From Terriglobia bacterium (GTDB lineage Bacteria > Acidobacteriota > Terriglobia > Bryobacterales > Bryobacteraceae), in contig JAIQFS010000005.1 of assembly GCA_020073145.1 (NCBI GenBank), positions 1 to 64,000 on the forward strand: 64,000 nt of DNA. The letters run 5' to 3'. The position numbers and the translations under genes are program-made. The notes below the pieces were generated by a model. The model ran no database searches. It saw nothing but the letters and a program-made list of their open reading frames with translations, and was not told where the DNA came from. Numbering within the stretch: position 1 is the first letter of the stretch; every line of letters begins with the position of its first letter. Below, one piece after another: positions 1 to 64,000 of this stretch.

Positions 1-22
1 AGTCAGGCATCGAAACGAGAGT

Positions 23-184
23 TTAAACGTAGCGCCACAAAGCGATTCCAATGGCCTCGTAGATGCGATTCAATCCATTGGGCGGCCGATACGCACGGCG
101 ATAAGTCCGCGAAGCCCGGCCGCCCCGCAACGCCAATTTCCCGCGCAGCCGAACTGTCTTCAAAAACGATGCGCGCAGCGCCAC
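23..184 (-). CDS. possible small basic protein (53 aa)
   Basis: An open frame on the minus strand from a GTG at 184 to a TAA at 23-25 lies about 40 bases downstream of the next small gene and on the same strand. The product would be very rich in Arg and Lys and ends in a hydrophobic, aromatic tail (ending IALWRYV). I recognise no family and see no clear ribosome binding site, so this may be non-coding sequence at the window edge. The 40 bases between it and the next gene are pyrimidine-rich on the plus strand. Confidence 0.2.
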   Translation of the reverse strand: MALRASFLKTVRLRGKLALRGGRASRTYRRAYRPPNGLNRIYEAIGIALWRYV

Positions 185-224
185 CTTCCCACTTTTGCCC
201 TTTGCCTTTTGACTTTTTCTTCCC

Positions 225-461
225 TCACGGCTCCGCCGTCACCGAAACCACTTCCTCAAACGGAACCCAAAACACCATATCGTCCTTCGTCGCCAGGTCG
301 TGGATGAACCCTTCCTTGTCGACGGTCAGCGGCGTGATCCGCACGCCGATCCCATCCGTGAATTCCACATGGACGGGTTTGTTCAGATTCGCCTTGAGCG
401 CGGCGATCACTTCCTCGCGGGTCATGATCTGGAAAGCCCGGCCTTCCGGGCGCCATCCCAC
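225..461 (-). CDS. small conserved-looking hypothetical protein
   Basis: A 78-codon frame begins with GTG directly after the TGA of the dehydrogenase gene, so the two are probably co-transcribed and translationally coupled. An internal ATG at 425-423 is a reasonable alternative start and would give 66 residues beginning MTREEV. The predicted protein is acidic with alternating charged and hydrophobic residues (KPVHVEF, VRITPL, MVFWVPFEEV), like a small all-beta or alpha/beta fold. No signal peptide, membrane segment or catalytic motif is visible. I do not recognise a family; the neighbour suggests at most an accessory role. Confidence 0.55.
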   Translation of the reverse strand: MGWRPEGRAFQIMTREEVIAALKANLNKPVHVEFTDGIGVRITPLTVDKEGFIHDLATKDDMVFWVPFEEVVSVTAEP

Positions 462-1613
462 TCAATAGCACGATTCGAGCAGTGCCAGGACTTCCGCTTC
501 CGTCATCGGCCGGTCCACCACCCCGTTGTGCTCCAGTTCGTGCACGATCGGCCCCACGATCTGTCCCAGTTCTGCGCGCGGTACCTTCGCGTCCCGCAGC
601 CTCTTGGGAACGTCGAATTGCGCGATGAACTGCTCCGTGCGGTCGGCGCACGCCAAAGCCGCCGCCTTGGGGTTCGCCCGGTCGAACGGAATTCCGAAGC
701 CTTCCGCCACCGGCCCGAACCGCTCGGGCGCAATCCCCGTCATGAACCGCATCGCGTTTGGCAGCGTGATGCACGAAGTCACCCCGTGCGGCACGTCCCA
801 CTTCGGCCCGATCTGGTGCCCCAGCAGGTGCGACAGCCCGAACCTCGTATTCATCGCCCCATAGATCGAAAACCAAGAGGCCGCCTGGCACTGCCCCCGG
901 TGCGCCAGTCGCTCCGCCCCTTCGGTCCGAATCGATGCCGGCAGGTGCTCCCTGAACAGCGCAATCGATTTCGACGCCAGCGCGTCCGAGATCGGCTGGT
1001 GCCGGATGGCGTACGCGCACTCGATGGCGTGGTCCAGCGCCCGCATCCCCGTGGTCACCCACAGCCAGTCCGGCGTGGCCAGCGTCAGCGCTGGATCGGC
1101 AATCACCGTCCGCGGCAGGACGCGCGGATCGTACACCCCGCTTTTGACCTTTGTGGTCTCGTCCGTTACCCCGCCGGCATGCGTATATTCCGCCGCCGAC
1201 AGCGTGGTCGGCACCGCGATGTGAATCAGCTCCCGCGTGCCCAGCAAGCCGTATAAGGCGACCTTGGTCGAATCGATCGGGCTCCCGCCGCCGAAGCTCA
1301 CAGCGCAATCGGCATTCAGCCGCTCCAGTTCCTTGCCCAGCGCGTTCACCGTGCCGCGCGGCACGTGCTGCACCACGCCCGAAAACACTCCCGCGCAGCG
1401 CGACCCCAGCGCCCCGGTCACTTCCTGGAGGATCGGCAGCCCGGCCACCACGTCGGTGGTCACCACCACGGCTCGTTCCAGCTTCCGCCGCTCCATCTCG
1501 TCCCGCAAAGCGGCGATCTTGCCCGGCCCGTAGATCACTCGTTCGAGGCGGGTCAAATTGAATTCGCCCGATGGCGCTTCCCAGCGCGTGAAGTCAGCCT
1601 GCGGAGTTCCCAT
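462..1613 (-). CDS. iron-containing-alcohol-dehydrogenase fold protein, maleylacetate reductase-like
   Basis: A 383-residue protein of the group III (iron-type) alcohol dehydrogenase family, which reduces or oxidises substrates with NAD(P)H in the cytoplasm. The dinucleotide motif GGGSPID is at residues 108-114, followed by the C-terminal helical domain with conserved His195, His262, His266 and His276. The Asp that normally opens the metal-binding DALxHA motif is Arg here (RALDHA, 191-196). Loss of that ligand is typical of maleylacetate reductases, which work without metal, so I favour conversion of maleylacetate to 3-oxoadipate in aromatic ring degradation. A related hydroxyacid-oxoacid transhydrogenase or alcohol dehydrogenase cannot be excluded. 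Ring-cleavage dioxygenases and a tannase elsewhere in the window fit the aromatic role. Confidence 0.75.
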   Translation of the reverse strand: MGTPQADFTRWEAPSGEFNLTRLERVIYGPGKIAALRDEMERRKLERAVVVTTDVVAGLPILQEVTGALGSRCAGVFSGVVQHVPRGTVNALGKELERLNADCAVSFGGGSPIDSTKVALYGLLGTRELIHIAVPTTLSAAEYTHAGGVTDETTKVKSGVYDPRVLPRTVIADPALTLATPDWLWVTTGMRALDHAIECAYAIRHQPISDALASKSIALFREHLPASIRTEGAERLAHRGQCQAASWFSIYGAMNTRFGLSHLLGHQIGPKWDVPHGVTSCITLPNAMRFMTGIAPERFGPVAEGFGIPFDRANPKAAALACADRTEQFIAQFDVPKRLRDAKVPRAELGQIVGPIVHELEHNGVVDRPMTEAEVLALLESCY

Positions 1614-1656
1614 CGCGCCATCCTATCAGACTCCAGGTGATGGGGTCCTCGAAACG

Positions 1657-2427
1657 CTAGCGCCGTGCTGGGGCGACCTCCACCCCGGCGAGTTGGGCCC
1701 GTTCCATGACGGACTGCAGGAAGCCCGAGGTCCGCAGGTCGTCGATGAGGCGATTGAGCGCCTCGAGCCTGGCGGGGTCTCCTTGATCGATCGCGATCGA
1801 TTGCTCCACCGCGAAGAAATTGTCGGGCAGTACGCGGACACCCGGCAGCCGCGCGGCGGCCTCCACCAGGCGCTGGCGGTTCGCCGCGAACGCGTCGATC
1901 TCGGAAGCGGCCAGCATCTTCTGTGCGGCATCCACCGTCAGTCCCGCGATACTGTTCAGCTGCGCTTGTTGGAGCATGCGGCTCAGGTAGAGCTCGCCCG
2001 AGTCGCCTTTTACGGCCCCCACGCGGACGCCCGTCCGATCGATATCAGCCACCGAGCGGATCGGCGAGTCGGCGCGGACCAGATAGCTGTTCCAGCCCAG
2101 CGCATACGGCTGGGAGAATCCAACCTCGGCGGCGCGCGTGGCGTCGAATGCCAGGAAGCCGATGTCGGCCGTGTGGCCCGTGACGGCATCCAGAACGCTG
2201 CGCGCATTGGGTGCGGGCGTGATCTGGAACGGGACACCGAGCCGGCGCGCCAGCTCCCGGGTGATGTCCGCGATGGGGCCCGTGATGGCGCCCGTCTTGG
2301 CGTCCACCCTGCCTTGCGTCGGATTGTTTCCGAGAAAAGTCGCCCGCAGCGTTCCGCTGGGAGCCAGGTCGGCCGCCCGGCCCCACAGAGCGGCGGCCAC
2401 CAGAACGCAAGTCGCCCGTACCTTCAT
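1657..2427 (-). CDS. periplasmic amino-acid-type substrate-binding protein (SBP_bac_3)
   Basis: A 256-residue exported protein with a signal peptide (about residues 1-20, MKVRATCVLVAAALWG) followed by one family 3 solute-binding domain. Diagnostic stretches are the early strand-turn (GTLRATFLGNNP), the hinge-proximal segment (ARRLGVPFQITP) and the VGAVKGDSGELYL region where a ligand carboxylate normally binds. Such proteins capture polar amino acids or opines in the periplasm and deliver them to an ABC importer, but no permease or ATPase gene is adjacent, so the partner is elsewhere or the protein is a stand-alone sensor or scavenger. It sits 43 bases upstream, on the same strand, of the dehydrogenase gene. 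Confidence 0.75.
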   Translation of the reverse strand: MKVRATCVLVAAALWGRAADLAPSGTLRATFLGNNPTQGRVDAKTGAITGPIADITRELARRLGVPFQITPAPNARSVLDAVTGHTADIGFLAFDATRAAEVGFSQPYALGWNSYLVRADSPIRSVADIDRTGVRVGAVKGDSGELYLSRMLQQAQLNSIAGLTVDAAQKMLAASEIDAFAANRQRLVEAAARLPGVRVLPDNFFAVEQSIAIDQGDPARLEALNRLIDDLRTSGFLQSVMERAQLAGVEVAPARR

Positions 2428-2559
2428 AGGCTTCAGCGTACTCCGCTTCGCATCGGCCCGGGGTCCTGACGCCGGTCAACCTGATTCCGGGTAGCTCCCC
2501 AAGAGTTAGCGCACTACCGATATCCACCAACCCTCGGCGGTTCGGGTAAGATCTTAAGG

Positions 2560-5500
2560 ATGATCAAAGCTGCGGCATGGGCGAATCTGGTCGCGGGGCT
2601 GGCGCTCGTCGCCCTCCCGGCAGCCGGAGACACTCTCCTACTGCGCGGCAAGGTCGTCATGGAAGACGGCTCGCCTCCGGATAAAGCCATCGGGATCGAG
2701 GAGTTTTGCCAGAACGGCGTCCGGCAGGTGGCTGTCGCCGATCGCAAGGGCTTATTCCAATGGTCGATGGACATCGACCCGCTCCGGGCCCTGACCTGCC
2801 TCGTGCGGGCCCAACTCAACGGGTACGACTCGACGGCGATCGACATCTCGGGCTTCGGTTGGTCCAGCGATCCCAACCTGCCTCCTCTGGTGCTCCGCCG
2901 CCACGGCCCAGGGGGCGCCAGTACCGACGCGGCCTTCTTCCAGCAATCCAGTGTGCCGGTGTCTGCCCGCACCGCGTGGAACGGCGCAGCCAAGGCGGCC
3001 CAGGCCAAGAACTGGGCGCAGGCCGAGCGCCAGCTCCGCTCCGTCGTTCAGACAGCGCCCGAGTTCGTCGAAGGCTGGTACGGTCTCGGATTCGCCCGCT
3101 CCCAACTCCACAAACCCGTCGACGCGCAGGAGGCCCTCCGGCAAGCCATTGCCAGGAATCCCAAGATGCTGGCCGCCTATCTGCTGCTGACTGGCGTGAG
3201 CTTGGAAGCGCACGACTGGCAGACCGCCCGGGAGGCCGCCGACAACCTGATCCGGCAGGACACGAAGGTGCGCTATCCGGAGGCCTATACCCAACTGGCC
3301 ATCGCACAGTATCAGCTGAATGACCTGGAGGGCGCCGAAGCCAGCGCCACCGATGCCGCCCGACTCGACAAGAAAAGCGCGTTTCCGGAGAACGAATACG
3401 TCCTGGGGGTGATCCTCGAGTCCAAGAAGGACTACGATGCCGCCCGCGCGCACCTCTCCAAGTACCTCGACCTGGATCCGAAAGGGCCCGAAGCGGACGA
3501 CGTCAGAGCCCGGCTTCCCAATCTCGGCAAGCCGGGAGCCGCCGCGCCCGCGCTCGCCCTGCGGACCGCGGATCCGGTTGCGGACGGAGGAGAGGCTTGG
3601 GTCCCGGGAGGGATGAAAGCGCTGGCCGCCGTGGCCCACTTGGACGGAGTGCCGTCATATCCGGACTTCTTTGCCAAGTATTGCCGCTCGATCGCCAATG
3701 AGCTGACGGTCGGGGCCTCGCGGGGCATTCCGGACTACACGGCTACGGTGCGCGCCTACTTGGCTTCGATCGTCAGCCTGACCCGCCTCGGGGAACGCCG
3801 CGGCGACAGCACGGCGATCACGGTCTCGGTGGCGACCGATGCCGGACGCAAGCAGACCGAACAAATCTTGGAGCTCCTGGGCTGGAGGCTGACGCAATCC
3901 AAGGACGGTTCCCTCAGCGCGGAACCCGGCACTCAGGCAATCGACGCCATGCGCCAGCAGATCCCGGCCGCCTTGGGGATCGACGAGATCAGCCTGCAGG
4001 CGGCCATCGAGTCACGCCGGGAATTCCAGTTCGAAATCCCCTCCGAGAACGCCCGGTTCATCGGAGGCGACACCTGGAGCCGGCTCTTGCGAGAGAACAC
4101 CTCACTTCCCCCCGGAGGCATCGCGGGAGCGCTCACGCTGGACGTTCAGCTGGCGAAATCCTGCGCCGGGCTGGGAAGCATGGGGTCCGAGACGGCGGCC
4201 GCGGTCATGTCCGCGGTAGGCCTTCGCACTCTGGCGACACGCCACGCGGACGTGCTCGCGCACTACGGCGGCTCGTTCGCTCTCGGCAAGGACGGAGTCA
4301 CCGCGCCCGGCGGCCCGGACGCGGAGCCGGCCTGGCGAAGACTCGCGGGAGTGAGCCCACGCGACCCGCCGGCGTTTTTCCGCGCCCTCGTCGACAAGGA
4401 TCAGGGCAAGCTGGCCGCATTCTATTCCGCTCTGGGGCAAGCCGACGCAGCGCACCAGCGCTTCTTCACCCTGTCGCCGCGCCGCGCCGCGCAGTTCTTC
4501 GACTGGTATCGCGATGGGGATGAGTTTCGCTACGGCATCGTCCGGCAGGTGGAGGGCTGGCAGACCGAGCTCTTCCGGCAGTTGCCTCTCGATGAAGCCG
4601 GCAACGTCCGGTTCCCGGGCGGGAAGCGCGCCTGGGGATCTCCCGCCAAGCCGGACGATGAGGTTCTTCTGGCTTCCGACGACCTTGAAGCGTTGGTCCC
4701 GCTGGCCCGGCTCGAGCAGCAGCGCCAGGCGAAGCTGGATGAAGCTTCCGCCAAACTGCTCGCGCAACATTACACCGAATGGCGTCCGTTGTTTCCTTAT
4801 TTCGCAAGCCTACCCAGCCTGGGAGCTGCGGAGTTTGAAGCCTTGGCCGCCTTCGCCGATGCCGTCCGCCAGGATCCGCCGCTGGCGCAGAATGCGGTCT
4901 TGGGCGAATGGTATTCGCTGGTGGAGTTGATCGCCCGGGGTGTCAAGGCCGGTGCGTTGGATGGGCCCGCGGCCGCCCGTGCGTTTCGCCGCGTCTCGGT
5001 CGATCTCGCGGCGGACAATCATTCCGCGAAGGCGCTCGGCATGCTGCGCGCATTAGCCGGGGGTGGGAACCTGGCCGAAGCCGTCCCCAGCACCCTGCTC
5101 CGCCTGACGGGTGAGCGCCGCTCCGCCTTCGATCGCGTCCTGTTCATGCAGAACGTGCCTCGTCTGGAAGCTTCCGGCACCCGCGATACCGCCGACGTCC
5201 TCGCGGCCCTCACCGGGTACGTGTACGCAGCCGCGTTCCAACCCGATGCGCTGCTGCTGCAAGAGAATCCACAACTGTCCAGCAGCCACCAGTTTCTGGT
5301 TTCGACGCCCACCCAGAAACGGCCCGTCCTTTTCGCGGCCTCGGCGCTGGTTCGCCCGGAGGAGTCCGGCGCTGTCCACCTGAGCGGCGGGTTCGCCAAC
5401 TTCGAGGAGATCGCGACCGGATTGGCCCGGGCCGGACAGCCCAGTTTGCCCGATCCCGCGCCGGGGTCCGCGCCGTCACAACCTCCTCGAACCTCTCCTG

Positions 5501-6324
5501 TAGAGAGCGAAGCGGAGCCCATCCATGTCGATTTCCAGGCCAGCGGGCGACTGGTGCAAGTCTATGCCACGGTCACCGACAGCCGCGGCAGGTACATTGA
5601 CGGCCTGACGGCCGATCAATTCACGCTCTTGGAGCAGGACAAGCCGCGGAAGATGACCGGGTTTGAACCACAATCCGCCGAGGTTTCCTGCGTGCTTCTG
5701 CTCGACACCACCGCCAGCATGGAACTGGCCCTGCCGTTGCTGAAGAACGCCGCCCTGAAGCTGATCGGTGAGCTGCGCCCCGACGACTCCGTGGCGGTCT
5801 ACAGCTTCAACGAGTCGGTGACAGCACTGCAGCCCATGACCACCGATAAGGCCTCCGCCAAGCGCGCGGTCCTGCGCACGCGAGCCATCGGGCAAACCGC
5901 TCTCTACGACGCCATGGTGCGCGTGAGTCAGGATCTGGCCGCCCGGCCCGGTAAGAAAGTGATTGTGGTCTTCTCCGATGGCCGGGATAACGCCAGCACC
6001 GTGACCTCGGGAAGCGCCATTGCCCGGGCCAAGGCCGGCGGCGTGCCGGTGTACACCATCGCCGAAGGCGAGGCGCTCACCAAGCCTGCCCTGATCGCGC
6101 AACTTGCCGAGATCTCCAAAGCCACTGGCGGGCAGGCATTCGTGATTCGCAACCCCGGCGAGATTGGCAAGGTCTTCGAGATGGTGTCGCAAGATTTGAC
6201 TCACGGGTATCTCTTGTCATTCCCCCCGCCTCCCGCCGAGGGCATCGCGTACCGCACCATCGAGGTGTCGGTGCGGCCGAAGGGTTCCAAGGTCCGCGCA
6301 CGTAAAGGGTACTTTCCGCAATAG
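2560..6324 (+). CDS. large exported TPR protein with C-terminal VWA domain of the acidobacterial TIGR03436 type
   Basis: A 1254-residue protein with an N-terminal signal peptide (about 1-22). Residues roughly 30-110 look like an exported carboxypeptidase-regulatory-type beta domain, followed by TPR repeats (about 140-310; for example AEFVEGWYGLGFARSQ-like helices), a long middle region without a family I recognise, a Pro/Ser-rich linker near 965-985, and a C-terminal von Willebrand A domain. The VWA metal-ion site motif DTTAS is at residues 1049-1053, followed by FSDGRDN. The end (KVRARKGYFP) is the typical close of acidobacterial VWA-related proteins. Function is not established; protein-protein interaction in the cell envelope is the reasonable inference. 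It is transcribed alone, divergent from the solute-binding protein. Confidence 0.8.
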   Translation: MIKAAAWANLVAGLALVALPAAGDTLLLRGKVVMEDGSPPDKAIGIEEFCQNGVRQVAVADRKGLFQWSMDIDPLRALTCLVRAQLNGYDSTAIDISGFGWSSDPNLPPLVLRRHGPGGASTDAAFFQQSSVPVSARTAWNGAAKAAQAKNWAQAERQLRSVVQTAPEFVEGWYGLGFARSQLHKPVDAQEALRQAIARNPKMLAAYLLLTGVSLEAHDWQTAREAADNLIRQDTKVRYPEAYTQLAIAQYQLNDLEGAEASATDAARLDKKSAFPENEYVLGVILESKKDYDAARAHLSKYLDLDPKGPEADDVRARLPNLGKPGAAAPALALRTADPVADGGEAWVPGGMKALAAVAHLDGVPSYPDFFAKYCRSIANELTVGASRGIPDYTATVRAYLASIVSLTRLGERRGDSTAITVSVATDAGRKQTEQILELLGWRLTQSKDGSLSAEPGTQAIDAMRQQIPAALGIDEISLQAAIESRREFQFEIPSENARFIGGDTWSRLLRENTSLPPGGIAGALTLDVQLAKSCAGLGSMGSETAAAVMSAVGLRTLATRHADVLAHYGGSFALGKDGVTAPGGPDAEPAWRRLAGVSPRDPPAFFRALVDKDQGKLAAFYSALGQADAAHQRFFTLSPRRAAQFFDWYRDGDEFRYGIVRQVEGWQTELFRQLPLDEAGNVRFPGGKRAWGSPAKPDDEVLLASDDLEALVPLARLEQQRQAKLDEASAKLLAQHYTEWRPLFPYFASLPSLGAAEFEALAAFADAVRQDPPLAQNAVLGEWYSLVELIARGVKAGALDGPAAARAFRRVSVDLAADNHSAKALGMLRALAGGGNLAEAVPSTLLRLTGERRSAFDRVLFMQNVPRLEASGTRDTADVLAALTGYVYAAAFQPDALLLQENPQLSSSHQFLVSTPTQKRPVLFAASALVRPEESGAVHLSGGFANFEEIATGLARAGQPSLPDPAPGSAPSQPPRTSPVESEAEPIHVDFQASGRLVQVYATVTDSRGRYIDGLTADQFTLLEQDKPRKMTGFEPQSAEVSCVLLLDTTASMELALPLLKNAALKLIGELRPDDSVAVYSFNESVTALQPMTTDKASAKRAVLRTRAIGQTALYDAMVRVSQDLAARPGKKVIVVFSDGRDNASTVTSGSAIARAKAGGVPVYTIAEGEALTKPALIAQLAEISKATGGQAFVIRNPGEIGKVFEMVSQDLTHGYLLSFPPPPAEGIAYRTIEVSVRPKGSKVRARKGYFPQ

Positions 6325-6410
6325 AGAGGCGAGTTCTCATTAAAGAGGATCCTCCGCAGAGCATATAATTGATTTCGGCATTGCCGCAGATTCGCTCAAC
6401 AGGAGATGAG

Positions 6411-7484
6411 ATGCCTTCCAGATCATTCGGCTTGCTTCTAGCTCTCGCGGTGGCCGCGGCCATGGGGGCGCAGCAGCGCAGCGCTCCGCCCCCGCCCCTG
6501 ATGGCATGCGGTACGCACGGGGATATCGAGGTCTTGTGCGGCACGCGCCAGCCCGAAGATCTGGAAATCGCGCCCGACGGGAAGTACCTGATTGCCACGC
6601 AGTTCCTCAATGCCGGGCGCGGCGCTCAGACCGGCGGCGGCATGGCGCTGTTCGATCTGAAAAAGAAAACGTTCAGCAAAATGGCGGAGACCGCGGCGCC
6701 CGATCGGTCCTGGGGCGATCCCGCCTGCCCCGGCCCCATCGGCGACGCGCTCGTCTCGCACGGCTCCTCCCTCGCCAAGCGGAAAGACGGCGTCTGGGCA
6801 CTCTACGTGGTCAATCACGGCGGCCGTCAATCCATCGAGATGTTCGAGCTCAAGCGGGCCTCGGCCAGTTGGGCTTTGGTCTGGCACGGCTGCGTGGTGG
6901 GAGCGCACGACTACAACGATCTGGCCATCCTGCCGGACGGCGGCTATGTCGGTACCTATCCCACCGGACTTCCGTCCACCGGAGGCGCGGCGGCGCAGTT
7001 CGGCGGCGGCGTGACCGGATACGTTGCGCGGTGGACCCCAGGCAAGGGCGAGTCCGAAGTCCCGGGCACGCGCGTCGCCTATCCCAACGGCGTCGTGGTC
7101 AGCGCCAATGGGCGCGACATGTTCCTGAATGTGTTTGCCGGCAAAGAAGTGCGCAAGTACGACCTCACCACGGGCGCGGTCACCGGATCGGTGAAGGTCG
7201 ACTTCCTGCCCGATAACCTGACCTGGACCAAACAAGGCCGCCTGCTGGTGGCCGGCGTGAAAGGCGCGCGGGGGGATTGTCCCGAAGGAAGCGGCCGGCC
7301 CTGCATCCAGGGCTTCGGGGTCGCCGAAATCGACCCCGCCACCATGCAGGCCCGCACCATTTTCGATTCCGCGGAACACGAACCGCTGATCACCGGCGTA
7401 TCCGTGGCCTTCGCGGTGGGCGATTCGATTTACCTCGGCGCGTTTCAGGGCGACCGTCTGGTCAAGATCCCCTACAAGAAGTAA
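6411..7484 (+). CDS. secreted beta-propeller protein (SMP-30/lactonase-like)
   Basis: The ATG at 6411 is preceded by AGGAGATG and opens a clear signal peptide (MPSRSFGLLLALAVAAAMG), so I prefer it to the longer frame from 6369. The 357-residue product has repeating blocks that look like propeller blades (PEDLEIAPDGKYLI, NDLAILPDGGYVGTY, NGVVVSANGRDMFL, DNLTWTKQGRLLVAG). This resembles SMP-30/gluconolactonase-type six-bladed propellers. Substrate is unknown. It lies 10 bases upstream of the tannase-family gene and is probably co-transcribed with it, so a linked role in hydrolysing lactones or esters from phenolics is possible but inferred. Confidence 0.65.
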   Translation: MPSRSFGLLLALAVAAAMGAQQRSAPPPPLMACGTHGDIEVLCGTRQPEDLEIAPDGKYLIATQFLNAGRGAQTGGGMALFDLKKKTFSKMAETAAPDRSWGDPACPGPIGDALVSHGSSLAKRKDGVWALYVVNHGGRQSIEMFELKRASASWALVWHGCVVGAHDYNDLAILPDGGYVGTYPTGLPSTGGAAAQFGGGVTGYVARWTPGKGESEVPGTRVAYPNGVVVSANGRDMFLNVFAGKEVRKYDLTTGAVTGSVKVDFLPDNLTWTKQGRLLVAGVKGARGDCPEGSGRPCIQGFGVAEIDPATMQARTIFDSAEHEPLITGVSVAFAVGDSIYLGAFQGDRLVKIPYKK

Positions 7485-7494
7485 GGAGCACAAG

Positions 7495-9108
7495 ATGCCA
7501 CACACCGGAGAGACTCTCAGCCGAACCCTATTGTCCGTAGGGACCGCCGCCCTGGTGTGGGCCGCGGCGGCGATGCCGGGCCGGGCGCAGGATTTCGCCG
7601 ACCTCAAGAGCGCGCTGGTGGACTATTCGAAGGCGGATCTCGAGCCGCGCAAGGCCTGTGAGGCGCTGGCGCAATTCAAGTCCAAAGATATCGTGCGGAT
7701 TTTGGCCAACCCGATGCCCGCCGGGGAGGCGCCGGCGCATTGCCGCGTTACCGGTCTGCTCTCGCCCGAAATCGCCTTCGAGGTAAGTCTGCCGGCCCGG
7801 TGGAATGGCCGCTTTTACATGATCGGCAACGGCGGCTTCGCGGGTGAGGCTATGGACGCCGCCAATCGCGTCGAGCAGCGCAACGCGGCCTTGCGCGTGG
7901 GGTTCGCGTTCGCCCAGACCAACACCGGCCACGATGCCATCAAAGAGCCCGGCGGCAGTTTCGTGATGAGCAATCCCGAGAAGGCCATCGACTACGCCTA
8001 CCGGGCCGTGCACCTCACGGCCACCACCACCAAGGAGATCGCCAGGCAATACTATGGCAGGGCCATCTCCCACTCCTATTGGAATTCCTGTTCCAACGGC
8101 GGCCGCCAGGGACTGATCGAGGCACAGCGCTTCCCCGGCGACTTCGACGGCATCATCGCCGCGTCTCCTTGGGTGGACCAGACGGGCTTCACCGTGGGCG
8201 CGATGTGGAATCAGAAGGCGCTCACGCAAGCGCCCGTCACCCCGGCCAAGCTGGCGTTGGTGGCCGGCAAGGTGATGGAAAAGTGCGATGCCCTCGACGG
8301 CCTCAAGGATGGACTGATCGACGACCCGAGAAAGTGCGACTTCGACCCGGCGCGCGACGTCCCCGCGTGCAGCGCGGGCGCGGATCGTCCCGACTGCCTG
8401 ACCGCCGCACAAGCCGACGCCATCGCCAAGGTCTATAGTGGCCCCCTCAGCAACGGTAAGCCGTTCTTCCCCGGGTTCATGCCGGGCAGCGAAGCCGTGA
8501 CCTCCAACCTGTTTGGAGGCGGCTCCGGCAGCGGTTGGCTGAACGTGATGGTCGCCACCCAACCGAGCGCCAAGCCGGCGGACTTCAACCTGGCCGAGGG
8601 AACCATGCGCTATCTCGTCCCTCGCCCGCCCCAGCCGGATTACGATTACCAGACCTTCGACTTCGACCGCGATCTGCACCTTCTGAACTACTGGAGCACG
8701 CAGGCCGACGCCAAGAATCCCAGCCTCTCGAAGTTCCGGAAGCGCGGAGGCAAGCTGATCATTACGTATGGCTGGGCCGACACCATCTTGCAGCCCATGA
8801 TGGGTGTGAATTACTACGAGGCGGCCGTCGCCAAGAACGGTGAGGATACGCCGGAGTTCTTTCGCCTCTTCATGGCGCCAGGCATGGCGCACTGCGGCGG
8901 CGGCATCGGACCGGACCGTCACGATTCCGTGACCGCAGTGGTCGACTGGGTGGAAAAAGGCAAAGCACCGGATTCGATGGTGGCGAGCCGCGTGGTCAAC
9001 AATCAGGTGGTCCGCACGCGGCCCCTGTGCCCCTTCCCGCAAGTGGCGCGCTACTCCGGCCAGGGCACCATTGACGAGGCGGCCAACTTCCGTTGCGTAG
9101 AGCCCTAA
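7495..9108 (+). CDS. tannase / feruloyl esterase family protein
   Basis: A 537-residue secreted alpha/beta hydrolase. A signal peptide covers about residues 1-32. The nucleophile motif SCSNGG places the catalytic Ser at residue 200 next to Cys199, and the C-terminal catalytic His466 is followed by Cys467 (MAHCGGG). This paired arrangement is the CS-D-HC motif of tannase-family enzymes, in which a disulfide joins the residues next to Ser and His. A calcium-binding-like Asp-rich loop (DALDGLKDGLIDDPRKC) typical of the family is present near 265-281. It would cleave gallate, ferulate or similar esters outside the cytoplasm. It follows the propeller gene by 10 bases. Confidence 0.88.
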   Translation: MPHTGETLSRTLLSVGTAALVWAAAAMPGRAQDFADLKSALVDYSKADLEPRKACEALAQFKSKDIVRILANPMPAGEAPAHCRVTGLLSPEIAFEVSLPARWNGRFYMIGNGGFAGEAMDAANRVEQRNAALRVGFAFAQTNTGHDAIKEPGGSFVMSNPEKAIDYAYRAVHLTATTTKEIARQYYGRAISHSYWNSCSNGGRQGLIEAQRFPGDFDGIIAASPWVDQTGFTVGAMWNQKALTQAPVTPAKLALVAGKVMEKCDALDGLKDGLIDDPRKCDFDPARDVPACSAGADRPDCLTAAQADAIAKVYSGPLSNGKPFFPGFMPGSEAVTSNLFGGGSGSGWLNVMVATQPSAKPADFNLAEGTMRYLVPRPPQPDYDYQTFDFDRDLHLLNYWSTQADAKNPSLSKFRKRGGKLIITYGWADTILQPMMGVNYYEAAVAKNGEDTPEFFRLFMAPGMAHCGGGIGPDRHDSVTAVVDWVEKGKAPDSMVASRVVNNQVVRTRPLCPFPQVARYSGQGTIDEAANFRCVEP

Positions 9109-9159
9109 CGACGCGGCCGGTTGTGCCTCGGCCCGCGCGTCATTGCGCGCGGTGGGGAA

Positions 9160-10890
9160 TCATCCCGCATCGTGAACAACGTTGCCGTTCACGATGGTCA
9201 GAACGGATCGAATCTTCTTGAGGTCGGCATCCGGCACGGTGAAATAGTCGCGGTCCAGAACCGCGAGATCGGCCAGCTTGCCCGGCTCAATGGTGCCGAT
9301 CGTGTCTTCCATCCGCAAGAACCAGGAGTTGCTGTGAGTGAACAGCCGGAGCGCCTCGGCGCGCGTGAGATGCTGGCCGGGGTTGACCTGGTCGCCGAAG
9401 GAGTTGATGCCCGTGGTCGCGTAATAGATGTGCAGCCACGGATTCAAGGGCGCGATGTGGACTCCATCGCCGTGCATGCCCACCTGAATTCCATGGTCGA
9501 CAATCGTTCGGAACGGTGGACCGGCGACCACCTTTGGATCCGACGAAGTGACCCAGCGGAAAGCGCCCATTTCCACCCCGCAGCCTAGCGCCTTTAGCCG
9601 GTTGAGCAGATCGGCGTTGACTTCCGGCACGTGGTGCACCACCCAGCGCAGCTTGGTGATGTCATTGTCGCGGTTGACGGTCTCATATTCCTCCACCACC
9701 TGCCGCAACCCCGCGAGGTTTTGCACCGCATTTTCATTCCGCCAGCCGGCCTGCGCCACCAGGCGCTGCGCCTCGCGCCACACCGCGCCGCTCGCCAGGG
9801 GCGCGGCCCATTCGCCGATGGCGCCGGTCCGCATCATGTCATCGCCAAAGAACGGAAATTGATTGCGAAGGCGTTCTTTCAACTCCGGCAGTTGCGGGTC
9901 GGCCTGATTCTGCAAAAAATTCATCTGCAGCCGGACGATCGTTTTGCCTTCGCGATGGAGTTCCAGCCACGCGTCGTACATCCGGTATTGGTCGAGGTTG
10001 GAAAGAATCTGGCTCGGGTGCAGCGGCCCCGGAGTCGGAAACAGCACTTGATCCAGATGCGAGGTCAGTCCCACGCTCGCCGCGTATTGCATCGCGTCCA
10101 TCGTGCTGCGCTTCTTGTCGGCAAACGACTGCATGCGGCGGAGGTAGTACAAGGCGGACGCGGAGGGGCCGCCGCCGGCGAAACCCGCCGCGGCAATCGC
10201 GCCATTGGCGGCGACTTTCACTGGGACAATGTCGGGATGCACTTTCGGGCCGGCGTCGGCGGCGTCGAAGAATTTCTTGCCCAGACTGTTGGTGGCGGCG
10301 GGACCGGTGAATCGTTCGTACAGCAGGACCGGCCGGTCGGGAACCGCCTGGTCGAGTTCCGCCAGCGTGGGATGCCGGTGTTCCGCCCACTGGTTGGGAT
10401 GCCAGCCGCCCATGGAGGTGATCCAGGCGCCTTCCGGAACGTTTTTCCGCCGGGCGGCGAGAGCTTCCTGCACGTCACGGAGGGAGGCGGTGTTTTCCAG
10501 GATGGTGTGATACCCGGGCCGGTTGGCGAGGCTCACGATGTGGATATGGGGCTCGACCAAACCCGGTACCACCGTACGGCCGCGCAGATCGATGACCCGG
10601 ACGCCGGCACTGGCCTTGGGCGGGCGGCCGCCCACCGCCAGAAACCGGCCGTTGCGGATGGTCACCGTGTTGACCACGGTGTCTTTCGCGTCGATGGTGT
10701 GAATTCTGCCGTTGACCAGCGCGAGCGTCGTGTCGCCGCCAACGCCCGCGCCGGGAGTCTGGCCGGACAGGCTGCCGGCCGCCGGCCCCGCTTCGAGCGC
10801 AACGCCGAGGAGCGCCGACGCTCCGGTGCTGGTCGCGAGAAATCGGCGGCGCGAGGGCCGCTTGGTGCGGGAGTCGGGTTTTTCGGGCAT
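9160..10890 (-). CDS. Tat-exported amidohydrolase family 3 protein (YtcJ-like)
   Basis: A 576-residue metal-dependent hydrolase. The N-terminus carries a twin-arginine signal (RRRFL at residues 14-18, then a hydrophobic stretch to about 40). The mature part begins with the strand-rich amidohydrolase entry (TLALVNGRIHTID) and the first metal motif VEPHIHI near residue 113; the C-terminus has the typical return (IEPGKLADLAVLDRDYF). Family members hydrolyse C-N bonds of varied amides; the substrate cannot be told from sequence. The gene stands alone and converges on the tannase gene, ending about 50 bases from it. Confidence 0.82.
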   Translation of the reverse strand: MPEKPDSRTKRPSRRRFLATSTGASALLGVALEAGPAAGSLSGQTPGAGVGGDTTLALVNGRIHTIDAKDTVVNTVTIRNGRFLAVGGRPPKASAGVRVIDLRGRTVVPGLVEPHIHIVSLANRPGYHTILENTASLRDVQEALAARRKNVPEGAWITSMGGWHPNQWAEHRHPTLAELDQAVPDRPVLLYERFTGPAATNSLGKKFFDAADAGPKVHPDIVPVKVAANGAIAAAGFAGGGPSASALYYLRRMQSFADKKRSTMDAMQYAASVGLTSHLDQVLFPTPGPLHPSQILSNLDQYRMYDAWLELHREGKTIVRLQMNFLQNQADPQLPELKERLRNQFPFFGDDMMRTGAIGEWAAPLASGAVWREAQRLVAQAGWRNENAVQNLAGLRQVVEEYETVNRDNDITKLRWVVHHVPEVNADLLNRLKALGCGVEMGAFRWVTSSDPKVVAGPPFRTIVDHGIQVGMHGDGVHIAPLNPWLHIYYATTGINSFGDQVNPGQHLTRAEALRLFTHSNSWFLRMEDTIGTIEPGKLADLAVLDRDYFTVPDADLKKIRSVLTIVNGNVVHDAG

Positions 10891-10996
10891 GAGTGGCCTC
10901 CGTTGGATCAGAGACTCGGATTATATCTTTGCCGGCTGCGCGGGTGCCAGTAGGGTGGGGCTCGTGCGACTCGGGGGGCGGAAGAGCGCCGGGGCC

Positions 10997-11725
10997 CTAC
11001 TGCAAGCTCTTCTTGTCGGAAAGATTGCGCGGCGACTTCCGCCGGAGCACCGAGACGAGCTTCTGGCCCGAGGCAGGAGTCCCGGCTCTTCCGCCACGGA
11101 CAATCTCTTGCGCGGTCAGTTTTCTGCCGAACAGTTTCTCATTCGCGCCATTATCCTGCCGCAAGGTTGAGCCTTCCAGGGACACGCCGGCGAACAGCCC
11201 GCGGGATCTCGAATACGTCAGGATCTCGGCCTTCATCACGATATCGGTGTCCGCCGCCGCGGTTCTGCCCTTGGGGCCGGCCGCCGCGGAAGCGTCCCCT
11301 CCCAGCTTCACCTTGCTCTTCAGGACCGACTCAGCGCCCTTGGGATTCATGACCAGAAGGACAAAGTCCGTGGCTTCGCCGCCCAGTTGAAACCCGATAT
11401 TGGCGCCTTCCAAGGCAAACATGGCGGGCGTGCCCCAAGCGCCGGTAAAGTGCGCGCCGGAGCGGCACACGATCGCGCCGCGTCCGTAGCTGGCTCCGAC
11501 TCCGAACGCCAGCTTCTTGACGGAAGGAAAGACGATCACGCATTCGGCGCGGTCGAGTAAGTCGCCCGGAAGGTTATCCGGAATATTGAGGATCTCCTCC
11601 AGAACCTGGCCGCACTGCTCGAGGCGTTCGGCCTCTTTGACATTCTTTTCGGCGCCCGACGCGCACGCCAGACCGGCCATGACCACCAGACCAATCCCAT
11701 TCTTCATTCGCATACTTCGCATCAT
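10997..11725 (-). CDS. SYLF (YSC84-type) lipid-binding domain protein
   Basis: A roughly 242-residue secreted or lipid-associated protein. The frame is open far upstream, but the signal-peptide-like start (MRMKNGIGLVVMAGLACASG) shows that translation begins at one of the clustered ATGs at 11725, 11722, 11713 or 11707. The core (AECVIVFPSVKKLAFGVGASYGRG-type stretch, then TGAWGTPAMF and the hydrophobic GGEATDFVLLVM) is the SYLF domain, known from yeast Ysc84 and bacterial BON/SYLF proteins to bind lipids or phosphoinositides. The C-terminal 50 residues are basic and unassigned. A 7-base inverted repeat at 11757-11774 lies just upstream and could be an operator shared with the divergent gene. 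Confidence 0.75.
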   Translation of the reverse strand: MMRSMRMKNGIGLVVMAGLACASGAEKNVKEAERLEQCGQVLEEILNIPDNLPGDLLDRAECVIVFPSVKKLAFGVGASYGRGAIVCRSGAHFTGAWGTPAMFALEGANIGFQLGGEATDFVLLVMNPKGAESVLKSKVKLGGDASAAAGPKGRTAAADTDIVMKAEILTYSRSRGLFAGVSLEGSTLRQDNGANEKLFGRKLTAQEIVRGGRAGTPASGQKLVSVLRRKSPRNLSDKKSLQ

Positions 11726-11899
11726 AGCTGCTTCCCATTTTGAGGAGGCGCCTCGAAAAGAGAGTATTCTCTTTGGATACTGGGGTCTCCCCGCTGACAA
11801 CCCCCGGGGGCCATGACTCCATGTGGATGGGCCGCCTGGACGGGCATTGACAACCAAAGCCAGTATTGAGACGGCTGCGGAACTGAAGCATGATGGGCT

Positions 11900-12445
11900 G
11901 TGGCCTCGAGTTTCATGACGTTGACGCAAGGCGAACGCCAGCTCTTTCGCCTCGAAACCGCGACTGGCAAATTGCTTCTGACCAACCTCAGGGTTTGGCA
12001 CGGCAGCGAATCCGAGTTCACGAGTATCCGGCTGGAAGATGCGGGTTCCGTATCCGTAGTCCAATTGACGCACCGTTGGCTCCTCTGGGCGACCGGCGTG
12101 TGCATCATGCTGGCCGCCTGCCTGGTGTGGATGGCTTCGCAGGGCGTCGCGTATATCGGAATCGAGAATTACCGGAGGCTGGCCAGCCTTCTTCTGTTCG
12201 CCAGTGCTCTTCTGGTGATGGCGTTCGGCACCAAGCGCTTCACGCAGGTGCGGATTGCGTCGAACCAGGCCGCGATTGAGGTTCGGATCCGGAGCATGGT
12301 CCGCGGGGAGATCATTCAGTTTGTCCGCGCCATGGAAGATGCGAAGAATGCCCGCTTCCGGCAGAGCGATGACGCTATCCCACCACAGAGCGTGGGCAAG
12401 CCTGCCTTGGGTGTGTCCGCGCCGTACCGGCAGCAATTGAGCTAG
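11900..12445 (+). CDS. small two-helix membrane protein, unknown function
   Basis: A 181-residue protein beginning with GTG at 11900; an ATG at 11915 is the alternative start. The N-terminal 50 residues resemble a PH-like beta domain (GERQLFRLETATGKLLLTN). Two transmembrane helices follow, near residues 62-82 and 94-110, then a beta-rich segment and a Pro/Gln-rich tail. It is divergent from the SYLF gene, about 175 bases away. No family is recognised. Its stop lies just before the remnant of the PQQ-type gene and marks the left edge of the accessory patch. Confidence 0.5.
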   Translation: MASSFMTLTQGERQLFRLETATGKLLLTNLRVWHGSESEFTSIRLEDAGSVSVVQLTHRWLLWATGVCIMLAACLVWMASQGVAYIGIENYRRLASLLLFASALLVMAFGTKRFTQVRIASNQAAIEVRIRSMVRGEIIQFVRAMEDAKNARFRQSDDAIPPQSVGKPALGVSAPYRQQLS

Positions 12446-12621
12446 GCCCGCGCGGTCATTCCACTCCGAACGCCAGCAGGACGTTGCCAGGTGTGCCGCG
12501 CAGCGCCCTCGTCCGTTACGAGCAGGCTCGTGACGGCTCCTCCCCAAAACACGAGATCGCCGAGCATGGGACGCAGTAGCGCGGCAGTCGCGATCAACTC
12601 CTCAAGATTGGAATTCGGCAT
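12442..12621 (-). pseudogene. N-terminal fragment of a nucleotidyltransferase (AbiEii-like), fused by deletion to foreign sequence
   Basis: Reading the minus strand from the ATG at 12621, the first 38 or so codons give a helix followed by LGDLVFWGGAVTSLLVTDEG. This matches what I know as the opening of nucleotidyltransferase-fold proteins of the AbiEii-like type, where the GG(S/A) precedes the catalytic Asp motif. The frame then runs out of homology at about 12507, exactly where the PQQ-gene remnant begins, and stops at 12442-12444. The catalytic Asp residues are missing. I infer a deletion junction. AbiEii-type proteins are toxins of abortive-infection systems, which agrees with the defence flavour of this patch. 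Confidence 0.4.
12456..12507 (-). pseudogene. 3'-end remnant of a second PQQ-type beta-propeller gene
   Basis: Codons on the minus strand read LRGTPGNVLLAFGVE followed by TGA, identical in protein to the last 15 residues of the complete PQQ-type gene that ends at 15450. The DNA differs at five positions within these codons (CTG/CTA, GGC/GGG, ACA/ACG, CCT/CCG, GAA/GAG), all silent. That pattern means a formerly functional paralogue, not a recent target-site duplication. Upstream of the conserved codons the frame soon meets a TAA, so only the tail survives. Confidence 0.7.
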
Positions 12622-12754
12622 GGACCTTTCGCAGCCGCCGGTGCAACTCCGTCTCGGCGATCTTGCGCTCTCTCGCGTCCCTCACGCAGCGCGTCGGCAT
12701 CCGCATACGGCCAGACGGGGATCGGATCATCCGTATCCACGTCACAAGATCGCC

Positions 12755-12773
12755 TATACCGCAATGCGGTATA
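12755..12773. promoter_or_regulatory. palindromic operator of the toxin-antitoxin locus
   Basis: A perfect inverted repeat with 8-base arms (TATACCGC and GCGGTATA) around AAT ends 7 bases before the GTG of the toxin remnant. Autoregulated higBA/relBE-type operons normally carry such a palindrome over the promoter as the binding site for the HTH antitoxin. The antitoxin gene downstream is intact, so the site may still work. Confidence 0.6.
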
Positions 12774-12780
12774 CTGTGGA

Positions 12781-13126
12781 GTGGTGGATGAGGCGCCCGA
12801 AATCACGGTCCTGCAACTGCCGAAGTTCAAGGCCGAGGCCACCGAGCTGATCGGGGCAGATGGCATCGAAGCGGTTGCCGTTTCATCTGATTGACCATCC
12901 GGACGCTGGCGACGTGATACCGGGATCGGGCGGAATCCGGAAACTGCGATGGGCAGCGAAGGGCAAAGGAAAGCGCGGCGGTGCCCGGATGATCTACCTG
13001 TACGTTGTGATCGCCGCCCGCGTTTCCCTGATTCGGTGTTACGCCAAGAACGTCAAGACGGATCTGACCTCGAACGAGAAGAAATAGCTGCGGCAAATCG
13101 CGGCCCATCTGAAAGGAGCGCAATAG
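12781..13126 (+). pseudogene. RelE/HigB-type toxin, inactivated by a frameshift and an amber stop
   Basis: The GTG at 12781 opens the toxin N-terminus (ITVLQLPKFKAEATELIG), but the frame ends at TGA 12892. The body of the toxin continues in the next frame (LIDHPDAGDVIPGSGGIRK, then LRWAAKGKGKRGGAR), reaching a TAG at 13085 and, if that is read through, LRQIAAHLKGAQ and a final TAG at 13124-13126 abutting the antitoxin ATG. One extra C near 12877 would explain the frameshift and a CAG-to-TAG change the internal stop. The PDAGDVIPGTGG-like and KWARxGxGKxGGxR-like blocks are those of ribosome-dependent mRNA interferases. A start at the internal ATG 12860 would yield a 75-residue fragment lacking the first strands, unlikely to be toxic. 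Confidence 0.72.
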
Positions 13127-13438
13127 ATGCCCAAGAAAACCGGCACTAAGAAGACGCCATTCGGCACGGGCTTGATCGAGGGAATGAAGCTCGTCCTGGC
13201 TCACCAGCGGGGCAAGGTCGAACTGGAGCAAGTCTGGCCGAAGCCGATCGATGTCAAAGCGATTCGCAAGCGCGTGAAGATGTCCCAGGCCGAATTCTCG
13301 CGAACCTATGGCATCAGCAAGCGCGCTTTGCAGGAGTGGGAACAGGGCGGCCGCCAGCCCGATTCGGCCGCACGGGCCTATCTGACCGTCATCGCGAAGG
13401 AGCCGGCAGTCGTGCGCCGGGCGCTGGCGAGCGAATGA
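13127..13438 (+). CDS. HigA/NadS-type helix-turn-helix antitoxin
   Basis: A 103-residue DNA-binding protein with a good ribosome binding site (AAGGAG, about 9 bases upstream). Residues 45-95 form an XRE/Cro-type helix-turn-helix (KAIRKRVKMSQAEFSRTYG, then SKRALQEWEQGGRQPDSAA), followed by the short helix usual in single-gene HTH antitoxins (YLTVIAKEP). It should neutralise the RelE/HigB-type toxin and repress the operon through the palindrome at 12755-12773. The toxin gene directly upstream is broken, so the antitoxin is an orphan. No disruption is visible here. Confidence 0.8.
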   Translation: MPKKTGTKKTPFGTGLIEGMKLVLAHQRGKVELEQVWPKPIDVKAIRKRVKMSQAEFSRTYGISKRALQEWEQGGRQPDSAARAYLTVIAKEPAVVRRALASE

Positions 13439-13669
13439 ACAAAAAGTCCAATTCGAAGCAACTGGCTCGCACGTTCCGTCTGTCACCGCTTTTTTCAGTG
13501 CCCCCATGTTGGGACGGTTCTCCAAATCCGGCCCGTGAAGCAGCCACTCGTGTGCGCGCGTTTTACGCTTGCGTGCACCTTGGATGGACTCATTACCAAT
13601 TCCGTTGCGAGGTGGGAATACGGAGCCCGACGAGCCCCAGTTTCCCCTGCTTTTCGTCCCGACTGCAGG

Positions 13670-15187
13670 CTATGTCGGGAGACTGAGTTGGGACGGCGTT
13701 ATCGCTGCCGGCTGGCGGATCTCTGCAAGTTTCTTGAGCAAAATGCGGACGATTCTTTCGACCTCCTGATTCATCGGGAGTGACACGTCGATTGTAAGAC
13801 CACCCACTCTCCGCGACTCGTCGAACATGCCCGCTGGTGTGTCAGAAAACCACACGGGCACTGCATCTCCCGTCTTAAAACGCTCCTTGAATTGATCCGA
13901 TTCAATTTTTGTCCAGATCTTCTTAGGATACATTTGACTCAGTAGCGCAATTACGAATCGGGCTTCCGATTGGTAAATTGGGCGCAAGTACTCCTCGATA
14001 TCGACGGCGAGAATTCGGTGTTGTTCGTTCTTGTCGTAGAAGACTTCACTCTCGGCATCCTGCAGCTGCCGAAAAAGCTCCTCGGCGATCGCGCGATCCT
14101 CGCCGGCGAAAGACAAAGCAAAGTCGTAGCGGTTTTCAAATTCGATACCTAAGAAACCGAGGTCGAGGGCAAATTGCTTCCATGGGATATTACGGATGAA
14201 GAAAATAAATTGTGGATCCTCGACCGTGATCTGTTCGGAGGTCCCATCGTAATGAATAACGTCCGAGATGTCGGAATCGGACTCAATTAGATCCTTCAGA
14301 TACTGCTTGTCGACGACCTGGCTGACGCTCCCTCGCATCTCCACGTGCTGGCGTGTCGCTTCGCGCAAGGAAAGCGTCCACTCCTTGCCGTCCGCTAGCC
14401 ATCGAAGGATATGGAGGTAAGGGGCGCGCCCCTCCTTTCTAATCTTCGTACCTCTGCAGAACTTTTCACAGCGTGCGCGGAAGACCTGAGCCAATCGCTC
14501 CCAGACATCCGCGCTGACCGATTCAAAGCTGACCTCGACGCGCTTGCGTGAATCCTGCCGTTCCAGCACTCCAGCGCGCTGGCAAACCTCCCGCGCTAGC
14601 ATCTGGGCGAGATAGAAGCTGCCTTGAGCTGCGGTCACAATTTCGTCTTCGACGTTGATGTCAACGTTGAGCGCGTCGGCGCCTCTCGTAACAACCTGAC
14701 GAACATTGTCATTCGGATTGGTCTCAAAGGGAATTACGTCAATCCGGTTAACTAAATCATGCGCAAAGCTGATCAAATTCTCACCGGCCTTGTTAATCCC
14801 TACCACAACAACTTTTGTTCCTTTGGACTCGTCGTCGGCCAACGTCTTCATATAGTCAGCCAGGGAAGCCCTGGTCGCGTTCGGAAGCTTGTGAAAATCG
14901 TCGATGATGACGAGCCCAACGCCGCCGAGAGATGGGAGAGCCTCGATGTATTCGACGTCCGTTGGTCGCCGGGCCGACAATTTCGTGACGACTCCGCCCA
15001 CGCTGAGTCGCTTTAGTGCTGTCTCGACCGCCGAGGTCTTTCCGATCCCAGACGGACCCTCGATCACTACTCCACGTCCCGGTGTGCGGAGACCGACGAG
15101 GAGCCTTGTGTATTCCGAGGGCTCCACGAACGTGAACGTGGGCACACCGCTGGTCTTGAAAACCTCTTCCAGCAACGGAGTACTCAT
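13670..15187 (-). CDS. NTPase-TIR fusion protein, candidate antiphage effector
   Basis: A 505-residue protein. The N-terminal half is a P-loop NTPase: Walker A GPSGIGKT at residues 44-51, Walker B VIIDDFH at 93-99, a sensor-1-like strand (VVVVGIN, 126-132) and a helical lid to about 240. Residues about 240-345 look like a winged-helix or similar linker. The C-terminus (about 353-490) is a TIR domain: YDFALSFAGEDR, then FYDKNEQ, and WTKIESD with Glu429 at the place of the catalytic glutamate of TIR NAD-hydrolases. The inferred role is a switch in which the NTPase senses infection and the TIR domain depletes or modifies NAD. The base composition is visibly less GC-rich than flanking genes, indicating transfer. 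I see no partner gene. Confidence 0.78.
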   Translation of the reverse strand: MSTPLLEEVFKTSGVPTFTFVEPSEYTRLLVGLRTPGRGVVIEGPSGIGKTSAVETALKRLSVGGVVTKLSARRPTDVEYIEALPSLGGVGLVIIDDFHKLPNATRASLADYMKTLADDESKGTKVVVVGINKAGENLISFAHDLVNRIDVIPFETNPNDNVRQVVTRGADALNVDINVEDEIVTAAQGSFYLAQMLAREVCQRAGVLERQDSRKRVEVSFESVSADVWERLAQVFRARCEKFCRGTKIRKEGRAPYLHILRWLADGKEWTLSLREATRQHVEMRGSVSQVVDKQYLKDLIESDSDISDVIHYDGTSEQITVEDPQFIFFIRNIPWKQFALDLGFLGIEFENRYDFALSFAGEDRAIAEELFRQLQDAESEVFYDKNEQHRILAVDIEEYLRPIYQSEARFVIALLSQMYPKKIWTKIESDQFKERFKTGDAVPVWFSDTPAGMFDESRRVGGLTIDVSLPMNQEVERIVRILLKKLAEIRQPAAITPSQLSLPT

Positions 15188-15449
15188 AACGCTAGTATGG
15201 CCGATTCTGAGCCTCCGCTGGATGAGCGCGGTCCGGCGTCCGCCTTGTAGCGCGGCGCCCTATGCATGAATTGGTGCCATTTGAAATTCAGGGGTTGGTC
15301 CCGAGAAATGCGGCAGGAGAAACCCAGGGAGGGACGGAACGCATTCGCTTGCTCTCGCACGGGAGTGTGAGCCGATCTGTACCGGGAGTGCCCAGGACAG
15401 GCGTAAGTCCACGACGACGTTCCGTCTAGCCCCGAGTTCTCCTGTGCTA

Positions 15450-17045
15450 TCACTCCACTCCGAACGCCAGCAGGACGTTGCCCGGCGTCCCGCGTAGCGT
15501 GCCGGGGTATCCGGACGCGGCGAAGACCATGCCGCCCACGACCACCGGGCCCGCCGAGCCGAACGAGCCTCCCTTGGCGGGCACGTGGTTGACGGTGTCG
15601 AAGTCGCGCACGGCATTGAAACTCCAGATCACCTTTCCGTTGGCATCCACGGCGCGCAGGATGCCATCCCATCCGCCGGTGAAGACGACTCCCGGAATGG
15701 CACTGGCCGGACCTGCCTGTCCGCGCCGGTCCGCGTTGATGGCGGCATTCCAATCCACCTTGCCGGTTAGGATGTCCAGCGCCTTCAAGCCACCGCCGGG
15801 CTGCTGCAATGGATAGTACACGCGGGTTCCATCGGCCGCGCCGCCCCAAACGACTAGACCAGACGCGGAAGGCGCCTGAGTCTCCCACAATTGGGTCCGC
15901 CAGAGGAGCTTGCCTTGGTTGTCGGGATCGAGCGCGACGGCCACGCCGCCCTTTCCCGCGGCCAACAGAATGTCCTTGCCGTTGACGGTTTCGAGAATTG
16001 CGGACGAACCGCCGAAGTCGTAGTCCGGCCCCAGCTTCTCCGGGCAATTGGTGTCGGCAGCATTGGCCGCCTGGCAGCGGGCCATGAACGTGTCGTCCTG
16101 AAACTCCTGGTGATGCCACATCATCTTGCCGTCGCTCATGCGCAGGGCGAGAATGGAATCGCTGGTGGCGGCGGCCAGCCGTCCGAAGTTGTTGCCGGTG
16201 CCGGCGTAGACCAGGCCGCGCTTGGCATCGACGGTGGGGGTGTTCCATACGGATGCACCCGCGGGTCCCCAGCGCTCGACTCCATTCGAGTTCTCGCCGA
16301 GCTGGCGCAGCGGCTCGGCAATGCTCTCGGTGCGCCACAGCACTTTGCCGGTGTTGGCGTCCACCGCGGCCACGGCCCCGCGGGATTTGCAGCACTCATA
16401 TTTCAGATCGGCCCCGACCAGGGTCTCGGTGCCCGACATCGGCACATAGAGCCGTCCGTCATGCCAGGCCGCGGTGGCGCTCAGGTTATTCAGTCCGGTC
16501 CGGATCTGCGATTTCCAGAGCAGTTTGCCATCGTGCGCATCGAGGGCGTAGGCGGTGGTGGAGCGGGTGACGAAGAAGATGGCGTAGCGGCTCCCCGGGT
16601 GGCCGGAGATCGGCGCGGCGATGGGAGCGAACCGGCCAAACATATCGGCCTGGTAGGCCCAGTAAACGCAGCCCGTTTTGGCGTCGAGCGAAACCACGAC
16701 GCCGTTGTCATTGCCCACGAAGACTCTGCCGAAGGCCACCGAGGGCTGGGAGTACATGCTCTTGGCATCGGGAAATCCAAAAGCCCACTTCAGCTGCAGT
16801 TTGGGCACATCGGCGGGCGTGAGACCGGCGGCGGCTTTGGTTTGAAAGCGCGTGTTGCCCGCTCCGCCCCAGCCTGACCAAGCCGGTGCCGCGTCCAGAC
16901 CGGCGAGTTCGGGATTCCCCGGGCAAGCGTTTGCCGATTCCTTCAGGACGCCCTCCGCAACTCCGGCCGGCGGCTGGGCAAGCTGCGCCCCTGCGGAGCT
17001 TGCGAACACTGCCAGTACGGTGGGAAGCAAGATTGCGTATCTCAT
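15450..17045 (-). CDS. secreted PQQ-binding-like beta-propeller dehydrogenase
   Basis: A 531-residue exported quinoprotein-type propeller with a signal peptide (about 1-20). Tryptophan-docking blades recur (DGKLLWKSQI, TGKVLWRTES, QGKLLWRTQL, TGKVDWNAAI, NGKVIWSFNA). A vicinal Cys-Cys pair (YECCKSRG, near residue 218) matches the disulfide that lies over PQQ in alcohol and polyvinyl-alcohol dehydrogenases. No cytochrome c CxxCH motif is present, so unlike PVA dehydrogenase it would need a separate electron acceptor. The alternative is a non-catalytic propeller. Its last 15 residues are duplicated as a remnant at 12456, placing this gene at the right edge of the accessory patch. Confidence 0.75.
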   Translation of the reverse strand: MRYAILLPTVLAVFASSAGAQLAQPPAGVAEGVLKESANACPGNPELAGLDAAPAWSGWGGAGNTRFQTKAAAGLTPADVPKLQLKWAFGFPDAKSMYSQPSVAFGRVFVGNDNGVVVSLDAKTGCVYWAYQADMFGRFAPIAAPISGHPGSRYAIFFVTRSTTAYALDAHDGKLLWKSQIRTGLNNLSATAAWHDGRLYVPMSGTETLVGADLKYECCKSRGAVAAVDANTGKVLWRTESIAEPLRQLGENSNGVERWGPAGASVWNTPTVDAKRGLVYAGTGNNFGRLAAATSDSILALRMSDGKMMWHHQEFQDDTFMARCQAANAADTNCPEKLGPDYDFGGSSAILETVNGKDILLAAGKGGVAVALDPDNQGKLLWRTQLWETQAPSASGLVVWGGAADGTRVYYPLQQPGGGLKALDILTGKVDWNAAINADRRGQAGPASAIPGVVFTGGWDGILRAVDANGKVIWSFNAVRDFDTVNHVPAKGGSFGSAGPVVVGGMVFAASGYPGTLRGTPGNVLLAFGVE

Positions 17046-17210
17046 GAGTCGGTCCTCGGAATGTATTGTAGTCCACCAGGGGAGCGGCGGGCAGCGGCGC
17101 TGCGTGCCGCCACCGCCAGTCGAGAGCTCTCAGTTCTCTTGACTGCAAGTCGACTTGAAGTGGCACAATACAACTTCCTGCTTCCGGAAGGCAGGGAACC
17201 GGAGGCGATC

Positions 17211-18077
17211 ATGGATGGCAAACACCCCGCCGATGACCCGCAGGCGACGCCGTGGAACGGCCTCAGCGGACGCGCCTGGGTTGAGGCGCAGGAGGTACTC
17301 GACCGGATTTTCAAGCCGTTCGAGGACCTGCTCGTCGAAGCGGTGCTGGCCGGAGGCGCCGGAGGCCGGGTGCTCGACGTCGGCTGCGGCACGGGCGGCA
17401 CCACGCTCGCGGTGGCGCGCGGGCTCGGCGCGGAGGGCCGCTTGACCGGCATCGACATTTCGGAACAGATGCTCGCCGCCGCCCGGGCTCGCGCGGAACG
17501 CGAAAGCCTGCCGGCCCGTTTCATCCGTGCCGACGCGCAGAGCCACGCCTTCGAGCCGGCAAGCTTCGACATGATCCTTTCGCGCTTCGGCGTCATGTTT
17601 TTCGACGACTTCGTCCGGGCCTTTGAGAACTTACGGCGCGCCGCCCGGGAAGGCGCCGGACTCCGGGTCATCACCTGGCGGACTGACTCGGAAAACCCCT
17701 TCATGACGACGGCCGAGCGCGCCGCCCGGCCGCTGTTGCCGAACCTTCCCGTCCGAAAGCCGGACGGGCCCGGGCAGTTCGCCTTCGGGGACAAGGGACG
17801 CGTGCACCGCATTCTCAAGGAGAGCGGCTGGGCCGAGGCCGACATCCGGCCGATCGATGTTGCCTGCACCCTGCCCGAGAAGGAGTTGGTCCGTTACTTC
17901 ACCCGGCTCGGTCCTCTGGGCCTGATCCTTCCGGAGGCGGACGAGGGGACGCGACGGCAGGTCATCGAAACGGTCCGCACCGCATTTGATCCCTATGTGC
18001 ACGGAGCGGAAGTCCGCTTTACGGCGGCGTGCTGGATGATCGGCGCCCGTGCGCCGGCCGCGCGGCAGCCGTGCTAA
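17211..18077 (+). CDS. class I SAM-dependent methyltransferase (UbiE-like)
   Basis: The ATG at 17211, with GGAGG ten bases upstream, starts a 288-residue protein. The SAM-binding motif I is VLDVGCGTGGTT (near residues 50-61) and motif II the acidic GIDISEQML; motif post-I FDMILSRFGVMFF follows. The C-terminal third is a helical lid of the type seen in ubiquinone/menaquinone and small-molecule methyltransferases. The substrate is not evident from the sequence or the neighbours. The frame extends upstream to 17061, but that extension lacks a ribosome binding site. The next gene begins 10 bases after the stop. Confidence 0.82.
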   Translation: MDGKHPADDPQATPWNGLSGRAWVEAQEVLDRIFKPFEDLLVEAVLAGGAGGRVLDVGCGTGGTTLAVARGLGAEGRLTGIDISEQMLAAARARAERESLPARFIRADAQSHAFEPASFDMILSRFGVMFFDDFVRAFENLRRAAREGAGLRVITWRTDSENPFMTTAERAARPLLPNLPVRKPDGPGQFAFGDKGRVHRILKESGWAEADIRPIDVACTLPEKELVRYFTRLGPLGLILPEADEGTRRQVIETVRTAFDPYVHGAEVRFTAACWMIGARAPAARQPC

Positions 18078-18087
18078 GTTGTGAAGA

Positions 18088-18768
18088 GTGGTGCGACGCT
18101 TCCCTGTACTGAAAATGGGCCTCCGGATGGGTGTCGTTCTGGCGGCGGTCCTCGGCGTGTGTGCCCAGGAGCCAGCCACGCAGAACAAAGAGGCGGCTCA
18201 GGGGCTTCCGCCGCGAGTGGCGCCCACCGAGTATTACGCTCAAGCCAAGGCGGGCGTTGTGACGATTGCGGCTGAGTTCGTGAGACACTCGGTCCCCACC
18301 GCGCAAGGGACGCTCTCGACCGAAGACTTTGTGGTGGTGGAAGCCGGATTGTACGGCCCGCCGGACGCGCGGATCCAGATCTCCCTGGACGACTTTTCCC
18401 TCCGCATCAACGGGAAGAAGACGCCGTTGCGCAGCCAGCCCTACGGGCTGGTGCTGGCCTCCCTCAAAGATCCCGAATGGGTGCCGCCGGAACCGCCCGC
18501 CTCCTCGAAATCGAAGACCAGCATCGGTGGTGGTGGCGGCGGTCAGGCCGATTCCAATAGCCCGCCCCCGGTGGTGCATGTCCCCATCGAGGTGCAGCGC
18601 GCCATGGCACAGCATACGCAAAAGGCCTCGCTGCCTCTGGGAGACCGCGTTCTTCCCCAGGCCGGATTGCTGTTCTTCGAATACCGGGGCAACCTTCAAA
18701 AGATCAGTTCAATCGAGCTGATTTACAGCGGCCCGGCCGGCAAAGCCACTCTCCCGCTGCGGCCGTGA
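18088..18768 (+). CDS. exported protein of unknown function
   Basis: A 226-residue protein starting with GTG at 18088 (an ATG at 18115 is possible). A signal peptide covers about residues 1-26 (MGLRMGVVLAAVLGVCAQ). The mature part contains a beta-rich region (TIAAEFVRHS, FVVVEAGLYGP, ISLDDFSLRINGKK) and a Gly-rich linker with seven glycines near 150, then a second short beta segment (LLFFEYRGN). The C-terminal segment ends IELIYSGPAG. No catalytic motif is seen and I do not recognise the family. It may be co-transcribed with the methyltransferase upstream, 10 bases away. Confidence 0.6.
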   Translation: MVRRFPVLKMGLRMGVVLAAVLGVCAQEPATQNKEAAQGLPPRVAPTEYYAQAKAGVVTIAAEFVRHSVPTAQGTLSTEDFVVVEAGLYGPPDARIQISLDDFSLRINGKKTPLRSQPYGLVLASLKDPEWVPPEPPASSKSKTSIGGGGGGQADSNSPPPVVHVPIEVQRAMAQHTQKASLPLGDRVLPQAGLLFFEYRGNLQKISSIELIYSGPAGKATLPLRP

Positions 18769-18938
18769 CCACCGCGGGATTGCGGGCACGCGTCTGAGCG
18801 GCGCGAGGACCCGATCCAGACAATTTTCTATCGTCTTCCGCGCCCGACGAACCCCGGGGTGGTTGACACCCTTGAGCGACTTGTTTCAATCTATTGGTAT
18901 TCCCGCGAGCGCACTTTCGTCATCCAGACCATAACACT

Positions 18939-20690
18939 ATGAGTCCAAAAGCTACCGGTGCAAAGAAGAGGCCTTCGGGAGCCGGGCTGTTCGCCCTGCT
19001 CCAACCGTATCGGGGGTTGGTCGTCATCCTCGTCGCGCTGACGATCGTCGGGAACGCCCTGACGCTCGTGGTGCCCAAACTCATCTCGCGCGCCATCGAC
19101 GCCTACACGCAGCGGACCTTTGTTCTCTCGACCGTCGTCCTCGAGTTCTTCATCGTCTCGTTCCTGGTGTTCGCTTTGAACTATCTGCAGAACATCACCC
19201 AGACCTACACCTCCGAGCGCGTCGCGCGGGACCTGCGCACGCGTCTGGCCGCCAAGATCGCGACCCAGTCCTACAGCAGCGTGGAGACCCTCACCCCCGC
19301 CAAACTGCTGACCAATCTGACTTCCGACGTGGACGGCGTCAAGATGTTTGTTTCGATGGCGGTGGCCACCATCATCGCCTCGCTGTTCCTGATCGTCGGC
19401 GCGAGCGTGATGCTGCTGACCATCAACTGGCGGCTGGGGCTGAGCGTCCTGGGGGTGGTGCCGGTGGTCGGCGGCACCTTTTTCTTCGCGCTGCGGAAGG
19501 TCCGGGTTCTGTTCAGGCGCGGTCAGGAAGCCATCGACTGGCTGAACCGGGTGATCAATGAGAGCATCCTCGGGGCCACCCTCATCCGCATCCTGAATTC
19601 GCAGCGCTTTGAGGCGGAAAAATTCGCCGCCGCCAACCAGGAATCGCGGGATATCGGACTGGCCATCCTCCGCATCATGTCCGCCATGATCCCGGCCATC
19701 ACTCTGGCCGTCAATTTGGCCACCATCATCATTCTTCTGCTGGGCGGCCGCTTTGTGATTTTCGGCGGCATGACGCTTGGCGATTTCACCGCCTTCAACA
19801 GCTATCTCGCGCTGCTCATCTTTCCCATCATCCTGCTGGGGTTCATGAGTAACATCATGGCGCAGGCGGGCGCTTCCTACATGCGTCTGGGCCTGGTTCT
19901 GACGGCGCCGGAGGTCAAGCAATCCGGCCCGCTCCGGCCCGCTCTTCGCGGCGACCTCGCCATCGATAACGTCTCGCTCGCCTTTGGCGACAAGCAAGCC
20001 CTCAAGAATGTTTCTCTCTCGGTCAAGGGCGGCACCAAAACCGCGGTCATCGGCCCCACCGCCGCCGGAAAGACGCAATTGCTGTACGTGCTGATCGGGC
20101 TGCTGCAGCCGACCTCCGGAACCGTCACCTACGATGGCGAGCGGCTCGACGCCTACGATAAAGAAGCCCTGCACCGCCAGGTCGGATTCGTGTTTCAAGA
20201 CAGTATTCTGTTCAACTTGACGCTCCGCGAGAACATCGCTTTCAGCTCGGACATCCCGGACCAGGATCTGGAAAAAGCGATTGCGGCCGCGGAGTTGCGC
20301 GATTTCATCAAAACGCTGCCGCAGGGCCTCGACACGGTGGTCTCCGAGCGCGGGACCAGCCTTTCCGGCGGCCAGAAGCAGCGCGTGATGCTGGCCCGCG
20401 CGCTGGCGCTCAATCCCAAAGTATTGCTGCTCGACGATTTCACCGCGCGCGTCGATACCACGACCGAGCGCGCGATTCTGCGGAACATCCACGAACAGTA
20501 CCCCGGGATCACCCTGATTTCGGTGACGCAAAAGATCGCATCCGTCGAGAACTACGACCAGATCATCCTTCTGATGGAGGGCGAGATGCTGGCCACCGGA
20601 ACCCACGCGAAGCTGATGGAAACTTCGCCCGAATACGTGCAGATCTACGACTCGCAGCGGAGCACCAATGTCTATGAAGTACAAGCTTGA
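18939..20690 (+). CDS. ABC exporter half-transporter, subunit with degenerate ATP site
   Basis: A 583-residue type IV ABC exporter subunit: six membrane helices in the first 320 residues and a C-terminal nucleotide-binding domain. Walker A GPTAAGKT is at 372-379 and the signature LSGGQ is canonical at 475-479. However, the catalytic Glu after Walker B is Asp (LLLDD, Asp499-Asp500), and the H-loop His is Gln531 (VTQKI). Those changes are the hallmark of the non-hydrolysing half of heterodimeric exporters such as TM287/288. The start is ATG 18939; the open frame extends upstream to 18894 without a convincing start. The next gene overlaps its end by 23 bases and encodes the partner. Confidence 0.9.
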   Translation: MSPKATGAKKRPSGAGLFALLQPYRGLVVILVALTIVGNALTLVVPKLISRAIDAYTQRTFVLSTVVLEFFIVSFLVFALNYLQNITQTYTSERVARDLRTRLAAKIATQSYSSVETLTPAKLLTNLTSDVDGVKMFVSMAVATIIASLFLIVGASVMLLTINWRLGLSVLGVVPVVGGTFFFALRKVRVLFRRGQEAIDWLNRVINESILGATLIRILNSQRFEAEKFAAANQESRDIGLAILRIMSAMIPAITLAVNLATIIILLLGGRFVIFGGMTLGDFTAFNSYLALLIFPIILLGFMSNIMAQAGASYMRLGLVLTAPEVKQSGPLRPALRGDLAIDNVSLAFGDKQALKNVSLSVKGGTKTAVIGPTAAGKTQLLYVLIGLLQPTSGTVTYDGERLDAYDKEALHRQVGFVFQDSILFNLTLRENIAFSSDIPDQDLEKAIAAAELRDFIKTLPQGLDTVVSERGTSLSGGQKQRVMLARALALNPKVLLLDDFTARVDTTTERAILRNIHEQYPGITLISVTQKIASVENYDQIILLMEGEMLATGTHAKLMETSPEYVQIYDSQRSTNVYEVQA

Positions 20691-22431
20691 AACCGCCAAG
20701 GCGTTCGGCGCCAAGCGCTCTCTGCGCGCCGGCGTCAAGCGCTTCGTCCCGTTGATCGTTCCGGAGCGCGCGTACATTGCCGTGGCGGTGGCCGCCATGC
20801 TGGTCAGTTCCGGCGCTACCCTGGTCGGCCCGATGATCGTCGGCCGTGCGGTGGATACCTATATCCGCCTGAAAGACAGCCACGGCCTGCTGCTGTCCGC
20901 GCTGTTGTTGCTGGCGGTGTACCTGGTGGGCATTGTCGGCAGCTATACCCAGATCCTCACCATGGGCGGCGTGGGCCGGCGCGTGCTCTACAGCGTGCGC
21001 AACGTCCTCTTCGCGAAACTGCTGGATCTGCCCCTGGCCTTCTTCACCGAAAACAAGGCGGGCGACTTGATCTCGCGCGTCAACAGCGACACCGATAAAC
21101 TGAACCAGTTTGTGGCCCAGGCCCTGATGCAGTTCGTCAGCAGCCTGTTTCTGATGACGGGCGTGGCGGTGTTTGTGCTCTCGCTCAACTTCCGGCTGGG
21201 AATCGCGGCGCTTCTGCCGGCCATCGGCGTGTTCGCGGTCACCAAGGCCAGCTCGGCCTGGGTGAAACGCCGGAACATGCGCAGCATGCAGACCCTCGGC
21301 GGATTAAGCGCCGAGGTTCAGGAGAGCCTGCAGAATTTCAAAGTGATTGTGGCGTTCAACCGCCTGGATTATTTCCAGCGCAAATTCAAGACCGCCAACG
21401 ACACCAATTACACCGCCTCGGTATCGGCCGGCTATGCCAACAACATTTTCATGCCGATGTATGGGTTTGCGCACAATCTGGCGATGCTGCTGGTGCTGGC
21501 CTACGGCATCACGCTGATTGGAGCGTCGGAAACCACGGCCGGCCTGCTCATTGGATTCCTCCTCTACGTCAACAATTTCTACGGGCCAATGCGGCAACTG
21601 GCCACTGTGTGGTCCTCTTACCAGCTCGCGCTGGCGGCGCTCGACCGCATTTCCGAGGTGCTCGCGCTCGAGTCGGATATGCCGGTGCTGGCCGCGGGGC
21701 CGCCCGAAAACAGCGATGTCCTCGAATTCCGGAAAGTGCACTTCCAATATCCCGGCGGCAAGGAAGTTTTGCACGACATCACGCTCGAGTTGCAGAAAGG
21801 CAGCGTGTACGCCTTGGTCGGCCCGACGGGAGGCGGCAAGACGACCACGGCTTCGCTCATGGCCCGGCTCTATGATCCCACCGCGGGATCGATTCTCCTC
21901 GATGGCCGCGACATCCGGTCGGTGCCACCGGCCGAGCGCGCGCGCAAGATCGGCGTAATTCCGCAGGAGCCCTTCCTCTTCACCGGGACCGTTCGTGACA
22001 ACATCGTCTACGGCAACGAAGACCACGCGAACTGCACGGCCGCGCAGCTCGCCGAAATTTTGGAAGAATCCAATCTCTCGAGCCTGCTCACGCGTTTCTC
22101 CGAAGGCCTGGAGACGAAAGTAACCAGTAGCGGCAGCAGCATCAGCCTGGGCCAAAAGCAGCTGATTGCCTTCATGCGCGCCACCCTGCGAAGCCCCGAG
22201 CTGCTGATCCTCGATGAAGCCACGGCCAACATCGACACCGTGACCGAGCAGCTGCTCGAAGAGATTCTAGCCAAGCTCCCCCCGGAAACCACGAAGGTCA
22301 TCATCGCGCACCGCCTGAACACGATCGACAAGGTAGACCAGATCTTCTTCGTGAACTCAGGCGCGATCGCGCTCGCCGGCTCCATGGAACACGCGCTCGA
22401 AATGCTGCTGCACGAGAAGAGGGCGAGCTAG
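20668..22431 (+). CDS. ABC exporter half-transporter, catalytic subunit
   Basis: A 587-residue exporter subunit with an N-terminal six-helix domain and C-terminal ATPase. Walker A GPTGGGKT at 385-392, Walker B LILDE with catalytic Glu517, and H-loop His548 (AHR) are all intact, while its signature is altered to ISLGQ (492-496). In a head-to-tail dimer with the upstream subunit, this Walker site meets the other subunit's canonical LSGGQ to form the active site, and the altered signature meets the degenerate Walker site. The two genes overlap by 23 bases, so they are translationally coupled. Substrate is unknown; multidrug or lipid export is typical. Confidence 0.9.
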   Translation: MSMKYKLETAKAFGAKRSLRAGVKRFVPLIVPERAYIAVAVAAMLVSSGATLVGPMIVGRAVDTYIRLKDSHGLLLSALLLLAVYLVGIVGSYTQILTMGGVGRRVLYSVRNVLFAKLLDLPLAFFTENKAGDLISRVNSDTDKLNQFVAQALMQFVSSLFLMTGVAVFVLSLNFRLGIAALLPAIGVFAVTKASSAWVKRRNMRSMQTLGGLSAEVQESLQNFKVIVAFNRLDYFQRKFKTANDTNYTASVSAGYANNIFMPMYGFAHNLAMLLVLAYGITLIGASETTAGLLIGFLLYVNNFYGPMRQLATVWSSYQLALAALDRISEVLALESDMPVLAAGPPENSDVLEFRKVHFQYPGGKEVLHDITLELQKGSVYALVGPTGGGKTTTASLMARLYDPTAGSILLDGRDIRSVPPAERARKIGVIPQEPFLFTGTVRDNIVYGNEDHANCTAAQLAEILEESNLSSLLTRFSEGLETKVTSSGSSISLGQKQLIAFMRATLRSPELLILDEATANIDTVTEQLLEEILAKLPPETTKVIIAHRLNTIDKVDQIFFVNSGAIALAGSMEHALEMLLHEKRAS

Positions 22432-22457
22432 CGGGAGCGGCCGGGTCCGGCAGCGGC

Positions 22458-23285
22458 TTACTTGACCGCCGACAACCCTTCGCTCAATTCGATCAGAGTG
22501 CCGTAGGGGTCCTGGAACACCGCGAAGGCGGCGTTCATCGGCTCCGACTTGCGGTAGGGGTTGTCGAATCGGATTCCCGCGTCTTCGAGCTTTTTGGAGA
22601 ACGCCTCGAGTCCCACCACTTCGAGGCCGATGCGGTCGAAGGCCCGTCCCTTGGTGGGAGCCACCGGCCCCTTGGCCTGTTCGAACACAATGCTCGAACC
22701 CGGGATATTCGCCACCATCTCGCCGCCGCGCTTCACCATCTCCGCGCCGAGATACCTGGCGTACCACGCCTGCGCCTCCGCCACGTTCGGAACCACCATC
22801 TTGATGGTGTCGGCCACGATGGGCGCCGCCAAAGCCGGATCTTCGGTGATCCGTACCTTGATCTTATCGGGGGACAGCAGGTACACCTGCGTCCGGGAGC
22901 CGCCGGGCAGCGGTTGGATTCCCGCCTCCGCCCAGCGGGCGAGCGATCCCTTCAGATCCTTCACGGAAAACCCAATCCAATCGAGCGACGATCCTTCCGA
23001 TCCCGCCAGTTCCGCCGGCGGGGCCGGAGCCGGTGTCCCTCTCCCGCGTCCCTGCGCGCCACCGACTGTGAGCAGCAGCACGCCCGGGAACTTGATCAGG
23101 TTGAGCCGGCCGGCGAATTGCACCGGTTGTCCGCCGAGCGCTTGCCAGAACTTGTTGGCGGCGTCCACATCTTTGGCGCGCAACACATCGTGACCGGCGG
23201 AAACGCCGGCTGGATTGGGAGGGGGGAGTTGTGCCATCATGGGCAGCGCAAGGAGAAACAGGGCGGTGAGGAATCGTAGTTTCAT
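22458..23285 (-). CDS. secreted VOC (glyoxalase/dioxygenase superfamily) protein
   Basis: A 275-residue protein with a signal peptide (about 1-18, MKLRFLTALFLLALPMMA). Two vicinal-oxygen-chelate modules follow, about 30-145 and 155-270; the second is clearest, with the beta-alpha-beta entry (VPNVAEAQAWYARYLGAEM) and the closing strand AVFQDPYGTLIELSEG ending in the conserved Glu. In the first module the usual metal His is not obvious, so catalysis is uncertain. It may bind a small ligand in the periplasm. It converges on the ABC exporter operon and is divergent from the selenoprotein gene. Confidence 0.72.
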   Translation of the reverse strand: MKLRFLTALFLLALPMMAQLPPPNPAGVSAGHDVLRAKDVDAANKFWQALGGQPVQFAGRLNLIKFPGVLLLTVGGAQGRGRGTPAPAPPAELAGSEGSSLDWIGFSVKDLKGSLARWAEAGIQPLPGGSRTQVYLLSPDKIKVRITEDPALAAPIVADTIKMVVPNVAEAQAWYARYLGAEMVKRGGEMVANIPGSSIVFEQAKGPVAPTKGRAFDRIGLEVVGLEAFSKKLEDAGIRFDNPYRKSEPMNAAFAVFQDPYGTLIELSEGLSAVK

Positions 23286-23390
23286 AAGCTCCGCCGATCA
23301 TATCATTTCGGCCCGGCGCACCATTCCGGCGATACGGCCTGGTGTTGCCGGCCGCCTTCTCCATTCCACTGGAGACGGGAGAGCTGCTTC

Positions 23391-24173
23391 ATGAAACGCC
23401 ACTGGAACGTTCCCATTTGGGCGGGCTTTGCCCTCGTGATTGCCGCGGTCGCCAGTTACGTACCCGTCTTCGCCGTCTTTCCGGTGACGCGGGATGTTCC
23501 TTGGGTCAATTACCTGCTGTTTCTGGCGGGCGGCTGGTTGCTGGCAGCCGGGCTCAGGCGCGCCTTTCGCGATCCGGAGCACTACCGGGGCAAGATCGCA
23601 GGGTCCATCCTCGGCGGGCTGAGCATCGTGCTGTGCGGGGTCTTCGTCGTCGGCATTCTCTACTTTGGAAAACAAATACCCTCATCGTTGAACGCGCTGC
23701 GGACGGGACAGTCCGCGCCATCGTTCACGCTACGGGACACCGCTGGAAAACCGGTGGCCTCCTCCGAACTCCTGAAGAGCCATCGCGCGCTTCTGCTGGT
23801 CTTCTACCGCGGCTATTGGTGACCGTTCTGCAACTCCGAGTTACGGGGTTTCGAGCAGCACGTTCGCGAATTCCACAACCAGGGCGTCGAAATTGTAGCG
23901 ATCAGCGTCGATTCGCCAGAAGAGTCGCAACGCCTCTGCAAGGAACGGGGGTACAGCTTCCCGTTCCTCTCCGATCCCAAAGCCGAGGTGATTCGTGAGT
24001 ATGGCGTCTTGCACCCAAAGGGCGGCGAAAACGGAGAAGACATCGCGCGGCCGGCCGAGTTCCTGGTGGATGCCACGGGAGTGATCCGTTGGGTGAATTT
24101 GACCGAAGATCTGCGAGTGCGCGCCAGGCCGGAATCGGTACTGGAGGCTATCCAGCGCCTGGGGGCCGGGTGA
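23391..24173 (+). CDS. selenocysteine-containing peroxiredoxin-like membrane protein (UGA read through)
   Basis: One 260-residue protein if the TGA at 23820-23822 is read as selenocysteine (residue 144). The N-terminus has three hydrophobic helices (about 7-29, 41-57, 69-92). A peroxiredoxin/AhpC-TSA thioredoxin-fold domain follows: APSFTLRDTAGKPV, then VFYRGYW-U-PFCNSEL, then VEIVAISVDSPEES, then PFLSDP and PAEFLVDATGVIRWV. Cysteine homologues carry WCPFC at this point, so the UGA replaces the reactive first Cys and leaves the resolving Cys at 147. The frame stays open with full homology for 116 codons after the UGA. The protein should reduce peroxides at the membrane or periplasmic face. 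No selA, selB, selD or tRNA-Sec lies in this window. Without Sec insertion the product would be a truncated 143-residue protein. Confidence 0.85.
23828..23858 (+). promoter_or_regulatory. candidate bacterial SECIS hairpin
   Basis: Directly after the UGA, CTGC (23828-23831) pairs with GCAG (23855-23858), and AACTCC (23832-23837) pairs with GGGGTT (23845-23850, one G-U), closing a 7-base loop GAGTTAC; TCGA bulges on the 3' side. The loop starts 15 bases past the UGA, close to the spacing SelB needs. Pairing was done by eye. Confidence 0.6.
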
Positions 24174-24285
24174 CGTCAGCCGGCGAAAAAGCCGAACGGG
24201 GGTCGTGTTCGAAACGGCATCCAGTGCCGGAAGCTCGCTGCGCTCCGCTTCCGGTTTCGCGGAAAACCAGGAGCAGAGGAGCGCC

Positions 24286-26913
24286 TCATTTCTTCAGGCC
24301 CGCCTGCCAGTTCAGCACCACGGTGATCGGCGGAGCCTTGCCGCCGGTATTCGTTTCCGGATTCATCGAGTTAATCAGGAAGCGTTTGCCGTCGGCGGTG
24401 ACATCGTAGTGGGTGGAGCCCGTGCTGCCTGGGCCACCTAAGATGGGCGCCGGAAACAGAGCCTTCGGGATGCCAGCCTTAAAGGTCGGGGTCAAGCTTA
24501 CGTCCACCGACATCATTTGGGAGCCGGCGGAGATGTAGAACAACTCCTTGCCATCGGACCGCCAACGCGGGTGCGCGCCGCCACCCCTCGAAACCATCCA
24601 TTGGCCGCCCGAGGCATCGGGAAACGTGCGGACGTAGATCTCTCGATTGCCCGAGGCAATGGAGCTGAACGCAACAAAACGGGTATCCGGCGAGAAGCGC
24701 CCTTCGGCGGCACCGAACCCGCTCTTCAGATAGGCCACCGGCTTCCGTTCGCCTTGCAGAGGAAGCGCCCACAGGTCGATGCCCCCCGCGCCTTGCTGCA
24801 TATACATCAGGAAACGGCCGTCGCGCGACCAGTCCGAAAGGAACTTGTCGTCCTTCGATCGGAACAGGACTTCCTCGTTTCCCGCGCCGTCGGCCGGTTT
24901 TTGATAGAGGTCGGCGACGACGCGTTGGGCGGTAAAGGCGAGACGCTTGCCATCCGGCGACCAGGCGGCAAGCCGTTCCGGGGCGGGATCGAAAGTGAGG
25001 CGGGTGGTGGTGGACCGCGCGAATTCGTGCAGCCAGATGTCGGAATTGGACGAGTCAATCCTCGTGGCCGCCGCCCGGGTCCCGTCGGGCGAGAGCGTCA
25101 CTTCCTGGTAGGCTCCGGGTTCTCCGGCGGCGCCCAGGCTCTTCCCGCTCCGGTCGAACCAGGTGAGCTGACTCCCGCCAGACGCGGTGCCCGCACCCGT
25201 GCGATAGACCAAGACTCCGTTGGTCGACGCCGAAAACCACGAGTTCTGAAAATTAGTCCCGACGCTTTCCGCAATCGGAAAGGCGCTTCCGGCAAGTTCC
25301 AGCCGTTTGGCATCGAAGGGTTGGGCCATCAAGGCGCCCTCGCGCAGGAAGAGCACGTATCCGGCGCGCCGGTCCGCCGAAGGCGTATAGACGGCGATGC
25401 CGTCGGCCACCAATAGTCTTTTGGTGGTCTGCTGCCCCGGACTCACATCCAGCGAACCGAGATAGATGCCTTGCACCTCCGGCGAGCCCCCGCGGATGTA
25501 AAAGAAGTGGCGGCCGTCGGGCAAGAAGGACGGCCGGCTATGGAAGGTCTCGCCGCGTTTGGCGTCAGACTGCGTCAGCGGGACCGGTGCGCCACCGGCT
25601 TCCGAAACCCGCAGCAGGCCGCCTGCAGCGATACCAAAAATAATCTCACCGCCCAACCCCCATGCGCTTCCCCGATCGCCTGCCGGACTATCGCAGACCG
25701 TCTGCGGCGGGCCCCCGGTGACGTCGACCTGTCTCAGCTTGCTCCCTTGGAAATACGCAATGGACCGGCTGTCCGGCGACCAGGCGAACGTGTTGCCACC
25801 GACTCCATCTGTGCCGGTGAGAGGCCGGGCGTCGAGCACATCCAGCGATCGGACCCACAACCGGTTGACTCCGCCCTCACTAGCAACGAAGGCCAGCGTG
25901 CGGCCATCCGGCGAGACGATCGGCGGCGCGGCGACTAGGGTCGTTTTTTCCAGCGGCTCAATCTGGAAGCGGGTCACTTCCTGCACCGGCGGCCGCTCCC
26001 GGAAATGCACGAAGGCGAGCGCGGCGAGCGCCGCCGTCATCACGCCTGCTGCGATCCACGCAACCGCGCCGAACTGCCGCTGCGCCGGAACCGCCATGGC
26101 TTCGGCGGCCAGCAGCAAACCGATGTCGCCGACGTGACGCAGCCGCTTTTTCGGATCCTTTTCCAGGCAGCGTTCGAGCAGCGGGCGGGCCTGGCGGGGA
26201 ACCGGGCTGAAGTCCGGCGCTTCTTTGATGACCGCCGCCAGGATTTCCGAAACGTCATCGCCTTGAAACAAGTGCTGGCCGGCAAGCAGCTCGTAGAGAA
26301 CCACGCCGAAGGCCCAGATATCGGCCCGCTGATCGACGGCCTTCCCTTTGGCCTGTTCCGGCGACATATAGGCGGCGGTTCCCAGAATCACGCCCACTTG
26401 CGTGGCGCCGATGGTCAAGGTCGGCGAGTTCTCCGGCGCGGCGGATTGCACGGCCGGTCCGGTGAACGCCTTCGCCAGCCCGAAATCCAGCAGCTTGACC
26501 ACACCCTCGGGTGTCACCTTGATGTTGGCCGGCTTCAAGTCGCGGTGGACGATGCCTTTCTCGTGGGCGTACTCCAGCGCATCGGCAATTTGAGCGCCGA
26601 TCTTCCAGGCGTCGTCGAACGACATGGGGCCTTTGGGCGACTCGCCTTCCACCAGTTCCATGACCAGCGCGCGTTCTTCGACGCCGTAGATGTGCGCAAT
26701 ATTGGGATGATTGAGCGAGGCCAGGACTTTGGCTTCGCGCTCGAAACGGGCGAGGCGTTCCGGGTCCTGAGCCACCGAGTCCGGCAGCACTTTGATCGCG
26801 ACGTCGCGTTCCAGCTTGGCATCGCGCGCGCGGTAGACCTCGCCCATGCCGCCTGCGCCGATGGGCGCAAGGATTTCATACGGGCCGAGTTTGTCCCTTG
26901 GCTGGAGCGGCAT
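24286..26913 (-). CDS. Ser/Thr protein kinase with C-terminal TolB/WD40-like propeller
   Basis: An 875-residue receptor-like Hanks-type kinase. The kinase domain (about 11-275) has the Gly-rich loop (IGAGGMGEVYRARD), the Lys in DVAIKVLP, HRDLKPANIK, DFG in LLDFGLAK and the SPEQAKG segment, so it should be active. A single membrane helix follows (about 287-305, VAWIAAGVMTAALAAL), then an extracytoplasmic eight-or-so-blade propeller built from PD40/TolB-type repeats (SPDGRTLAFVA, SPDSRSIAYF, LPDGRHFFYI, SPDGTRAAATR, SPDGKRLAFTA). This architecture is abundant in acidobacteria; ligand and targets are unknown. It is transcribed alone, toward the selenoprotein gene. Confidence 0.9.
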   Translation of the reverse strand: MPLQPRDKLGPYEILAPIGAGGMGEVYRARDAKLERDVAIKVLPDSVAQDPERLARFEREAKVLASLNHPNIAHIYGVEERALVMELVEGESPKGPMSFDDAWKIGAQIADALEYAHEKGIVHRDLKPANIKVTPEGVVKLLDFGLAKAFTGPAVQSAAPENSPTLTIGATQVGVILGTAAYMSPEQAKGKAVDQRADIWAFGVVLYELLAGQHLFQGDDVSEILAAVIKEAPDFSPVPRQARPLLERCLEKDPKKRLRHVGDIGLLLAAEAMAVPAQRQFGAVAWIAAGVMTAALAALAFVHFRERPPVQEVTRFQIEPLEKTTLVAAPPIVSPDGRTLAFVASEGGVNRLWVRSLDVLDARPLTGTDGVGGNTFAWSPDSRSIAYFQGSKLRQVDVTGGPPQTVCDSPAGDRGSAWGLGGEIIFGIAAGGLLRVSEAGGAPVPLTQSDAKRGETFHSRPSFLPDGRHFFYIRGGSPEVQGIYLGSLDVSPGQQTTKRLLVADGIAVYTPSADRRAGYVLFLREGALMAQPFDAKRLELAGSAFPIAESVGTNFQNSWFSASTNGVLVYRTGAGTASGGSQLTWFDRSGKSLGAAGEPGAYQEVTLSPDGTRAAATRIDSSNSDIWLHEFARSTTTRLTFDPAPERLAAWSPDGKRLAFTAQRVVADLYQKPADGAGNEEVLFRSKDDKFLSDWSRDGRFLMYMQQGAGGIDLWALPLQGERKPVAYLKSGFGAAEGRFSPDTRFVAFSSIASGNREIYVRTFPDASGGQWMVSRGGGAHPRWRSDGKELFYISAGSQMMSVDVSLTPTFKAGIPKALFPAPILGGPGSTGSTHYDVTADGKRFLINSMNPETNTGGKAPPITVVLNWQAGLKK

Positions 26914-27290
26914 GTGAAAGAATCAGCTAAGTTTATCCCATCAGGAAGAGGATTGGGAGTGGATCGCGCGCGATACGGACATAGGGAATCCTTTCCCGTC
27001 CAAACATGGTCGCAAGGCCATCATTGGGATTAATAAACGCTGCAGGCCGCGGGTGTGCGTGCAAAGGCGGCCATCCCCGAGGCCGAACCAACCCGATCGG
27101 TGGCACCGGTGGTATCGCGAACGAGAAAAATGAGGGGTTCAGCCTCGCGAATCGGTGTGAAAATCAGGAAGCTCGAGTCCGCAGTGACTGGAGAACGTCA
27201 ACGGAGGCTGCCGGCGTGACGATCAGGCGAAAATTGATGGAGTCAACGGAGTAGCGGTTCAGACTCGGGGGTTTGCGAGTCCTTGAAAAA
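26914..27290. other. intergenic region with no supported gene
   Basis: These 377 bases separate the kinase gene from the tRNA. An 82-codon open frame exists here (27006-27254) but its composition, codon use and lack of a ribosome binding site argue against coding. I see no repeat, no strong terminator and no conserved motif. The kinase promoter must lie at the left side. Confidence 0.5.
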
Positions 27291-27365
27291 TGGAGCGGGA
27301 GACGGGGATCGAACCCGCGACCAACAGCTTGGAAGGCTGTGACTCTACCACTGAGTTACTCCCGC
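27291..27365 (-). tRNA. tRNA-Gly (anticodon TCC)
   Basis: Read on the minus strand, the acceptor arm GCGGGAG pairs with CTCCCGC, followed by T and an encoded CCA. The anticodon stem ACAGC/GCTGT encloses CTTCCAA, giving anticodon TCC, and the T arm carries GGTTCGATCCC. The gene is complete at 75 bases including CCA. It reads glycine GGA/GGG codons. No integrated element is visible next to it. Confidence 0.95.
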
Positions 27366-27432
27366 CCGGTTCACTCCCCATTCTAGCAGCGCCTGCCGCC
27401 CGGCCGCAGCGCATATGCTACCCTCGATTGGT

Positions 27433-27711
27433 ATGCTGTTTGAGTCCGATAAGGTGATGTTCGAGATCTACCGCGAGACCGAGTACACGGGCAAATACCG
27501 GGTCGTCTACTTTACCGAGCTCCAGGACCACAACAAGGAAACCGAGATCAATCACGCCATGGCGGGCGAGCACTTCTTCGACGGGTTCATCAAGAACTAC
27601 GGCAAGGACGAGGCCAAGTCGATCATCGACACCATCCTTGGCCGCCTGAACGAAGGCGAGCGGATGGCCCCGGAAGACGTGGAGCGGGCCCTCGGCGAGC
27701 ACATGGCCTGA
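27433..27711 (+). CDS. small hypothetical protein
   Basis: A 92-residue acidic protein if translation starts at the ATG at 27433; an in-frame ATG at 27415 adds six residues. It begins MLFESDKVMFEIYRETEY and continues with a beta-strand pair (KYRVVYFTELQDH), then an amphipathic helical half with many Glu and Lys residues (YGKDEAKSIIDTILGRLNEG). No motif or family is recognised. It is encoded 67 bases from the tRNA and 7 bases upstream of the next gene, with which it is probably co-transcribed. Confidence 0.6.
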   Translation: MLFESDKVMFEIYRETEYTGKYRVVYFTELQDHNKETEINHAMAGEHFFDGFIKNYGKDEAKSIIDTILGRLNEGERMAPEDVERALGEHMA

Positions 27712-27718
27712 GGCCGCA

Positions 27719-28228
27719 TTGCGCATCACCCGGTATCCCAGCCTTTCCGAGTTCCAATTCCTGGGCTGCACGGCCGCGTTTGTCGATTCGCTGACCGGCG
27801 AGTTGAACGCGGCGGCCCTGGCGTTGCGCCGTCTGGAAGGGCAGGCCAAAGGCTCGGCCTTCGCCTATGAAATGACCCTGGACACGCACCGTTATGGGGC
27901 GCTCATCGTGCTCGACCGCTTTGCGACGTTCGTGCGCGCCTTCGGGCCGCATGTGCATCTCTCCAGGCGGCGGGAGATGGTGGACAGCGCCCCCGCGCGG
28001 GTGGCGACGGCGGAAGACATTCTGGGGCGCGCCAACCAGCTCATCGACGCCGCGCCGGCCTATGCCTCGGACCTGGTGGAGGCCTGCGTTCTGGCCTTTC
28101 AATCGCTCGATACGACCTTTGCGGCGGAGCGCGAGGCCGCGGCCCAGAACGCCACGCTGGGGCCGATGCTGCCCGAGGAGTATTCGGAAGCGCGGCGCAT
28201 CTTTCTGGAAGATCTGGCCGCTCGGTAA
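27719..28228 (+). CDS. helical hypothetical protein
   Basis: A 169-residue protein beginning with TTG at 27719, 7 bases after the stop of the preceding small gene, which suggests coupling. It is almost entirely helical with Ala-rich amphipathic stretches (GELNAAALALRRLEG, VEACVLAFQSLDTTF). It has no signal peptide and no membrane segment. No catalytic motif is visible and no family is recognised. The alternative would be a later start, but no better one is present before residue 50. Confidence 0.55.
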   Translation: MRITRYPSLSEFQFLGCTAAFVDSLTGELNAAALALRRLEGQAKGSAFAYEMTLDTHRYGALIVLDRFATFVRAFGPHVHLSRRREMVDSAPARVATAEDILGRANQLIDAAPAYASDLVEACVLAFQSLDTTFAAEREAAAQNATLGPMLPEEYSEARRIFLEDLAAR

Positions 28229-28266
28229 GGCCGCCCCAGGGGCCAGGCGGTACGCCTGCCCGGCAT

Positions 28267-29001
28267 TTACTGGGCCAGTTCCTTCAACTTTTGGTCGAAC
28301 GCCTGGTAGGGTAGCGCGCCGATCACGAGTTCGCCGTCCACGCCATCCTTGGTGCTTTTGCCGAGGACGAACGAGGGCGTTCCGTTGGCGCCGATGGCCA
28401 TGGCGACCTCAACGTCCTTCTGGATGGCCGCTTTGTACTTGCCGCTCTCCATGCAGGTGCGAAAGGTATCCATGTTGAGCTTGAACTCCTGGGCGTACGC
28501 CAACAGGTGAGTCATATCCAACTGCTCGGGATTCGCGCCCATTTTGTCGCGCATGGGCCAGAACTGGTTCTGTTCGCCAGCGCAGCGGCCGGCCTGCGCG
28601 GCCTGCATGGCATTGGGGTGGATATCGAGGGGCAAGTCGCGGCTGACGAACCGCACTTTGCCGGTATCGATGAAGTTCTTCTTGATCTCCGGGTAGGTGC
28701 TCATGTGGAAGCGCTGGCAGAATGGGCACTGGAAATCGGTGAACTCCACCATCGTGATGGGGGCGCCTTGGGCGCCAATGGAGGGAGCGCCCTCCACCGA
28801 GACCATGGCCTTGATCACCGGTTCGGCCTGCGGCGGTGTGGCGGCGGATTGCTGCTTCTCGAGCAGTTGGCGGATTTGCCGCAGCTCATTGAGAATGTCG
28901 TCGGCCTGCTTGCGGGTGATGCCGGGTTCGGCCGCGCCCAGCGGCAGCAGCAAGGCCAGCGGCAGCGCCATCCATTTCGCGTATCGAAGGAGATTCTTCA
29001 T
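28267..29001 (-). CDS. DsbA-family exported thioredoxin-fold protein
   Basis: A 244-residue protein with a signal peptide or membrane anchor (about 1-23), a coiled-coil-like helix (DDILNELRQIRQLLEKQ, 35-51) and a DsbA/DsbG-type thioredoxin domain (thioredoxin_4). The active site is CPFC at residues 92-95 in EFTDFQCPFC, and the cis-Pro loop is GTPSF (near 207). It should exchange disulfides in the periplasm; such proteins with an N-terminal coil often form dimers and act as isomerases or in cytochrome maturation. It follows homoserine dehydrogenase on the same strand by 29 bases. Confidence 0.85.
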   Translation of the reverse strand: MKNLLRYAKWMALPLALLLPLGAAEPGITRKQADDILNELRQIRQLLEKQQSAATPPQAEPVIKAMVSVEGAPSIGAQGAPITMVEFTDFQCPFCQRFHMSTYPEIKKNFIDTGKVRFVSRDLPLDIHPNAMQAAQAGRCAGEQNQFWPMRDKMGANPEQLDMTHLLAYAQEFKLNMDTFRTCMESGKYKAAIQKDVEVAMAIGANGTPSFVLGKSTKDGVDGELVIGALPYQAFDQKLKELAQ

Positions 29002-29030
29002 CTTTCACCTATGTCCGCTGCAGAGGCCTA

Positions 29031-30335
29031 TCACAACGCCGTCTCCATGGGTAGCGCGAGGGGCGCTTCCCGCAAGAAATCGAGGCGCGCCATTTCATCC
29101 ACGGCGTCGCGCACGGACTGTTCGCTGGTCGGCTCGACCGTAATCACGAACGGCAGGTCGTGCTTGGTGTTGCAGGGTTCCTGCAGGACCGAATCCAGGC
29201 TGATGTGCTTGCTGGCCAGAATGCCAGCCAGTTTGGCGATGATCCCCGGCCGGTCGTCCACGCGAAAGCGCAGGTAGTAAGCGCGCTTCTGCACAGTCAC
29301 CGAAACCGGCTGATATTCGCCCAGCCGTTCGTGGGCGAAGGGGGAAACGCGCTCGGGGCTGCCGCCGCGAATCTCGCGGGCCACGCGCATGAGGTCACTG
29401 ACGACGGCCACTCCCGTCGGCTGAGGTCCCGCGCCCCGTCCATAATAAAACGTGTCCGCGCCATACGCGCCCTTGACCCACACGGCGTTGTAGGCGCCCT
29501 GCACGCCCGCCAGGATGGTGGACTGCGGAATCAGCGCCGGGCGCACGGAAAGGATCAGCCCTTCCTGGGTTTGCCGCGCCGCGCCCACCAGGCGGATGGT
29601 GTGCTTCAAGGTGTGGGCGTATTGAAAATCCATGGGAGAGATGCGCCGGATCCCGTCGACGAAAATATCGGCGGGGGTGATTTTCTCTCCGAATGCCAGG
29701 GCGGCCAGCAGCGCCAGCTTCGAGCGTGCGTCGAAGCCGTCGATGTCGGCGCTGGGGTCCGCCTCGGCGTAGCCCAGGGCTTGGGCCTCCGTCAGAATGG
29801 CGGCCAGGGGCTCGCCGCGCTTCTCCATCTCGGTCAGAATGTAATTGCTGGTGCCGTTCAGAATGCCGTAGAGCGCGGTGATCCGGTCTCCCGAGATTCC
29901 CTCGCGCAGCACGGCGTGAATTGGAATGCCGCCGCAAACGCTGGCTTCCATGGCCAGGTTGATTCCGGCCTGGATGGCGCGGTCCCAGATTTCCGGTCCG
30001 CACGCCGCCATCAGCTCCTTGTTGGCGGTGACGACGGATTTGCCGTGCGCGATGGCGGAGTCAATGATCTCCCGCGCGACGCCGGTTCCGCCCACCAGTT
30101 CGGCCACGATCTGCACGTCCGGATGGGCCACGACTTCCCGCCAGTCGGCGGTCTTCAGCACCACGCCCAGCGAGGGAGGCATCGTCTTGGCCTCGACCGA
30201 GCGGCTGCACACCGCCACCACCTTCAGCCGAAACCCCAGTTTGAGCGTGATCTGGGCGGCGTTTTCGGCCAGAATGCCCAGCGTTCCCGAACCCACGTTG
30301 CCCAGCCCGACGATGCCGACGCGCACTTCCTGCAT
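29031..30335 (-). CDS. hom: homoserine dehydrogenase
   Basis: A 434-residue enzyme of threonine/methionine biosynthesis that reduces aspartate semialdehyde to homoserine with NAD(P)H. The Rossmann start GIVGLGNVGSGTLG follows the ATG at 30335; the frame extends to 30428 but without the family N-terminus. The catalytic domain includes VVTANKELMA and the substrate-binding GILNGTSNYILTEM, then YAEADPSADIDGFDA. The C-terminus is an ACT domain (YYLRFRVDDRPGIIAKLAG), the usual site of threonine feedback. The domain order is that of the standard monofunctional bacterial enzyme. It probably forms an operon with the downstream DsbA-like gene. Confidence 0.95.
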   Translation of the reverse strand: MQEVRVGIVGLGNVGSGTLGILAENAAQITLKLGFRLKVVAVCSRSVEAKTMPPSLGVVLKTADWREVVAHPDVQIVAELVGGTGVAREIIDSAIAHGKSVVTANKELMAACGPEIWDRAIQAGINLAMEASVCGGIPIHAVLREGISGDRITALYGILNGTSNYILTEMEKRGEPLAAILTEAQALGYAEADPSADIDGFDARSKLALLAALAFGEKITPADIFVDGIRRISPMDFQYAHTLKHTIRLVGAARQTQEGLILSVRPALIPQSTILAGVQGAYNAVWVKGAYGADTFYYGRGAGPQPTGVAVVSDLMRVAREIRGGSPERVSPFAHERLGEYQPVSVTVQKRAYYLRFRVDDRPGIIAKLAGILASKHISLDSVLQEPCNTKHDLPFVITVEPTSEQSVRDAVDEMARLDFLREAPLALPMETAL

Positions 30336-30426
30336 ACTCGCTCCATGATAGCAAGGGCGCTTCCGCGGACTTTCACTCGGGCTATCGAAGATGCCCGCCG
30401 GGGGATATGATACGGATAGGATTTGC

Positions 30427-30762
30427 ATGAAGAAAACATTGCGATGGGCCCCTGTGTTTGTTGCGGTAGCGCTGGCGGCGGCCCTCGCCCAGGCGCCCGA
30501 GGATCAGCCGCCGGTGACGACGACGTCGTCGGGCCCGCCGGACGTGCGCCTGCCCAGCGGCAAGTTGCAGCGCGACGAGATCGCCAAGGCGGAGCACGCG
30601 GCCAATCTGAAGGACGCCTCCAAGCTGGCCGATCTGGCGCAGGATTTGAAAGAGAGCATCGAGAAAGACGACCGGTACGTGCTCTCGCTGACGACCATGA
30701 AGAAGGCCGAAGAAATTGAGAAGCTGGCCCGGAAGATTCGCGATCGCATGCGGCACGATTAG
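30427..30762 (+). CDS. small exported helical protein
   Basis: A 111-residue protein from the ATG at 30427 with a clear signal peptide (MKKTLRWAPVFVAVALAAALAQ). A Thr/Pro-rich linker follows, then a charged, probably coiled helix rich in Lys, Asp and Glu (LADLAQDLKESIEKDDRYV, KKAEEIEKLARKIRDRMRH). No family is recognised. It is divergent from hom, about 90 bases away, and the next gene's start lies within its last 50 bases, implying translational coupling. Confidence 0.65.
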   Translation: MKKTLRWAPVFVAVALAAALAQAPEDQPPVTTTSSGPPDVRLPSGKLQRDEIAKAEHAANLKDASKLADLAQDLKESIEKDDRYVLSLTTMKKAEEIEKLARKIRDRMRHD

Positions 30763-31906
30763 CCTGCTGGTCCCGCGGACGGCGGCGGCGCAGGCAGCGC
30801 CCGCTCCAAGGCCGGTGCTCGCGGCGCTCAATGCCGGCGATCTCGCGCAGTGGCAATCCTGGACCGAGGCGCTCGGCTGGCAGGTGCTCGCGCCTTCGGT
30901 CGCGGCCGAGGCCGGCATCGATGCGCGGGTCCAAGCTCTCGAGAAGCAGGTTTCCGCAGCCGTTCAGAACGGTTCGGCGGATCCGGCGCGGATTTATCTA
31001 GGAGGCCGCGGAGGAGACAGCGCGGCGGTCTTCTATGCGATCTCGCGCGTGCCCGACCTCTGGGCAGCCGCTGTGGCGTTGGGCGGATCGGCCCAACCGG
31101 CAATCGATAGCGACCGCCTCTACGCCGCCAATTTCGCCCATGTTCCGGTGCTCTGGATCGGATCCGGCGGCAACGATGAGACGGTTGCCGAACAGCTGCG
31201 GTCGGCAGGCATTCCTCTGGAGTGGCGTTCCAGCGCCGGCGCCAACATTAGCGAAGTTCTGGAGTGGCTGGGGAATCATACGCGGGAACCGTATCCGGCC
31301 GCCATCGATTGCGAAACCAACTCGCCGGCGTTCGCCGGCTGCTACTGGATCCGCATGACCCGGCTCGATCCGGCCGAGCGCAATGACGTGCTGCCGTCGA
31401 CGCGGGTGGCGGCGAGCCTGCGCGCTTCACTCGATTTAGGCGGCTTCGGTTACAAGCCGGACAGCACCGGCCCCGGCGTGCTGATCGGCTTCCTCCCCGA
31501 GAAATACAGCGGGCCGCTGAAAATGGGGGATCGTATCGTGGCGCTTGACGGACGAGACATTCCGGATGCCCGGCGTTATGCGGATCTGATGGCGCAGATC
31601 TCGGAAGAGAGGCCGGCGGCGGTGGTGGTGCAGCGGGGCAAAGAGCGGATCCGGATCGAAACCCGGATTGTGCTTCCCCGGCGCGTGCCCGTGACCACGG
31701 CGCGGGTGCAGGCCCACTATCTTCCAGCGGAGAAACAAGTCCAGATTATCAGCCGCACTGTGGCCGCGATGCGGGTGACCATTCCTCCGCAGTGGGTCCC
31801 CTCGGTTCTGAACTGGAACGGAGTTCCGCTCGAACAGATGGAAGAGCCCGGCTGCCGGTTGCTGACCATGGACCGGGAGTTGGAGAAGGTGGCCCCGTGC
31901 CCGTAG
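30716..31906 (+). CDS. exported alpha/beta-hydrolase-like protein with C-terminal PDZ domain
   Basis: A 396-residue protein from a TTG at 30716, overlapping the upstream gene by 47 bases; the frame opens straight into a signal peptide (about 1-25, ending TAAAQA). Residues 75-190 resemble a degenerate alpha/beta hydrolase or dienelactone-hydrolase core (ARIYLGGRGGDSAAVFYAI, VPVLWIGSGGND) in which the usual nucleophile elbow GxSxG is replaced by GRGGD, so catalysis is doubtful. Residues about 245-330 form a PDZ-like domain (GVLIGFLPEKYSGPLKMGD, RIVALDGRDI). It may bind exported peptides. The pairing with the small coiled exported protein suggests they act together. Confidence 0.6.
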   Translation: MRSWPGRFAIACGTISLLVPRTAAAQAAPAPRPVLAALNAGDLAQWQSWTEALGWQVLAPSVAAEAGIDARVQALEKQVSAAVQNGSADPARIYLGGRGGDSAAVFYAISRVPDLWAAAVALGGSAQPAIDSDRLYAANFAHVPVLWIGSGGNDETVAEQLRSAGIPLEWRSSAGANISEVLEWLGNHTREPYPAAIDCETNSPAFAGCYWIRMTRLDPAERNDVLPSTRVAASLRASLDLGGFGYKPDSTGPGVLIGFLPEKYSGPLKMGDRIVALDGRDIPDARRYADLMAQISEERPAAVVVQRGKERIRIETRIVLPRRVPVTTARVQAHYLPAEKQVQIISRTVAAMRVTIPPQWVPSVLNWNGVPLEQMEEPGCRLLTMDRELEKVAPCP

Positions 31907-31930
31907 GTTGAATCGTCTGCCCCAGTCGTG

Positions 31931-32527
31931 TTACTTGCGGTTGCCGGCGTCGAAGCCGGCGCGCAGGTCGGCGCGAGAGGCGGCTTCGTCCTTCAATGGG
32001 GTTACTTTGTCGGGGTCGACCCGCACCATCAGGTAACGGATGTGGTTGTCGATTCTGGTGAACAGGTGGCCGACGCCGGCGGGAATGACCACGACGTCGC
32101 CGGGTTTCAGCTCAAAGGTTGCGCCGTTGCGAATGGCGGCGCCGTTGCCGCCCGGGCCGTTCAGCAGCCGGACCGCACGGTCATCCGGCGGCCGCCGCTT
32201 CAAGCCGGTGATGTCGGAGCCGGTCACGAGGGTCGCGGAGCCGTCGATGATGTGGTAGACCTCGCTCACCAGGTCGTGCTCGGCCACCACGGGAGTGCCG
32301 GTCAGTTTGCCGCGGTACACCACCCCGATATCCACGTGGGTCTTCCCCACGTCGAAGGCGCGGACCTGCTGATCGCTGACGCCCATGCCGGCGGGCACGC
32401 GCTTCAGGTAGGCCGCAATCTCGCTTTTGGCGATATAGGCGCCGGAACAGTGATTGCAGCTCGGCTGCGTCTCTTGCGCCGAAAGCGCGAAGAGCACGGT
32501 GATCGTGCCTAGAATAATTTTGCGCAT
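31931..32527 (-). CDS. exported cupin-domain protein
   Basis: A 198-residue protein with a signal peptide (about 1-17, MRKIILGTITVLFALSA). A pair of Cys (CNHC, 24-27) follows, then a helical segment and a single cupin barrel (about 65-170). Cupin motif 1 is represented by VVAEHDLVSEVYHIIDGSATLVTG and motif 2 by LKPGDVVVIPAGVGHLFTRID, with His residues placed to bind a metal. Substrate is unknown. It sits 12 bases after the NHL-propeller gene on the same strand and is likely its operon partner. Confidence 0.75.
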   Translation of the reverse strand: MRKIILGTITVLFALSAQETQPSCNHCSGAYIAKSEIAAYLKRVPAGMGVSDQQVRAFDVGKTHVDIGVVYRGKLTGTPVVAEHDLVSEVYHIIDGSATLVTGSDITGLKRRPPDDRAVRLLNGPGGNGAAIRNGATFELKPGDVVVIPAGVGHLFTRIDNHIRYLMVRVDPDKVTPLKDEAASRADLRAGFDAGNRK

Positions 32528-32539
32528 GCGGTCCTCCTT

Positions 32540-33796
32540 TTATTTGCTGTTCGCTCTCGGCCACGCCACGCCCTGATCCTTCGCGGTGACGGGCGCCAGG
32601 CCTTTATAGAGGAACCGCTGCACGCGCTGACCGCGGTACGTCTCGGTCACGTAGATGTTGCCTTTGGAATCGGTGGCGATGCTGTGATTGCCGTAAAATT
32701 CGCCGGGCTGGTGGCCGCCTTCCCCGAAACTGGTCAGCACCTCGAGCGAGCTCCGGTCCAGAATGCGGATCTTGCGGTTCTCCCCATCGGTCATGTAGAG
32801 GTACTTCTGCTGCGGATCGGCGGAGAAGGTGAGGTCCCACGCCGACCCGGAACCCATGGTTTCCTTTTCGTAGAACTGCTCCTTCACGAAGGTGCCATCG
32901 GGTTTGAAGACCTGAATGCGGTCGTTGGCGCGGTCGCAGACATAGAGCAGGTCGTCATGCGAGAGCATGGCGCAATGCACCGGGTTGCGGAACTGCTGGG
33001 CCGGCGGATCGCCGGGCTTGTAGGGGCCGAGATCCTTGTCGTCGGGTCTGTGGCCATAGGCGCCCCAGTGGCGCTTGTACTTGCCGGTCTCGGTGTCGAA
33101 CACGATCACGCGATGATTTCCGTAGCCATCGGCGACATAGAGTTCATTGTTCTTGGAGTCGACAAACGTCTTGGCGGGGAGGCGCAGGTTCTCCGTGTCG
33201 TTGCTACCCTTGCTCTGGTTGGGCTTGCCGATCTGCATCAGAAACTTTCCATCGATGGTGAACTTCAGAATCATGGTGTCGTGGAAGCTGGCGAAGGCGC
33301 CGGTGGTCTCTTCATCCTGGCCGTTGCGGGCGCCCCGGGCGCTCTCGGCTCCTCGGCCGTTGCTGCCGATCCAGACGTTGTTTTTGGAATCGACAGTGAT
33401 GCCGTGGTTGGAGAGCGGCCAGTCGTAGCCTTCTCCGGGGCCGCCCCAGTGGCGGAGAAGGTTGCCGGCTTGATCAAATTCGAGCACCGGAGGGGCCGCC
33501 ACGCAGCAGGTGGCGCTGGGCGGATTGGCGGAGGCATGCTGCTCGCCGGCTTCGAGCGACCCGGGGCGATGGATGATCCAGATATTGTCGTGGGAATCGG
33601 CGGCCACCCCGATAGTCTGGCCGAGAACCCAGTGATTGGGCAACGGTTTGGGCCAGAACGGATCCACCTCAAACCGCGGCGCCATGACGCTGGCCGCGTG
33701 CACCACGGCGCGCCCGGCGAACACGGCGTAGCCTGCCGCCAAGGCGACGGCGGTGGCCAATAAGGCCGCCCCGCCCGCATAGAGTTTTTGTCGCAT
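32540..33796 (-). CDS. membrane-anchored NHL-repeat beta-propeller protein
   Basis: Translation probably starts at the ATG at 33796, which has AGGAGG nine bases upstream; a GTG at 33805 lies too close to that site. The 418-residue product has an N-terminal hydrophobic anchor or signal (LYAGGAALLATAVALAAGYAVF) and a six-bladed NHL propeller (GITVDSKNNVWIGSNG, KTFVDSKNNELYVADGYGN, CAMLSHDDLLYVCDRAND, SIATDSKGNIYVTETYRG). The fold is close to peptidyl-hydroxyglycine lyase-type propellers, but enzymatic residues cannot be judged by eye. Co-transcription with the cupin gene is likely. Confidence 0.75.
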   Translation of the reverse strand: MRQKLYAGGAALLATAVALAAGYAVFAGRAVVHAASVMAPRFEVDPFWPKPLPNHWVLGQTIGVAADSHDNIWIIHRPGSLEAGEQHASANPPSATCCVAAPPVLEFDQAGNLLRHWGGPGEGYDWPLSNHGITVDSKNNVWIGSNGRGAESARGARNGQDEETTGAFASFHDTMILKFTIDGKFLMQIGKPNQSKGSNDTENLRLPAKTFVDSKNNELYVADGYGNHRVIVFDTETGKYKRHWGAYGHRPDDKDLGPYKPGDPPAQQFRNPVHCAMLSHDDLLYVCDRANDRIQVFKPDGTFVKEQFYEKETMGSGSAWDLTFSADPQQKYLYMTDGENRKIRILDRSSLEVLTSFGEGGHQPGEFYGNHSIATDSKGNIYVTETYRGQRVQRFLYKGLAPVTAKDQGVAWPRANSK

Positions 33797-33869
33797 AGGG
33801 GTCACCCTCCTGGGGATCTACGCTATCACAGGCGGAGCCGGGGAACGGTGCGCATTTCGCGCGGGAGAT

Positions 33870-34799
33870 CTACTCGGCCTTGCGGGCTTCCACCTGGGTG
33901 TAGATTTCCTCGGTGTGGGCCAGGGTGGCGAAGCGCATACCGGGCAGGCGGGCGGAAGCGGTACCGGCGGCGACGCCCCAGCGCAAGGCATCGGCCGGCT
34001 TGGCCTCGCGGGTCATGGCCCAGGCGTAGGCGGCGGCCAGGGCATCGCCCGAGCCGATGGGGCAGACCGAATCGACGGGCGGCGCGGTGGCCAACAGCAG
34101 CGCGCCCGGGAACGCGCCGACGGCGCCGCGGCTTCCGAGCGAAAGGACCACCGATTCGGCGCCCATGCCGCGCACCTGTTCGGCGGCCTCCAGAAACTGG
34201 CTTCGCGTGAGCAACGTGCGGCCGAGCAGACGCTCGGCTTCCTGTTGGTTGGGGGTGACCACGGTGGGGCGCGCCTCAATGCCTTCGCGCAGCGCTTCCC
34301 CGCTGGTGTGCAGCAGGGACTTCACCTTCTTCTTCCGAGCCAGCGCAATGAGGTTGCCGTAAAAGGAGGCAGGGACGCCTGGCGGGAGGCTGCCGCACAG
34401 CATCAGCCACGCTGCACCATCGAGGCGCTCGCGCACGGCCTTCTCGACGCTGGCCACCTCGCTCGCGCTTAAGTCGGGACCGGATTCATTCAGGTGGATG
34501 GTCAGGCCATGCTTGTCGGTGATGGTGAGGTCGGTGCGGATCTCGTTGCGGATCGGCACCACGGTCACCGGATAGCCGCTCTGCTTGAGAAGCCCTTCGA
34601 GGCGTTTGCCCTTCTCGCCGCCCGAGGTCAGTACCGCGTGGGTGGGGCTTCCGAAGGAATGAATCACGCTGGAGGCATTGATGCCGCGGCCTCCGGCCGA
34701 CTCGCGGCTGGAAATGATACGCGCGCGGTCTTCAAAGGCAAGGCGATCGACGCTGATGGTGCGGTCGATGGCCGGGTTGATGGTGAGTGTGACGATCAA
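33870..34799 (-). CDS. PfkB-family sugar kinase (1-phosphofructokinase-like)
   Basis: A roughly 309-residue ribokinase-fold kinase. The conserved start IVTLTINPAIDRTI follows a TTG at 34799; a longer frame from 34910 would add 37 residues without family similarity. Motifs are the substrate loop GGRGINASS, the anion-hole and catalytic GSGDALAAAY (catalytic Asp) and GGEKGKRLEG. The phosphofructokinase/tagatose-6-phosphate kinase branch (LacC/FruK-like) fits best, so fructose-1-phosphate or fructose-6-phosphate is the likely substrate. No phosphotransferase genes are adjacent. Confidence 0.82.
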   Translation of the reverse strand: MIVTLTINPAIDRTISVDRLAFEDRARIISSRESAGGRGINASSVIHSFGSPTHAVLTSGGEKGKRLEGLLKQSGYPVTVVPIRNEIRTDLTITDKHGLTIHLNESGPDLSASEVASVEKAVRERLDGAAWLMLCGSLPPGVPASFYGNLIALARKKKVKSLLHTSGEALREGIEARPTVVTPNQQEAERLLGRTLLTRSQFLEAAEQVRGMGAESVVLSLGSRGAVGAFPGALLLATAPPVDSVCPIGSGDALAAAYAWAMTREAKPADALRWGVAAGTASARLPGMRFATLAHTEEIYTQVEARKAE

Positions 34800-34962
34800 C
34801 CCACCATTATGTGGTATCAGGGCGCTGCCTTGTGCGCGCGAAGCGAGCGGTCTTTCGGCTGCGGGGAAGTAGGGCGCTTCGCGCCCGCGCAAGCCAGAGG
34901 CATAGGCCACGAGGCTGGTCTAGCGCATCTTCAACCTTGTCTTCATTCACGAATATGAAATC

Positions 34963-34991
34963 TTGACTTCAATCCTGCTGACAAGTACACT
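34963..34991 (+). promoter_or_regulatory. sigma-70-like promoter of the TIGR03435 gene
   Basis: TTGACT at 34963-34968 and TACACT at 34986-34991 are separated by 17 bases and lie 36 bases before the start codon at 35028, which in turn has GGAGG seven or eight bases upstream. The surrounding sequence is locally AT-rich, unlike the rest of the window. Confidence 0.6.
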
Positions 34992-35027
34992 ACCCCCAAC
35001 CATAATCAAACCCACGGAGGCTAAACA

Positions 35028-35867
35028 TTGAGGAAAATGTTTCTGGCCGCGCTATCGGCTGCCCCCGTAATCGCTGCGTTGGTACCGGTTCTGTTGGAAG
35101 GGCAAACCCAAACACCTCGATTCGAAGTAGCGTCCATCAGGCCGCATGTCCTTCAATCTCCCGGCACTTTACACATGCCTTGGTCACCCACATTTCAGTG
35201 CGACCCGACACGTCATTGTGGAGTGATCGGTAACCGATTTCGTGAGGTGTCTGTAAGTCTGGCAGAGTTGATTGTCGACGCGTATAAGGTCAAGAAGTTT
35301 CAGATCATCGGACTGCCCGGTTGGGGCGATTCAGGACGCGACCTGTACGATGTGGATGCCAAGATTGCAGACGGTGCTGCCCTGACGCCCGACGAGGCGC
35401 GCCTCATGCTCCGGACTCTGTTGGCCGAGCGGTTTCAACTCCGGATCCACAACGAAACCCGGCTGCTCCCGGTATATGGGCTGGTTTTGTCGAAAAAGGG
35501 CTTCAAACTGATACCTGATCAAAAGGCTTGCGGAGGGGGCCGTGGTGCCGGGAAGGGCAGCAGCACAAGGAGACCCTCGGACGACCCGTCGGAGGCTCTG
35601 CGCCCCTGGGCGTTCTATGCGCAAGCGCTCTCGATCTTCACCGACCGCCCAATCGTTGACGAGAGCGGAATCGACGGAGCGGATTACTGCACAGCCGACG
35701 GACTAGATCCATTAGCGTCCATCGGACTGGAAGTTCTTCCTAAAGATGGTGTCGGCTTCTCCATCTACATAGCAGTCGAAGACAAGTGGGGAGTGAAGCT
35801 CGAACCAAAGAAGGAGCAAGTGGATGTGTTGGTGGTCGACAAGGTGGACAGGCCGTCCGGGAACTGA
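35028..35867 (+). CDS. TIGR03435 (Soli_usit) family exported protein
   Basis: A 279-residue protein starting at TTG 35028. It has a signal peptide (about 1-25) and then the family signature: RFEVASIRPH, a middle helix-strand block (LAELIVDAYKVKKFQIIGLPGW), LTPDEARLMLRTLLAERFQLRIHNETR, and the near-C-terminal PIVDESGIDGADYC and WGVKLEPKKEQVDVLVVD. The family is greatly expanded in Solibacter-type acidobacteria; its role is not established. The GKGSSTRR loop near 180 replaces the usual short connection. A good promoter precedes it. Confidence 0.9.
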   Translation: MRKMFLAALSAAPVIAALVPVLLEGQTQTPRFEVASIRPHVLQSPGTLHMPWSPTFQCDPTRHCGVIGNRFREVSVSLAELIVDAYKVKKFQIIGLPGWGDSGRDLYDVDAKIADGAALTPDEARLMLRTLLAERFQLRIHNETRLLPVYGLVLSKKGFKLIPDQKACGGGRGAGKGSSTRRPSDDPSEALRPWAFYAQALSIFTDRPIVDESGIDGADYCTADGLDPLASIGLEVLPKDGVGFSIYIAVEDKWGVKLEPKKEQVDVLVVDKVDRPSGN

Positions 35868-35924
35868 TCTTCAGAGCAACTGATTCCAGACCATAGCGAG
35901 TGCTTTTCTGGCGAGGGCTTCGGT

Positions 35925-35966
35925 CAACCCTGACGTCGGATCAATTGCTCTTCGGCGTCAGGGTTG
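35925..35966. repeat. perfect 11-base inverted repeat
   Basis: CAACCCTGACG at 35925-35935 is exactly complementary to CGTCAGGGTTG at 35956-35966, around a 20-base loop. It lies between the converging TIGR03435 gene and the next minus-strand gene. No run of T follows, so a rho-independent terminator is only possible; a bidirectional barrier or a relic of a mobile element are alternatives. Confidence 0.55.
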
Positions 35967-35995
35967 TATGAACTCGGTTACGCCTTCTGCATCTG

Positions 35996-36745
35996 CTACC
36001 GGGTCTTTAACTGCTCGGGCAGGACGGCGTAGCCGTCGGGGGGCGGGTAGAGGGACATCAGCAGCTCCAGGCGGCGGCGCAGGTAGCGGCTGGGCATCTG
36101 GCGGGGGCCGGTCTCCACATCGATGTCGCAGCAGGTGCCGTGCAGGTAGAGCGTGAGCGTGTCTTCGAAGGCCTGCCGGGCGTATTCACGGAAGAGCTTG
36201 GTCTCTTTGCGGACATTGGTCTGGCGGCGCACCAGCGCCTGCTTCAGGTGCCAGCTTTTTTCATCCACCTCGCCGTGGACTTCGGAGCTCAGCTCCTCGC
36301 GAATGGTGCGGTGGAACCGTTCCTGCACGTCTTGCGGCCAGCGGTCGGCCAGCATGGTGGCCAGGGCGTTGTAAAACTGGTAATGGTAGTCGGCGACCTC
36401 GATGTCCTTGACTCCCAAAGCCAGCACCACGGCGTTGTCCAAGGCCCGGCGCGAAACGGGAATGTAGCGGGCCTCGGAGGGACGGTCGAAACTCACGGCG
36501 TCGCCGGTTTTGCCGTTGCCCTTCTCCAGAAAGGGGGCCAGGATGATGTGGGTGCAGGGCAAAGCGGCGATGACGGCGGGCGAGAGGGCTCCGATGGGGT
36601 CGTGGAGGTACTGGTGGAGATCCTCCTCGGGCATCGGCAGGGTGCAGAAGTACGAGAATTTGCTGGTGAGGGGAATCATCTCGCCGCGGAAGCGGGCGGC
36701 AAGTTCTTCCACGGTCATTTTCGAGAGCTCGGCTTCGCTGGACAT
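35996..36745 (-). CDS. hypothetical cytoplasmic protein
   Basis: A 249-residue protein without signal peptide or membrane helix. It is rich in charged helices in the second half (QERFHRTIREELSSEVHGE, ETKLFREYARQAFEDTLTLYLH) and contains several His and Cys residues (HGTCCD near 215, LPCTHIILAPFLE near 80). Conserved-looking blocks such as RPSEARYIPVSRRALDNAVV do not match a family I know. It is divergent from lpxB with only about 46 bases between the start codons, so the two share a promoter region. Confidence 0.6.
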   Translation of the reverse strand: MSSEAELSKMTVEELAARFRGEMIPLTSKFSYFCTLPMPEEDLHQYLHDPIGALSPAVIAALPCTHIILAPFLEKGNGKTGDAVSFDRPSEARYIPVSRRALDNAVVLALGVKDIEVADYHYQFYNALATMLADRWPQDVQERFHRTIREELSSEVHGEVDEKSWHLKQALVRRQTNVRKETKLFREYARQAFEDTLTLYLHGTCCDIDVETGPRQMPSRYLRRRLELLMSLYPPPDGYAVLPEQLKTR

Positions 36746-36791
36746 CCCCGTGGTCGATTGTAACAGGCAGGCACGCTAAACTTTTAGTCAG

Positions 36792-37940
36792 GTGCACCCG
36801 AAGATCCTGGTTTCGGCGGGCGAAGCCTCCGGCGACCTCTACGCGGCGCTGGTGGTGGAGGAGTTGCGCCGCCTGTGGCCGGAGGCGGAGTTCTTCGGCT
36901 GCACGGGGCCCCGGCTGCGAGCGGCGGGGGTGCGCACGGTGGTGGACGCCGCCAGCCTGGCGGTGGTGGGGCTGCTGGAAGTGGTGGCGCACATTCCGCG
37001 GATCTATGGCGAATACCGGAAGCTGCTGGCCGCGGCCCGACGGGAACGGCCGGATGTGGCCATTTTGACCGATTCCCCGGATTTTCATCTCCGGGTGGCG
37101 CGGCGTTTACACGCGGCCGGTGTGCCGGTGATTTACCTGGTGGCGCCCCAGGTGTGGGCGTGGCGCAAGGGGCGACTGGCTGGGATGCGGCGCAGCCTGC
37201 GGCGTCTGCTGTGCATCTTTCCCTTTGAAGAAGAGTACTTTACGCGGGAAGGCCTGGCTGCCACGTATATCGGACACCCGCTGGCGGGGCTGGTCCGGCC
37301 GGCTCTCAGCCGCGAGGAGTTTTTCCGGAAACATGGATTGGCCGCGGACCGTCCATTGATAGTAGTACTGCCCGGGAGCCGCCGGGGCGAAGCGGCGCGT
37401 CATCTGCCTGCGCTGCGGGATGCCGTGGAGCGGCTGTTTCGGGAGGAGGCCTCCAATTTTGTTTTGCCTGCGTCGGTGACGACGGGGGTGGAGTTTTTTC
37501 GGGAGCGGCTAGGCGGCACGCCGGTGCGGGTGATTGACGGGGAAAGCTGGGACGCGATGGCGCACGCCGACCTGGCGCTGGCGGCCAGCGGGACGGTCAC
37601 GGTGGAGGCGGCTCTGCTGGGGACCCCGATGGTGACATTTTACAAAGTGACGACTCCCAGTTGGGTCGCGGGGAAGATGCTGGTCCGGGTACCGTATTAT
37701 TCAATGGTGAATCTGATTGCCGGGCGGGCGGTCGTGCCCGAATTGATGCAGGGCCGGATGACCGGGCCAAGGCTTGCCGCCGAAGCGCGGCGGCTGCTGA
37801 CGGACGAACGCGCGCGTGCGGAGATGCGCGAGGGGCTGGCGGAAGTGCGGGGCCGGCTGACGAGCGGCGGGAGCGCCCCGCATCGCGCCGCGGCCATCAT
37901 TCAAGAGATTCTGGAAGGACAGGTTGCCCATGTTTCGTGA
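36792..37940 (+). CDS. lpxB: lipid-A-disaccharide synthase
   Basis: A 382-residue GT19 glycosyltransferase from a GTG at 36792. LpxB joins UDP-2,3-diacylglucosamine to 2,3-diacylglucosamine-1-phosphate at the inner membrane to give the lipid A disaccharide. Diagnostic stretches are VSAGEASGDLYAALV at the N-terminus, TDSPDFHLRVARRLHAAGVPVIY, APQVWAWRKGR, YIGHPLAG, VVLPGSRRGEAARHLP and the UDP-binding ALAASGTVTVEAALLGTPMVTFYKV. Length fits the family. The M1-like gene overlaps its end, so both are probably translated from one message. Confidence 0.95.
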   Translation: MHPKILVSAGEASGDLYAALVVEELRRLWPEAEFFGCTGPRLRAAGVRTVVDAASLAVVGLLEVVAHIPRIYGEYRKLLAAARRERPDVAILTDSPDFHLRVARRLHAAGVPVIYLVAPQVWAWRKGRLAGMRRSLRRLLCIFPFEEEYFTREGLAATYIGHPLAGLVRPALSREEFFRKHGLAADRPLIVVLPGSRRGEAARHLPALRDAVERLFREEASNFVLPASVTTGVEFFRERLGGTPVRVIDGESWDAMAHADLALAASGTVTVEAALLGTPMVTFYKVTTPSWVAGKMLVRVPYYSMVNLIAGRAVVPELMQGRMTGPRLAAEARRLLTDERARAEMREGLAEVRGRLTSGGSAPHRAAAIIQEILEGQVAHVS

Positions 37941-39915
37941 TCTTCGCCGCCTTACCGCGGCTACTGTGGTGGCGGGCCTGCTGCTGCTGGCCGGCGCGCT
38001 GACGGCTCCTGCCCAGGAACGCCGCAACCGGATCCGGGTGGTGGCGTACGCGATCGACGCGGAAGTTTCGCCCGACACTCAGACCCTGAATGCCAAGGTG
38101 ACGGCGCAGTTTGTGCCGCTGGATGACAACACGATTGCGCCGACTTTCGAGCTGAACAACGCGCTCAATGTGTCGCGCGTGGTGGACGCGCAGGGGAAGC
38201 AGATTCCGGCGACGCGCAACCAGCAGGATTTCACGGTGCGGCTGAACTTCGACACACCGCTGGCCAAAGGGCAGCCGACGGCGGTGACGTTCTATTACGA
38301 CGGCCGGCTGACGGGGCAGGAGGACTCGCCGGTGTACGGGATCAAGTTCGCGGCGATCCATCCTGATTTCGCCTACCTGATGTACCCGGCGCGCTGGTTT
38401 CCGGTGAGCGGATACACTACGGACCGGTTCGCGGCCAACATCCGGATCACGGTGCCCGCGGGGTTCGCGGCGGTGGGGAGCGGGTTGGACAGTCACGCGC
38501 CAGCGGGGGACAAGACCGCGTACGAATTCAAATTCGAGCGGACGTCATTCCCCGGCAGCATCGCGGTGGTGAAAGGCGATCCGGCGAAAGTGCAATCGGA
38601 AGGCGTGACCACGTCGCTGTATTTCCGCGGCACGGAAGCCGACATGACGCAGCCGTATGGGCAGGAGATCGGCAAGGTGATGGCGTATTTCACGGGTCTA
38701 TACGGTCTGCCGCCTTACGCCAATCTGACCGTGGTAGAGACCGAAGACGGCGCGCCCAACGGATATGCGGCTCCGGGCCTTCTGTTCCTGAATCCGAAAG
38801 GGATCGGCCGCGACGCCAACGACAAGCTGCTGGCCAACGAGATTTCGCGGCAGTGGTTCGAGGATCTGGTGTCGCCGGCGTCGCGCAATCACCTGTGGCT
38901 GACCAACGGGCCGGCGGCCTACTCGGAGCTGCTGTGGGCGGAGCACACCGGCGGGGCCGGCGCGCTGAGCACGCAGTTGCACGACGTGATGGTGGAAGCG
39001 CTGACCATCGACAATGTGCCGATCATCCAGGCGGCCCGCCTGGATGACTATTCTCCGGAGTTGTGGGCGCTGACGGGCAGTAAGGGCGCCACTGTGCTGA
39101 ACATGCTGCGGTACCTGATGGGCGATGACAAGTTTTTCCAGGCGCTGAAGGCGTACGCGCAGGACAACGCCTGGAAATCGACGATCACCGACGATTTCCG
39201 CAAAGCAGCGGAGGCGGCCTCAGGCCAGGACCTGGGGTACTTCTTCATCCAGTGGATTGAATCGAGCGGCGCGCCGGAGTTCAAACTCGACTACACGATT
39301 TACCGGACACAGAAGGGTTTTCGCGTGATGGGGAAGGTGGCGCAGGACCTGGACACGTTCCGCATGCCGGTGGATTTGAAGATCGAGACGGAAGGCAATC
39401 CGGAGGAGAAGCGCATCGAGGTGGTGGGGACGTCGTCGGAGTTCTCGGTGGACACGTTCGGCAAGCCGAAGACGGTGACCATCGACCCGATGGACCAGGT
39501 GCTGCGGTATAGCAACGACGTGCGGGTGGCGGTGGCCATCCGGCGCGGTGAGCAGTTCGCCGAGCTGAGCGAATTCGGGGAAGCGCTGAAGGAGTATCAG
39601 AAGGCGCTGGAAACCAACCGGACGAGCTCGCTGGCTCACTACCGGATCGCCGAAGTCTTCTTTCTGCAGAACAACTATCAATCGGCGGCCAACGAATTCC
39701 GCGAAGCGCTGAATGGCGACCTGACGCCGAAGTGGACCGAGGTGTGGTCGCACATCAACCTGGGGAAGATCTTCGACATCACGGGGCAGCGGGAGCGCGG
39801 GGTGAACGAATACAACCTGGCGGTGCGGACCAAGGACAACACCCAGAACGCGCAGGAAGAAGCCGGGAAATATCTGAAGACGCCGTACGAGCGGAAGCGG
39901 CGGACGGAGCAATAG
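37930..39915 (+). CDS. M1 aminopeptidase-like protein lacking zinc ligands, with C-terminal TPRs
   Basis: A 661-residue exported protein (ATG 37930; a TTG at 37924 is less likely), overlapping lpxB by 11 bases. After the signal peptide come an M1 N-terminal beta domain (about 30-210) and a gluzincin-like catalytic-fold domain. In place of HExxH it has NEISR (303-307), and the third ligand region LWLNEGFA reads LWLTNGPA (Asn326), so all three zinc ligands are lost though Glu304 remains; the GAMEN motif reads DGAPN. Residues 530-650 carry TPR repeats (FGEALKEYQKALETN, YQSAANEFREALNG). A binding or scaffolding role at the envelope is inferred. Confidence 0.8.
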   Translation: MFRDLRRLTAATVVAGLLLLAGALTAPAQERRNRIRVVAYAIDAEVSPDTQTLNAKVTAQFVPLDDNTIAPTFELNNALNVSRVVDAQGKQIPATRNQQDFTVRLNFDTPLAKGQPTAVTFYYDGRLTGQEDSPVYGIKFAAIHPDFAYLMYPARWFPVSGYTTDRFAANIRITVPAGFAAVGSGLDSHAPAGDKTAYEFKFERTSFPGSIAVVKGDPAKVQSEGVTTSLYFRGTEADMTQPYGQEIGKVMAYFTGLYGLPPYANLTVVETEDGAPNGYAAPGLLFLNPKGIGRDANDKLLANEISRQWFEDLVSPASRNHLWLTNGPAAYSELLWAEHTGGAGALSTQLHDVMVEALTIDNVPIIQAARLDDYSPELWALTGSKGATVLNMLRYLMGDDKFFQALKAYAQDNAWKSTITDDFRKAAEAASGQDLGYFFIQWIESSGAPEFKLDYTIYRTQKGFRVMGKVAQDLDTFRMPVDLKIETEGNPEEKRIEVVGTSSEFSVDTFGKPKTVTIDPMDQVLRYSNDVRVAVAIRRGEQFAELSEFGEALKEYQKALETNRTSSLAHYRIAEVFFLQNNYQSAANEFREALNGDLTPKWTEVWSHINLGKIFDITGQRERGVNEYNLAVRTKDNTQNAQEEAGKYLKTPYERKRRTEQ

Positions 39916-40160
39916 GGCGGCTGTGGAGCGTGTGACCGCCGGAGGGGAAAAGACCAAGATCCCCAACCGCCCGCCCGAGCCGTTGGGGTAAAAGGGTTTT
40001 CCAGGCCCCGTCCCTTCCCCTCAACCCCACTATGTCACCCAGGGTGCCGGAGAGCGGGTTTCGGGAACCGCCGAGCCGGCGCGTAACCTGTTCAGCACAG
40101 GGGAATAAAGAAAATTTCAAAAGCCGGTGACCGGGTTTCGGAGCCGGTCCAAAATCCGGC

Positions 40161-42989
40161 CTATGGGGCGAAATAGCCGTTGACGTCGATGATCAAGTCG
40201 GTCGGGTTGCTGCCATACACATTGATGGCGCCGCTGGTTCCGGCCGGGACAATGGCGGCGTTGGCGGCCACGCGGCCGTCCAGGGCGTTCAAGGTGGAGA
40301 CCACGGGCTGCGACTGGCCGGCGGGCCAGGTGGAGAGGAAGGTGAAGGTTCCAGGCGGCACGACGGTCATATTGAGGGAATAGGCTTGCGCCAAGGCCGA
40401 CACGCCGCAGGAGCTGCTGGGAATCGGGAAGGAGCGGGTTACGCCGGCAACTAAACTGGGCCCGCCGAAGGAACCGACGGCGCCGCGGGTGTCGGCAATG
40501 CGGCAGGGAGTCGCGGTATAGAAGTAGAGGGCTCCCGCGCCTCCGGGCGGTCCGAAGTAACCGTTGATATCGATCAGAACATTGCTGGCGTCGGAGGTAT
40601 AGACGTTGATGGCGCCACCGGTCCCAGCGGGGACGATGGCGGCATTGGCGACAATCCGGCCATCGAGAGCGTTCAGGGTGGAGACCACGGGCTGGGCCTT
40701 GCCGGCCGGCCAGGTCGACAGGTACGTGAGCCTAGCGGGAGGCACCGCGGTCATGTTCAACGAATAGGCCTGGGCGGAAGCGGGAACGGCGCAGGGGCCC
40801 GACGGCACCGCGAAGCTGCGGGTCTGGCCGGCGCTGAGGGCAGGTCCGCCGAAGGATCCGGCCGCATTGCGAGTATCCACCACGCGGCACGGCGTGACCG
40901 GATAGAAGGCCAGGGCGTTGGCGTCGGCAGTAGCGAAGTAGCCGTTGACATCGATGATGACGTCGGTGTTGCTGCTGACGAAGACGCTGATGGAACCGGC
41001 CGTACCGGCGGGGACGATGGCGGCGTTGGCGGTAATGGCGCCATCCTGGGCGTTCAAGGTCGAGACGACGGGCAGGGTCTGGCCGGTGGGCCAGGTGGAA
41101 AGGTACCCGAGCGGGCCGGAGGGAACCACCGTGATGTTCAGAGAGTAGGCTTTTGCCGTGACGGGGATGCTGCAGCCGCTGGTCGGAATGGGGAAATCCC
41201 GGGTCTGGCCTCCGATCATGGAGGGCGCGCCGAAGACGCCAGGGGCGTTGCGGGTGTCGGCCACGCGGCAGGGCGTGACGGGATAGAAACCGAGGCCGCT
41301 GGTGGGCGGCGGGGGGCCGGAAGATACTGGCTGGTTGACGGTCACGGTGACGCCGGCAATCGTCAGATTGCCAATGCGCGAGAAATTGGTGGTGTTGGCG
41401 TCCACGGAGAAAGTGACGGTGCCGTTGGCGGAGCCGGAGGCGCCGGAGAGGACGTGAAGCCAGGAGGTCGTGGTCGTTGCGGTCCAGGGGCAACCGACGG
41501 GAGCGGTGACATTGACCGTCTCCTGAGCCGCCGAAGCGGATTCGGAGAACGTCTGAGTGGACAAGGTGTAGGTGCAGGAGCCGCCGGCGAGGGGCAAGAT
41601 GACGAGGCCGCCGCTATAGACCGCGGCGTCGGTGCCCTTGACGACGGCGATGGAAGCGGCAGCCGTGCCCAAGGCCGTGGCGATGTCCACGGTGAAGCGG
41701 AGCGGGAACAACCCGTTGACCTGCATATCCGGTGTGGTATCGACGTGGACGGTGCTGGGGCGGAGGGTCAATCCGGGGCCGAGGAGGAGGATCTGGTTGG
41801 CAGTGATGGTATTGTCGAGGCCGGTGCCCCAGAGCAGCAGATCGGTGGTGCCACTGGGACCGGAGGGCTTGGCCTGCGCGCCGCCATTGTAGGCATAGTC
41901 GCCGGCGCCGCCAGCAGAGCCGGTTCCCATAATTGCGACGTGCAATACGGGGGCCGTAGGATCGACGGAAATATTGGCCGTGGTGGTGCCGCCCGCGGTC
42001 ACCGAAAGGATGGATGGGGACGCGTTGCCGCCGGCGAAGGTGGTGCGGAAGCTGGTATTGGCGTTGCCGATATTGGGGACCCCGCTCAGATTCCCGGTCT
42101 GCACCGGGCCGTTGAGGGGCTGAGCGTACACCACGTAATTCCCCAGGGGTAGATCATCCAGGCGGTAGGCGCCGGTCTGCAAATTGGAAAGGCCGCCGAT
42201 GATGGTGCCTTGGGAGGAATTGACCGCTACGACGAGCGCCCCCACCACGGCTGCGCCGGTGGTGAAAGAAACGGTCCCGGTGATGGAACCCAACTGCGAG
42301 GCGGCTGCCGCGGGATAGGCATTGGTGGCGAAGGCAACGTCATCGGGGGAGAGTTTCTGATGGAGGATGCAATTGGCGGTGGGGAAACCCGTCTGGCAGG
42401 ACGGCTGCGACTGAAACATGGTGGCGCTGAGGACGGGGGAGTGGTTGGCGCCGAGAGAGTGTCCCATCTCATGAACCAGGACCGATTGCAGATCGGTGGT
42501 GTTGGGGGTTTGGTCGGTCGAGAAAATGTAGTTGGATCCTCCCGTGGGGTTAAAGAGGATATCGGAGTCGGTGATGACGCCGCTGCCGTTAAACGAATAG
42601 AGAGTCACTGCCAGAGCCGATCCCACCTGGCTGCGGTTCGCCGGGGTGTCTTGAATGGTGACGACATACTGGCCGTCATTGGGATTGTTGGTGGCGGTGG
42701 TGGGCTGGGGCGGAGCGAACGTGACCAAAGCCGTGCTGACGGCGGACCATTCCGCCGCGGCTGCGGTGACGGCCTGCATGGGATTGCTGGAAGCCGTGAT
42801 GACGGCAGTGCCTGACGAATTGGTTTCGCCGGCCATCATGCTGCCGTTGACCAGGACCTGGATCCCGGAGGAGTCGCTCCGGGTCAGGGGGGTTCCGGAA
42901 GAGGTGGCGTTTCGGATGAAGGCGCTGGCCGGAACCAAGGACAGCGCACCGATCGCGACAAAGAGGGAAAGACGCCGGTGTAGAGTCAC
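40161..42989 (-). CDS. secreted metzincin-type metalloprotease with BACON and triplicated C-terminal domain
   Basis: A 942-residue exported protein with a signal peptide (about 1-23). The protease domain (about 25-235) has the matrixin-like zinc motif HEMGHSLGANH at residues 173-183, complete with three His and the catalytic Glu. A carboxypeptidase-regulatory-like beta domain follows (about 237-350), then a region with IPT-like character, a BACON-type domain (about 467-555, with WTATTTTSWLHVLSG) and a proline linker. Three tandem copies of a roughly 120-residue domain close the protein, each opening with FYPVTPCRVADTRN-like sequence and ending IDVNGYFA. It would cleave or attach to extracellular substrate. 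It is 2 bases from the gene upstream. Confidence 0.85.
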   Translation of the reverse strand: MTLHRRLSLFVAIGALSLVPASAFIRNATSSGTPLTRSDSSGIQVLVNGSMMAGETNSSGTAVITASSNPMQAVTAAAAEWSAVSTALVTFAPPQPTTATNNPNDGQYVVTIQDTPANRSQVGSALAVTLYSFNGSGVITDSDILFNPTGGSNYIFSTDQTPNTTDLQSVLVHEMGHSLGANHSPVLSATMFQSQPSCQTGFPTANCILHQKLSPDDVAFATNAYPAAAASQLGSITGTVSFTTGAAVVGALVVAVNSSQGTIIGGLSNLQTGAYRLDDLPLGNYVVYAQPLNGPVQTGNLSGVPNIGNANTSFRTTFAGGNASPSILSVTAGGTTTANISVDPTAPVLHVAIMGTGSAGGAGDYAYNGGAQAKPSGPSGTTDLLLWGTGLDNTITANQILLLGPGLTLRPSTVHVDTTPDMQVNGLFPLRFTVDIATALGTAAASIAVVKGTDAAVYSGGLVILPLAGGSCTYTLSTQTFSESASAAQETVNVTAPVGCPWTATTTTSWLHVLSGASGSANGTVTFSVDANTTNFSRIGNLTIAGVTVTVNQPVSSGPPPPTSGLGFYPVTPCRVADTRNAPGVFGAPSMIGGQTRDFPIPTSGCSIPVTAKAYSLNITVVPSGPLGYLSTWPTGQTLPVVSTLNAQDGAITANAAIVPAGTAGSISVFVSSNTDVIIDVNGYFATADANALAFYPVTPCRVVDTRNAAGSFGGPALSAGQTRSFAVPSGPCAVPASAQAYSLNMTAVPPARLTYLSTWPAGKAQPVVSTLNALDGRIVANAAIVPAGTGGAINVYTSDASNVLIDINGYFGPPGGAGALYFYTATPCRIADTRGAVGSFGGPSLVAGVTRSFPIPSSSCGVSALAQAYSLNMTVVPPGTFTFLSTWPAGQSQPVVSTLNALDGRVAANAAIVPAGTSGAINVYGSNPTDLIIDVNGYFAP
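40165..41290 (-). repeat. three tandem copies of a ~375-base coding repeat
   Basis: Within the metzincin gene three copies begin (minus strand) near 41290, 40910 and 40533, about 378 bases apart. Long stretches are nearly the same at DNA level, for example the segments encoding STWPxGQxxPVVSTLNAxDG and ANAAIVPAGT. Each encodes one PCRVADTR-type domain with two conserved Cys. Such similarity allows copy-number change by recombination. Confidence 0.8.
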
Positions 42990-42991
42990 GG

Positions 42992-43558
42992 TTATTGTTC
43001 CTGAAAGGGATGGGCAACCGCGAGTTGCCGTACGCGATTCTTGAAATCCGAGAGGGTCAGGCCGTCCAGGGAGGTGAGAGCGGTCCCGGACGGGGCACGC
43101 CCAGCGCGTTCGGCGTAGACCGCAGTGGAAGCGCCGCCGCGCACGCGGCCTCCCGACTCGACCGCGAACTTACCCTGGGGGCCGCCCGCGGTTCTCCAGT
43201 ACCCATTGGGCACCTGGAACAGGAAGAGAATGTCGGATTCTCCGGGTGTATAGGAGATGGCGCCCGTATTCACCTGGGTGATGCCATCGAGGCTGCCACC
43301 GGGCTCGCTGACCGTCAGGGAGGCCGCGTTGGCACCACGGATCACGTCGCTGAGGTTGACCTGGTAATGAGTCCAGATGTATTGGTGATCCGAATCCCAG
43401 GCGGCCCAGGAGCGCACGACGGTTCCCTGAACGATCAGTTGGGAGCGCGCGGTCAACTCCTCGGCGGTGAAGCGCGGAAAAACGGCCGCGGGGAGGAAAC
43501 CGGATAATCCGAGGACGAGCCCGACGATGCGGGCAGATGAACCGGTACGGAGAAACAT
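42992..43558 (-). CDS. exported protein of unknown function
   Basis: A 188-residue protein with a signal peptide (about 1-24, GLVLGLSGFLPAAVF). The mature part resembles an OB-like or beta-sandwich domain: LTARSQLIVQGTVVRSWAAW, IWTHYQVNLSDVIRG, then SLTVSEPGG and DILFLFQVPNGYWR. Proteins of this shape often accompany extracellular matrixin-type proteases in environmental bacteria. The metzincin gene starts 2 bases after its stop, so the two form an operon, and a joint secretion or chaperone role is inferred. I do not recognise the family by name. Confidence 0.7.
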   Translation of the reverse strand: MFLRTGSSARIVGLVLGLSGFLPAAVFPRFTAEELTARSQLIVQGTVVRSWAAWDSDHQYIWTHYQVNLSDVIRGANAASLTVSEPGGSLDGITQVNTGAISYTPGESDILFLFQVPNGYWRTAGGPQGKFAVESGGRVRGGASTAVYAERAGRAPSGTALTSLDGLTLSDFKNRVRQLAVAHPFQEQ

Positions 43559-43636
43559 GGCGGCGCCTCTCAGAACACAGGATGATGATGTAGGAGTTCC
43601 AGCTTACCGCAGGGTGGCTGCGAACTCCAGTCAACC

Positions 43637-43997
43637 TTAGGTTAACAAGGAAGGTCCGGAGAGGGGCAGGCGGCGGCTTATGGTTTGGCCAGCAGGAGCG
43701 TCGGATGCTTTCGACGGCGGATTTGGCCAATAACCCCCCCGGTCCGTCAGAAGCAACGTGAGGACGCGACCTTTGGCGTCACGGACCTCAATGACGGGCG
43801 ATCCATGGGTCTCGATTCCGAAGACGGCGCGAGCCGTGCCGGTTTCATCGACCAGGACGAACTTCTGGGCGCGGATCTCTGACGGCGCCAAGGTCTGGGC
43901 GTGGACCGGCGCAGGGCCTAGATAGCGGGAAGCGAGACCGCCGAGGAAACCAGCGGCCAAGGCCAGCGTGATGACGAACCTCGAGTTCGGGGGGCAT
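43637..43997 (-). CDS. small exported protein, frame interrupted at a poly-C tract
   Basis: The mature frame is open from about 44010 down to the stop at 43637 and encodes a signal peptide (ITLALAAGFLGGLASRYLG) followed by a beta-rich domain (IRAQKFVLVDETGTARAVFG, SPVIEVRDAKGRVLTLLL). It has no ordinary start in that frame except TTG 43960, which would cut the signal peptide. An ATG at 43997 lies one frame off and is followed by six C (43994-43989 on the minus strand); with one C fewer it would read MPPNSRFVITLAL and join the frame exactly. It is 15 bases past the preceding stop. Slippage, a sequencing error or a true frameshift are the options. Confidence 0.5.
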
Positions 43998-44011
43998 TGG
44001 CCAGAGCTTCC

Positions 44012-45400
44012 TCAGCGCAGGTTGGTGCCGAAGACCGGCGTGCCGCCGGTGCGAACAATCTCGCTCCACTGGTCGAGCTGCCGGCCGCCCATTTTCCAGA
44101 AACTGCGGCATAGCTGGAAGTAGTCGAGCACGGCATCGCGCTGGCCCTGGCGCAGAAGCTCAAGCGCCAGCGCCATGTTCGGTCCGAAGGAGTTGAGCTG
44201 TGGCGATCCGGTAGTCCGGCCGGCTTCGAGAAGCTGCTCCCGGGCCTTGGCCGCATCGCCTTCCCCGGCGGCGAGCAAACCCAGATACATGTGGCCGTCG
44301 TGAATCGCATTGCCATAATTCCAATCGTTGGGATAGCGCGCGGCCGCGCGCAGCATCTCTTGCGCGTAGGCCTCGGTTTGGCCGGCGTCGCCTGCCCTCC
44401 AGGCAGCCTGAGCCAGATCGCCCAAACGATAGAAGCGTTGCCGGGGGCCGGAGCCGGCGGCGGGTGGGTTGGCGGCGGCCGGCATGTGGAGGCTTGCGGT
44501 CGCGGCACGGGAACGCTCTTGGAGGGAAGAGTTCATGACCTCGCCGAAGGGCGCGGCCTGGAAATCGGCGGGGATCTGAAACACCGAATCGTCAATCGCG
44601 GCTGTGGAGAGATCGGTTACTTCGGATCGCATCCGCATGAAGGGCGAGGCGGCCTCGGTCGAGTCTTGCAGCGACGGCGCGAGAGCGGCCAGGGAGGGCA
44701 AGTACATCTCCATATCCATCCGAAGCATCAGCGATGGATCGTTCGCCAGCTCTTCTGCCAGAGAGGTCGCGGCATTGCCCGGGGCCAGCTCTTTCACGAC
44801 GTCGACCGGGTTCATAAAGTAGGTTTGCCAGCGCTGGAACCCGCTGAGCTCGCGGACGGCGGGAATCCGCAGGACCGCTTCGGGCCGGGCGGTCCAGATC
44901 CGGATCACCAGTCGCAGGGAGAGGCTGGATTGCGGCAATCCCGGGGGCATGGGCGTCTCGATCGCGGTGGTGATCTCACGCTCGGCGGCGGGGACGCCCT
45001 GAATCGTCTCGGTACGGCCCGTCATGGGAGACTCGAGGTGGCTCGTCTTCGGCCCGTTGGGTCCGGAGTCCAGCCGGGGAACGGCGCCGGCGGTCCGCGC
45101 GGCATACTGAGCGGCGGGGATGGTGGCATATTTCCGGCTGGCGGCATCGATCACGGTGATTTCCTGGCGCGCGAAATCCATCAGGGTCGTGGTGTTCTGG
45201 TCCGTGAGGGCGCCGTGGTTGCCTTTCATGCGGATGGTGTGCGACATGTCCGGCAGGGTGATGGACGAGGCCGCAGCCATGGGCGGCGCCGCAGTTTTGA
45301 ACGTGGTGAGGTAACGGATGGTGACGTCGGCGCGGACGGACGGCGCGGTGAAGGCCATCACCAAGGCGGCAGCAACGATCAAGAAATTCTTGTTCGACAT
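44012..45400 (-). CDS. exported DUF4412-like protein with TPR-like C-terminus
   Basis: A 462-residue protein from the ATG at 45400, which has AGGAGA at proper distance; an upstream ATG at 45418 overlaps the previous stop. A signal peptide covers residues 1-25. Residues about 26-290 form a beta-rich domain with alternating strands (VTIRYLTTFKT, SHTIRMKGNH, EITVIDAASRKYATIP), as in DUF4412-type periplasmic proteins. Residues 325-450 contain helical repeats of TPR type (GDLAQAAWRAGDAGQTEAYAQ-like). It follows the BlaR1-like gene directly and is probably under BlaI control. Function unknown. Confidence 0.65.
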   Translation of the reverse strand: MSNKNFLIVAAALVMAFTAPSVRADVTIRYLTTFKTAAPPMAAASSITLPDMSHTIRMKGNHGALTDQNTTTLMDFARQEITVIDAASRKYATIPAAQYAARTAGAVPRLDSGPNGPKTSHLESPMTGRTETIQGVPAAEREITTAIETPMPPGLPQSSLSLRLVIRIWTARPEAVLRIPAVRELSGFQRWQTYFMNPVDVVKELAPGNAATSLAEELANDPSLMLRMDMEMYLPSLAALAPSLQDSTEAASPFMRMRSEVTDLSTAAIDDSVFQIPADFQAAPFGEVMNSSLQERSRAATASLHMPAAANPPAAGSGPRQRFYRLGDLAQAAWRAGDAGQTEAYAQEMLRAAARYPNDWNYGNAIHDGHMYLGLLAAGEGDAAKAREQLLEAGRTTGSPQLNSFGPNMALALELLRQGQRDAVLDYFQLCRSFWKMGGRQLDQWSEIVRTGGTPVFGTNLR

Positions 45401-45414
45401 GGGCAATCTCCTGT

Positions 45415-47601
45415 TCACTGGGCGTTTCCGGCACGAGGCAGGAACCGCACATTCACAAAAATCTGGCGTTGGGTTCCCAAAGCGGGGAGGGGATTCGACC
45501 GAACAGCTTCCAGAGCGGGCGCGGCGAGCGACGGATCGGCGGCGGCCAAGACTTCCTGTTCGAGAATGTGCCCATCGACGCCCACCTCGGCCTCCACCAT
45601 CACGGGTTGGATGGCACCGGAGGACGACGGCGACGGCAGGTTGAGTGGAAATCGCTCCGGTCCCCCAAGGACGGTGGCGGGCGCCATGCCGGCGGTTGGC
45701 TGAAACAGGCTGGGGTCGACGCTGCCAGCCTCGGCGACGGTGATTTGGGCATCGAGCACGCCGGAGGCGCCGGTATAGATGGTCAGGCGGTCAGGAATCG
45801 TCCGTCCATGGAGCTGGACGTTCCGGCTGTAGCCGAAGACCGCAAACACTCCGGGCGCGTTGGAGAGGATCTGGAGCAGGCCGGAAGCGTTATCGACACA
45901 GTATTCGGTTTCTTCCCAAAGGCGGGAGCGTTCAGCTGCGCGGGCGTCGGTGACGCGAGACTGCAGCAGGCAAGTAGCCGGCTGGCCGTTCCAGAGAATG
46001 GAGGCGATCCGAATGATGTCTTGATTATTCTGACCGACAGGCCCGAAGAGGGCGTTGCGCACCATGTGGACGGCCATGGGGGTGGCTCCGTGGAGATCCG
46101 AGTAGGTGGCTCCCGCGGTGCGGAGCTGCGTTTGCGAATAGCCGCCGAGCGCGGCCGTCCACAGCCAACTGTTCGGAGAGAGCCAGGTCTCGGTCAGGGT
46201 GCCGGAGCCGGAATATCCGGAGGTCCCGCTGGTCACGAACGAGACGTCCAGCCGATAGGGCGGGCCGCCGGCGCGGTGCATGGCGCTATTGAAGCGGGCG
46301 CGTGCGAGCAGAGCCAGCGCGGCAGCGCGGTCCTGCGGGGTGGCGGCGACCTGGGGCGGAACCACTGCGGGTTCATGGGAATCCGGAGGAACGGGCGCCT
46401 CGTTCTCAAAGCGGGGGAAGACGACGTCCGGGCGCGGCTGAGCCCTCGGAGTTTCAGGAGTCTGCGTCACCCGCGTCTCGGCGGGTTGCGGCGGACCGGC
46501 CGGCGCCGATGACGCGGCGGCGGCGGCCACGTCCTGTCGCGCCGGTTGGACGAGCGGGCTTCCGATGAGGGGGAACGCAAGAACCGACCACCACCCGGCC
46601 GTAGCCAGCGCGGCGGTGATCGCCAGGTACGAAGTGCACAGACGGATTCGCGACATGGAAACCTCATGGAGCAGCAAATGCAGTCGCTGGGTCAAATGAC
46701 GGCGCCGCAGGAACAGGGGAGCGGCGGCGGGAGCGAGATCGGCCACAGGACGTTCGCGGGCAATGGCGAGCAGGGCCTCGAGATAGGGCTCGGGCGCGGC
46801 GGTGAGCCGGATGGTCTCGGCGTCGACCACTTGTTCGCGGGCCAGACGGGTCTGGGCCAGCAGAAACCAGACGGCGGGATTGAACCACAGCAGGCAACCG
46901 GCGGTTTCTTCCAGGAGAGTGACGAGCCAATCCTGGCGGCGGACGTGGAGCAGCTCGTGGCAGACGATGCCGCACTGGGCTTCTTCGTCGAGAGCCAGAA
47001 AGGACTCCGGGAGCAGGACAACGGGAGCCAGCCAGCCCAGCATGACCGGGCCGGGGCTGCCGGAGGAGATGCAGAACACGGCCTGGGCGTGGGTGATGGA
47101 GCAGGCGGCCTCGACGGACGGCGGGAGCGGATAGAGCGGCGTGGCCGCGATGCGGTGTTTGCGGGTCTCCCACAGACCGGCCAGCAGCCATAAGAACCGG
47201 AGGGCTGCGCCGGCGCCGAGAATCGCGAGCAGGAGGGAACGGATATGGGTCTGGGTCCAGGTGGAGATGCGGGTTGCGAAGGGGGCTGGCGGGGCAACGG
47301 CGCTGGCGCGGGACTCGGGCGCATCGATCGGCGGACGGGCCTGGGGCGTGGGAGGCGCGACCGGTAAGCCGGAGCGGGTGTCCGGGGATGCCGACGCCGG
47401 CTGGGGAAGGAACACGACGGGATGGCTCCAGGGTTCGAGAACCGGGAGCAGCAAGGCCAGCACCAGCACGACGTGGCAGTAGGCCAACTGCGTTCGCGGA
47501 TGGCGCAGGCGGAACAGAGCGGGCAGGAGCGCTGCGGCGGCGGTCAGCAGGATGGTCTGCTGCAGCCAGGGAACCAGGTTGGAGAGCGCGGCGTCAAGCA
47601 T
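45415..47601 (-). CDS. BlaR1-type M56 membrane metalloprotease with a TonB-like C-terminal domain
   Basis: A 728-residue integral membrane sensor-protease. Four membrane helices are spread over the first 350 residues (about 12-32, 38-56, 120-143, 328-348). The zinc motif HELLH is at residues 215-219 in GIVCHELLHVRRQDWL on the cytoplasmic loop, as in BlaR1/MecR1. The periplasmic part is not a penicillin-binding domain; it has a beta-rich region of unknown kind and ends in a domain resembling a TonB C-terminus (VMVEAEVGVDGHILEQEVL, then PALEAVRSNPL). Activation should cleave the BlaI repressor encoded just upstream. The genes overlap by 8 bases. Confidence 0.85.
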   Translation of the reverse strand: MLDAALSNLVPWLQQTILLTAAAALLPALFRLRHPRTQLAYCHVVLVLALLLPVLEPWSHPVVFLPQPASASPDTRSGLPVAPPTPQARPPIDAPESRASAVAPPAPFATRISTWTQTHIRSLLLAILGAGAALRFLWLLAGLWETRKHRIAATPLYPLPPSVEAACSITHAQAVFCISSGSPGPVMLGWLAPVVLLPESFLALDEEAQCGIVCHELLHVRRQDWLVTLLEETAGCLLWFNPAVWFLLAQTRLAREQVVDAETIRLTAAPEPYLEALLAIARERPVADLAPAAAPLFLRRRHLTQRLHLLLHEVSMSRIRLCTSYLAITAALATAGWWSVLAFPLIGSPLVQPARQDVAAAAASSAPAGPPQPAETRVTQTPETPRAQPRPDVVFPRFENEAPVPPDSHEPAVVPPQVAATPQDRAAALALLARARFNSAMHRAGGPPYRLDVSFVTSGTSGYSGSGTLTETWLSPNSWLWTAALGGYSQTQLRTAGATYSDLHGATPMAVHMVRNALFGPVGQNNQDIIRIASILWNGQPATCLLQSRVTDARAAERSRLWEETEYCVDNASGLLQILSNAPGVFAVFGYSRNVQLHGRTIPDRLTIYTGASGVLDAQITVAEAGSVDPSLFQPTAGMAPATVLGGPERFPLNLPSPSSSGAIQPVMVEAEVGVDGHILEQEVLAAADPSLAAPALEAVRSNPLPALGTQRQIFVNVRFLPRAGNAQ

Positions 47602-47983
47602 GGGGTTTCTTGCGCCTCTCGCGAACCAGCTTTTCGATCTCGGCCAGTTCCTTGGCGTTGATTTCGCGGTTCTCCACCATGTGCACCAGCAGGGGCGTGA
47701 ACGACCCGTTGAACACGCGGCCGACGAATTCGCGGACCATGCCGTTGAGCACCTGGGATTCCGGCTGCACCGGAGTGTAGACGTAGGCGCGCTCGCCGGC
47801 CGTCTTCTTCAGATGGCCTTTGTGCTCCAGGATGCCCATCATGGTGAGCACGGTGGTGTAAGCGATTTTGCGCTGCTCGGCGAGGTCGCGATAGACCTCG
47901 CGAACGGTGGCCTGGCCGCGCCGCCAGATGACTTTGAGGATTTCGAGTTCCAGGTCGGTCGGGACGGATTTGACGGGTCTCAT
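47594..47983 (-). CDS. BlaI/MecI-family transcriptional repressor
   Basis: A 129-residue winged-helix repressor. The N-terminal DNA-binding part reads PTDLELEILKVIWRRGQATVREV, then KIAYTTVLTMMGILEHKGHLKK, and the C-terminal dimerisation helices contain the protease-sensitive region of the family (VREFVGRVFNGSFTPLLVHM). It should bind the palindrome just upstream of its own start and be cleaved by the M56 protease encoded next to it. Length matches the family. The start ATG at 47983 is 5 bases from the palindrome. Confidence 0.92.
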   Translation of the reverse strand: MRPVKSVPTDLELEILKVIWRRGQATVREVYRDLAEQRKIAYTTVLTMMGILEHKGHLKKTAGERAYVYTPVQPESQVLNGMVREFVGRVFNGSFTPLLVHMVENREINAKELAEIEKLVRERRKKPHA

Positions 47984-47987
47984 AATC

Positions 47988-48025
47988 TGACTAATAACTT
48001 AGTCAATAGTGAGGCAGGTTGTCAA
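47988..48025 (-). promoter_or_regulatory. BlaI operator and promoter
   Basis: The inverted repeat TGACTAA-TAAC-TTAGTCA occupies 47988-48005, immediately upstream of the BlaI start. On the minus strand TTGACA (48025-48020) lies at -35 distance from TAAGTT within the palindrome (about 18 bases between them), so a bound repressor would block the promoter. BlaI operators are palindromes of this size, although the known staphylococcal sequence differs. Confidence 0.65.
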
Positions 48026-48169
48026 GAGGAATTTTGGGGGGATGTCTGGAGCGATGGAGCGGAGTCGAAGGGCGGCGTCACCTTTCAGCGGCTCTGACCA
48101 GCGCGGATGGGCTGGCAGCCGGTTGGGCAGGTGGGGAACCGGCCCTACGCGCTACACTGTAGATTCGCT

Positions 48170-48340
48170 ATGGGCGTGAGCAAGGAACTGTTGGAAATTC
48201 TGGTGTGTCCGGTGGATAAGGCGACGGTGGAGATGAAGTCTGATGGAAGCGGCTTGAAGTGCGTGCAGTGCCACCGCGTGTATCCGATCCGCGACGACAT
48301 ACCCGTGATGCTGATCGACGAGGCGAAAATCGAGGAATAG
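48170..48340 (+). CDS. Trm112 family zinc-ribbon-like protein (YcaR-like)
   Basis: A 56-residue protein from the ATG at 48170. It has the family features: LLEILVCPVDKATVEM at the start and LKCVQCHRVYPIRDDIPVMLIDEAK at the end, with Cys residues in CPVDK and CVQC that could bind zinc. Bacterial members are often encoded next to lipid A or LPS genes and are thought to be small partner or stabilising proteins. It lies 7 bases upstream of the glycosyltransferase gene and opens the housekeeping run. Confidence 0.88.
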   Translation: MGVSKELLEILVCPVDKATVEMKSDGSGLKCVQCHRVYPIRDDIPVMLIDEAKIEE

Positions 48341-48347
48341 GAGCGGC

Positions 48348-49250
48348 GTGGGAAGCGTCCTCGAAGCGTTGCCGCGCGGCGGCCGCGTGGCCGTCATCCG
48401 GCTGCGATCGCTGGGCGATTGCGTCCTCACCACACCCGCGCTTACCATTCTTCGGCGGTTCCGGCCGGATCTATACCTTTCCGTGGTGGTGGAGCGCCGT
48501 TGGCGGGCAATCTTCGAAGGCAACACCGATATCGACGAGATTCTGCCTCCGGAGCTGGGCGCGCTGCGGCGTTTTCGGCCGGACTTGTGCCTCAACTTTC
48601 ATGGCGGCACGCGCAGTGCGTGGATGACGGCGCTGTCGGGAGCGCGCCACCGGGTTGGGTTCGGACATTTTCGCGGGCAGGCTGGGTATAACGTGCGCAT
48701 CCCGCGTGCGCAGGAGATTCTGGGGGTCGAGCGGACAGTCCACACAGCCGAGCACCTGGCCTCCGCCATCTTCTACCTGGGGGCGCCGGTGGGAGAGATT
48801 CCGCGGGCGCGGCTCACGGCGGCGGAAAAGCGGCCGGCATCGGCGGTGATCCACGCGGTGGCGGCCACGCCGGCGAAGACCTGGAGCGCCGAGGGATTTC
48901 TAGAAGTGGCGCGGCGGCTGCGGGAGTCGCACGGCGAGGTGGTATTCATCGGCGGGCCGGGCGACGATCTGGCGCCGTTCCGGGAATTCACCACGGTGGC
49001 TGGGGCGCCGCTCGGGGAAATCAAAAGCCGACTGGCGACGGCCACGTTGTTTGTGGGCAACGACTCGGGGCCGGCCCACATGGCGGCGGCCTTCGGGGTT
49101 CCGTCGGTGGTGATCTTCGGAGCGTCGGACCCGGCGATCTGGGGGCCGTGGCGGACGCCTTCGGAAGTGGTGACGGCGCCCGGCGGCATCGGGGCGGTTC
49201 GGGTGGAGCAGGTGCTGGCAGCGCTGACGCGATTGCGGGTGGCCGCATGA
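48348..49250 (+). CDS. glycosyltransferase family 9 (LPS heptosyltransferase-like)
   Basis: A 300-residue GT9 enzyme from a GTG at 48348. It transfers ADP-activated heptose, or a related sugar, to the LPS core on the cytoplasmic side of the inner membrane. Motifs are VIRLRSLGDCVLTTPAL at the N-terminus and the donor-binding FVGNDSGPAHMAAAFGVPSV with FGASDPAIWGP near the C-terminus. It is shorter than E. coli WaaC/WaaF by about 20-40 residues. Its stop overlaps the start of the MsbA-like transporter (ATGA), tying LPS synthesis to export. Confidence 0.9.
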   Translation: MGSVLEALPRGGRVAVIRLRSLGDCVLTTPALTILRRFRPDLYLSVVVERRWRAIFEGNTDIDEILPPELGALRRFRPDLCLNFHGGTRSAWMTALSGARHRVGFGHFRGQAGYNVRIPRAQEILGVERTVHTAEHLASAIFYLGAPVGEIPRARLTAAEKRPASAVIHAVAATPAKTWSAEGFLEVARRLRESHGEVVFIGGPGDDLAPFREFTTVAGAPLGEIKSRLATATLFVGNDSGPAHMAAAFGVPSVVIFGASDPAIWGPWRTPSEVVTAPGGIGAVRVEQVLAALTRLRVAA

Positions 49251-51073
49251 AGGAGTTGTTGCGGCTGCTGCGCTACGGACGCCGATACTGGCCGCACCTG
49301 GCGGGTTCGGTGGTGCTGATGGCGGTGGCGGGCGCGGCGCAAGGGATTCTGGCGCTGTTGATCAAGCCGATCTTCGATCGGGTGCTGAGCAATGCTCCGG
49401 CCACGGGGCTGACGCCGCTGCTGTCGAAGCCGATCCTCAACCACCAGATCTATCTGGAGCAAATTGTCCCGCTGGAGCACCGCACGATCTGGACGCTGGT
49501 GGCGGTGGCGATCCTGGGGGTGTATCTGATCAAGGGGATTTGCGACTACATCGGCAACTACCTGATCAGCTATGCGGGGTTCTCATCGGTGACGGACCTG
49601 CGCAATGCGGTGTTCGATAAAGTGCTGAAGCAAGGGGCGGAGTTTTTCGAAGCGCACTCGACCGGGCAGCTGATGTCGTCGATTATGAACGATGTCGACA
49701 AGGTGCAGGTGGCGACCTCGCAGATTCTGGCGGACTTGCTGCGGCAGTTTTTCGCGGCGGCGGCGCTGCTGCTGGTGCTGTTCAGCAACAACTGGACGCT
49801 GGCGCTGGTGAGCCTGGTGGTGCTGCCGGCGATCATGCTGCCGACCACGCGGATCGGGCGGCGCATCCGGCGGACGAGCCGGCGCACGCAGGAGCGGCAA
49901 GCGGACCTGAACCAGATTCTGCAGGAGACGTTGAGCGGCCACATGGTGGTGAAGGCCTTCGGGGCGGAGGGCTACGAATCGCAGCGGTTCCGGGAGGCGG
50001 CCCGGCGGCTGCTGAAGACCAACGTGCGCTACGTGCTGCAGCAGGCGCTGGCGTCGCCGTTGATCGACTTGTGCGCGGCAGTAACGATTGTGGCGCTGCT
50101 GACGTATGCCCGGGTGCAAATCCGGGCGGGCACGCTGACGGCCGGAGACTTCACGAGCTTCGTGATGGCGCTGATTCTGCTGCTGGAGCCGGTGAAGCGG
50201 CTGGTGGGTATCCACAATATCTTTCAGCAGGCGCTGGGGGCGTCGCAGAAGGTGTTCGAGCACCTGGCTCGGGCCGAAGACATTGCCGAGAAGCCGGGGG
50301 CTGTGCGGCCGGCGCGATTCGAGACCGGCGTGGTGTTCGAACGCGTGTCGTTCCGCTATCCGGGAGCGCCCAACGGATTCCAGATTCAGGGGCTGGATCT
50401 GGAAGTGAAAGCGGGCGAGGTGGTGGCGCTGGTGGGACCGTCGGGCGGCGGCAAGACCACGCTGGCCAACCTGGTGCCGCGTTTTTATGACGTCACCGAA
50501 GGGGCGGTGAAGGTGGACGGGCGGGACGTGCGCGATCTGGACCTGGCGGGGCTGCGGGCGCTGATCGGGATTGTGGCGCAGGATACGTTTCTGTTCAACG
50601 ATACGGTGGCCCGGAACATCGGGTACGGACGGCCGGATCTGAAGCCGGGCGATCTCCAACGAGCGGCGCAGACGGCGCTGGCGCACGAGTTCATTCTGCG
50701 GCTGCCGGAGGGCTACGACACGGTGATCGGGGACCGCGGGGTGAAGCTGAGCGGCGGGCAGCGGCAACGGCTGGCGATTGCGCGGGCGCTGCTCAAGAAC
50801 GCCCCGCTCCTGATTCTGGACGAAGCGACATCGCACTTGGACACGGAATCGGAAGTTCTGGTACAGAAAGCGCTGGCCAACCTGATGGAACACAGGACGG
50901 TGATCGTGATTGCGCACCGGCTATCCACCATCCGGCGCGCGGACAAGATTGTGGTGCTGGAGCGCGGGCGCATCCGCGAGACCGGCACGCACGACGAACT
51001 GGTGAATCACGGGGGCATTTACCAGCGCCTGCACGAACTGCAATTCGTAGACGCGGGGATGGCGGAACTGTGA
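49247..51073 (+). CDS. MsbA-like lipid A / LPS-core ABC flippase
   Basis: A 608-residue half-transporter from the ATG at 49247. Six membrane helices in the first 330 residues are followed by a canonical ATPase: Walker A GPSGGGKTT, Q-loop in IVAQDTFLFNDTV, signature LSGGQRQR, Walker B LILDEATS and H-loop AHRLST. All catalytic residues are present, so it should work as a homodimer, unlike the exporter at 18.9-22.4 kb. MsbA moves lipid A core across the inner membrane; overlap with the GT9 gene supports that role. The next gene overlaps its stop by 4 bases. Confidence 0.88.
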   Translation: MKELLRLLRYGRRYWPHLAGSVVLMAVAGAAQGILALLIKPIFDRVLSNAPATGLTPLLSKPILNHQIYLEQIVPLEHRTIWTLVAVAILGVYLIKGICDYIGNYLISYAGFSSVTDLRNAVFDKVLKQGAEFFEAHSTGQLMSSIMNDVDKVQVATSQILADLLRQFFAAAALLLVLFSNNWTLALVSLVVLPAIMLPTTRIGRRIRRTSRRTQERQADLNQILQETLSGHMVVKAFGAEGYESQRFREAARRLLKTNVRYVLQQALASPLIDLCAAVTIVALLTYARVQIRAGTLTAGDFTSFVMALILLLEPVKRLVGIHNIFQQALGASQKVFEHLARAEDIAEKPGAVRPARFETGVVFERVSFRYPGAPNGFQIQGLDLEVKAGEVVALVGPSGGGKTTLANLVPRFYDVTEGAVKVDGRDVRDLDLAGLRALIGIVAQDTFLFNDTVARNIGYGRPDLKPGDLQRAAQTALAHEFILRLPEGYDTVIGDRGVKLSGGQRQRLAIARALLKNAPLLILDEATSHLDTESEVLVQKALANLMEHRTVIVIAHRLSTIRRADKIVVLERGRIRETGTHDELVNHGGIYQRLHELQFVDAGMAEL

Positions 51074-51963
51074 GCGTGCGCAGCATGACCGGGTACGCGC
51101 GGGTGACCAAGGCCGTGCCGGAGGGCGAAATCGCGCTGACGCTCAAAAGCGTCAACCATCGCGGGCTGGACCTGCACTTTCACGTGCCGGGGGAGTTGGA
51201 AGCGCTGGAGGCGGACCTGCGGGGAATTCTCAAGAGCGGGGTGGTGCGCGGCCATCTGCAAGTCCACGTATTCCTGACGCGCACGGCGGCAGCGGCGCCG
51301 GCTCCGCTGAACCGGGGGCTGCTGGACACCTATTTTCGGGCGTACCGGGAGGCGGCGGAGCAATACCAGGTAGACGGCAAGCCGGATCTGAACGCGGCGC
51401 TGGCCCTTCCGGGAATGCTGGGCGGCGCTCCGGATGAGGAACTGGGAGAGGCTGTTCCGGAGGCCGTGCGGCAGGCGGCGCGCGAAGCGGTAGCGGTGCT
51501 CAATCAATTTCGGGAGCGGGAAGGCGCGGCTACGGCGGCGGAAATTCACCAGCGCTCGCAGGCGATTTTGGGGCTGGTGGACCGGATGCAGGAGATCCGG
51601 GCCGGCGCGGTTCCGGCGTTTCAGAAGCGTCTGCGGGAGAAGCTGGACGATTTACTGCGAGGGGTGGGCGTGGACCCGCAGCGGCTGGCGCAGGAAGCGG
51701 CGATCCTGGCCGACCGCAGCGATATCAGCGAAGAACTGCTGCGCCTGCGGACGCACTCCGCGCAACTGGACCAGATGATGGCGCAGGGCGGGGAAGTCGG
51801 AAAGCGCCTGGATTTTTTGCTGCAGGAAATGAACCGCGAATCCAATACCGTGCTTTCGAAGACGGGCGGTCTGGGAGATCTGGGGCTGACGATTACGGAG
51901 CTGGCTCTGGCAGCGAAGGCGGAAATTGATAAGATTCGGGAGCAGTCGTTGAATCTGGAGTGA
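51070..51963 (+). CDS. yicC: YicC/YloC family endoribonuclease
   Basis: A 297-residue protein from a GTG at 51070, overlapping the previous stop. The opening SMTGYARVTK and LTLKSVNHRGLDLHFHVP are diagnostic, as is the C-terminal FLLQEMNRESNTVLSKTGG followed by ELALAAKAEIDKIREQSLNLE. Family members are metal-dependent RNases; E. coli YicC is linked to RyhB decay. The gene is placed next to gmk and rpoZ, the common bacterial arrangement. The family's conserved Asn-Arg-Glu-Ser-Asn motif is intact. Confidence 0.95.
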   Translation: MSVRSMTGYARVTKAVPEGEIALTLKSVNHRGLDLHFHVPGELEALEADLRGILKSGVVRGHLQVHVFLTRTAAAAPAPLNRGLLDTYFRAYREAAEQYQVDGKPDLNAALALPGMLGGAPDEELGEAVPEAVRQAAREAVAVLNQFREREGAATAAEIHQRSQAILGLVDRMQEIRAGAVPAFQKRLREKLDDLLRGVGVDPQRLAQEAAILADRSDISEELLRLRTHSAQLDQMMAQGGEVGKRLDFLLQEMNRESNTVLSKTGGLGDLGLTITELALAAKAEIDKIREQSLNLE

Positions 51964-52014
51964 CATGAAGCCTACCGCCGAGACGCGAAGACGCCGAGGA
52001 AGGAGAGGGAAAGG

Positions 52015-52635
52015 GTGAGCACCGTCTTTATCATTTCGGCGCCTTCCGGATCGGGGAAATCGACGCTGGTGGCGCGCCTCATCCGGGCGGTGCCGGACCT
52101 GATGTTCTCGGTGTCGTATACCAGCCGGCGGCCGCGAGGGCATGAAGTGGACGGCCAAGATTACTACTTCGTGACCCGGGCGGACTTCCAGGCGATGATC
52201 GATCGCAACGAGTTTCTCGAATGGGCTGAGGTATTTGGCAACTATTACGGGACCCACCGGAACGTGCTCGAGAAGGCCGAGGGCGAGGGGAAGGACCTGG
52301 TACTCGACATCGATGTGCAAGGTGCGCGACAATTGAAGTGCAAGATTCCCGAGGCAGTTACCGTTTTCATTCTGGCGCCCTCGCGGCAAATTCTGGAGCA
52401 GCGGCTGCGGTCACGCGGCGAAGACCGGGAAGACGTGATCGACCGGCGGCTGCGGGAAGCGGCGGAAGAGATTCGCAATTATCAGTCGTACGATTATGTT
52501 TTAGTGAATCGGGATTTGGCGGAGTCGGACGCGGTTCTGGGCGCGATTGTACGCGCGGAGCGGGTCCGGCGGGCGCGGATTGAAGATCACATCCGGCCGA
52601 TCCTGGAGACTTTTCAACGAGTGAATAAGGACTGA
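52015..52635 (+). CDS. gmk: guanylate kinase
   Basis: A 206-residue enzyme from a GTG at 52015 that phosphorylates GMP to GDP with ATP. The P-loop APSGSGKSTL is at residues 9-18, the GMP-binding region includes SYTSRRPRGHEVDGQDYYFV and FLEWAEVFGNYYGT, and the ATP-lid and adenine contact DIDVQGARQLK is present. Length and motifs are standard. It is part of the yicC-gmk-rpoZ-coaBC run. Confidence 0.96.
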   Translation: MSTVFIISAPSGSGKSTLVARLIRAVPDLMFSVSYTSRRPRGHEVDGQDYYFVTRADFQAMIDRNEFLEWAEVFGNYYGTHRNVLEKAEGEGKDLVLDIDVQGARQLKCKIPEAVTVFILAPSRQILEQRLRSRGEDREDVIDRRLREAAEEIRNYQSYDYVLVNRDLAESDAVLGAIVRAERVRRARIEDHIRPILETFQRVNKD

Positions 52636-52638
52636 CGC

Positions 52639-52887
52639 ATGGCTGACAAAGCCCCACGAAACAACGCGCACTGCACCATCCCGGACGATCCGGAACTGAG
52701 CACTTATCGATTCATCATCGTTGCGGCCAAACGAGCCCGGCAATTGCAGGGCGGTTCGCGTCCGGTGCTTCCGACGGCGTCCAAAAAACCGACGGTGATT
52801 GCGATGGAAGAAGTGCGCCGCGGCCTGGTGAAGTACGAGCTCACGGGCCCGTTGGTGGATGCGCCGGCACCCGAACCGGCGGTGTAA
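52639..52887 (+). CDS. rpoZ: RNA polymerase omega subunit
   Basis: An 82-residue protein. The omega core is seen in YRFIIVAAKRARQLQGGSRP and KPTVIAMEEVRRGLVKYE, which place the subunit against the beta-prime C-terminus to aid assembly. A short Pro/Ala-rich tail follows. It starts 3 bases after gmk, in the conserved gmk-rpoZ order, so coupling is likely. Confidence 0.95.
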   Translation: MADKAPRNNAHCTIPDDPELSTYRFIIVAAKRARQLQGGSRPVLPTASKKPTVIAMEEVRRGLVKYELTGPLVDAPAPEPAV

Positions 52888-52905
52888 CCGGCGCGTAATT
52901 CCGGC

Positions 52906-54105
52906 ATGAAAATACTGCTCGGCATCGGAGGCGGAATCGCAGCCTACAAGGCCGCGGAACTGGCACGCCTGCTGATGGAGCGCGGGCATGAGGTGCAGGC
53001 CATCATGACCGCGGGGGCCCAGGAGTTCGTGCGGCCGCTGACCTTCGCGGCGCTCACTGGGCGCAAGGTGCTGACGGACCTGTTCGCCATCGAGAGCGCG
53101 ATTGAGCACATTTCGGTAGCGCAGGAGCACGACTTACTGGTGGTGGCGCCAGCCACCGCCGATCTCATCGCCAAGCTGGCGCACGGGCTGGCGGACGATT
53201 TTCTTTCCACGCTGTATCTGGCGTTCCGGGGGCCGGTGGTGGTGGCTCCGGCGATGAACGTGAACATGTGGGAGCATCCCGCCACGCAAAAGAACGTGGA
53301 GACGCTGCGGCAGCGCGGGCATCGGATCGCGGGGCCGGGCGAAGGATACCTGGCGTGCGGCATGACCGGGGCCGGGCGGCTGGTGGATCCCGAGGCCATC
53401 GCGAACGCCATCGCGCGCGAAACCGAGAGACGCCGCGACCTGGAGGGCGAGACGGTGCTGATCACCGCCGGCCCGACGCAGGAACCGCTCGATCCGGTGC
53501 GCTATATCTCGAACCGGTCGAGCGGCAAGATGGGATACGCGCTGGCCGAGGCGGCGGCGGCGCGCGGCGCGCAGGTGACTCTGATCTCGGGGCCGGTGCA
53601 CCTGGCGCCTCCGCGCGGCGTCAAAGTGATCTCGGTGCGCACGGCCGTGGAAATGCGCGACCAGGTGTTCGCCAACCTGGGGGCGGCGGGCATTGTCATC
53701 AAGTCGGCGGCGGTGGCGGATTTTCATCTGGCTCGAGTGCCTGACCAGAAGGTGAAGAAGACGGCCGCCCGCATGTCGGTGGAGTTCGATCCCACGCCCG
53801 ATATTCTTTTCGAGCTGGGCCGCAAAAAAGGGGACCGCCTGCTGATCGGCTTTGCCGCGGAAACCCAGAACCTGCAGCAGGAGGCCCGGCGCAAGATGGA
53901 GTCGAAGAACTGCGACATGGTGGTGGGGAATCTGGTGGGCGGCTCGGAATCCGGGTTTGAATCGGACGAGAACGAAGTGGTGTTGGTGCTGTGCACGGGC
54001 GAGACGATTCCGGTGCCGCGCTCCTCCAAACGCGAGATCGCCGAGCGCATTTTTGACGAAGTGCTGAAGCTGCGGCTCGCGCTGCACGCCGCCCATGGAC
54101 GCTGA
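52906..54105 (+). CDS. coaBC: bifunctional phosphopantothenoylcysteine decarboxylase / phosphopantothenate-cysteine ligase
   Basis: A 399-residue coenzyme A biosynthesis enzyme. The N-terminal flavin-dependent decarboxylase (CoaC) has IGGGIAAYKAAELARLL, APATADLIAKLAHGLADD and PAMNVNMWEHPATQ with the active-site His region, plus GYLACGMTGAGRL with the catalytic Cys. The C-terminal ligase (CoaB) begins LITAGPTQEPLDPVRYISN and contains SSGKMGYALAEAAAARGA and the NxxD-type end. Both halves look intact. It overlaps the next gene by 11 bases. Confidence 0.96.
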   Translation: MKILLGIGGGIAAYKAAELARLLMERGHEVQAIMTAGAQEFVRPLTFAALTGRKVLTDLFAIESAIEHISVAQEHDLLVVAPATADLIAKLAHGLADDFLSTLYLAFRGPVVVAPAMNVNMWEHPATQKNVETLRQRGHRIAGPGEGYLACGMTGAGRLVDPEAIANAIARETERRRDLEGETVLITAGPTQEPLDPVRYISNRSSGKMGYALAEAAAARGAQVTLISGPVHLAPPRGVKVISVRTAVEMRDQVFANLGAAGIVIKSAAVADFHLARVPDQKVKKTAARMSVEFDPTPDILFELGRKKGDRLLIGFAAETQNLQQEARRKMESKNCDMVVGNLVGGSESGFESDENEVVLVLCTGETIPVPRSSKREIAERIFDEVLKLRLALHAAHGR

Positions 54106-54847
54106 CCGCCTCCGCCAATACCTGGAGTTCTACCAAGACCTGGGGATCCAGACTCTGTACCGGCCGGCGGCCGCGGCTCCCGAGCCTGCCGTTGCCGAAG
54201 TACTGCAAGTTCCGAAAATGCCGCCACCACCCGAACCCCTGCCTTCGATTCCCTTGCCGTCGTTAGCGCCGGCGAATGACACGCTGGTCCAAATCAGTGC
54301 CGATATCGGCGATTGCCGCCGCTGCCGGCTGCACGAAGGCCGCAACAAGATCGTGTTTGGCGTGGGCAACGGGCAATCGCCGCTGGTGTTCGTGGGCGAA
54401 GGCCCCGGCGCCGATGAAGACGAGCAGGGGATTCCGTTCGTGGGCCGCGCCGGGCAATTGCTGACGCAGATGATCGAGGGCACGGCCAAAAAAGAAGGCA
54501 TGGAGATCAGGCGGGACGACGTCTATATCTGCAACGTGGTGAAGTGCCGGCCGCCAGGGAATCGCACTCCGGAGCCGGACGAGATGGAGATCTGCGGCCA
54601 GTTCCTCTACCGCCAGCTGTCGGTCATCAAACCGAAGGCGATTTGCGCGCTAGGAGGCACGGCGGCGCGCGCGGTGACGGGGCACAAAGAAGGGGTCACC
54701 AAGATGCGCGGGCGCTGGTTTCAGTGGCGCGACATCCCGGTGATGGTGACGTATCATCCGTCGTACCTGCTGCGGCCCTACAACCAGGACGCCAAACGTG
54801 AAGCGTGGCAGGATTTGAAGAAGCTGCTGCACTTTGTGTACGACTAG
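54095..54847 (+). CDS. uracil-DNA glycosylase, family 4 type
   Basis: A 250-residue iron-sulfur DNA repair enzyme that removes uracil from DNA. After a Pro-rich N-terminal extension of about 60 residues, the family begins with CRRCRLHEGRNKIVFGVGN, in which two Cys bind the 4Fe-4S cluster, followed by the catalytic VFVGEGPGADEDEQGIPFVG, VYICNVVKCRPPGNRTP with the third Cys, and the C-terminal VTYHPSYLLR. The motif order matches family 4. It overlaps coaBC and closes the run. Confidence 0.93.
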   Translation: MDADRLRQYLEFYQDLGIQTLYRPAAAAPEPAVAEVLQVPKMPPPPEPLPSIPLPSLAPANDTLVQISADIGDCRRCRLHEGRNKIVFGVGNGQSPLVFVGEGPGADEDEQGIPFVGRAGQLLTQMIEGTAKKEGMEIRRDDVYICNVVKCRPPGNRTPEPDEMEICGQFLYRQLSVIKPKAICALGGTAARAVTGHKEGVTKMRGRWFQWRDIPVMVTYHPSYLLRPYNQDAKREAWQDLKKLLHFVYD

Positions 54848-54897
54848 CAGGAGAAGCCTGCCCTCGTGACGCGCCACCAGGCGGGAGCCTCAGGGCC

Positions 54898-55656
54898 CTA
54901 TTTGGTGGAGTCCTCACAGATGTATTCGAACATCTCGCCGCCGGGAATCCATTGGGATGCGGTTGCTCCGGAGATGGTCCATTTGCCGGACCAGGGTTTG
55001 GTGTAGGCGCCGGGATCATCGATGGTGGCTTCGTAGACGAGCGTCTTGAGGCTGGGACGCGAGATCCGCTCAGTGAGATGAAGTTGGCCGGTGGTGGGAT
55101 AGGCACCCACCAGCCACTGCTTTTCATTGAAACCAACCGAGTCGATCATCAGCGTGTCGGCCTGCCAATGTCCGATGGAGTGGCCGAAATAGGTGGGCCG
55201 CAAGTCGTCCGGCTTGGGGTGCGGACGTCCGTCCATGTAGATGACCCGCCAGGAGTGCGGGCCGGCGATGTTGAGGAGGAAGATCTTCTTGAGGTCCGGC
55301 ACGTCGACAATTTCGAAGCCCGGCGAGTTGAAAAAGGACGGGCCGCCGGCCGGCTTGCAGGCCACCAGGGGCGGATACAGCGTCGGCCGGGCCTGGCGGT
55401 AGTCGTAGAGGGCCTTGGCCCACGGTTGGAAAGGCACGGGGCCCTCGGCGCGGAAACCACCGCCGCCGGGCCGGACTTCCCAATAACCCTTTTCCTGCGG
55501 GGTCGAGCCCAAGTTGACGCGGCCGTCGGGCCAGCGGGGCGTGGGCTGCGCGGGTTCGGCGCTGGCGGGCTTGGCGCCGCGCTGGGCCGAGGCCGGTAGC
55601 GCCAGCGAAGACAGAAGCGCCAACGCCAGCGCTGCGGAATGGACGCGCGAACGCAT
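54898..55656 (-). CDS. exported hypothetical protein, homologous to the C-terminal part of the fused DUF6152 protein
   Basis: A 252-residue protein with a signal peptide (about 1-24). It matches the second half of the protein encoded at 56080-57198 through WPDGRVNLG, FQPWAKALYDYRQ, NWRVI/SWRVIYMDGRPH, DTLMIDSIGF-like DTLMIDSVGFNEKQWL and YEATIDDPGAYTKPWSGKW. It lacks the DUF6152 domain, which is supplied by the separate gene directly upstream, sharing a base with it. No catalytic motif is apparent. It likely works in the periplasm with the DUF6152 protein. Confidence 0.75.
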   Translation of the reverse strand: MRSRVHSAALALALLSSLALPASAQRGAKPASAEPAQPTPRWPDGRVNLGSTPQEKGYWEVRPGGGGFRAEGPVPFQPWAKALYDYRQARPTLYPPLVACKPAGGPSFFNSPGFEIVDVPDLKKIFLLNIAGPHSWRVIYMDGRPHPKPDDLRPTYFGHSIGHWQADTLMIDSVGFNEKQWLVGAYPTTGQLHLTERISRPSLKTLVYEATIDDPGAYTKPWSGKWTISGATASQWIPGGEMFEYICEDSTK

Positions 55657-56060
55657 TACCGCATGACCAACTTCTCGCCGCTCGGCAGGAGGAGCGAGGT
55701 GTCTCGCGTGGCTCCGGCGCGATTGGATCCGTCCTTGGAGAGGGCGGCCTTTTCGACGGTGATTTTATCGCCGATTTTGACGGTATCGCGCTTCCAACCG
55801 CCGCGAACCAGGGCATAGGGGGGGCCGAGTTCAATGGCGAACTCCTGCTCTTTGCCGTTCTTATCCTCGATGGTGAAGTGGATATACGCGTGCGGATTGG
55901 TCCAATCGACCTTGGTGACGATTCCGGTCAGGGTGGCGGTCCGGTTGGCATCGTACTCCGCGTCAAAGGAGTGGTGAGCGGCGGCCGGCGTGACCGACAG
56001 CAGCATCCCTCCGAACGCCGCCAGCAGACTCACCGCGGGGCCAAGCATGTTTCGTCTCAT
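55656..56060 (-). CDS. DUF6152 family exported protein
   Basis: A 134-residue protein. The ATG at 56060 has AAGGAG eight bases upstream and opens a signal peptide (LGPAVSLLAAFGGMLLSVTPAAA); a second ATG at 56066 is too close to that site. The mature part is the DUF6152 OB-like domain: HHSFDAEYDANRTATLTGIVTKVDWTNPHAYIHF-type sequence, with GGWKRDTVKIGDKITVEK at the end. Function unknown, periplasmic. Its stop meets the start of the 252-residue gene, so they are translated together. Confidence 0.82.
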   Translation of the reverse strand: MRRNMLGPAVSLLAAFGGMLLSVTPAAAHHSFDAEYDANRTATLTGIVTKVDWTNPHAYIHFTIEDKNGKEQEFAIELGPPYALVRGGWKRDTVKIGDKITVEKAALSKDGSNRAGATRDTSLLLPSGEKLVMR

Positions 56061-56079
56061 GGTCATTGCTCCTTCCAAG

Positions 56080-57198
56080 TCAGCGGATGAACGTCGATTC
56101 CGCATTCTCTTCGCAGAAGTATTCCTGGATGTCTTGATTCGGCACCCATTGCTGAGTCCAGCCACCGGTCCAGGGGCGGGTGTAGGTGCGCGGATCATCC
56201 ACCGTCACCTGGTATTTCAGCGTATTGAGATCCGGCCGGGAAAAGCGCTCGGTCAGATGGAGGGCTTCGGTATGAGGAAGTCCGCCCTTGGAAAGCCAGA
56301 AGCTCTCGTTGAACCCGATGGAATCAACCACCAGGGTGTCTCCCTCCCAGCGGCCCACCGAATTTCCATAATAGCTGCGCACGACTTCATCGGGCTGACC
56401 CTGCGGGCGGCCGTCGGTAGAGATGACGCGCCAGTTGCGGTCGCCGCCGCCGAGGAGCACCAGGATGCGTCCGAGTTCGCGCTGCTCGACGAATTGAAAT
56501 CCGTTGGCGGTTTGAAACTGGCGCGGCCCCCCGGGGGGAAGGCAGCGCGAGGCGGGATCGTCCCGCAGGAGGCTGCGCTGGCGGTATTCGTACAAGGCCT
56601 GGGCCCAGGGCAGGAAGGGCGCGACGCGGCCGGCGTCGGAGAGATTGCGTAAGAGGCCGTCGCTATTCATGGAAATGGGGGCGCCCTTGGTTTCGACCAG
56701 GCTGGGGACGTTGGCCGCGCCCCAATAGCCCGTCTGGCCGGGCGGAGGCCCGAGGCTCACGCGGCCATCGGGCCAGCGGGGGGCGGGCGGAGCGGGAGCG
56801 GAGGCGCGGGGCTTGTTCGAGGCCACGAACAATCGCTTGCCGGAGCCGGCCAAGACCACCGATTTGGCGAAGGCTTGTTTGGCGCGGCCTCGGGCGGGGA
56901 GGCCCTCGACCCGAATGCTGTCGCCGATGTGCAGTGCATTGCGTTTCCAGCCATCGCGCTCGAGGTCGAGCGGGTTGCCGATCTCGACGGCCCAATTCGA
57001 GACCGTGCCGGCGGCATCGCGCACATCGATCCGAACGAAAGCACGGGGATTGACCCATTCGATCTGGGTGACCACGCCGGCAAGGGTCACCTGGCGCTCC
57101 GTGTCGTAGGTGGCGGAGAAAGAACGATCGGCGGAAGCCGGAAAGGCCCCCAGGATCGCCCAGGTCATCGCCAGAAGGTAGACGAGCGCGCGTTTCAT
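56080..57198 (-). CDS. fused DUF6152 plus C-terminal domain exported protein
   Basis: A 372-residue protein from the ATG at 57198; the frame is open further upstream but the signal peptide (MKRALVYLLAMTWAILGA) fixes the start. Residues 26-120 are a DUF6152 domain (SFSATYDTERQVTLAGVVTQ, GWKRNALHIGDSIRVEG). Residues 140-372 correspond to the 252-residue separate protein downstream (WPDGRVSLG, FLPWAQALYEYRQ, NWRVISTDGRPQGQ, TRPWTGGW). This single gene therefore carries both parts that are split in the following pair. It is 13 bases after the small lipocalin-like gene on the same strand. Confidence 0.78.
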   Translation of the reverse strand: MKRALVYLLAMTWAILGAFPASADRSFSATYDTERQVTLAGVVTQIEWVNPRAFVRIDVRDAAGTVSNWAVEIGNPLDLERDGWKRNALHIGDSIRVEGLPARGRAKQAFAKSVVLAGSGKRLFVASNKPRASAPAPPAPRWPDGRVSLGPPPGQTGYWGAANVPSLVETKGAPISMNSDGLLRNLSDAGRVAPFLPWAQALYEYRQRSLLRDDPASRCLPPGGPRQFQTANGFQFVEQRELGRILVLLGGGDRNWRVISTDGRPQGQPDEVVRSYYGNSVGRWEGDTLVVDSIGFNESFWLSKGGLPHTEALHLTERFSRPDLNTLKYQVTVDDPRTYTRPWTGGWTQQWVPNQDIQEYFCEENAESTFIR

Positions 57199-57211
57199 CG
57201 ATCCAGCACCA

Positions 57212-57613
57212 TTATTCCCTGGTGACCTTGAAGTCACCCTTGGCGGTTCCTTCGCTCCAGGTCCCGGTGAGGGTACGGTGATAAGAGCCCAGATCGTCCA
57301 ACCGGCCTTGGGCGGCGATGTGAACCGGCTTGCCGGATGCGTCTTTGGCATCGGCCTCGATGCGCACGGTCCAGTTGGACACGTCGACAAAGACACTGGC
57401 GAGAGGAGTGGAATGCGGGCCGGGGTTGAGAATGCCAGTGACGTTCTTGCCGTCCCAACTCATGACCAGGGTGAGGTGAGTCCGCTGGGTAGCGGTAGCC
57501 CCCCAGTCGCCCGACCAGGTGCCGGTCAACGGATATCCCTCCTGGGCGAATCCGGACGCCGCCAGGGCCAAGCACGCCCACAGGCAACCCCGCCGAAACG
57601 CACGACTCTGCAT
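57212..57613 (-). CDS. small exported beta-barrel-like protein
   Basis: A 133-residue protein from the ATG at 57613, which is preceded by AGGAGG. A signal peptide (about 1-22) leads into a lipocalin-like small beta domain: YPLTGTWSGDWGATATQRTH, LTLVMSWDGKNVTGILNPG, WTVRIEADAKDASGK and HRTLTGTWSEGTAKGDFKV, with paired GTW motifs at each end. This type of domain often sits beside DUF6152 proteins in acidobacteria, so it is likely to be part of the same periplasmic operon. No catalytic residues are seen. Confidence 0.72.
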   Translation of the reverse strand: MQSRAFRRGCLWACLALAASGFAQEGYPLTGTWSGDWGATATQRTHLTLVMSWDGKNVTGILNPGPHSTPLASVFVDVSNWTVRIEADAKDASGKPVHIAAQGRLDDLGSYHRTLTGTWSEGTAKGDFKVTRE

Positions 57614-57859
57614 GGATGCCCCTCCTGGCACGCACGGTCCGTCTCTCAAGATAGGACTACCGGCGTACGGAGCGCAAGGGCGGGGTGCCAGTTCGCAGGC
57701 TGTGGGGAAATTCGTCAGGGCAAGGGAGCACGCGCAATTGGGTGAAGTGCCCCACTGCGGCATCGCGATGCGGGAGGAGAAGTGTCCTATTTGGAGAATC
57801 AGGCCGTTTGGTCACTCAGTTGCTATGATGCATCCGCACTGATTTACAGGGAGGAACCC

Positions 57860-59035
57860 ATGGGAGAGATCGTGGCCGCCATGGCCACCATGCACGCGCC
57901 GCAGCTGTTTACGCGGCCGCCGGAGGAAGACCCGCAACAACTGGATGCCGGCATTGCGGCCATGAGGCGACTGGGGCAAGTGCTGGATGACACGCGGCCG
58001 GATGCGCTGGTGATTTTCGCCAGCGATCACATGGAAACTTTCTTTCTGAAGACGGTGCCGACGTTCGCGGTGATGGCGAGCGACCGGGCCACGGCGGCGT
58101 TTGCGGGGAAAGCCTGGAGCCCGCCGATCCACCGGGTTCTGGCCGAAGGTCTGCTGGAACAACTGGTGCGGCGCGACTTCGACATGGCGTACTCGCAGGA
58201 CGCCGAGCTGGGGCACTCGTTCGCGGCCATCTTCGAGTGGATTCTGGAAAGCCGGCAGATCCCGGTGGTGCCGATTTTCGTGAACACGTACCTGCCTCCG
58301 CTCCCCAGCGCGCGACGGTGCGCGGCCCTGGGCCGGGCGATCGCGGAGATTGTGGGAAGCCGGCCGGAGCGGGTGGCGGTGTTAGCCAGCGGAGGGATGT
58401 CGCACTATCCGGGAACGTGGAAGTACTACAAACCGGCCTATGACTTTGACCGCTGGTGCCTGTACGAGTTGGAGAACGGCCGCGCCGATTCCTTTCTGAA
58501 CCTGAGCTCCGAGCAATTGGACGAGGTGGGGAACACGGAAATGCTACCGTGGGCGCTGGCGCTGGGGGCGGCCGGGGAGCAGCATCTGGAGTTGCTGTCG
58601 TATCAACCGACCAGCCATCACGGGCACGCGGTGGCGCGCTTTCTGCCGGGGGCCAAGGTCAACCCGGCGCCGCCCAAACCCTACGCCTTCCATAACCAGG
58701 CGTACCACTTCTACAACCATCCACCGCTGTGGGCTTACAAGCTGAACCAGCTGCTCTACGATTCGCGGTCGAAGCCGAGCCTGCGGGCGCGCCTGTTTGA
58801 GGACGCGGCAGCGGTGGCGGCTGAATACGAACTGAACGAGGTGCAGACCAAAGCGCTGCTGGCCGGTCTGGAGTTTCGCAACATCGACACGGACAAGCCG
58901 GGGAAGGACGCCGATCCACTGGTGGAGGCGGGAGCGCATCCGATTGGAGCGTTGATGGCGATGCATGGGCTGCAACAGGAGAAACGGAAGCTACGCGGCG
59001 CCGCGGCGCCCGCGGCGGAATTGATGGCGCACTGA
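57860..59035 (+). CDS. class III extradiol dioxygenase, fused LigB-LigA
   Basis: A 391-residue enzyme from the ATG at 57860 with GAGGAA upstream. The N-terminal LigB-type catalytic domain supplies iron ligands near MATMHAPQ (His), FASDHMETFF (His) and a Glu after residue 230, plus the catalytic acid-base GGMSHYPG (His). Residues about 295-390 resemble a LigA subunit (LWAYKLNQLLYDSRSKPSLR, then HPIGALMAMHGL). It should open an aromatic ring such as protocatechuate or gallate with Fe(II) and O2. It lies 35 bases upstream of a second enzyme of the same type, so the two form an operon. Confidence 0.83.
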   Translation: MGEIVAAMATMHAPQLFTRPPEEDPQQLDAGIAAMRRLGQVLDDTRPDALVIFASDHMETFFLKTVPTFAVMASDRATAAFAGKAWSPPIHRVLAEGLLEQLVRRDFDMAYSQDAELGHSFAAIFEWILESRQIPVVPIFVNTYLPPLPSARRCAALGRAIAEIVGSRPERVAVLASGGMSHYPGTWKYYKPAYDFDRWCLYELENGRADSFLNLSSEQLDEVGNTEMLPWALALGAAGEQHLELLSYQPTSHHGHAVARFLPGAKVNPAPPKPYAFHNQAYHFYNHPPLWAYKLNQLLYDSRSKPSLRARLFEDAAAVAAEYELNEVQTKALLAGLEFRNIDTDKPGKDADPLVEAGAHPIGALMAMHGLQQEKRKLRGAAAPAAELMAH

Positions 59036-59070
59036 GCGGCGCGCCGCCGGTTTCGGGAAAGGAGATACGC

Positions 59071-60372
59071 GTGGCCAAAATTCTGGGAGGGATCGCCAGC
59101 TCCCACTCACCAACCATCGGGTTTGCCCTGGACCGGCAAAAGCAGAACGATCCGGTGTGGGCGCCCATCTTCGAGGCCTTTGATCCGGTGCGGCGGTGGC
59201 TGGCGGAGAAGAAACCCGATGTCCTGTTTCTGATTTACAACGACCACGTCACCAGTTTTTTCTTCGACCATTACTCGCACTTTGCGCTAGGGATAGACGA
59301 CCACTACGCGGTGGCGGATGAAGGCGGCGGCCCGCGCGCGCTGCCGCCGGTCAAAGGGCACACCGGCCTGGCGCATCACGTAGCGGCGGGCCTGGCGGCG
59401 GATGAGTTCGACCTGTCGGTCTTCCAGGACCGCGGACTCGACCACGGCTGCTTCTCTCCGCTTTCGATGTTGTGGCCGCATGAGCCGGCGTGGCCCGGGG
59501 CCATTGTGCCGCTGCAGGTGGGGGTGCTGCTGTTTCCGATTCCCACGGCGCGGCGCTGCTACAAGCTAGGCCAGTCGCTGCGGCGGGCGATTGAGAGCTA
59601 TCCGGAGGATCTCGCGGTGGTCATCGTGGCCACGGGCGGCCTCTCGCACCAGGTGCACGGCGAGCGGGCCGGGTTTAACAACACCGAGTGGGACCAGCAG
59701 TTTCTGGAGCTGATCGAGAAGGACCCAGTGAGGCTGACCGAGTTGACCCATGCCGATTACGCGCGGCTGGGCGGGCTGGAAGGCGCGGAAGTGATCATGT
59801 GGCTGATCATGCGGGGCGCGCTGTCGGCGAACGTGAAGAAGGTCCATCAGACCTACTACCTGCCGACGATGACCGGCCTGGCGACGGCGATCTACGAAAA
59901 TGAGGCGGTCCAGCCTCTGGCCGGGGAGACCCAGGCTTATTTGGAGCACATGCACCACCAACTGGCGGGCGTGGAGAAGTTGGAGGGCACGTACCCGTTT
60001 ACCTACGCCACCAGCGTGAAGGCGTACCGGTTGAACCAGTTTCTGCACCGGCTGACCGAGCCCGCGCACCGGCAGCGGTTTCTGGCTGATCCGGAAGGGG
60101 CGTTTGCAGAGGCTCGTCTGACTGGGGAAGAGCGGGATCTGGTGCGACGCCGGGACTGGCGGGCGATGATTCACTACGGCGTGATCTTCTTCATGTTGGA
60201 GAAGCTAGGCGCGGTGGTGGGAGTTTCGAATTTGCACATCTACGCCGCCATGCGCGGCCAGACGCTGGAGGACTTCCAGAAGACCCGCAATGCGCCGGGC
60301 GCCCTCTATTCGGTGGCGGGAAGCGATGCGCCGGGACTGGGGTGGGACAAGGGCACGAAGCCTGCCGGGTAG
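59071..60372 (+). CDS. gallate/protocatechuate-type dioxygenase, fused LigB-LigA
   Basis: A 433-residue protein, close in length to gallate dioxygenases GalA/DesB. LigB motifs are GGIASSHSPTIG (His), YNDHVTSFFFDH (His), GGLSHQVHGERAGFNN (catalytic His) and LEGAEVIMWLIMRGAL with Glu as the third iron ligand. The LigA part covers about 325-420 (YRLNQFLHRLTEPAHRQRF, then LVRRRDWRAMIHYGVIFFMLEKLG, SNLHIYAAMRGQTLEDF). The second domain is longer and better kept than in the upstream paralogue. Gallate from the tannase reaction or protocatechuate are the likely substrates. Cytoplasmic. Confidence 0.88.
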   Translation: MAKILGGIASSHSPTIGFALDRQKQNDPVWAPIFEAFDPVRRWLAEKKPDVLFLIYNDHVTSFFFDHYSHFALGIDDHYAVADEGGGPRALPPVKGHTGLAHHVAAGLAADEFDLSVFQDRGLDHGCFSPLSMLWPHEPAWPGAIVPLQVGVLLFPIPTARRCYKLGQSLRRAIESYPEDLAVVIVATGGLSHQVHGERAGFNNTEWDQQFLELIEKDPVRLTELTHADYARLGGLEGAEVIMWLIMRGALSANVKKVHQTYYLPTMTGLATAIYENEAVQPLAGETQAYLEHMHHQLAGVEKLEGTYPFTYATSVKAYRLNQFLHRLTEPAHRQRFLADPEGAFAEARLTGEERDLVRRRDWRAMIHYGVIFFMLEKLGAVVGVSNLHIYAAMRGQTLEDFQKTRNAPGALYSVAGSDAPGLGWDKGTKPAG

Positions 60373-60423
60373 AAACCGGTCCCGCCCGGCGGACGAGTAC
60401 AAACGCGTGAGGAACCGGCTGGA

Positions 60424-61251
60424 TCAGTGGGTCAGATCGTACATGAAGTAATTCACAGCGATCTGATAGGCGAGGGTGGCCCACTTTTCCGGATAGCGGG
60501 GATCGTCGGACCACTCCCAGGCGTCCCCCAGATCCATGTTGTGGCAGATGGCGACCATGACGCGGCCTTTGTCGTCGTAGATCGCCCGCCAGTGAGGAAT
60601 CTTTCCCGTTTCGCCGGCCTCATACGTACGGCGGCTGCGATACCACTGCCAGCCGGGGACCTGGAAGCGATCGTCCAAATCGTATACGGTGTGAAAGATG
60701 GCGTCGGAGTTCTGGATGTCCACGATGGGCCGGTCGGGGAAGACCTTCGCCATGCTGGCGATAAAGACCTGCCACTCACTGGAGACATCATGGTAGGGCT
60801 GGTCGCCATGAAAGTCGTCGACCATCAGGAATCCGCCGCGCAAGAGGAACTCACGCAGTTGGGCCGCCTGAGAGTCGGGCAAGGCCCAGTGTCCCACCTC
60901 CACGGCGTACATCATCGGCCAGTTGTAGACGTCGCCAGAGTCGTCGAGGTCGACAACCTGTTCCACCGAGCGGGCGTCGATTCGCGTCAGCCGGCGGATA
61001 CCCTGGAGCAGATGACGGTCGGAGCGCGGGTAGTCGATGGTCCAGTTCAGGTCCTCGCCGCGGAAGCCGCCGTAGACGCTGGGGTAGCGCAGGCGGGCGC
61101 GGGTCCACTCGGTTTTGGCGTTCCAATCCGGGGGAAGGGGAAAGTCGACGTATTCAGCGGCGTCGTATTGTTGGAAGGGCCGCTGCGCGCGCAGGATACC
61201 CCAGATGCCCAATGCCGCGGCGACGAGCACCAGTGCCGAACGGAATCGCAT
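60424..61251 (-). CDS. DUF4159 exported protein
   Basis: A 275-residue protein with a signal peptide (about 1-22) and the DUF4159 fold, which resembles a glutamine-amidotransferase-like Rossmann domain. Conserved blocks: WTRARLRYPSVYGGFRGEDL, YPRSDRHLLQGIRRLTRID, FLLRGGFLMVDDFHGD, IFHTVYDLDDRFQVPG and IAVNYFMYDLTH. Its function is unknown; it often sits with transmembrane and VWA proteins. Here it converges on the dioxygenase operon and is divergent from DUF507. Confidence 0.85.
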   Translation of the reverse strand: MRFRSALVLVAAALGIWGILRAQRPFQQYDAAEYVDFPLPPDWNAKTEWTRARLRYPSVYGGFRGEDLNWTIDYPRSDRHLLQGIRRLTRIDARSVEQVVDLDDSGDVYNWPMMYAVEVGHWALPDSQAAQLREFLLRGGFLMVDDFHGDQPYHDVSSEWQVFIASMAKVFPDRPIVDIQNSDAIFHTVYDLDDRFQVPGWQWYRSRRTYEAGETGKIPHWRAIYDDKGRVMVAICHNMDLGDAWEWSDDPRYPEKWATLAYQIAVNYFMYDLTH

Positions 61252-61409
61252 GGAGCCTCCGGCTGTAGTCAGAGTATCACGCGCCGATTGGGGCGAAGGC
61301 CGGTGAAGGCGGCGGCGCCAACGGCCTCGCCCGCAGCCAGCCCTTTTCCGAAGGCGTTGCTCTCAGGGATCGTCCCATACGTGCTACACTACGGCTTGCG
61401 CGTTTCGTA

Positions 61410-62000
61410 ATGCTGCTGGCCAGAGAATTCGTCACCTACATTTCCAGACAACTCGTAAAACGGTTGACGCCGGGGATCATTGAAACCACGTCCCCGGATC
61501 TTGTTGCCGAAAAAGTCGGTGAGGTGATCTCCGAGGAACTGGCGGTAGAAGACCGGCTCAACGACGAAGTGCGCGACCTGCTCAGCCAATACAGCGAATA
61601 CATGCGGCGCGAAGGCGTCAGCTATCAGGAAATGTTCCGCCGGATCAAAAACACGCTGATCTCTCAGCGGAAGGTGATCCGGGCATCGGGCCGTGATTCG
61701 GGCGACGCCATGAAGCTGTCGCGCGACAAGGTGACCGACATGTCGCACAAGATTGTCGATATGTTGCGCAAGAGCCACGAACTGCGGCTGCGGGATAAGG
61801 ACCCCAACAACGTTCGCCTGGAAATCGTGCGCTTCATGACGGAGTTGCTGGTGGCGGAAGAGAAGGTGGACCGCACCGCGCGGCTGAAGATCCGCTCGCA
61901 GAAGCGGGAAATCCCCGAAGGCAGCGAGGAATGGGACCTGCTGCACCGGCGCTACTATTCCGAAGAGCTGAAGAAGTTCGGGATCGACCTGGCCAAGTAG
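61410..62000 (+). CDS. DUF507 family protein
   Basis: A 196-residue helical protein with two tandem related halves of about 90 residues: the first has YISRQLVKRLTPGIIE and AEKVGEVISEELAVEDRLNDEV, the second DKVTDMSHKIVDMLRKSHEL and IVRFMTELLVAEEKVDRTAR. Both halves end in a charged helix. The family is found in acidobacteria and deltaproteobacteria and has no known function; the composition suggests a cytoplasmic nucleic-acid or ribosome-associated role, but that is a guess. The next gene converges with only one base between the stops. Confidence 0.88.
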   Translation: MLLAREFVTYISRQLVKRLTPGIIETTSPDLVAEKVGEVISEELAVEDRLNDEVRDLLSQYSEYMRREGVSYQEMFRRIKNTLISQRKVIRASGRDSGDAMKLSRDKVTDMSHKIVDMLRKSHELRLRDKDPNNVRLEIVRFMTELLVAEEKVDRTARLKIRSQKREIPEGSEEWDLLHRRYYSEELKKFGIDLAK

Positions 62001-62001
62001 C

Positions 62002-62484
62002 TCAGCGCTTGTAGCCGATCATTCTCAGAAAAGCCCGGCGCTTGTCGGCGTCCTCGGCCGTCTCCACTCCCTTTGGGGGGAAGCCGTCGATCACTCCCAG
62101 GACACCGCGTCCTTGTTCGCTCTCCGCGACAATAGCCTGCACGGGATTGGCGGTAGCGCAGAAAATCGAACAAACCTCCGGCACGTCTTTGATGCGGCCG
62201 AGGACGTTGATGGGGTAGCCTTCCTTCATCACCACCACGAAGACATGCCCGGCCGCGAGCGCCGACGCGTTCTTCTGCGCCAACGCTTTCAAGGTGTCAT
62301 CGTTGCCATCGACGCGTGTCAGGCACGGCCCGGAGGCTTCATTGAAGGCCACGCCGAATTTCATCTGCGGCACGGTGTTGACGATGGCCTCGTAGACGTC
62401 TTCCACAGTCTTGATGAAGTGGGTCTGCCCGAGGATGAGGTTGCCGCCCTCGGGGACTTCCAGCGGCACCAGCTTGAGTTCCAT
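62002..62484 (-). CDS. adenosine-specific kinase family protein
   Basis: A 160-residue protein of the PF04008 family. Conserved stretches are LILGQTHFIKTVEDVYEAIV, KFGVAFNEASGPCLTRVDGND, HVFVVVMKEGYPINVLGRIK and the C-terminal RGVLGVIDGFPPKGVET. The archaeal member was described as binding adenosine. No classical nucleotide P-loop is present, consistent with the family. It is cytoplasmic and monocistronic. Length is normal. Confidence 0.9.
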   Translation of the reverse strand: MELKLVPLEVPEGGNLILGQTHFIKTVEDVYEAIVNTVPQMKFGVAFNEASGPCLTRVDGNDDTLKALAQKNASALAAGHVFVVVMKEGYPINVLGRIKDVPEVCSIFCATANPVQAIVAESEQGRGVLGVIDGFPPKGVETAEDADKRRAFLRMIGYKR

Positions 62485-62644
62485 TTGCCCCCCAGGATAG
62501 CAGTGGGCGCGAAGCCAGTCACGGCGTTTTGGAATTCTGTTAACTGGCGCGTTGGCCTGTGGTTAGGGCGATTCGGGCGATGCGGCACGGGAGCCGCGCC
62601 GGGGGCTGGGAACTACACTGAAAGCGGCAGGAGGGTTCGCTTTC

Positions 62645-63268
62645 TTGAAAACATTCTTCCGCACGGTTTCGGCGGCGTTGCTGCTGATGGAGGCCGGGTT
62701 GGCCGGTCCACCGCTCACCACGATTCAGGACGTGATCTACAAGGCGGATGGCACGCGCTTCACGGGCATGCTGACCATCTCATGGAACGGCTTTGAAGCC
62801 TCCGACAGGTCGGCGATCGCCACCCAGATGGTGACCGTCAAGGTGGTAGACGGCAATCTGCGCGTGAAGCTGGTGCCCAACACCAGCTCGAACCCGCCGG
62901 GTTTCTACTCGGTGGCGTACAACAGCGATGGCCGGGTTCAGTTCACCGAATCGTGGGCAGTCCCGGACAGCCCGCTCGCTTTGCGCCTGCGCGAAGTGCG
63001 GGTCACCACACCGCCGGTCAGCCCCCAACCCACTCCGATTCAGATGTCGGATGTGGCGGGGCTGACCGCCAGCCTGGACTTGCGACCGATGAAAGCTGCG
63101 GGGTACGCCGCCGGGCGAGTGCTGATGGTGAATCCACCGGGCACCGGTCTGGATTCGGTGACTGGCCAGGCCACAGATTGCGTGCGAGTGGATGGAACGT
63201 CAGCGCCCTGCGGCGGCGGAAAAACATGGTCTGAGCTGATGACGACAACATGGGACTCACTGAGGTAA
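62645..63268 (+). CDS. exported protein upstream of the tail-fibre-like gene
   Basis: A 207-residue protein from a TTG at 62645 with AGGAGG ten bases upstream. A signal peptide covers about 1-20. The domain 25-120 is beta-rich (VIYKADGTRFTGMLTISWNGF, QMVTVKVVDGNLRVKLVP, YSVAYNSDGRVQFTESWAVPD) and the C-terminal 90 residues are a Pro-rich, low-complexity segment (PPVSPQPTPIQMSDVAG) ending with a short Cys-containing block. No enzyme motif is seen. It ends 5 bases before the next gene; the two likely form part of one secreted structure. Confidence 0.65.
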   Translation: MKTFFRTVSAALLLMEAGLAGPPLTTIQDVIYKADGTRFTGMLTISWNGFEASDRSAIATQMVTVKVVDGNLRVKLVPNTSSNPPGFYSVAYNSDGRVQFTESWAVPDSPLALRLREVRVTTPPVSPQPTPIQMSDVAGLTASLDLRPMKAAGYAAGRVLMVNPPGTGLDSVTGQATDCVRVDGTSAPCGGGKTWSELMTTTWDSLR

Positions 63269-63273
63269 ACAGG

Positions 63274-64000
63274 ATGAAAAGAGGATTGATCGTTTTTGGA
63301 TTACTAGTTTGGTGCGCCTTAGGGCAAATTCAGGACATTCCGGGAACCGAGGCGATCGGGGTTTCGCGGCAGAAGATTGTAGACAATTTCAATCTTCTCT
63401 ACTCCGGCAAGGCATCCCTCACGGCGGGGGAGTCGTTGCCGGCAAACTGCACCTACCAGGGGCTGGGACCGGTGGTCCTATTTATCCGAACCTCGGATGA
63501 AACGCTCCACGTCTGCGATCCAAGCGGGTGGCGCCAGATCGGGAATTCCAGTGGCGCCGGTAGCCCGGCGAAGTGGGGTGACATCCTAGGAGCGCTGACG
63601 GACCAGCCGGACTTGACGGCCGCGCTAAATGGTAAGGCGCCGGCGACGCATACACATACGCAGGCCGATGTGAGCGGGTTGAGCGCGGTACTTGCGGATA
63701 AACTGACATCGCTCCAAAACCTCGCGGACCTCAATAGCGCTGCGACTGCCCGACAGAACCTGGGGCTCGGCAATTCGGCGACCCAGAACATCGGCACGAT
63801 TTCGGGGAGCGTGGCGGCAGGGGATCACCTCCATACGGGCATCTATGCCCCTACTTCTCATAACCATGCGGCTGGCGATGTCACCGCGGGAGTCTTTCCC
63901 ATGTCTCGCCTTTCTTCCGGCGGGACGTGCGATGCCGCGGCCGTTCTCTGGGGTGACGGGCGATGCGCTCCGCCGCCGGCTGAAGAGTATACGGCCAGCA
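63274..64000 (+). CDS. tail-fibre-like exported repeat protein (5' part, runs off the window)
   Basis: An open frame begins at ATG 63274 and continues without a stop through the last base, giving at least 242 residues. It has a signal peptide (MKRGLIVFGLLVWCALG) and then a middle part with phage tail-fibre or collar-like repeats: ATHTHTQADVSGLSAVLADK, ARQNLGLGNSATQNIGTISG and HLHTGIYAPTSHNHAAGD. The His/Thr-rich short repeats are characteristic of trimeric fibre shafts. Because a signal peptide is present this is more probably a secreted or surface structural protein than a phage gene, though the tail homology is notable. It is coupled to the upstream gene. Confidence 0.65.
   Translation, partial: MKRGLIVFGLLVWCALGQIQDIPGTEAIGVSRQKIVDNFNLLYSGKASLTAGESLPANCTYQGLGPVVLFIRTSDETLHVCDPSGWRQIGNSSGAGSPAKWGDILGALTDQPDLTAALNGKAPATHTHTQADVSGLSAVLADKLTSLQNLADLNSAATARQNLGLGNSATQNIGTISGSVAAGDHLHTGIYAPTSHNHAAGDVTAGVFPMSRLSSGGTCDAAAVLWGDGRCAPPPAEEYTAS

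Follow-up and report, generated by a model that had tools for sequence, protein, structure and literature searches.

Selenoproteins with a UxxC motif in an AhpC/TSA domain (Pfam PF00578) are a listed family in three reports (PMC13188914, PMC9312934 and PMC2398784); the class, with UxxC or UxxU, corresponds to the 'Prx-like 1' group of the GOS study (PMC2398784). The original prediction for the locus described here, which stated that peroxiredoxin-like proteins containing selenocysteine (Sec) are already known, agrees with these entries (PMC13188914 and PMC2398784). In the class termed 'Prx-like thiol:disulfide oxidoreductase', as tabulated in PMC13188914 and PMC2398784, the same PF00578 domain and the same UxxC motif occur as in the protein analyzed here.

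The gene lies in a window of 64,000 nucleotides from a Terriglobia bacterium (the window being the whole stretch of DNA that was analyzed), and its features are collected in Table 1. With a probability of about 0.88, we consider that it encodes a selenoprotein with a UxxC centre and a three-helix membrane anchor.

Table 1. Coordinates (in the window), strand and supporting observations for the features of the candidate selenoprotein gene
Feature	Position	Strand	Basis
Whole gene	23391..24173	+	260 codons, counting the UGA as Sec; terminal TGA at 24171-24173
First predicted membrane helix region, residues 7-28	23409..23474	+	AlphaFold2 helices 7-21 and 23-28; hydropathy segment
Second predicted helix, residues 38-60, adjoining the conserved RD-PW loop	23502..23570	+	AlphaFold2; below the hydropathy threshold of 1.4
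Third predicted membrane helix, residues 68-94	23592..23672	+	AlphaFold2 and hydropathy
AhpC/TSA (thioredoxin-fold) domain, residues 106-234	23706..24092	+	Pfam PF00578; Foldseek matches
UGA codon, very probably for Sec144, first position of UxxC	23820..23822	+	UGA in 32/32 loci including the window
Cys147 codon, putative Sec partner in UxxC	23829..23831	+	32/32 loci; in the column of the peroxiredoxin peroxidatic Cys
SECIS-type hairpin with a stem of 7 bp and the loop AGUUA (23839-23843)	23832..23850	+	
Pro221 codon, at the TlpA-type proline or peroxiredoxin Arg position	24051..24053	+	Invariant in alignment A2 (13 rows)

Reading frame, membrane domain and active site

From the ATG at 23391 to the terminal TGA, the gene forms a single frame that is interrupted only by the in-frame TGA, and its read-through product of 260 residues contains YRGYW-U-PFCNSELRG, with 116 codons beyond the UGA. 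The Pfam match to AhpC-TSA extends across the UGA (E = 1.4e-33; score 115.9 bits, cut-off 26), and the frame and this match together bear out the continuous coding sequence that had been predicted. In the list of open reading frames (ORFs) beginning with ATG, GTG or TTG and of at least 80 aa, the first half of the gene appeared alone (143 aa, 23391-23822), and no such ORF was found for the second half in the same frame. No NCBIfam model reached its cut-off for the window protein, and therefore an annotation would probably show a truncated protein of 143 residues. Three general NCBIfam models matched 13/13 members, the cut-offs being shown for the first member only. A scan for promoters and terminators gave no promoter-like site and one terminator-like site, which is no more than expected by chance.

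The AlphaFold2 model (9 rows, mean pLDDT 82.5) consists of three long helical stretches followed by a thioredoxin-fold domain, and a Kyte-Doolittle scan at 1.4 found the first and third helices but not the second. The three-helix N-terminal membrane domain of the original prediction is thus supported by the model, and two of its three helices by hydropathy. Next to the conserved RD-PW loop, where the second helix begins, P37 and W38 are invariant in alignment A2. The N terminus carries a net charge of +1 to +3 in 12/13 rows (the remaining row is masked there); in the 13 rows, the first loop has 0 to +1 and the second loop +2 to +5. When the positive-inside rule is applied to these charges, the N terminus is predicted to lie inside and the catalytic domain to face the periplasm.

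We further considered the kind of active site that the UGA codon belongs to. The best Foldseek matches were Bcp, AhpE and other peroxiredoxins, over 156-177 alignment columns among the matches listed. The HMM alignments to Bcp and AhpE were ungapped at the site; in these alignments, Sec144 faces the Thr of TxxC (Ser in one case), Cys147 faces the residue that we take to be the peroxidatic Cys, and Pro221 faces the Arg mutated in PDB 4xih, which is titled as an R116A mutant and in which R116 is presumably the active-site Arg of AhpE. The same placement of Sec144 and Pro221 resulted when the protein was aligned with six others from its own genome: the PrxQ-like L033 and L034 have T..C and R, three proteins (two in L032 and one in L036) combine C..C with P, and L031 has the first Cys only, and P. 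Because Sec144 occupies the Thr or first-Cys position and Pro221 the Arg or TlpA-proline position, these alignments identify a site of thioredoxin/TlpA type in which Sec opens a CxxC-type motif (UPFC). In thioredoxins, the first Cys of CxxC is the attacking residue. The claim that the UGA replaces the catalytic Cys of a peroxiredoxin was accordingly imprecise: the peroxidatic position is that of Cys147, and Sec144 is found at the Thr position.

These observations bear on a rival reading, in which the selenoprotein is a genuine peroxidase of the peroxiredoxin type whose Sec attacks peroxide. The best matches in both fold and sequence, namely Bcp/PrxQ, AhpE and other peroxiredoxins, speak for such an activity; however, neither the Thr-x-x-Cys motif (nor TxxU) nor the Arg of canonical peroxiredoxins is kept, since Sec aligns with the Thr and Pro221 stands in the Arg column, with Arg220 one residue away, and we regard a peroxidase of this type as unlikely, while granting it some weight. 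From the fold and the motif, the protein is most likely a periplasm-facing selenenylsulfide (Se-S) oxidoreductase. As such an oxidoreductase, it would be held by three N-terminal membrane helices with its C-terminal thioredoxin-fold domain in the periplasm; Sec144 and Cys147 would form the UxxC redox centre, in which Sec144 would attack a disulfide (alternatively a peroxide or another oxidant), Sec144 and Cys147 would become linked by a Se-S bond, and a partner would then reduce that bond. The only invariant Cys columns of A2 are 144 (Sec) and 147, and because there is no other invariant Cys in the family alignment, the reductant is probably another molecule.

Conservation of the UGA and selection on the downstream part

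A search of genome contigs for related loci returned 19 loci, among which L010-L019 cover most of the query with 42-72% identity in the best segment, and UGA was present at the site in all ten of them. The other nine were mostly shorter matches: L020-L027 carry Cys at the site, and no matching motif was seen there in L028. A search of 100 relatives and the own genome added three further full-length loci (L038-L040), L037 having the sequence of L010. When 396 genomes of the phylum were searched with alignment A2, 34 contained matches at E ≤ 1e-30, and 19 genomes (own included) held the full-length or nearly full-length form with one internal TGA each, with the caveats that a frameshift ahead of the UGA divides the gene in G172 and that the L084 match begins at model position 23. 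The sequence of L016 is masked at its N terminus.

The window, L010-L019, L038-L040 and L079-L096 make up 32 loci of the same kind with 31 distinct sequences (L018 and L090 are identical). On recount, the TGA at the site, the UxxC motif and the lack of any stop in the next 95 codons were found in 32/32 loci. Other stops or frameshifts at or after this place had been named as a check of the prediction; the 31 homologous loci of the same kind all have UGA and no other stop at this codon, and the single sequence of L018 and L090 has a frameshift that precedes the UGA. The first half of that sequence lies partly in another frame, which may be a real lesion or an assembly error. The record of L015 is labelled Betaproteobacteria, and its gene is close to the Acidobacteria loci L013 and L014; the assembly is possibly mislabelled or mixed. 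In the phylum sample, the three-helix UxxC subfamily occurs in at least ten families.

We estimated dN/dS after the UGA by the Nei-Gojobori method and obtained 0.05-0.20 in 8/8 chosen pairs; these values are rough, because dS is near saturation in several pairs (2.45 for the window and L010) and three pairs are supplied by L013, L014 and L015. Purifying selection acts on the part downstream of the UGA, and the absence of decay after the stop, as originally claimed, is confirmed by these ratios together with the stop-free 95 codons.

Termination at the UGA might itself be used, yielding a 143-residue membrane stub at low selenium, with the Sec form made only in the presence of selenium. The UGA does come after the membrane domain, and recoding competes with termination in general, but the codon sits exactly at the active site, both halves are under selection and nothing points to a function of the stub, which makes this reading very improbable. 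A pseudogene or sequencing error, in which a Cys or Trp codon was turned into the stop that interrupts the frame, has a negligible probability and was rejected, given the same UGA in 31 distinct sequences, the open frame beyond it in every locus and the low downstream dN/dS.

Both gene halves were present in 32/32 loci in a comparison of neighbourhoods, and no clearly conserved neighbour gene was seen around these loci within flanks of up to 5 kb (window), 3 kb (L010-L019) or 1.5 kb (remaining loci). The ORF clusters common to many loci were the two halves themselves and ORFs in other frames or on the other strand, mostly in or around the gene's own region. Upstream in the window, at 18894-22431 on the plus strand, the ORF list contains two overlapping ABC-transporter-like ORFs of 598 and 587 aa.

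SECIS-type hairpin and selenocysteine machinery

A conserved SECIS-type hairpin follows the UGA, in agreement with the original prediction, but it starts 9 nt after the UGA with 16 nt between the UGA and the loop, instead of 6 and 15. The folding z-scores in the window were -1.49 (23820-23870), -3.07 (23814-23875) and -2.63 (23823-23863); the window hairpin alone is not decisive, and its conservation in relatives is convincing. RNAalifold applied to 14 aligned sequences gave one helix (columns 13-19 with 25-31) with the loop AGUUR, 16 nt past the UGA. Across these 14 sequences, 96.9% of cells were paired, compared with 21-63% for slid versions of the helix, and two-sided (compensatory) changes were observed in 3/7 pairs, in L012 and L017. 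Codon identity among rows sharing the same residue was 0.80 at U+1 to U+10 versus 0.41 elsewhere (9 versus 136 codons in 13 sequences, P = 6e-5).

We then compared the hairpin score with those of synonymous recodings that preserve the protein, and found p < 0.1 in 41/42 UGA sequences (median 0.01; window 0.025; the sole exception was L101) and in 2/9 Cys homologues. The 42 UGA sequences are related and not independent, and 14 of them lie outside the three-helix set; the stricter motif of this test leaves out L086, L092, L096 and L099 and the repeated sequence L090. The score demands a G within the first two loop bases, which is reportedly a SECIS rule in the bSECISearch work. Without the loop-G rule the test is weaker (window p = 0.063), and with stray motif rows included the mean energy z was -1.7 for UGA sequences versus -0.7 for Cys sequences (P = 0.005). 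An Rfam search of 23700-24000 gave no family match at E ≤ 10.

In a second three-helix group (L089, L091, L093, L094 and L095), the distance from the UGA to the hairpin is about 7-8 nt greater and the loop contains GGU or GGG, and L092 and L096 share the same CTGCAAGGTTTGCAG stretch as this group. It thus appears that the hairpin has shifted relative to a UGA and a protein motif that have kept their place. The family offers naturally occurring SECIS-type hairpins at two distances from one and the same codon, and these are useful for studying the spacing tolerance of SelB.

The check for selA, selB, selD and tRNA-Sec in the genome of the window, as proposed originally, found all four: tRNA-Sec with anticodon TCA (74.2 bits, cut-off 47), SelA (E = 2e-118), SelB (351.9 bits, cut-off 242.25) and SelD (355.9 bits, cut-off 125, with one in-frame UGA). 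This SelD (L074, G000:C68:26523-27446, motif AAGUASK) is probably a selenoprotein too. A second likely selenoprotein of the same genome is L030 (G000:C19:3966-4319, minus strand), whose AhpC/TSA-like stretch contains RSADWUQYCRSQL and precedes a further domain, in a 337-residue frame with one in-frame TGA.

A strong selA match (E ≤ 9.5e-121) was found in 19/19 genomes of the phylum sample with the full-length UGA gene, and selA was over its cut-off in 250/396 genomes overall (hypergeometric P = 1.2e-4, uncorrected for kinship). Of the 11 genomes whose sole UGA match is a more distant one, nine were in the selA list, G238 and G323 (91% and 77% complete) being absent from it. In another set of genomes, selA was over the cut-off in 10/13 of those holding the gene, where G500 is probably G172 again (identical match coordinates). 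The three others, G003 (the same as G492), G493 and G499, have selB, selD and tRNA-Sec all over their cut-offs and may be incomplete genomes; the tRNA-Sec of G003 is marginal (48.0 versus a cut-off of 47) and could be a tRNA-Ser. No selA was found in any of the nine genomes that supplied L020-L028, eight of these loci being Cys forms.

The selenoprotein reading of the original prediction is upheld by the UGA in 32/32 loci, the purifying selection beyond it, the constraint on the hairpin and the machinery in the own genome, and on these lines of evidence the UGA very probably encodes Sec144. SelB carrying Sec-tRNA(UCA) would bind the hairpin directly after the UGA and insert Sec144. A changed genetic code, in which this organism would read UGA as Trp or some other amino acid, has a negligible probability and was rejected, as nothing was found in its favour while the gene itself ends in TGA, the genome has tRNA-Sec(UCA) with the Sec machinery and more distant homologues have Cys at the site.

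Relatives and comparison with known families

Besides L020-L027, Cys at the corresponding site was found in L107 and L111-L113. These four, the Cys matches that were read, use TGC at the site; inspected by eye, their N terminus is short and signal-like and lacks the three-helix domain. They represent the stop-free matches among the 396 genomes, which were in G149, G365, G368 and G279 (an N-terminal piece of G172 was also free of stops), and the three-helix architecture with Cys was never seen in these 396 genomes. A tree of 54 rows, from which L014 (a near-copy) and L090 (a copy) were left out, divided the three-helix rows into two sets, of 23 and 7 rows, separated by other Sec rows and by Cys rows; some forks are weak, so that the architecture may have arisen once or twice. 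One could propose a selenium-only enzyme family in which the membrane domain, with its RD-PW loop, couples the periplasmic Sec centre to a membrane electron donor and is not a plain anchor; we hold this proposal to be doubtful.

Further relatives with UGA were also observed. L041-L044, L046 and L097-L106 form a broad set across the phylum with a UGA-coded UxxC, mostly without the three-helix domain; their loops are of the AGUU or GG type and their spacing from the UGA varies. Two more distant UGA proteins, L099 (G465) and L114 (G473), look multi-helical too; in L114 (G473:C87:71300-73300), where the motif reads YRGDWUKFC, several hydrophobic stretches precede the domain, and the same genome holds L089.

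No membrane-anchored UxxC AhpC/TSA selenoprotein was found in titles and the beginnings of abstracts, which is weak evidence of absence, as supplements and most subscription papers were outside reach. The original description of a new selenoprotein can thus be kept in part: the membrane-anchored subfamily appears to be new, but PF00578 proteins with UxxC are already listed in PMC13188914 and PMC2398784. The subfamily would add a membrane-tethered form to the bacterial selenoproteome, and ordinary gene finders would cut its gene in half.

Compared with the Bcp/PrxQ and AhpE peroxiredoxins, the window protein is alike in sequence and fold (Foldseek E = 3e-12 to 1e-10 among the matches listed), but the Thr and Arg positions of these enzymes hold Sec and Pro, and the matched chains have no counterpart of its membrane domain. 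The ResA/TlpA thiol-disulfide oxidoreductases, which are tethered to the membrane, share the CxxC-type centre and the matching proline (E = 5e-15 with the ResA model); the window protein differs in having Sec for the first Cys and three helices, and it scores 55.7 bits with the ResA model PRK03147, below the cut-off of 170. The SelL-related redox proteins (NCBIfam NF040769) matched 13/13 members at E ≤ 1e-5, whereas the window protein, with one Sec in UxxC, scores 53.8 bits, below the cut-off of 120. Both features of the Prx-like thiol:disulfide oxidoreductases, namely PF00578 (115.9 bits, cut-off 26) and UxxC (32/32 loci), were found, and by these features the window protein appears to fit this known class as a three-helix membrane-anchored subfamily. 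What it adds to the class is the three-helix membrane domain, in a comparison with the class as described in the tables of PMC13188914 and PMC2398784.
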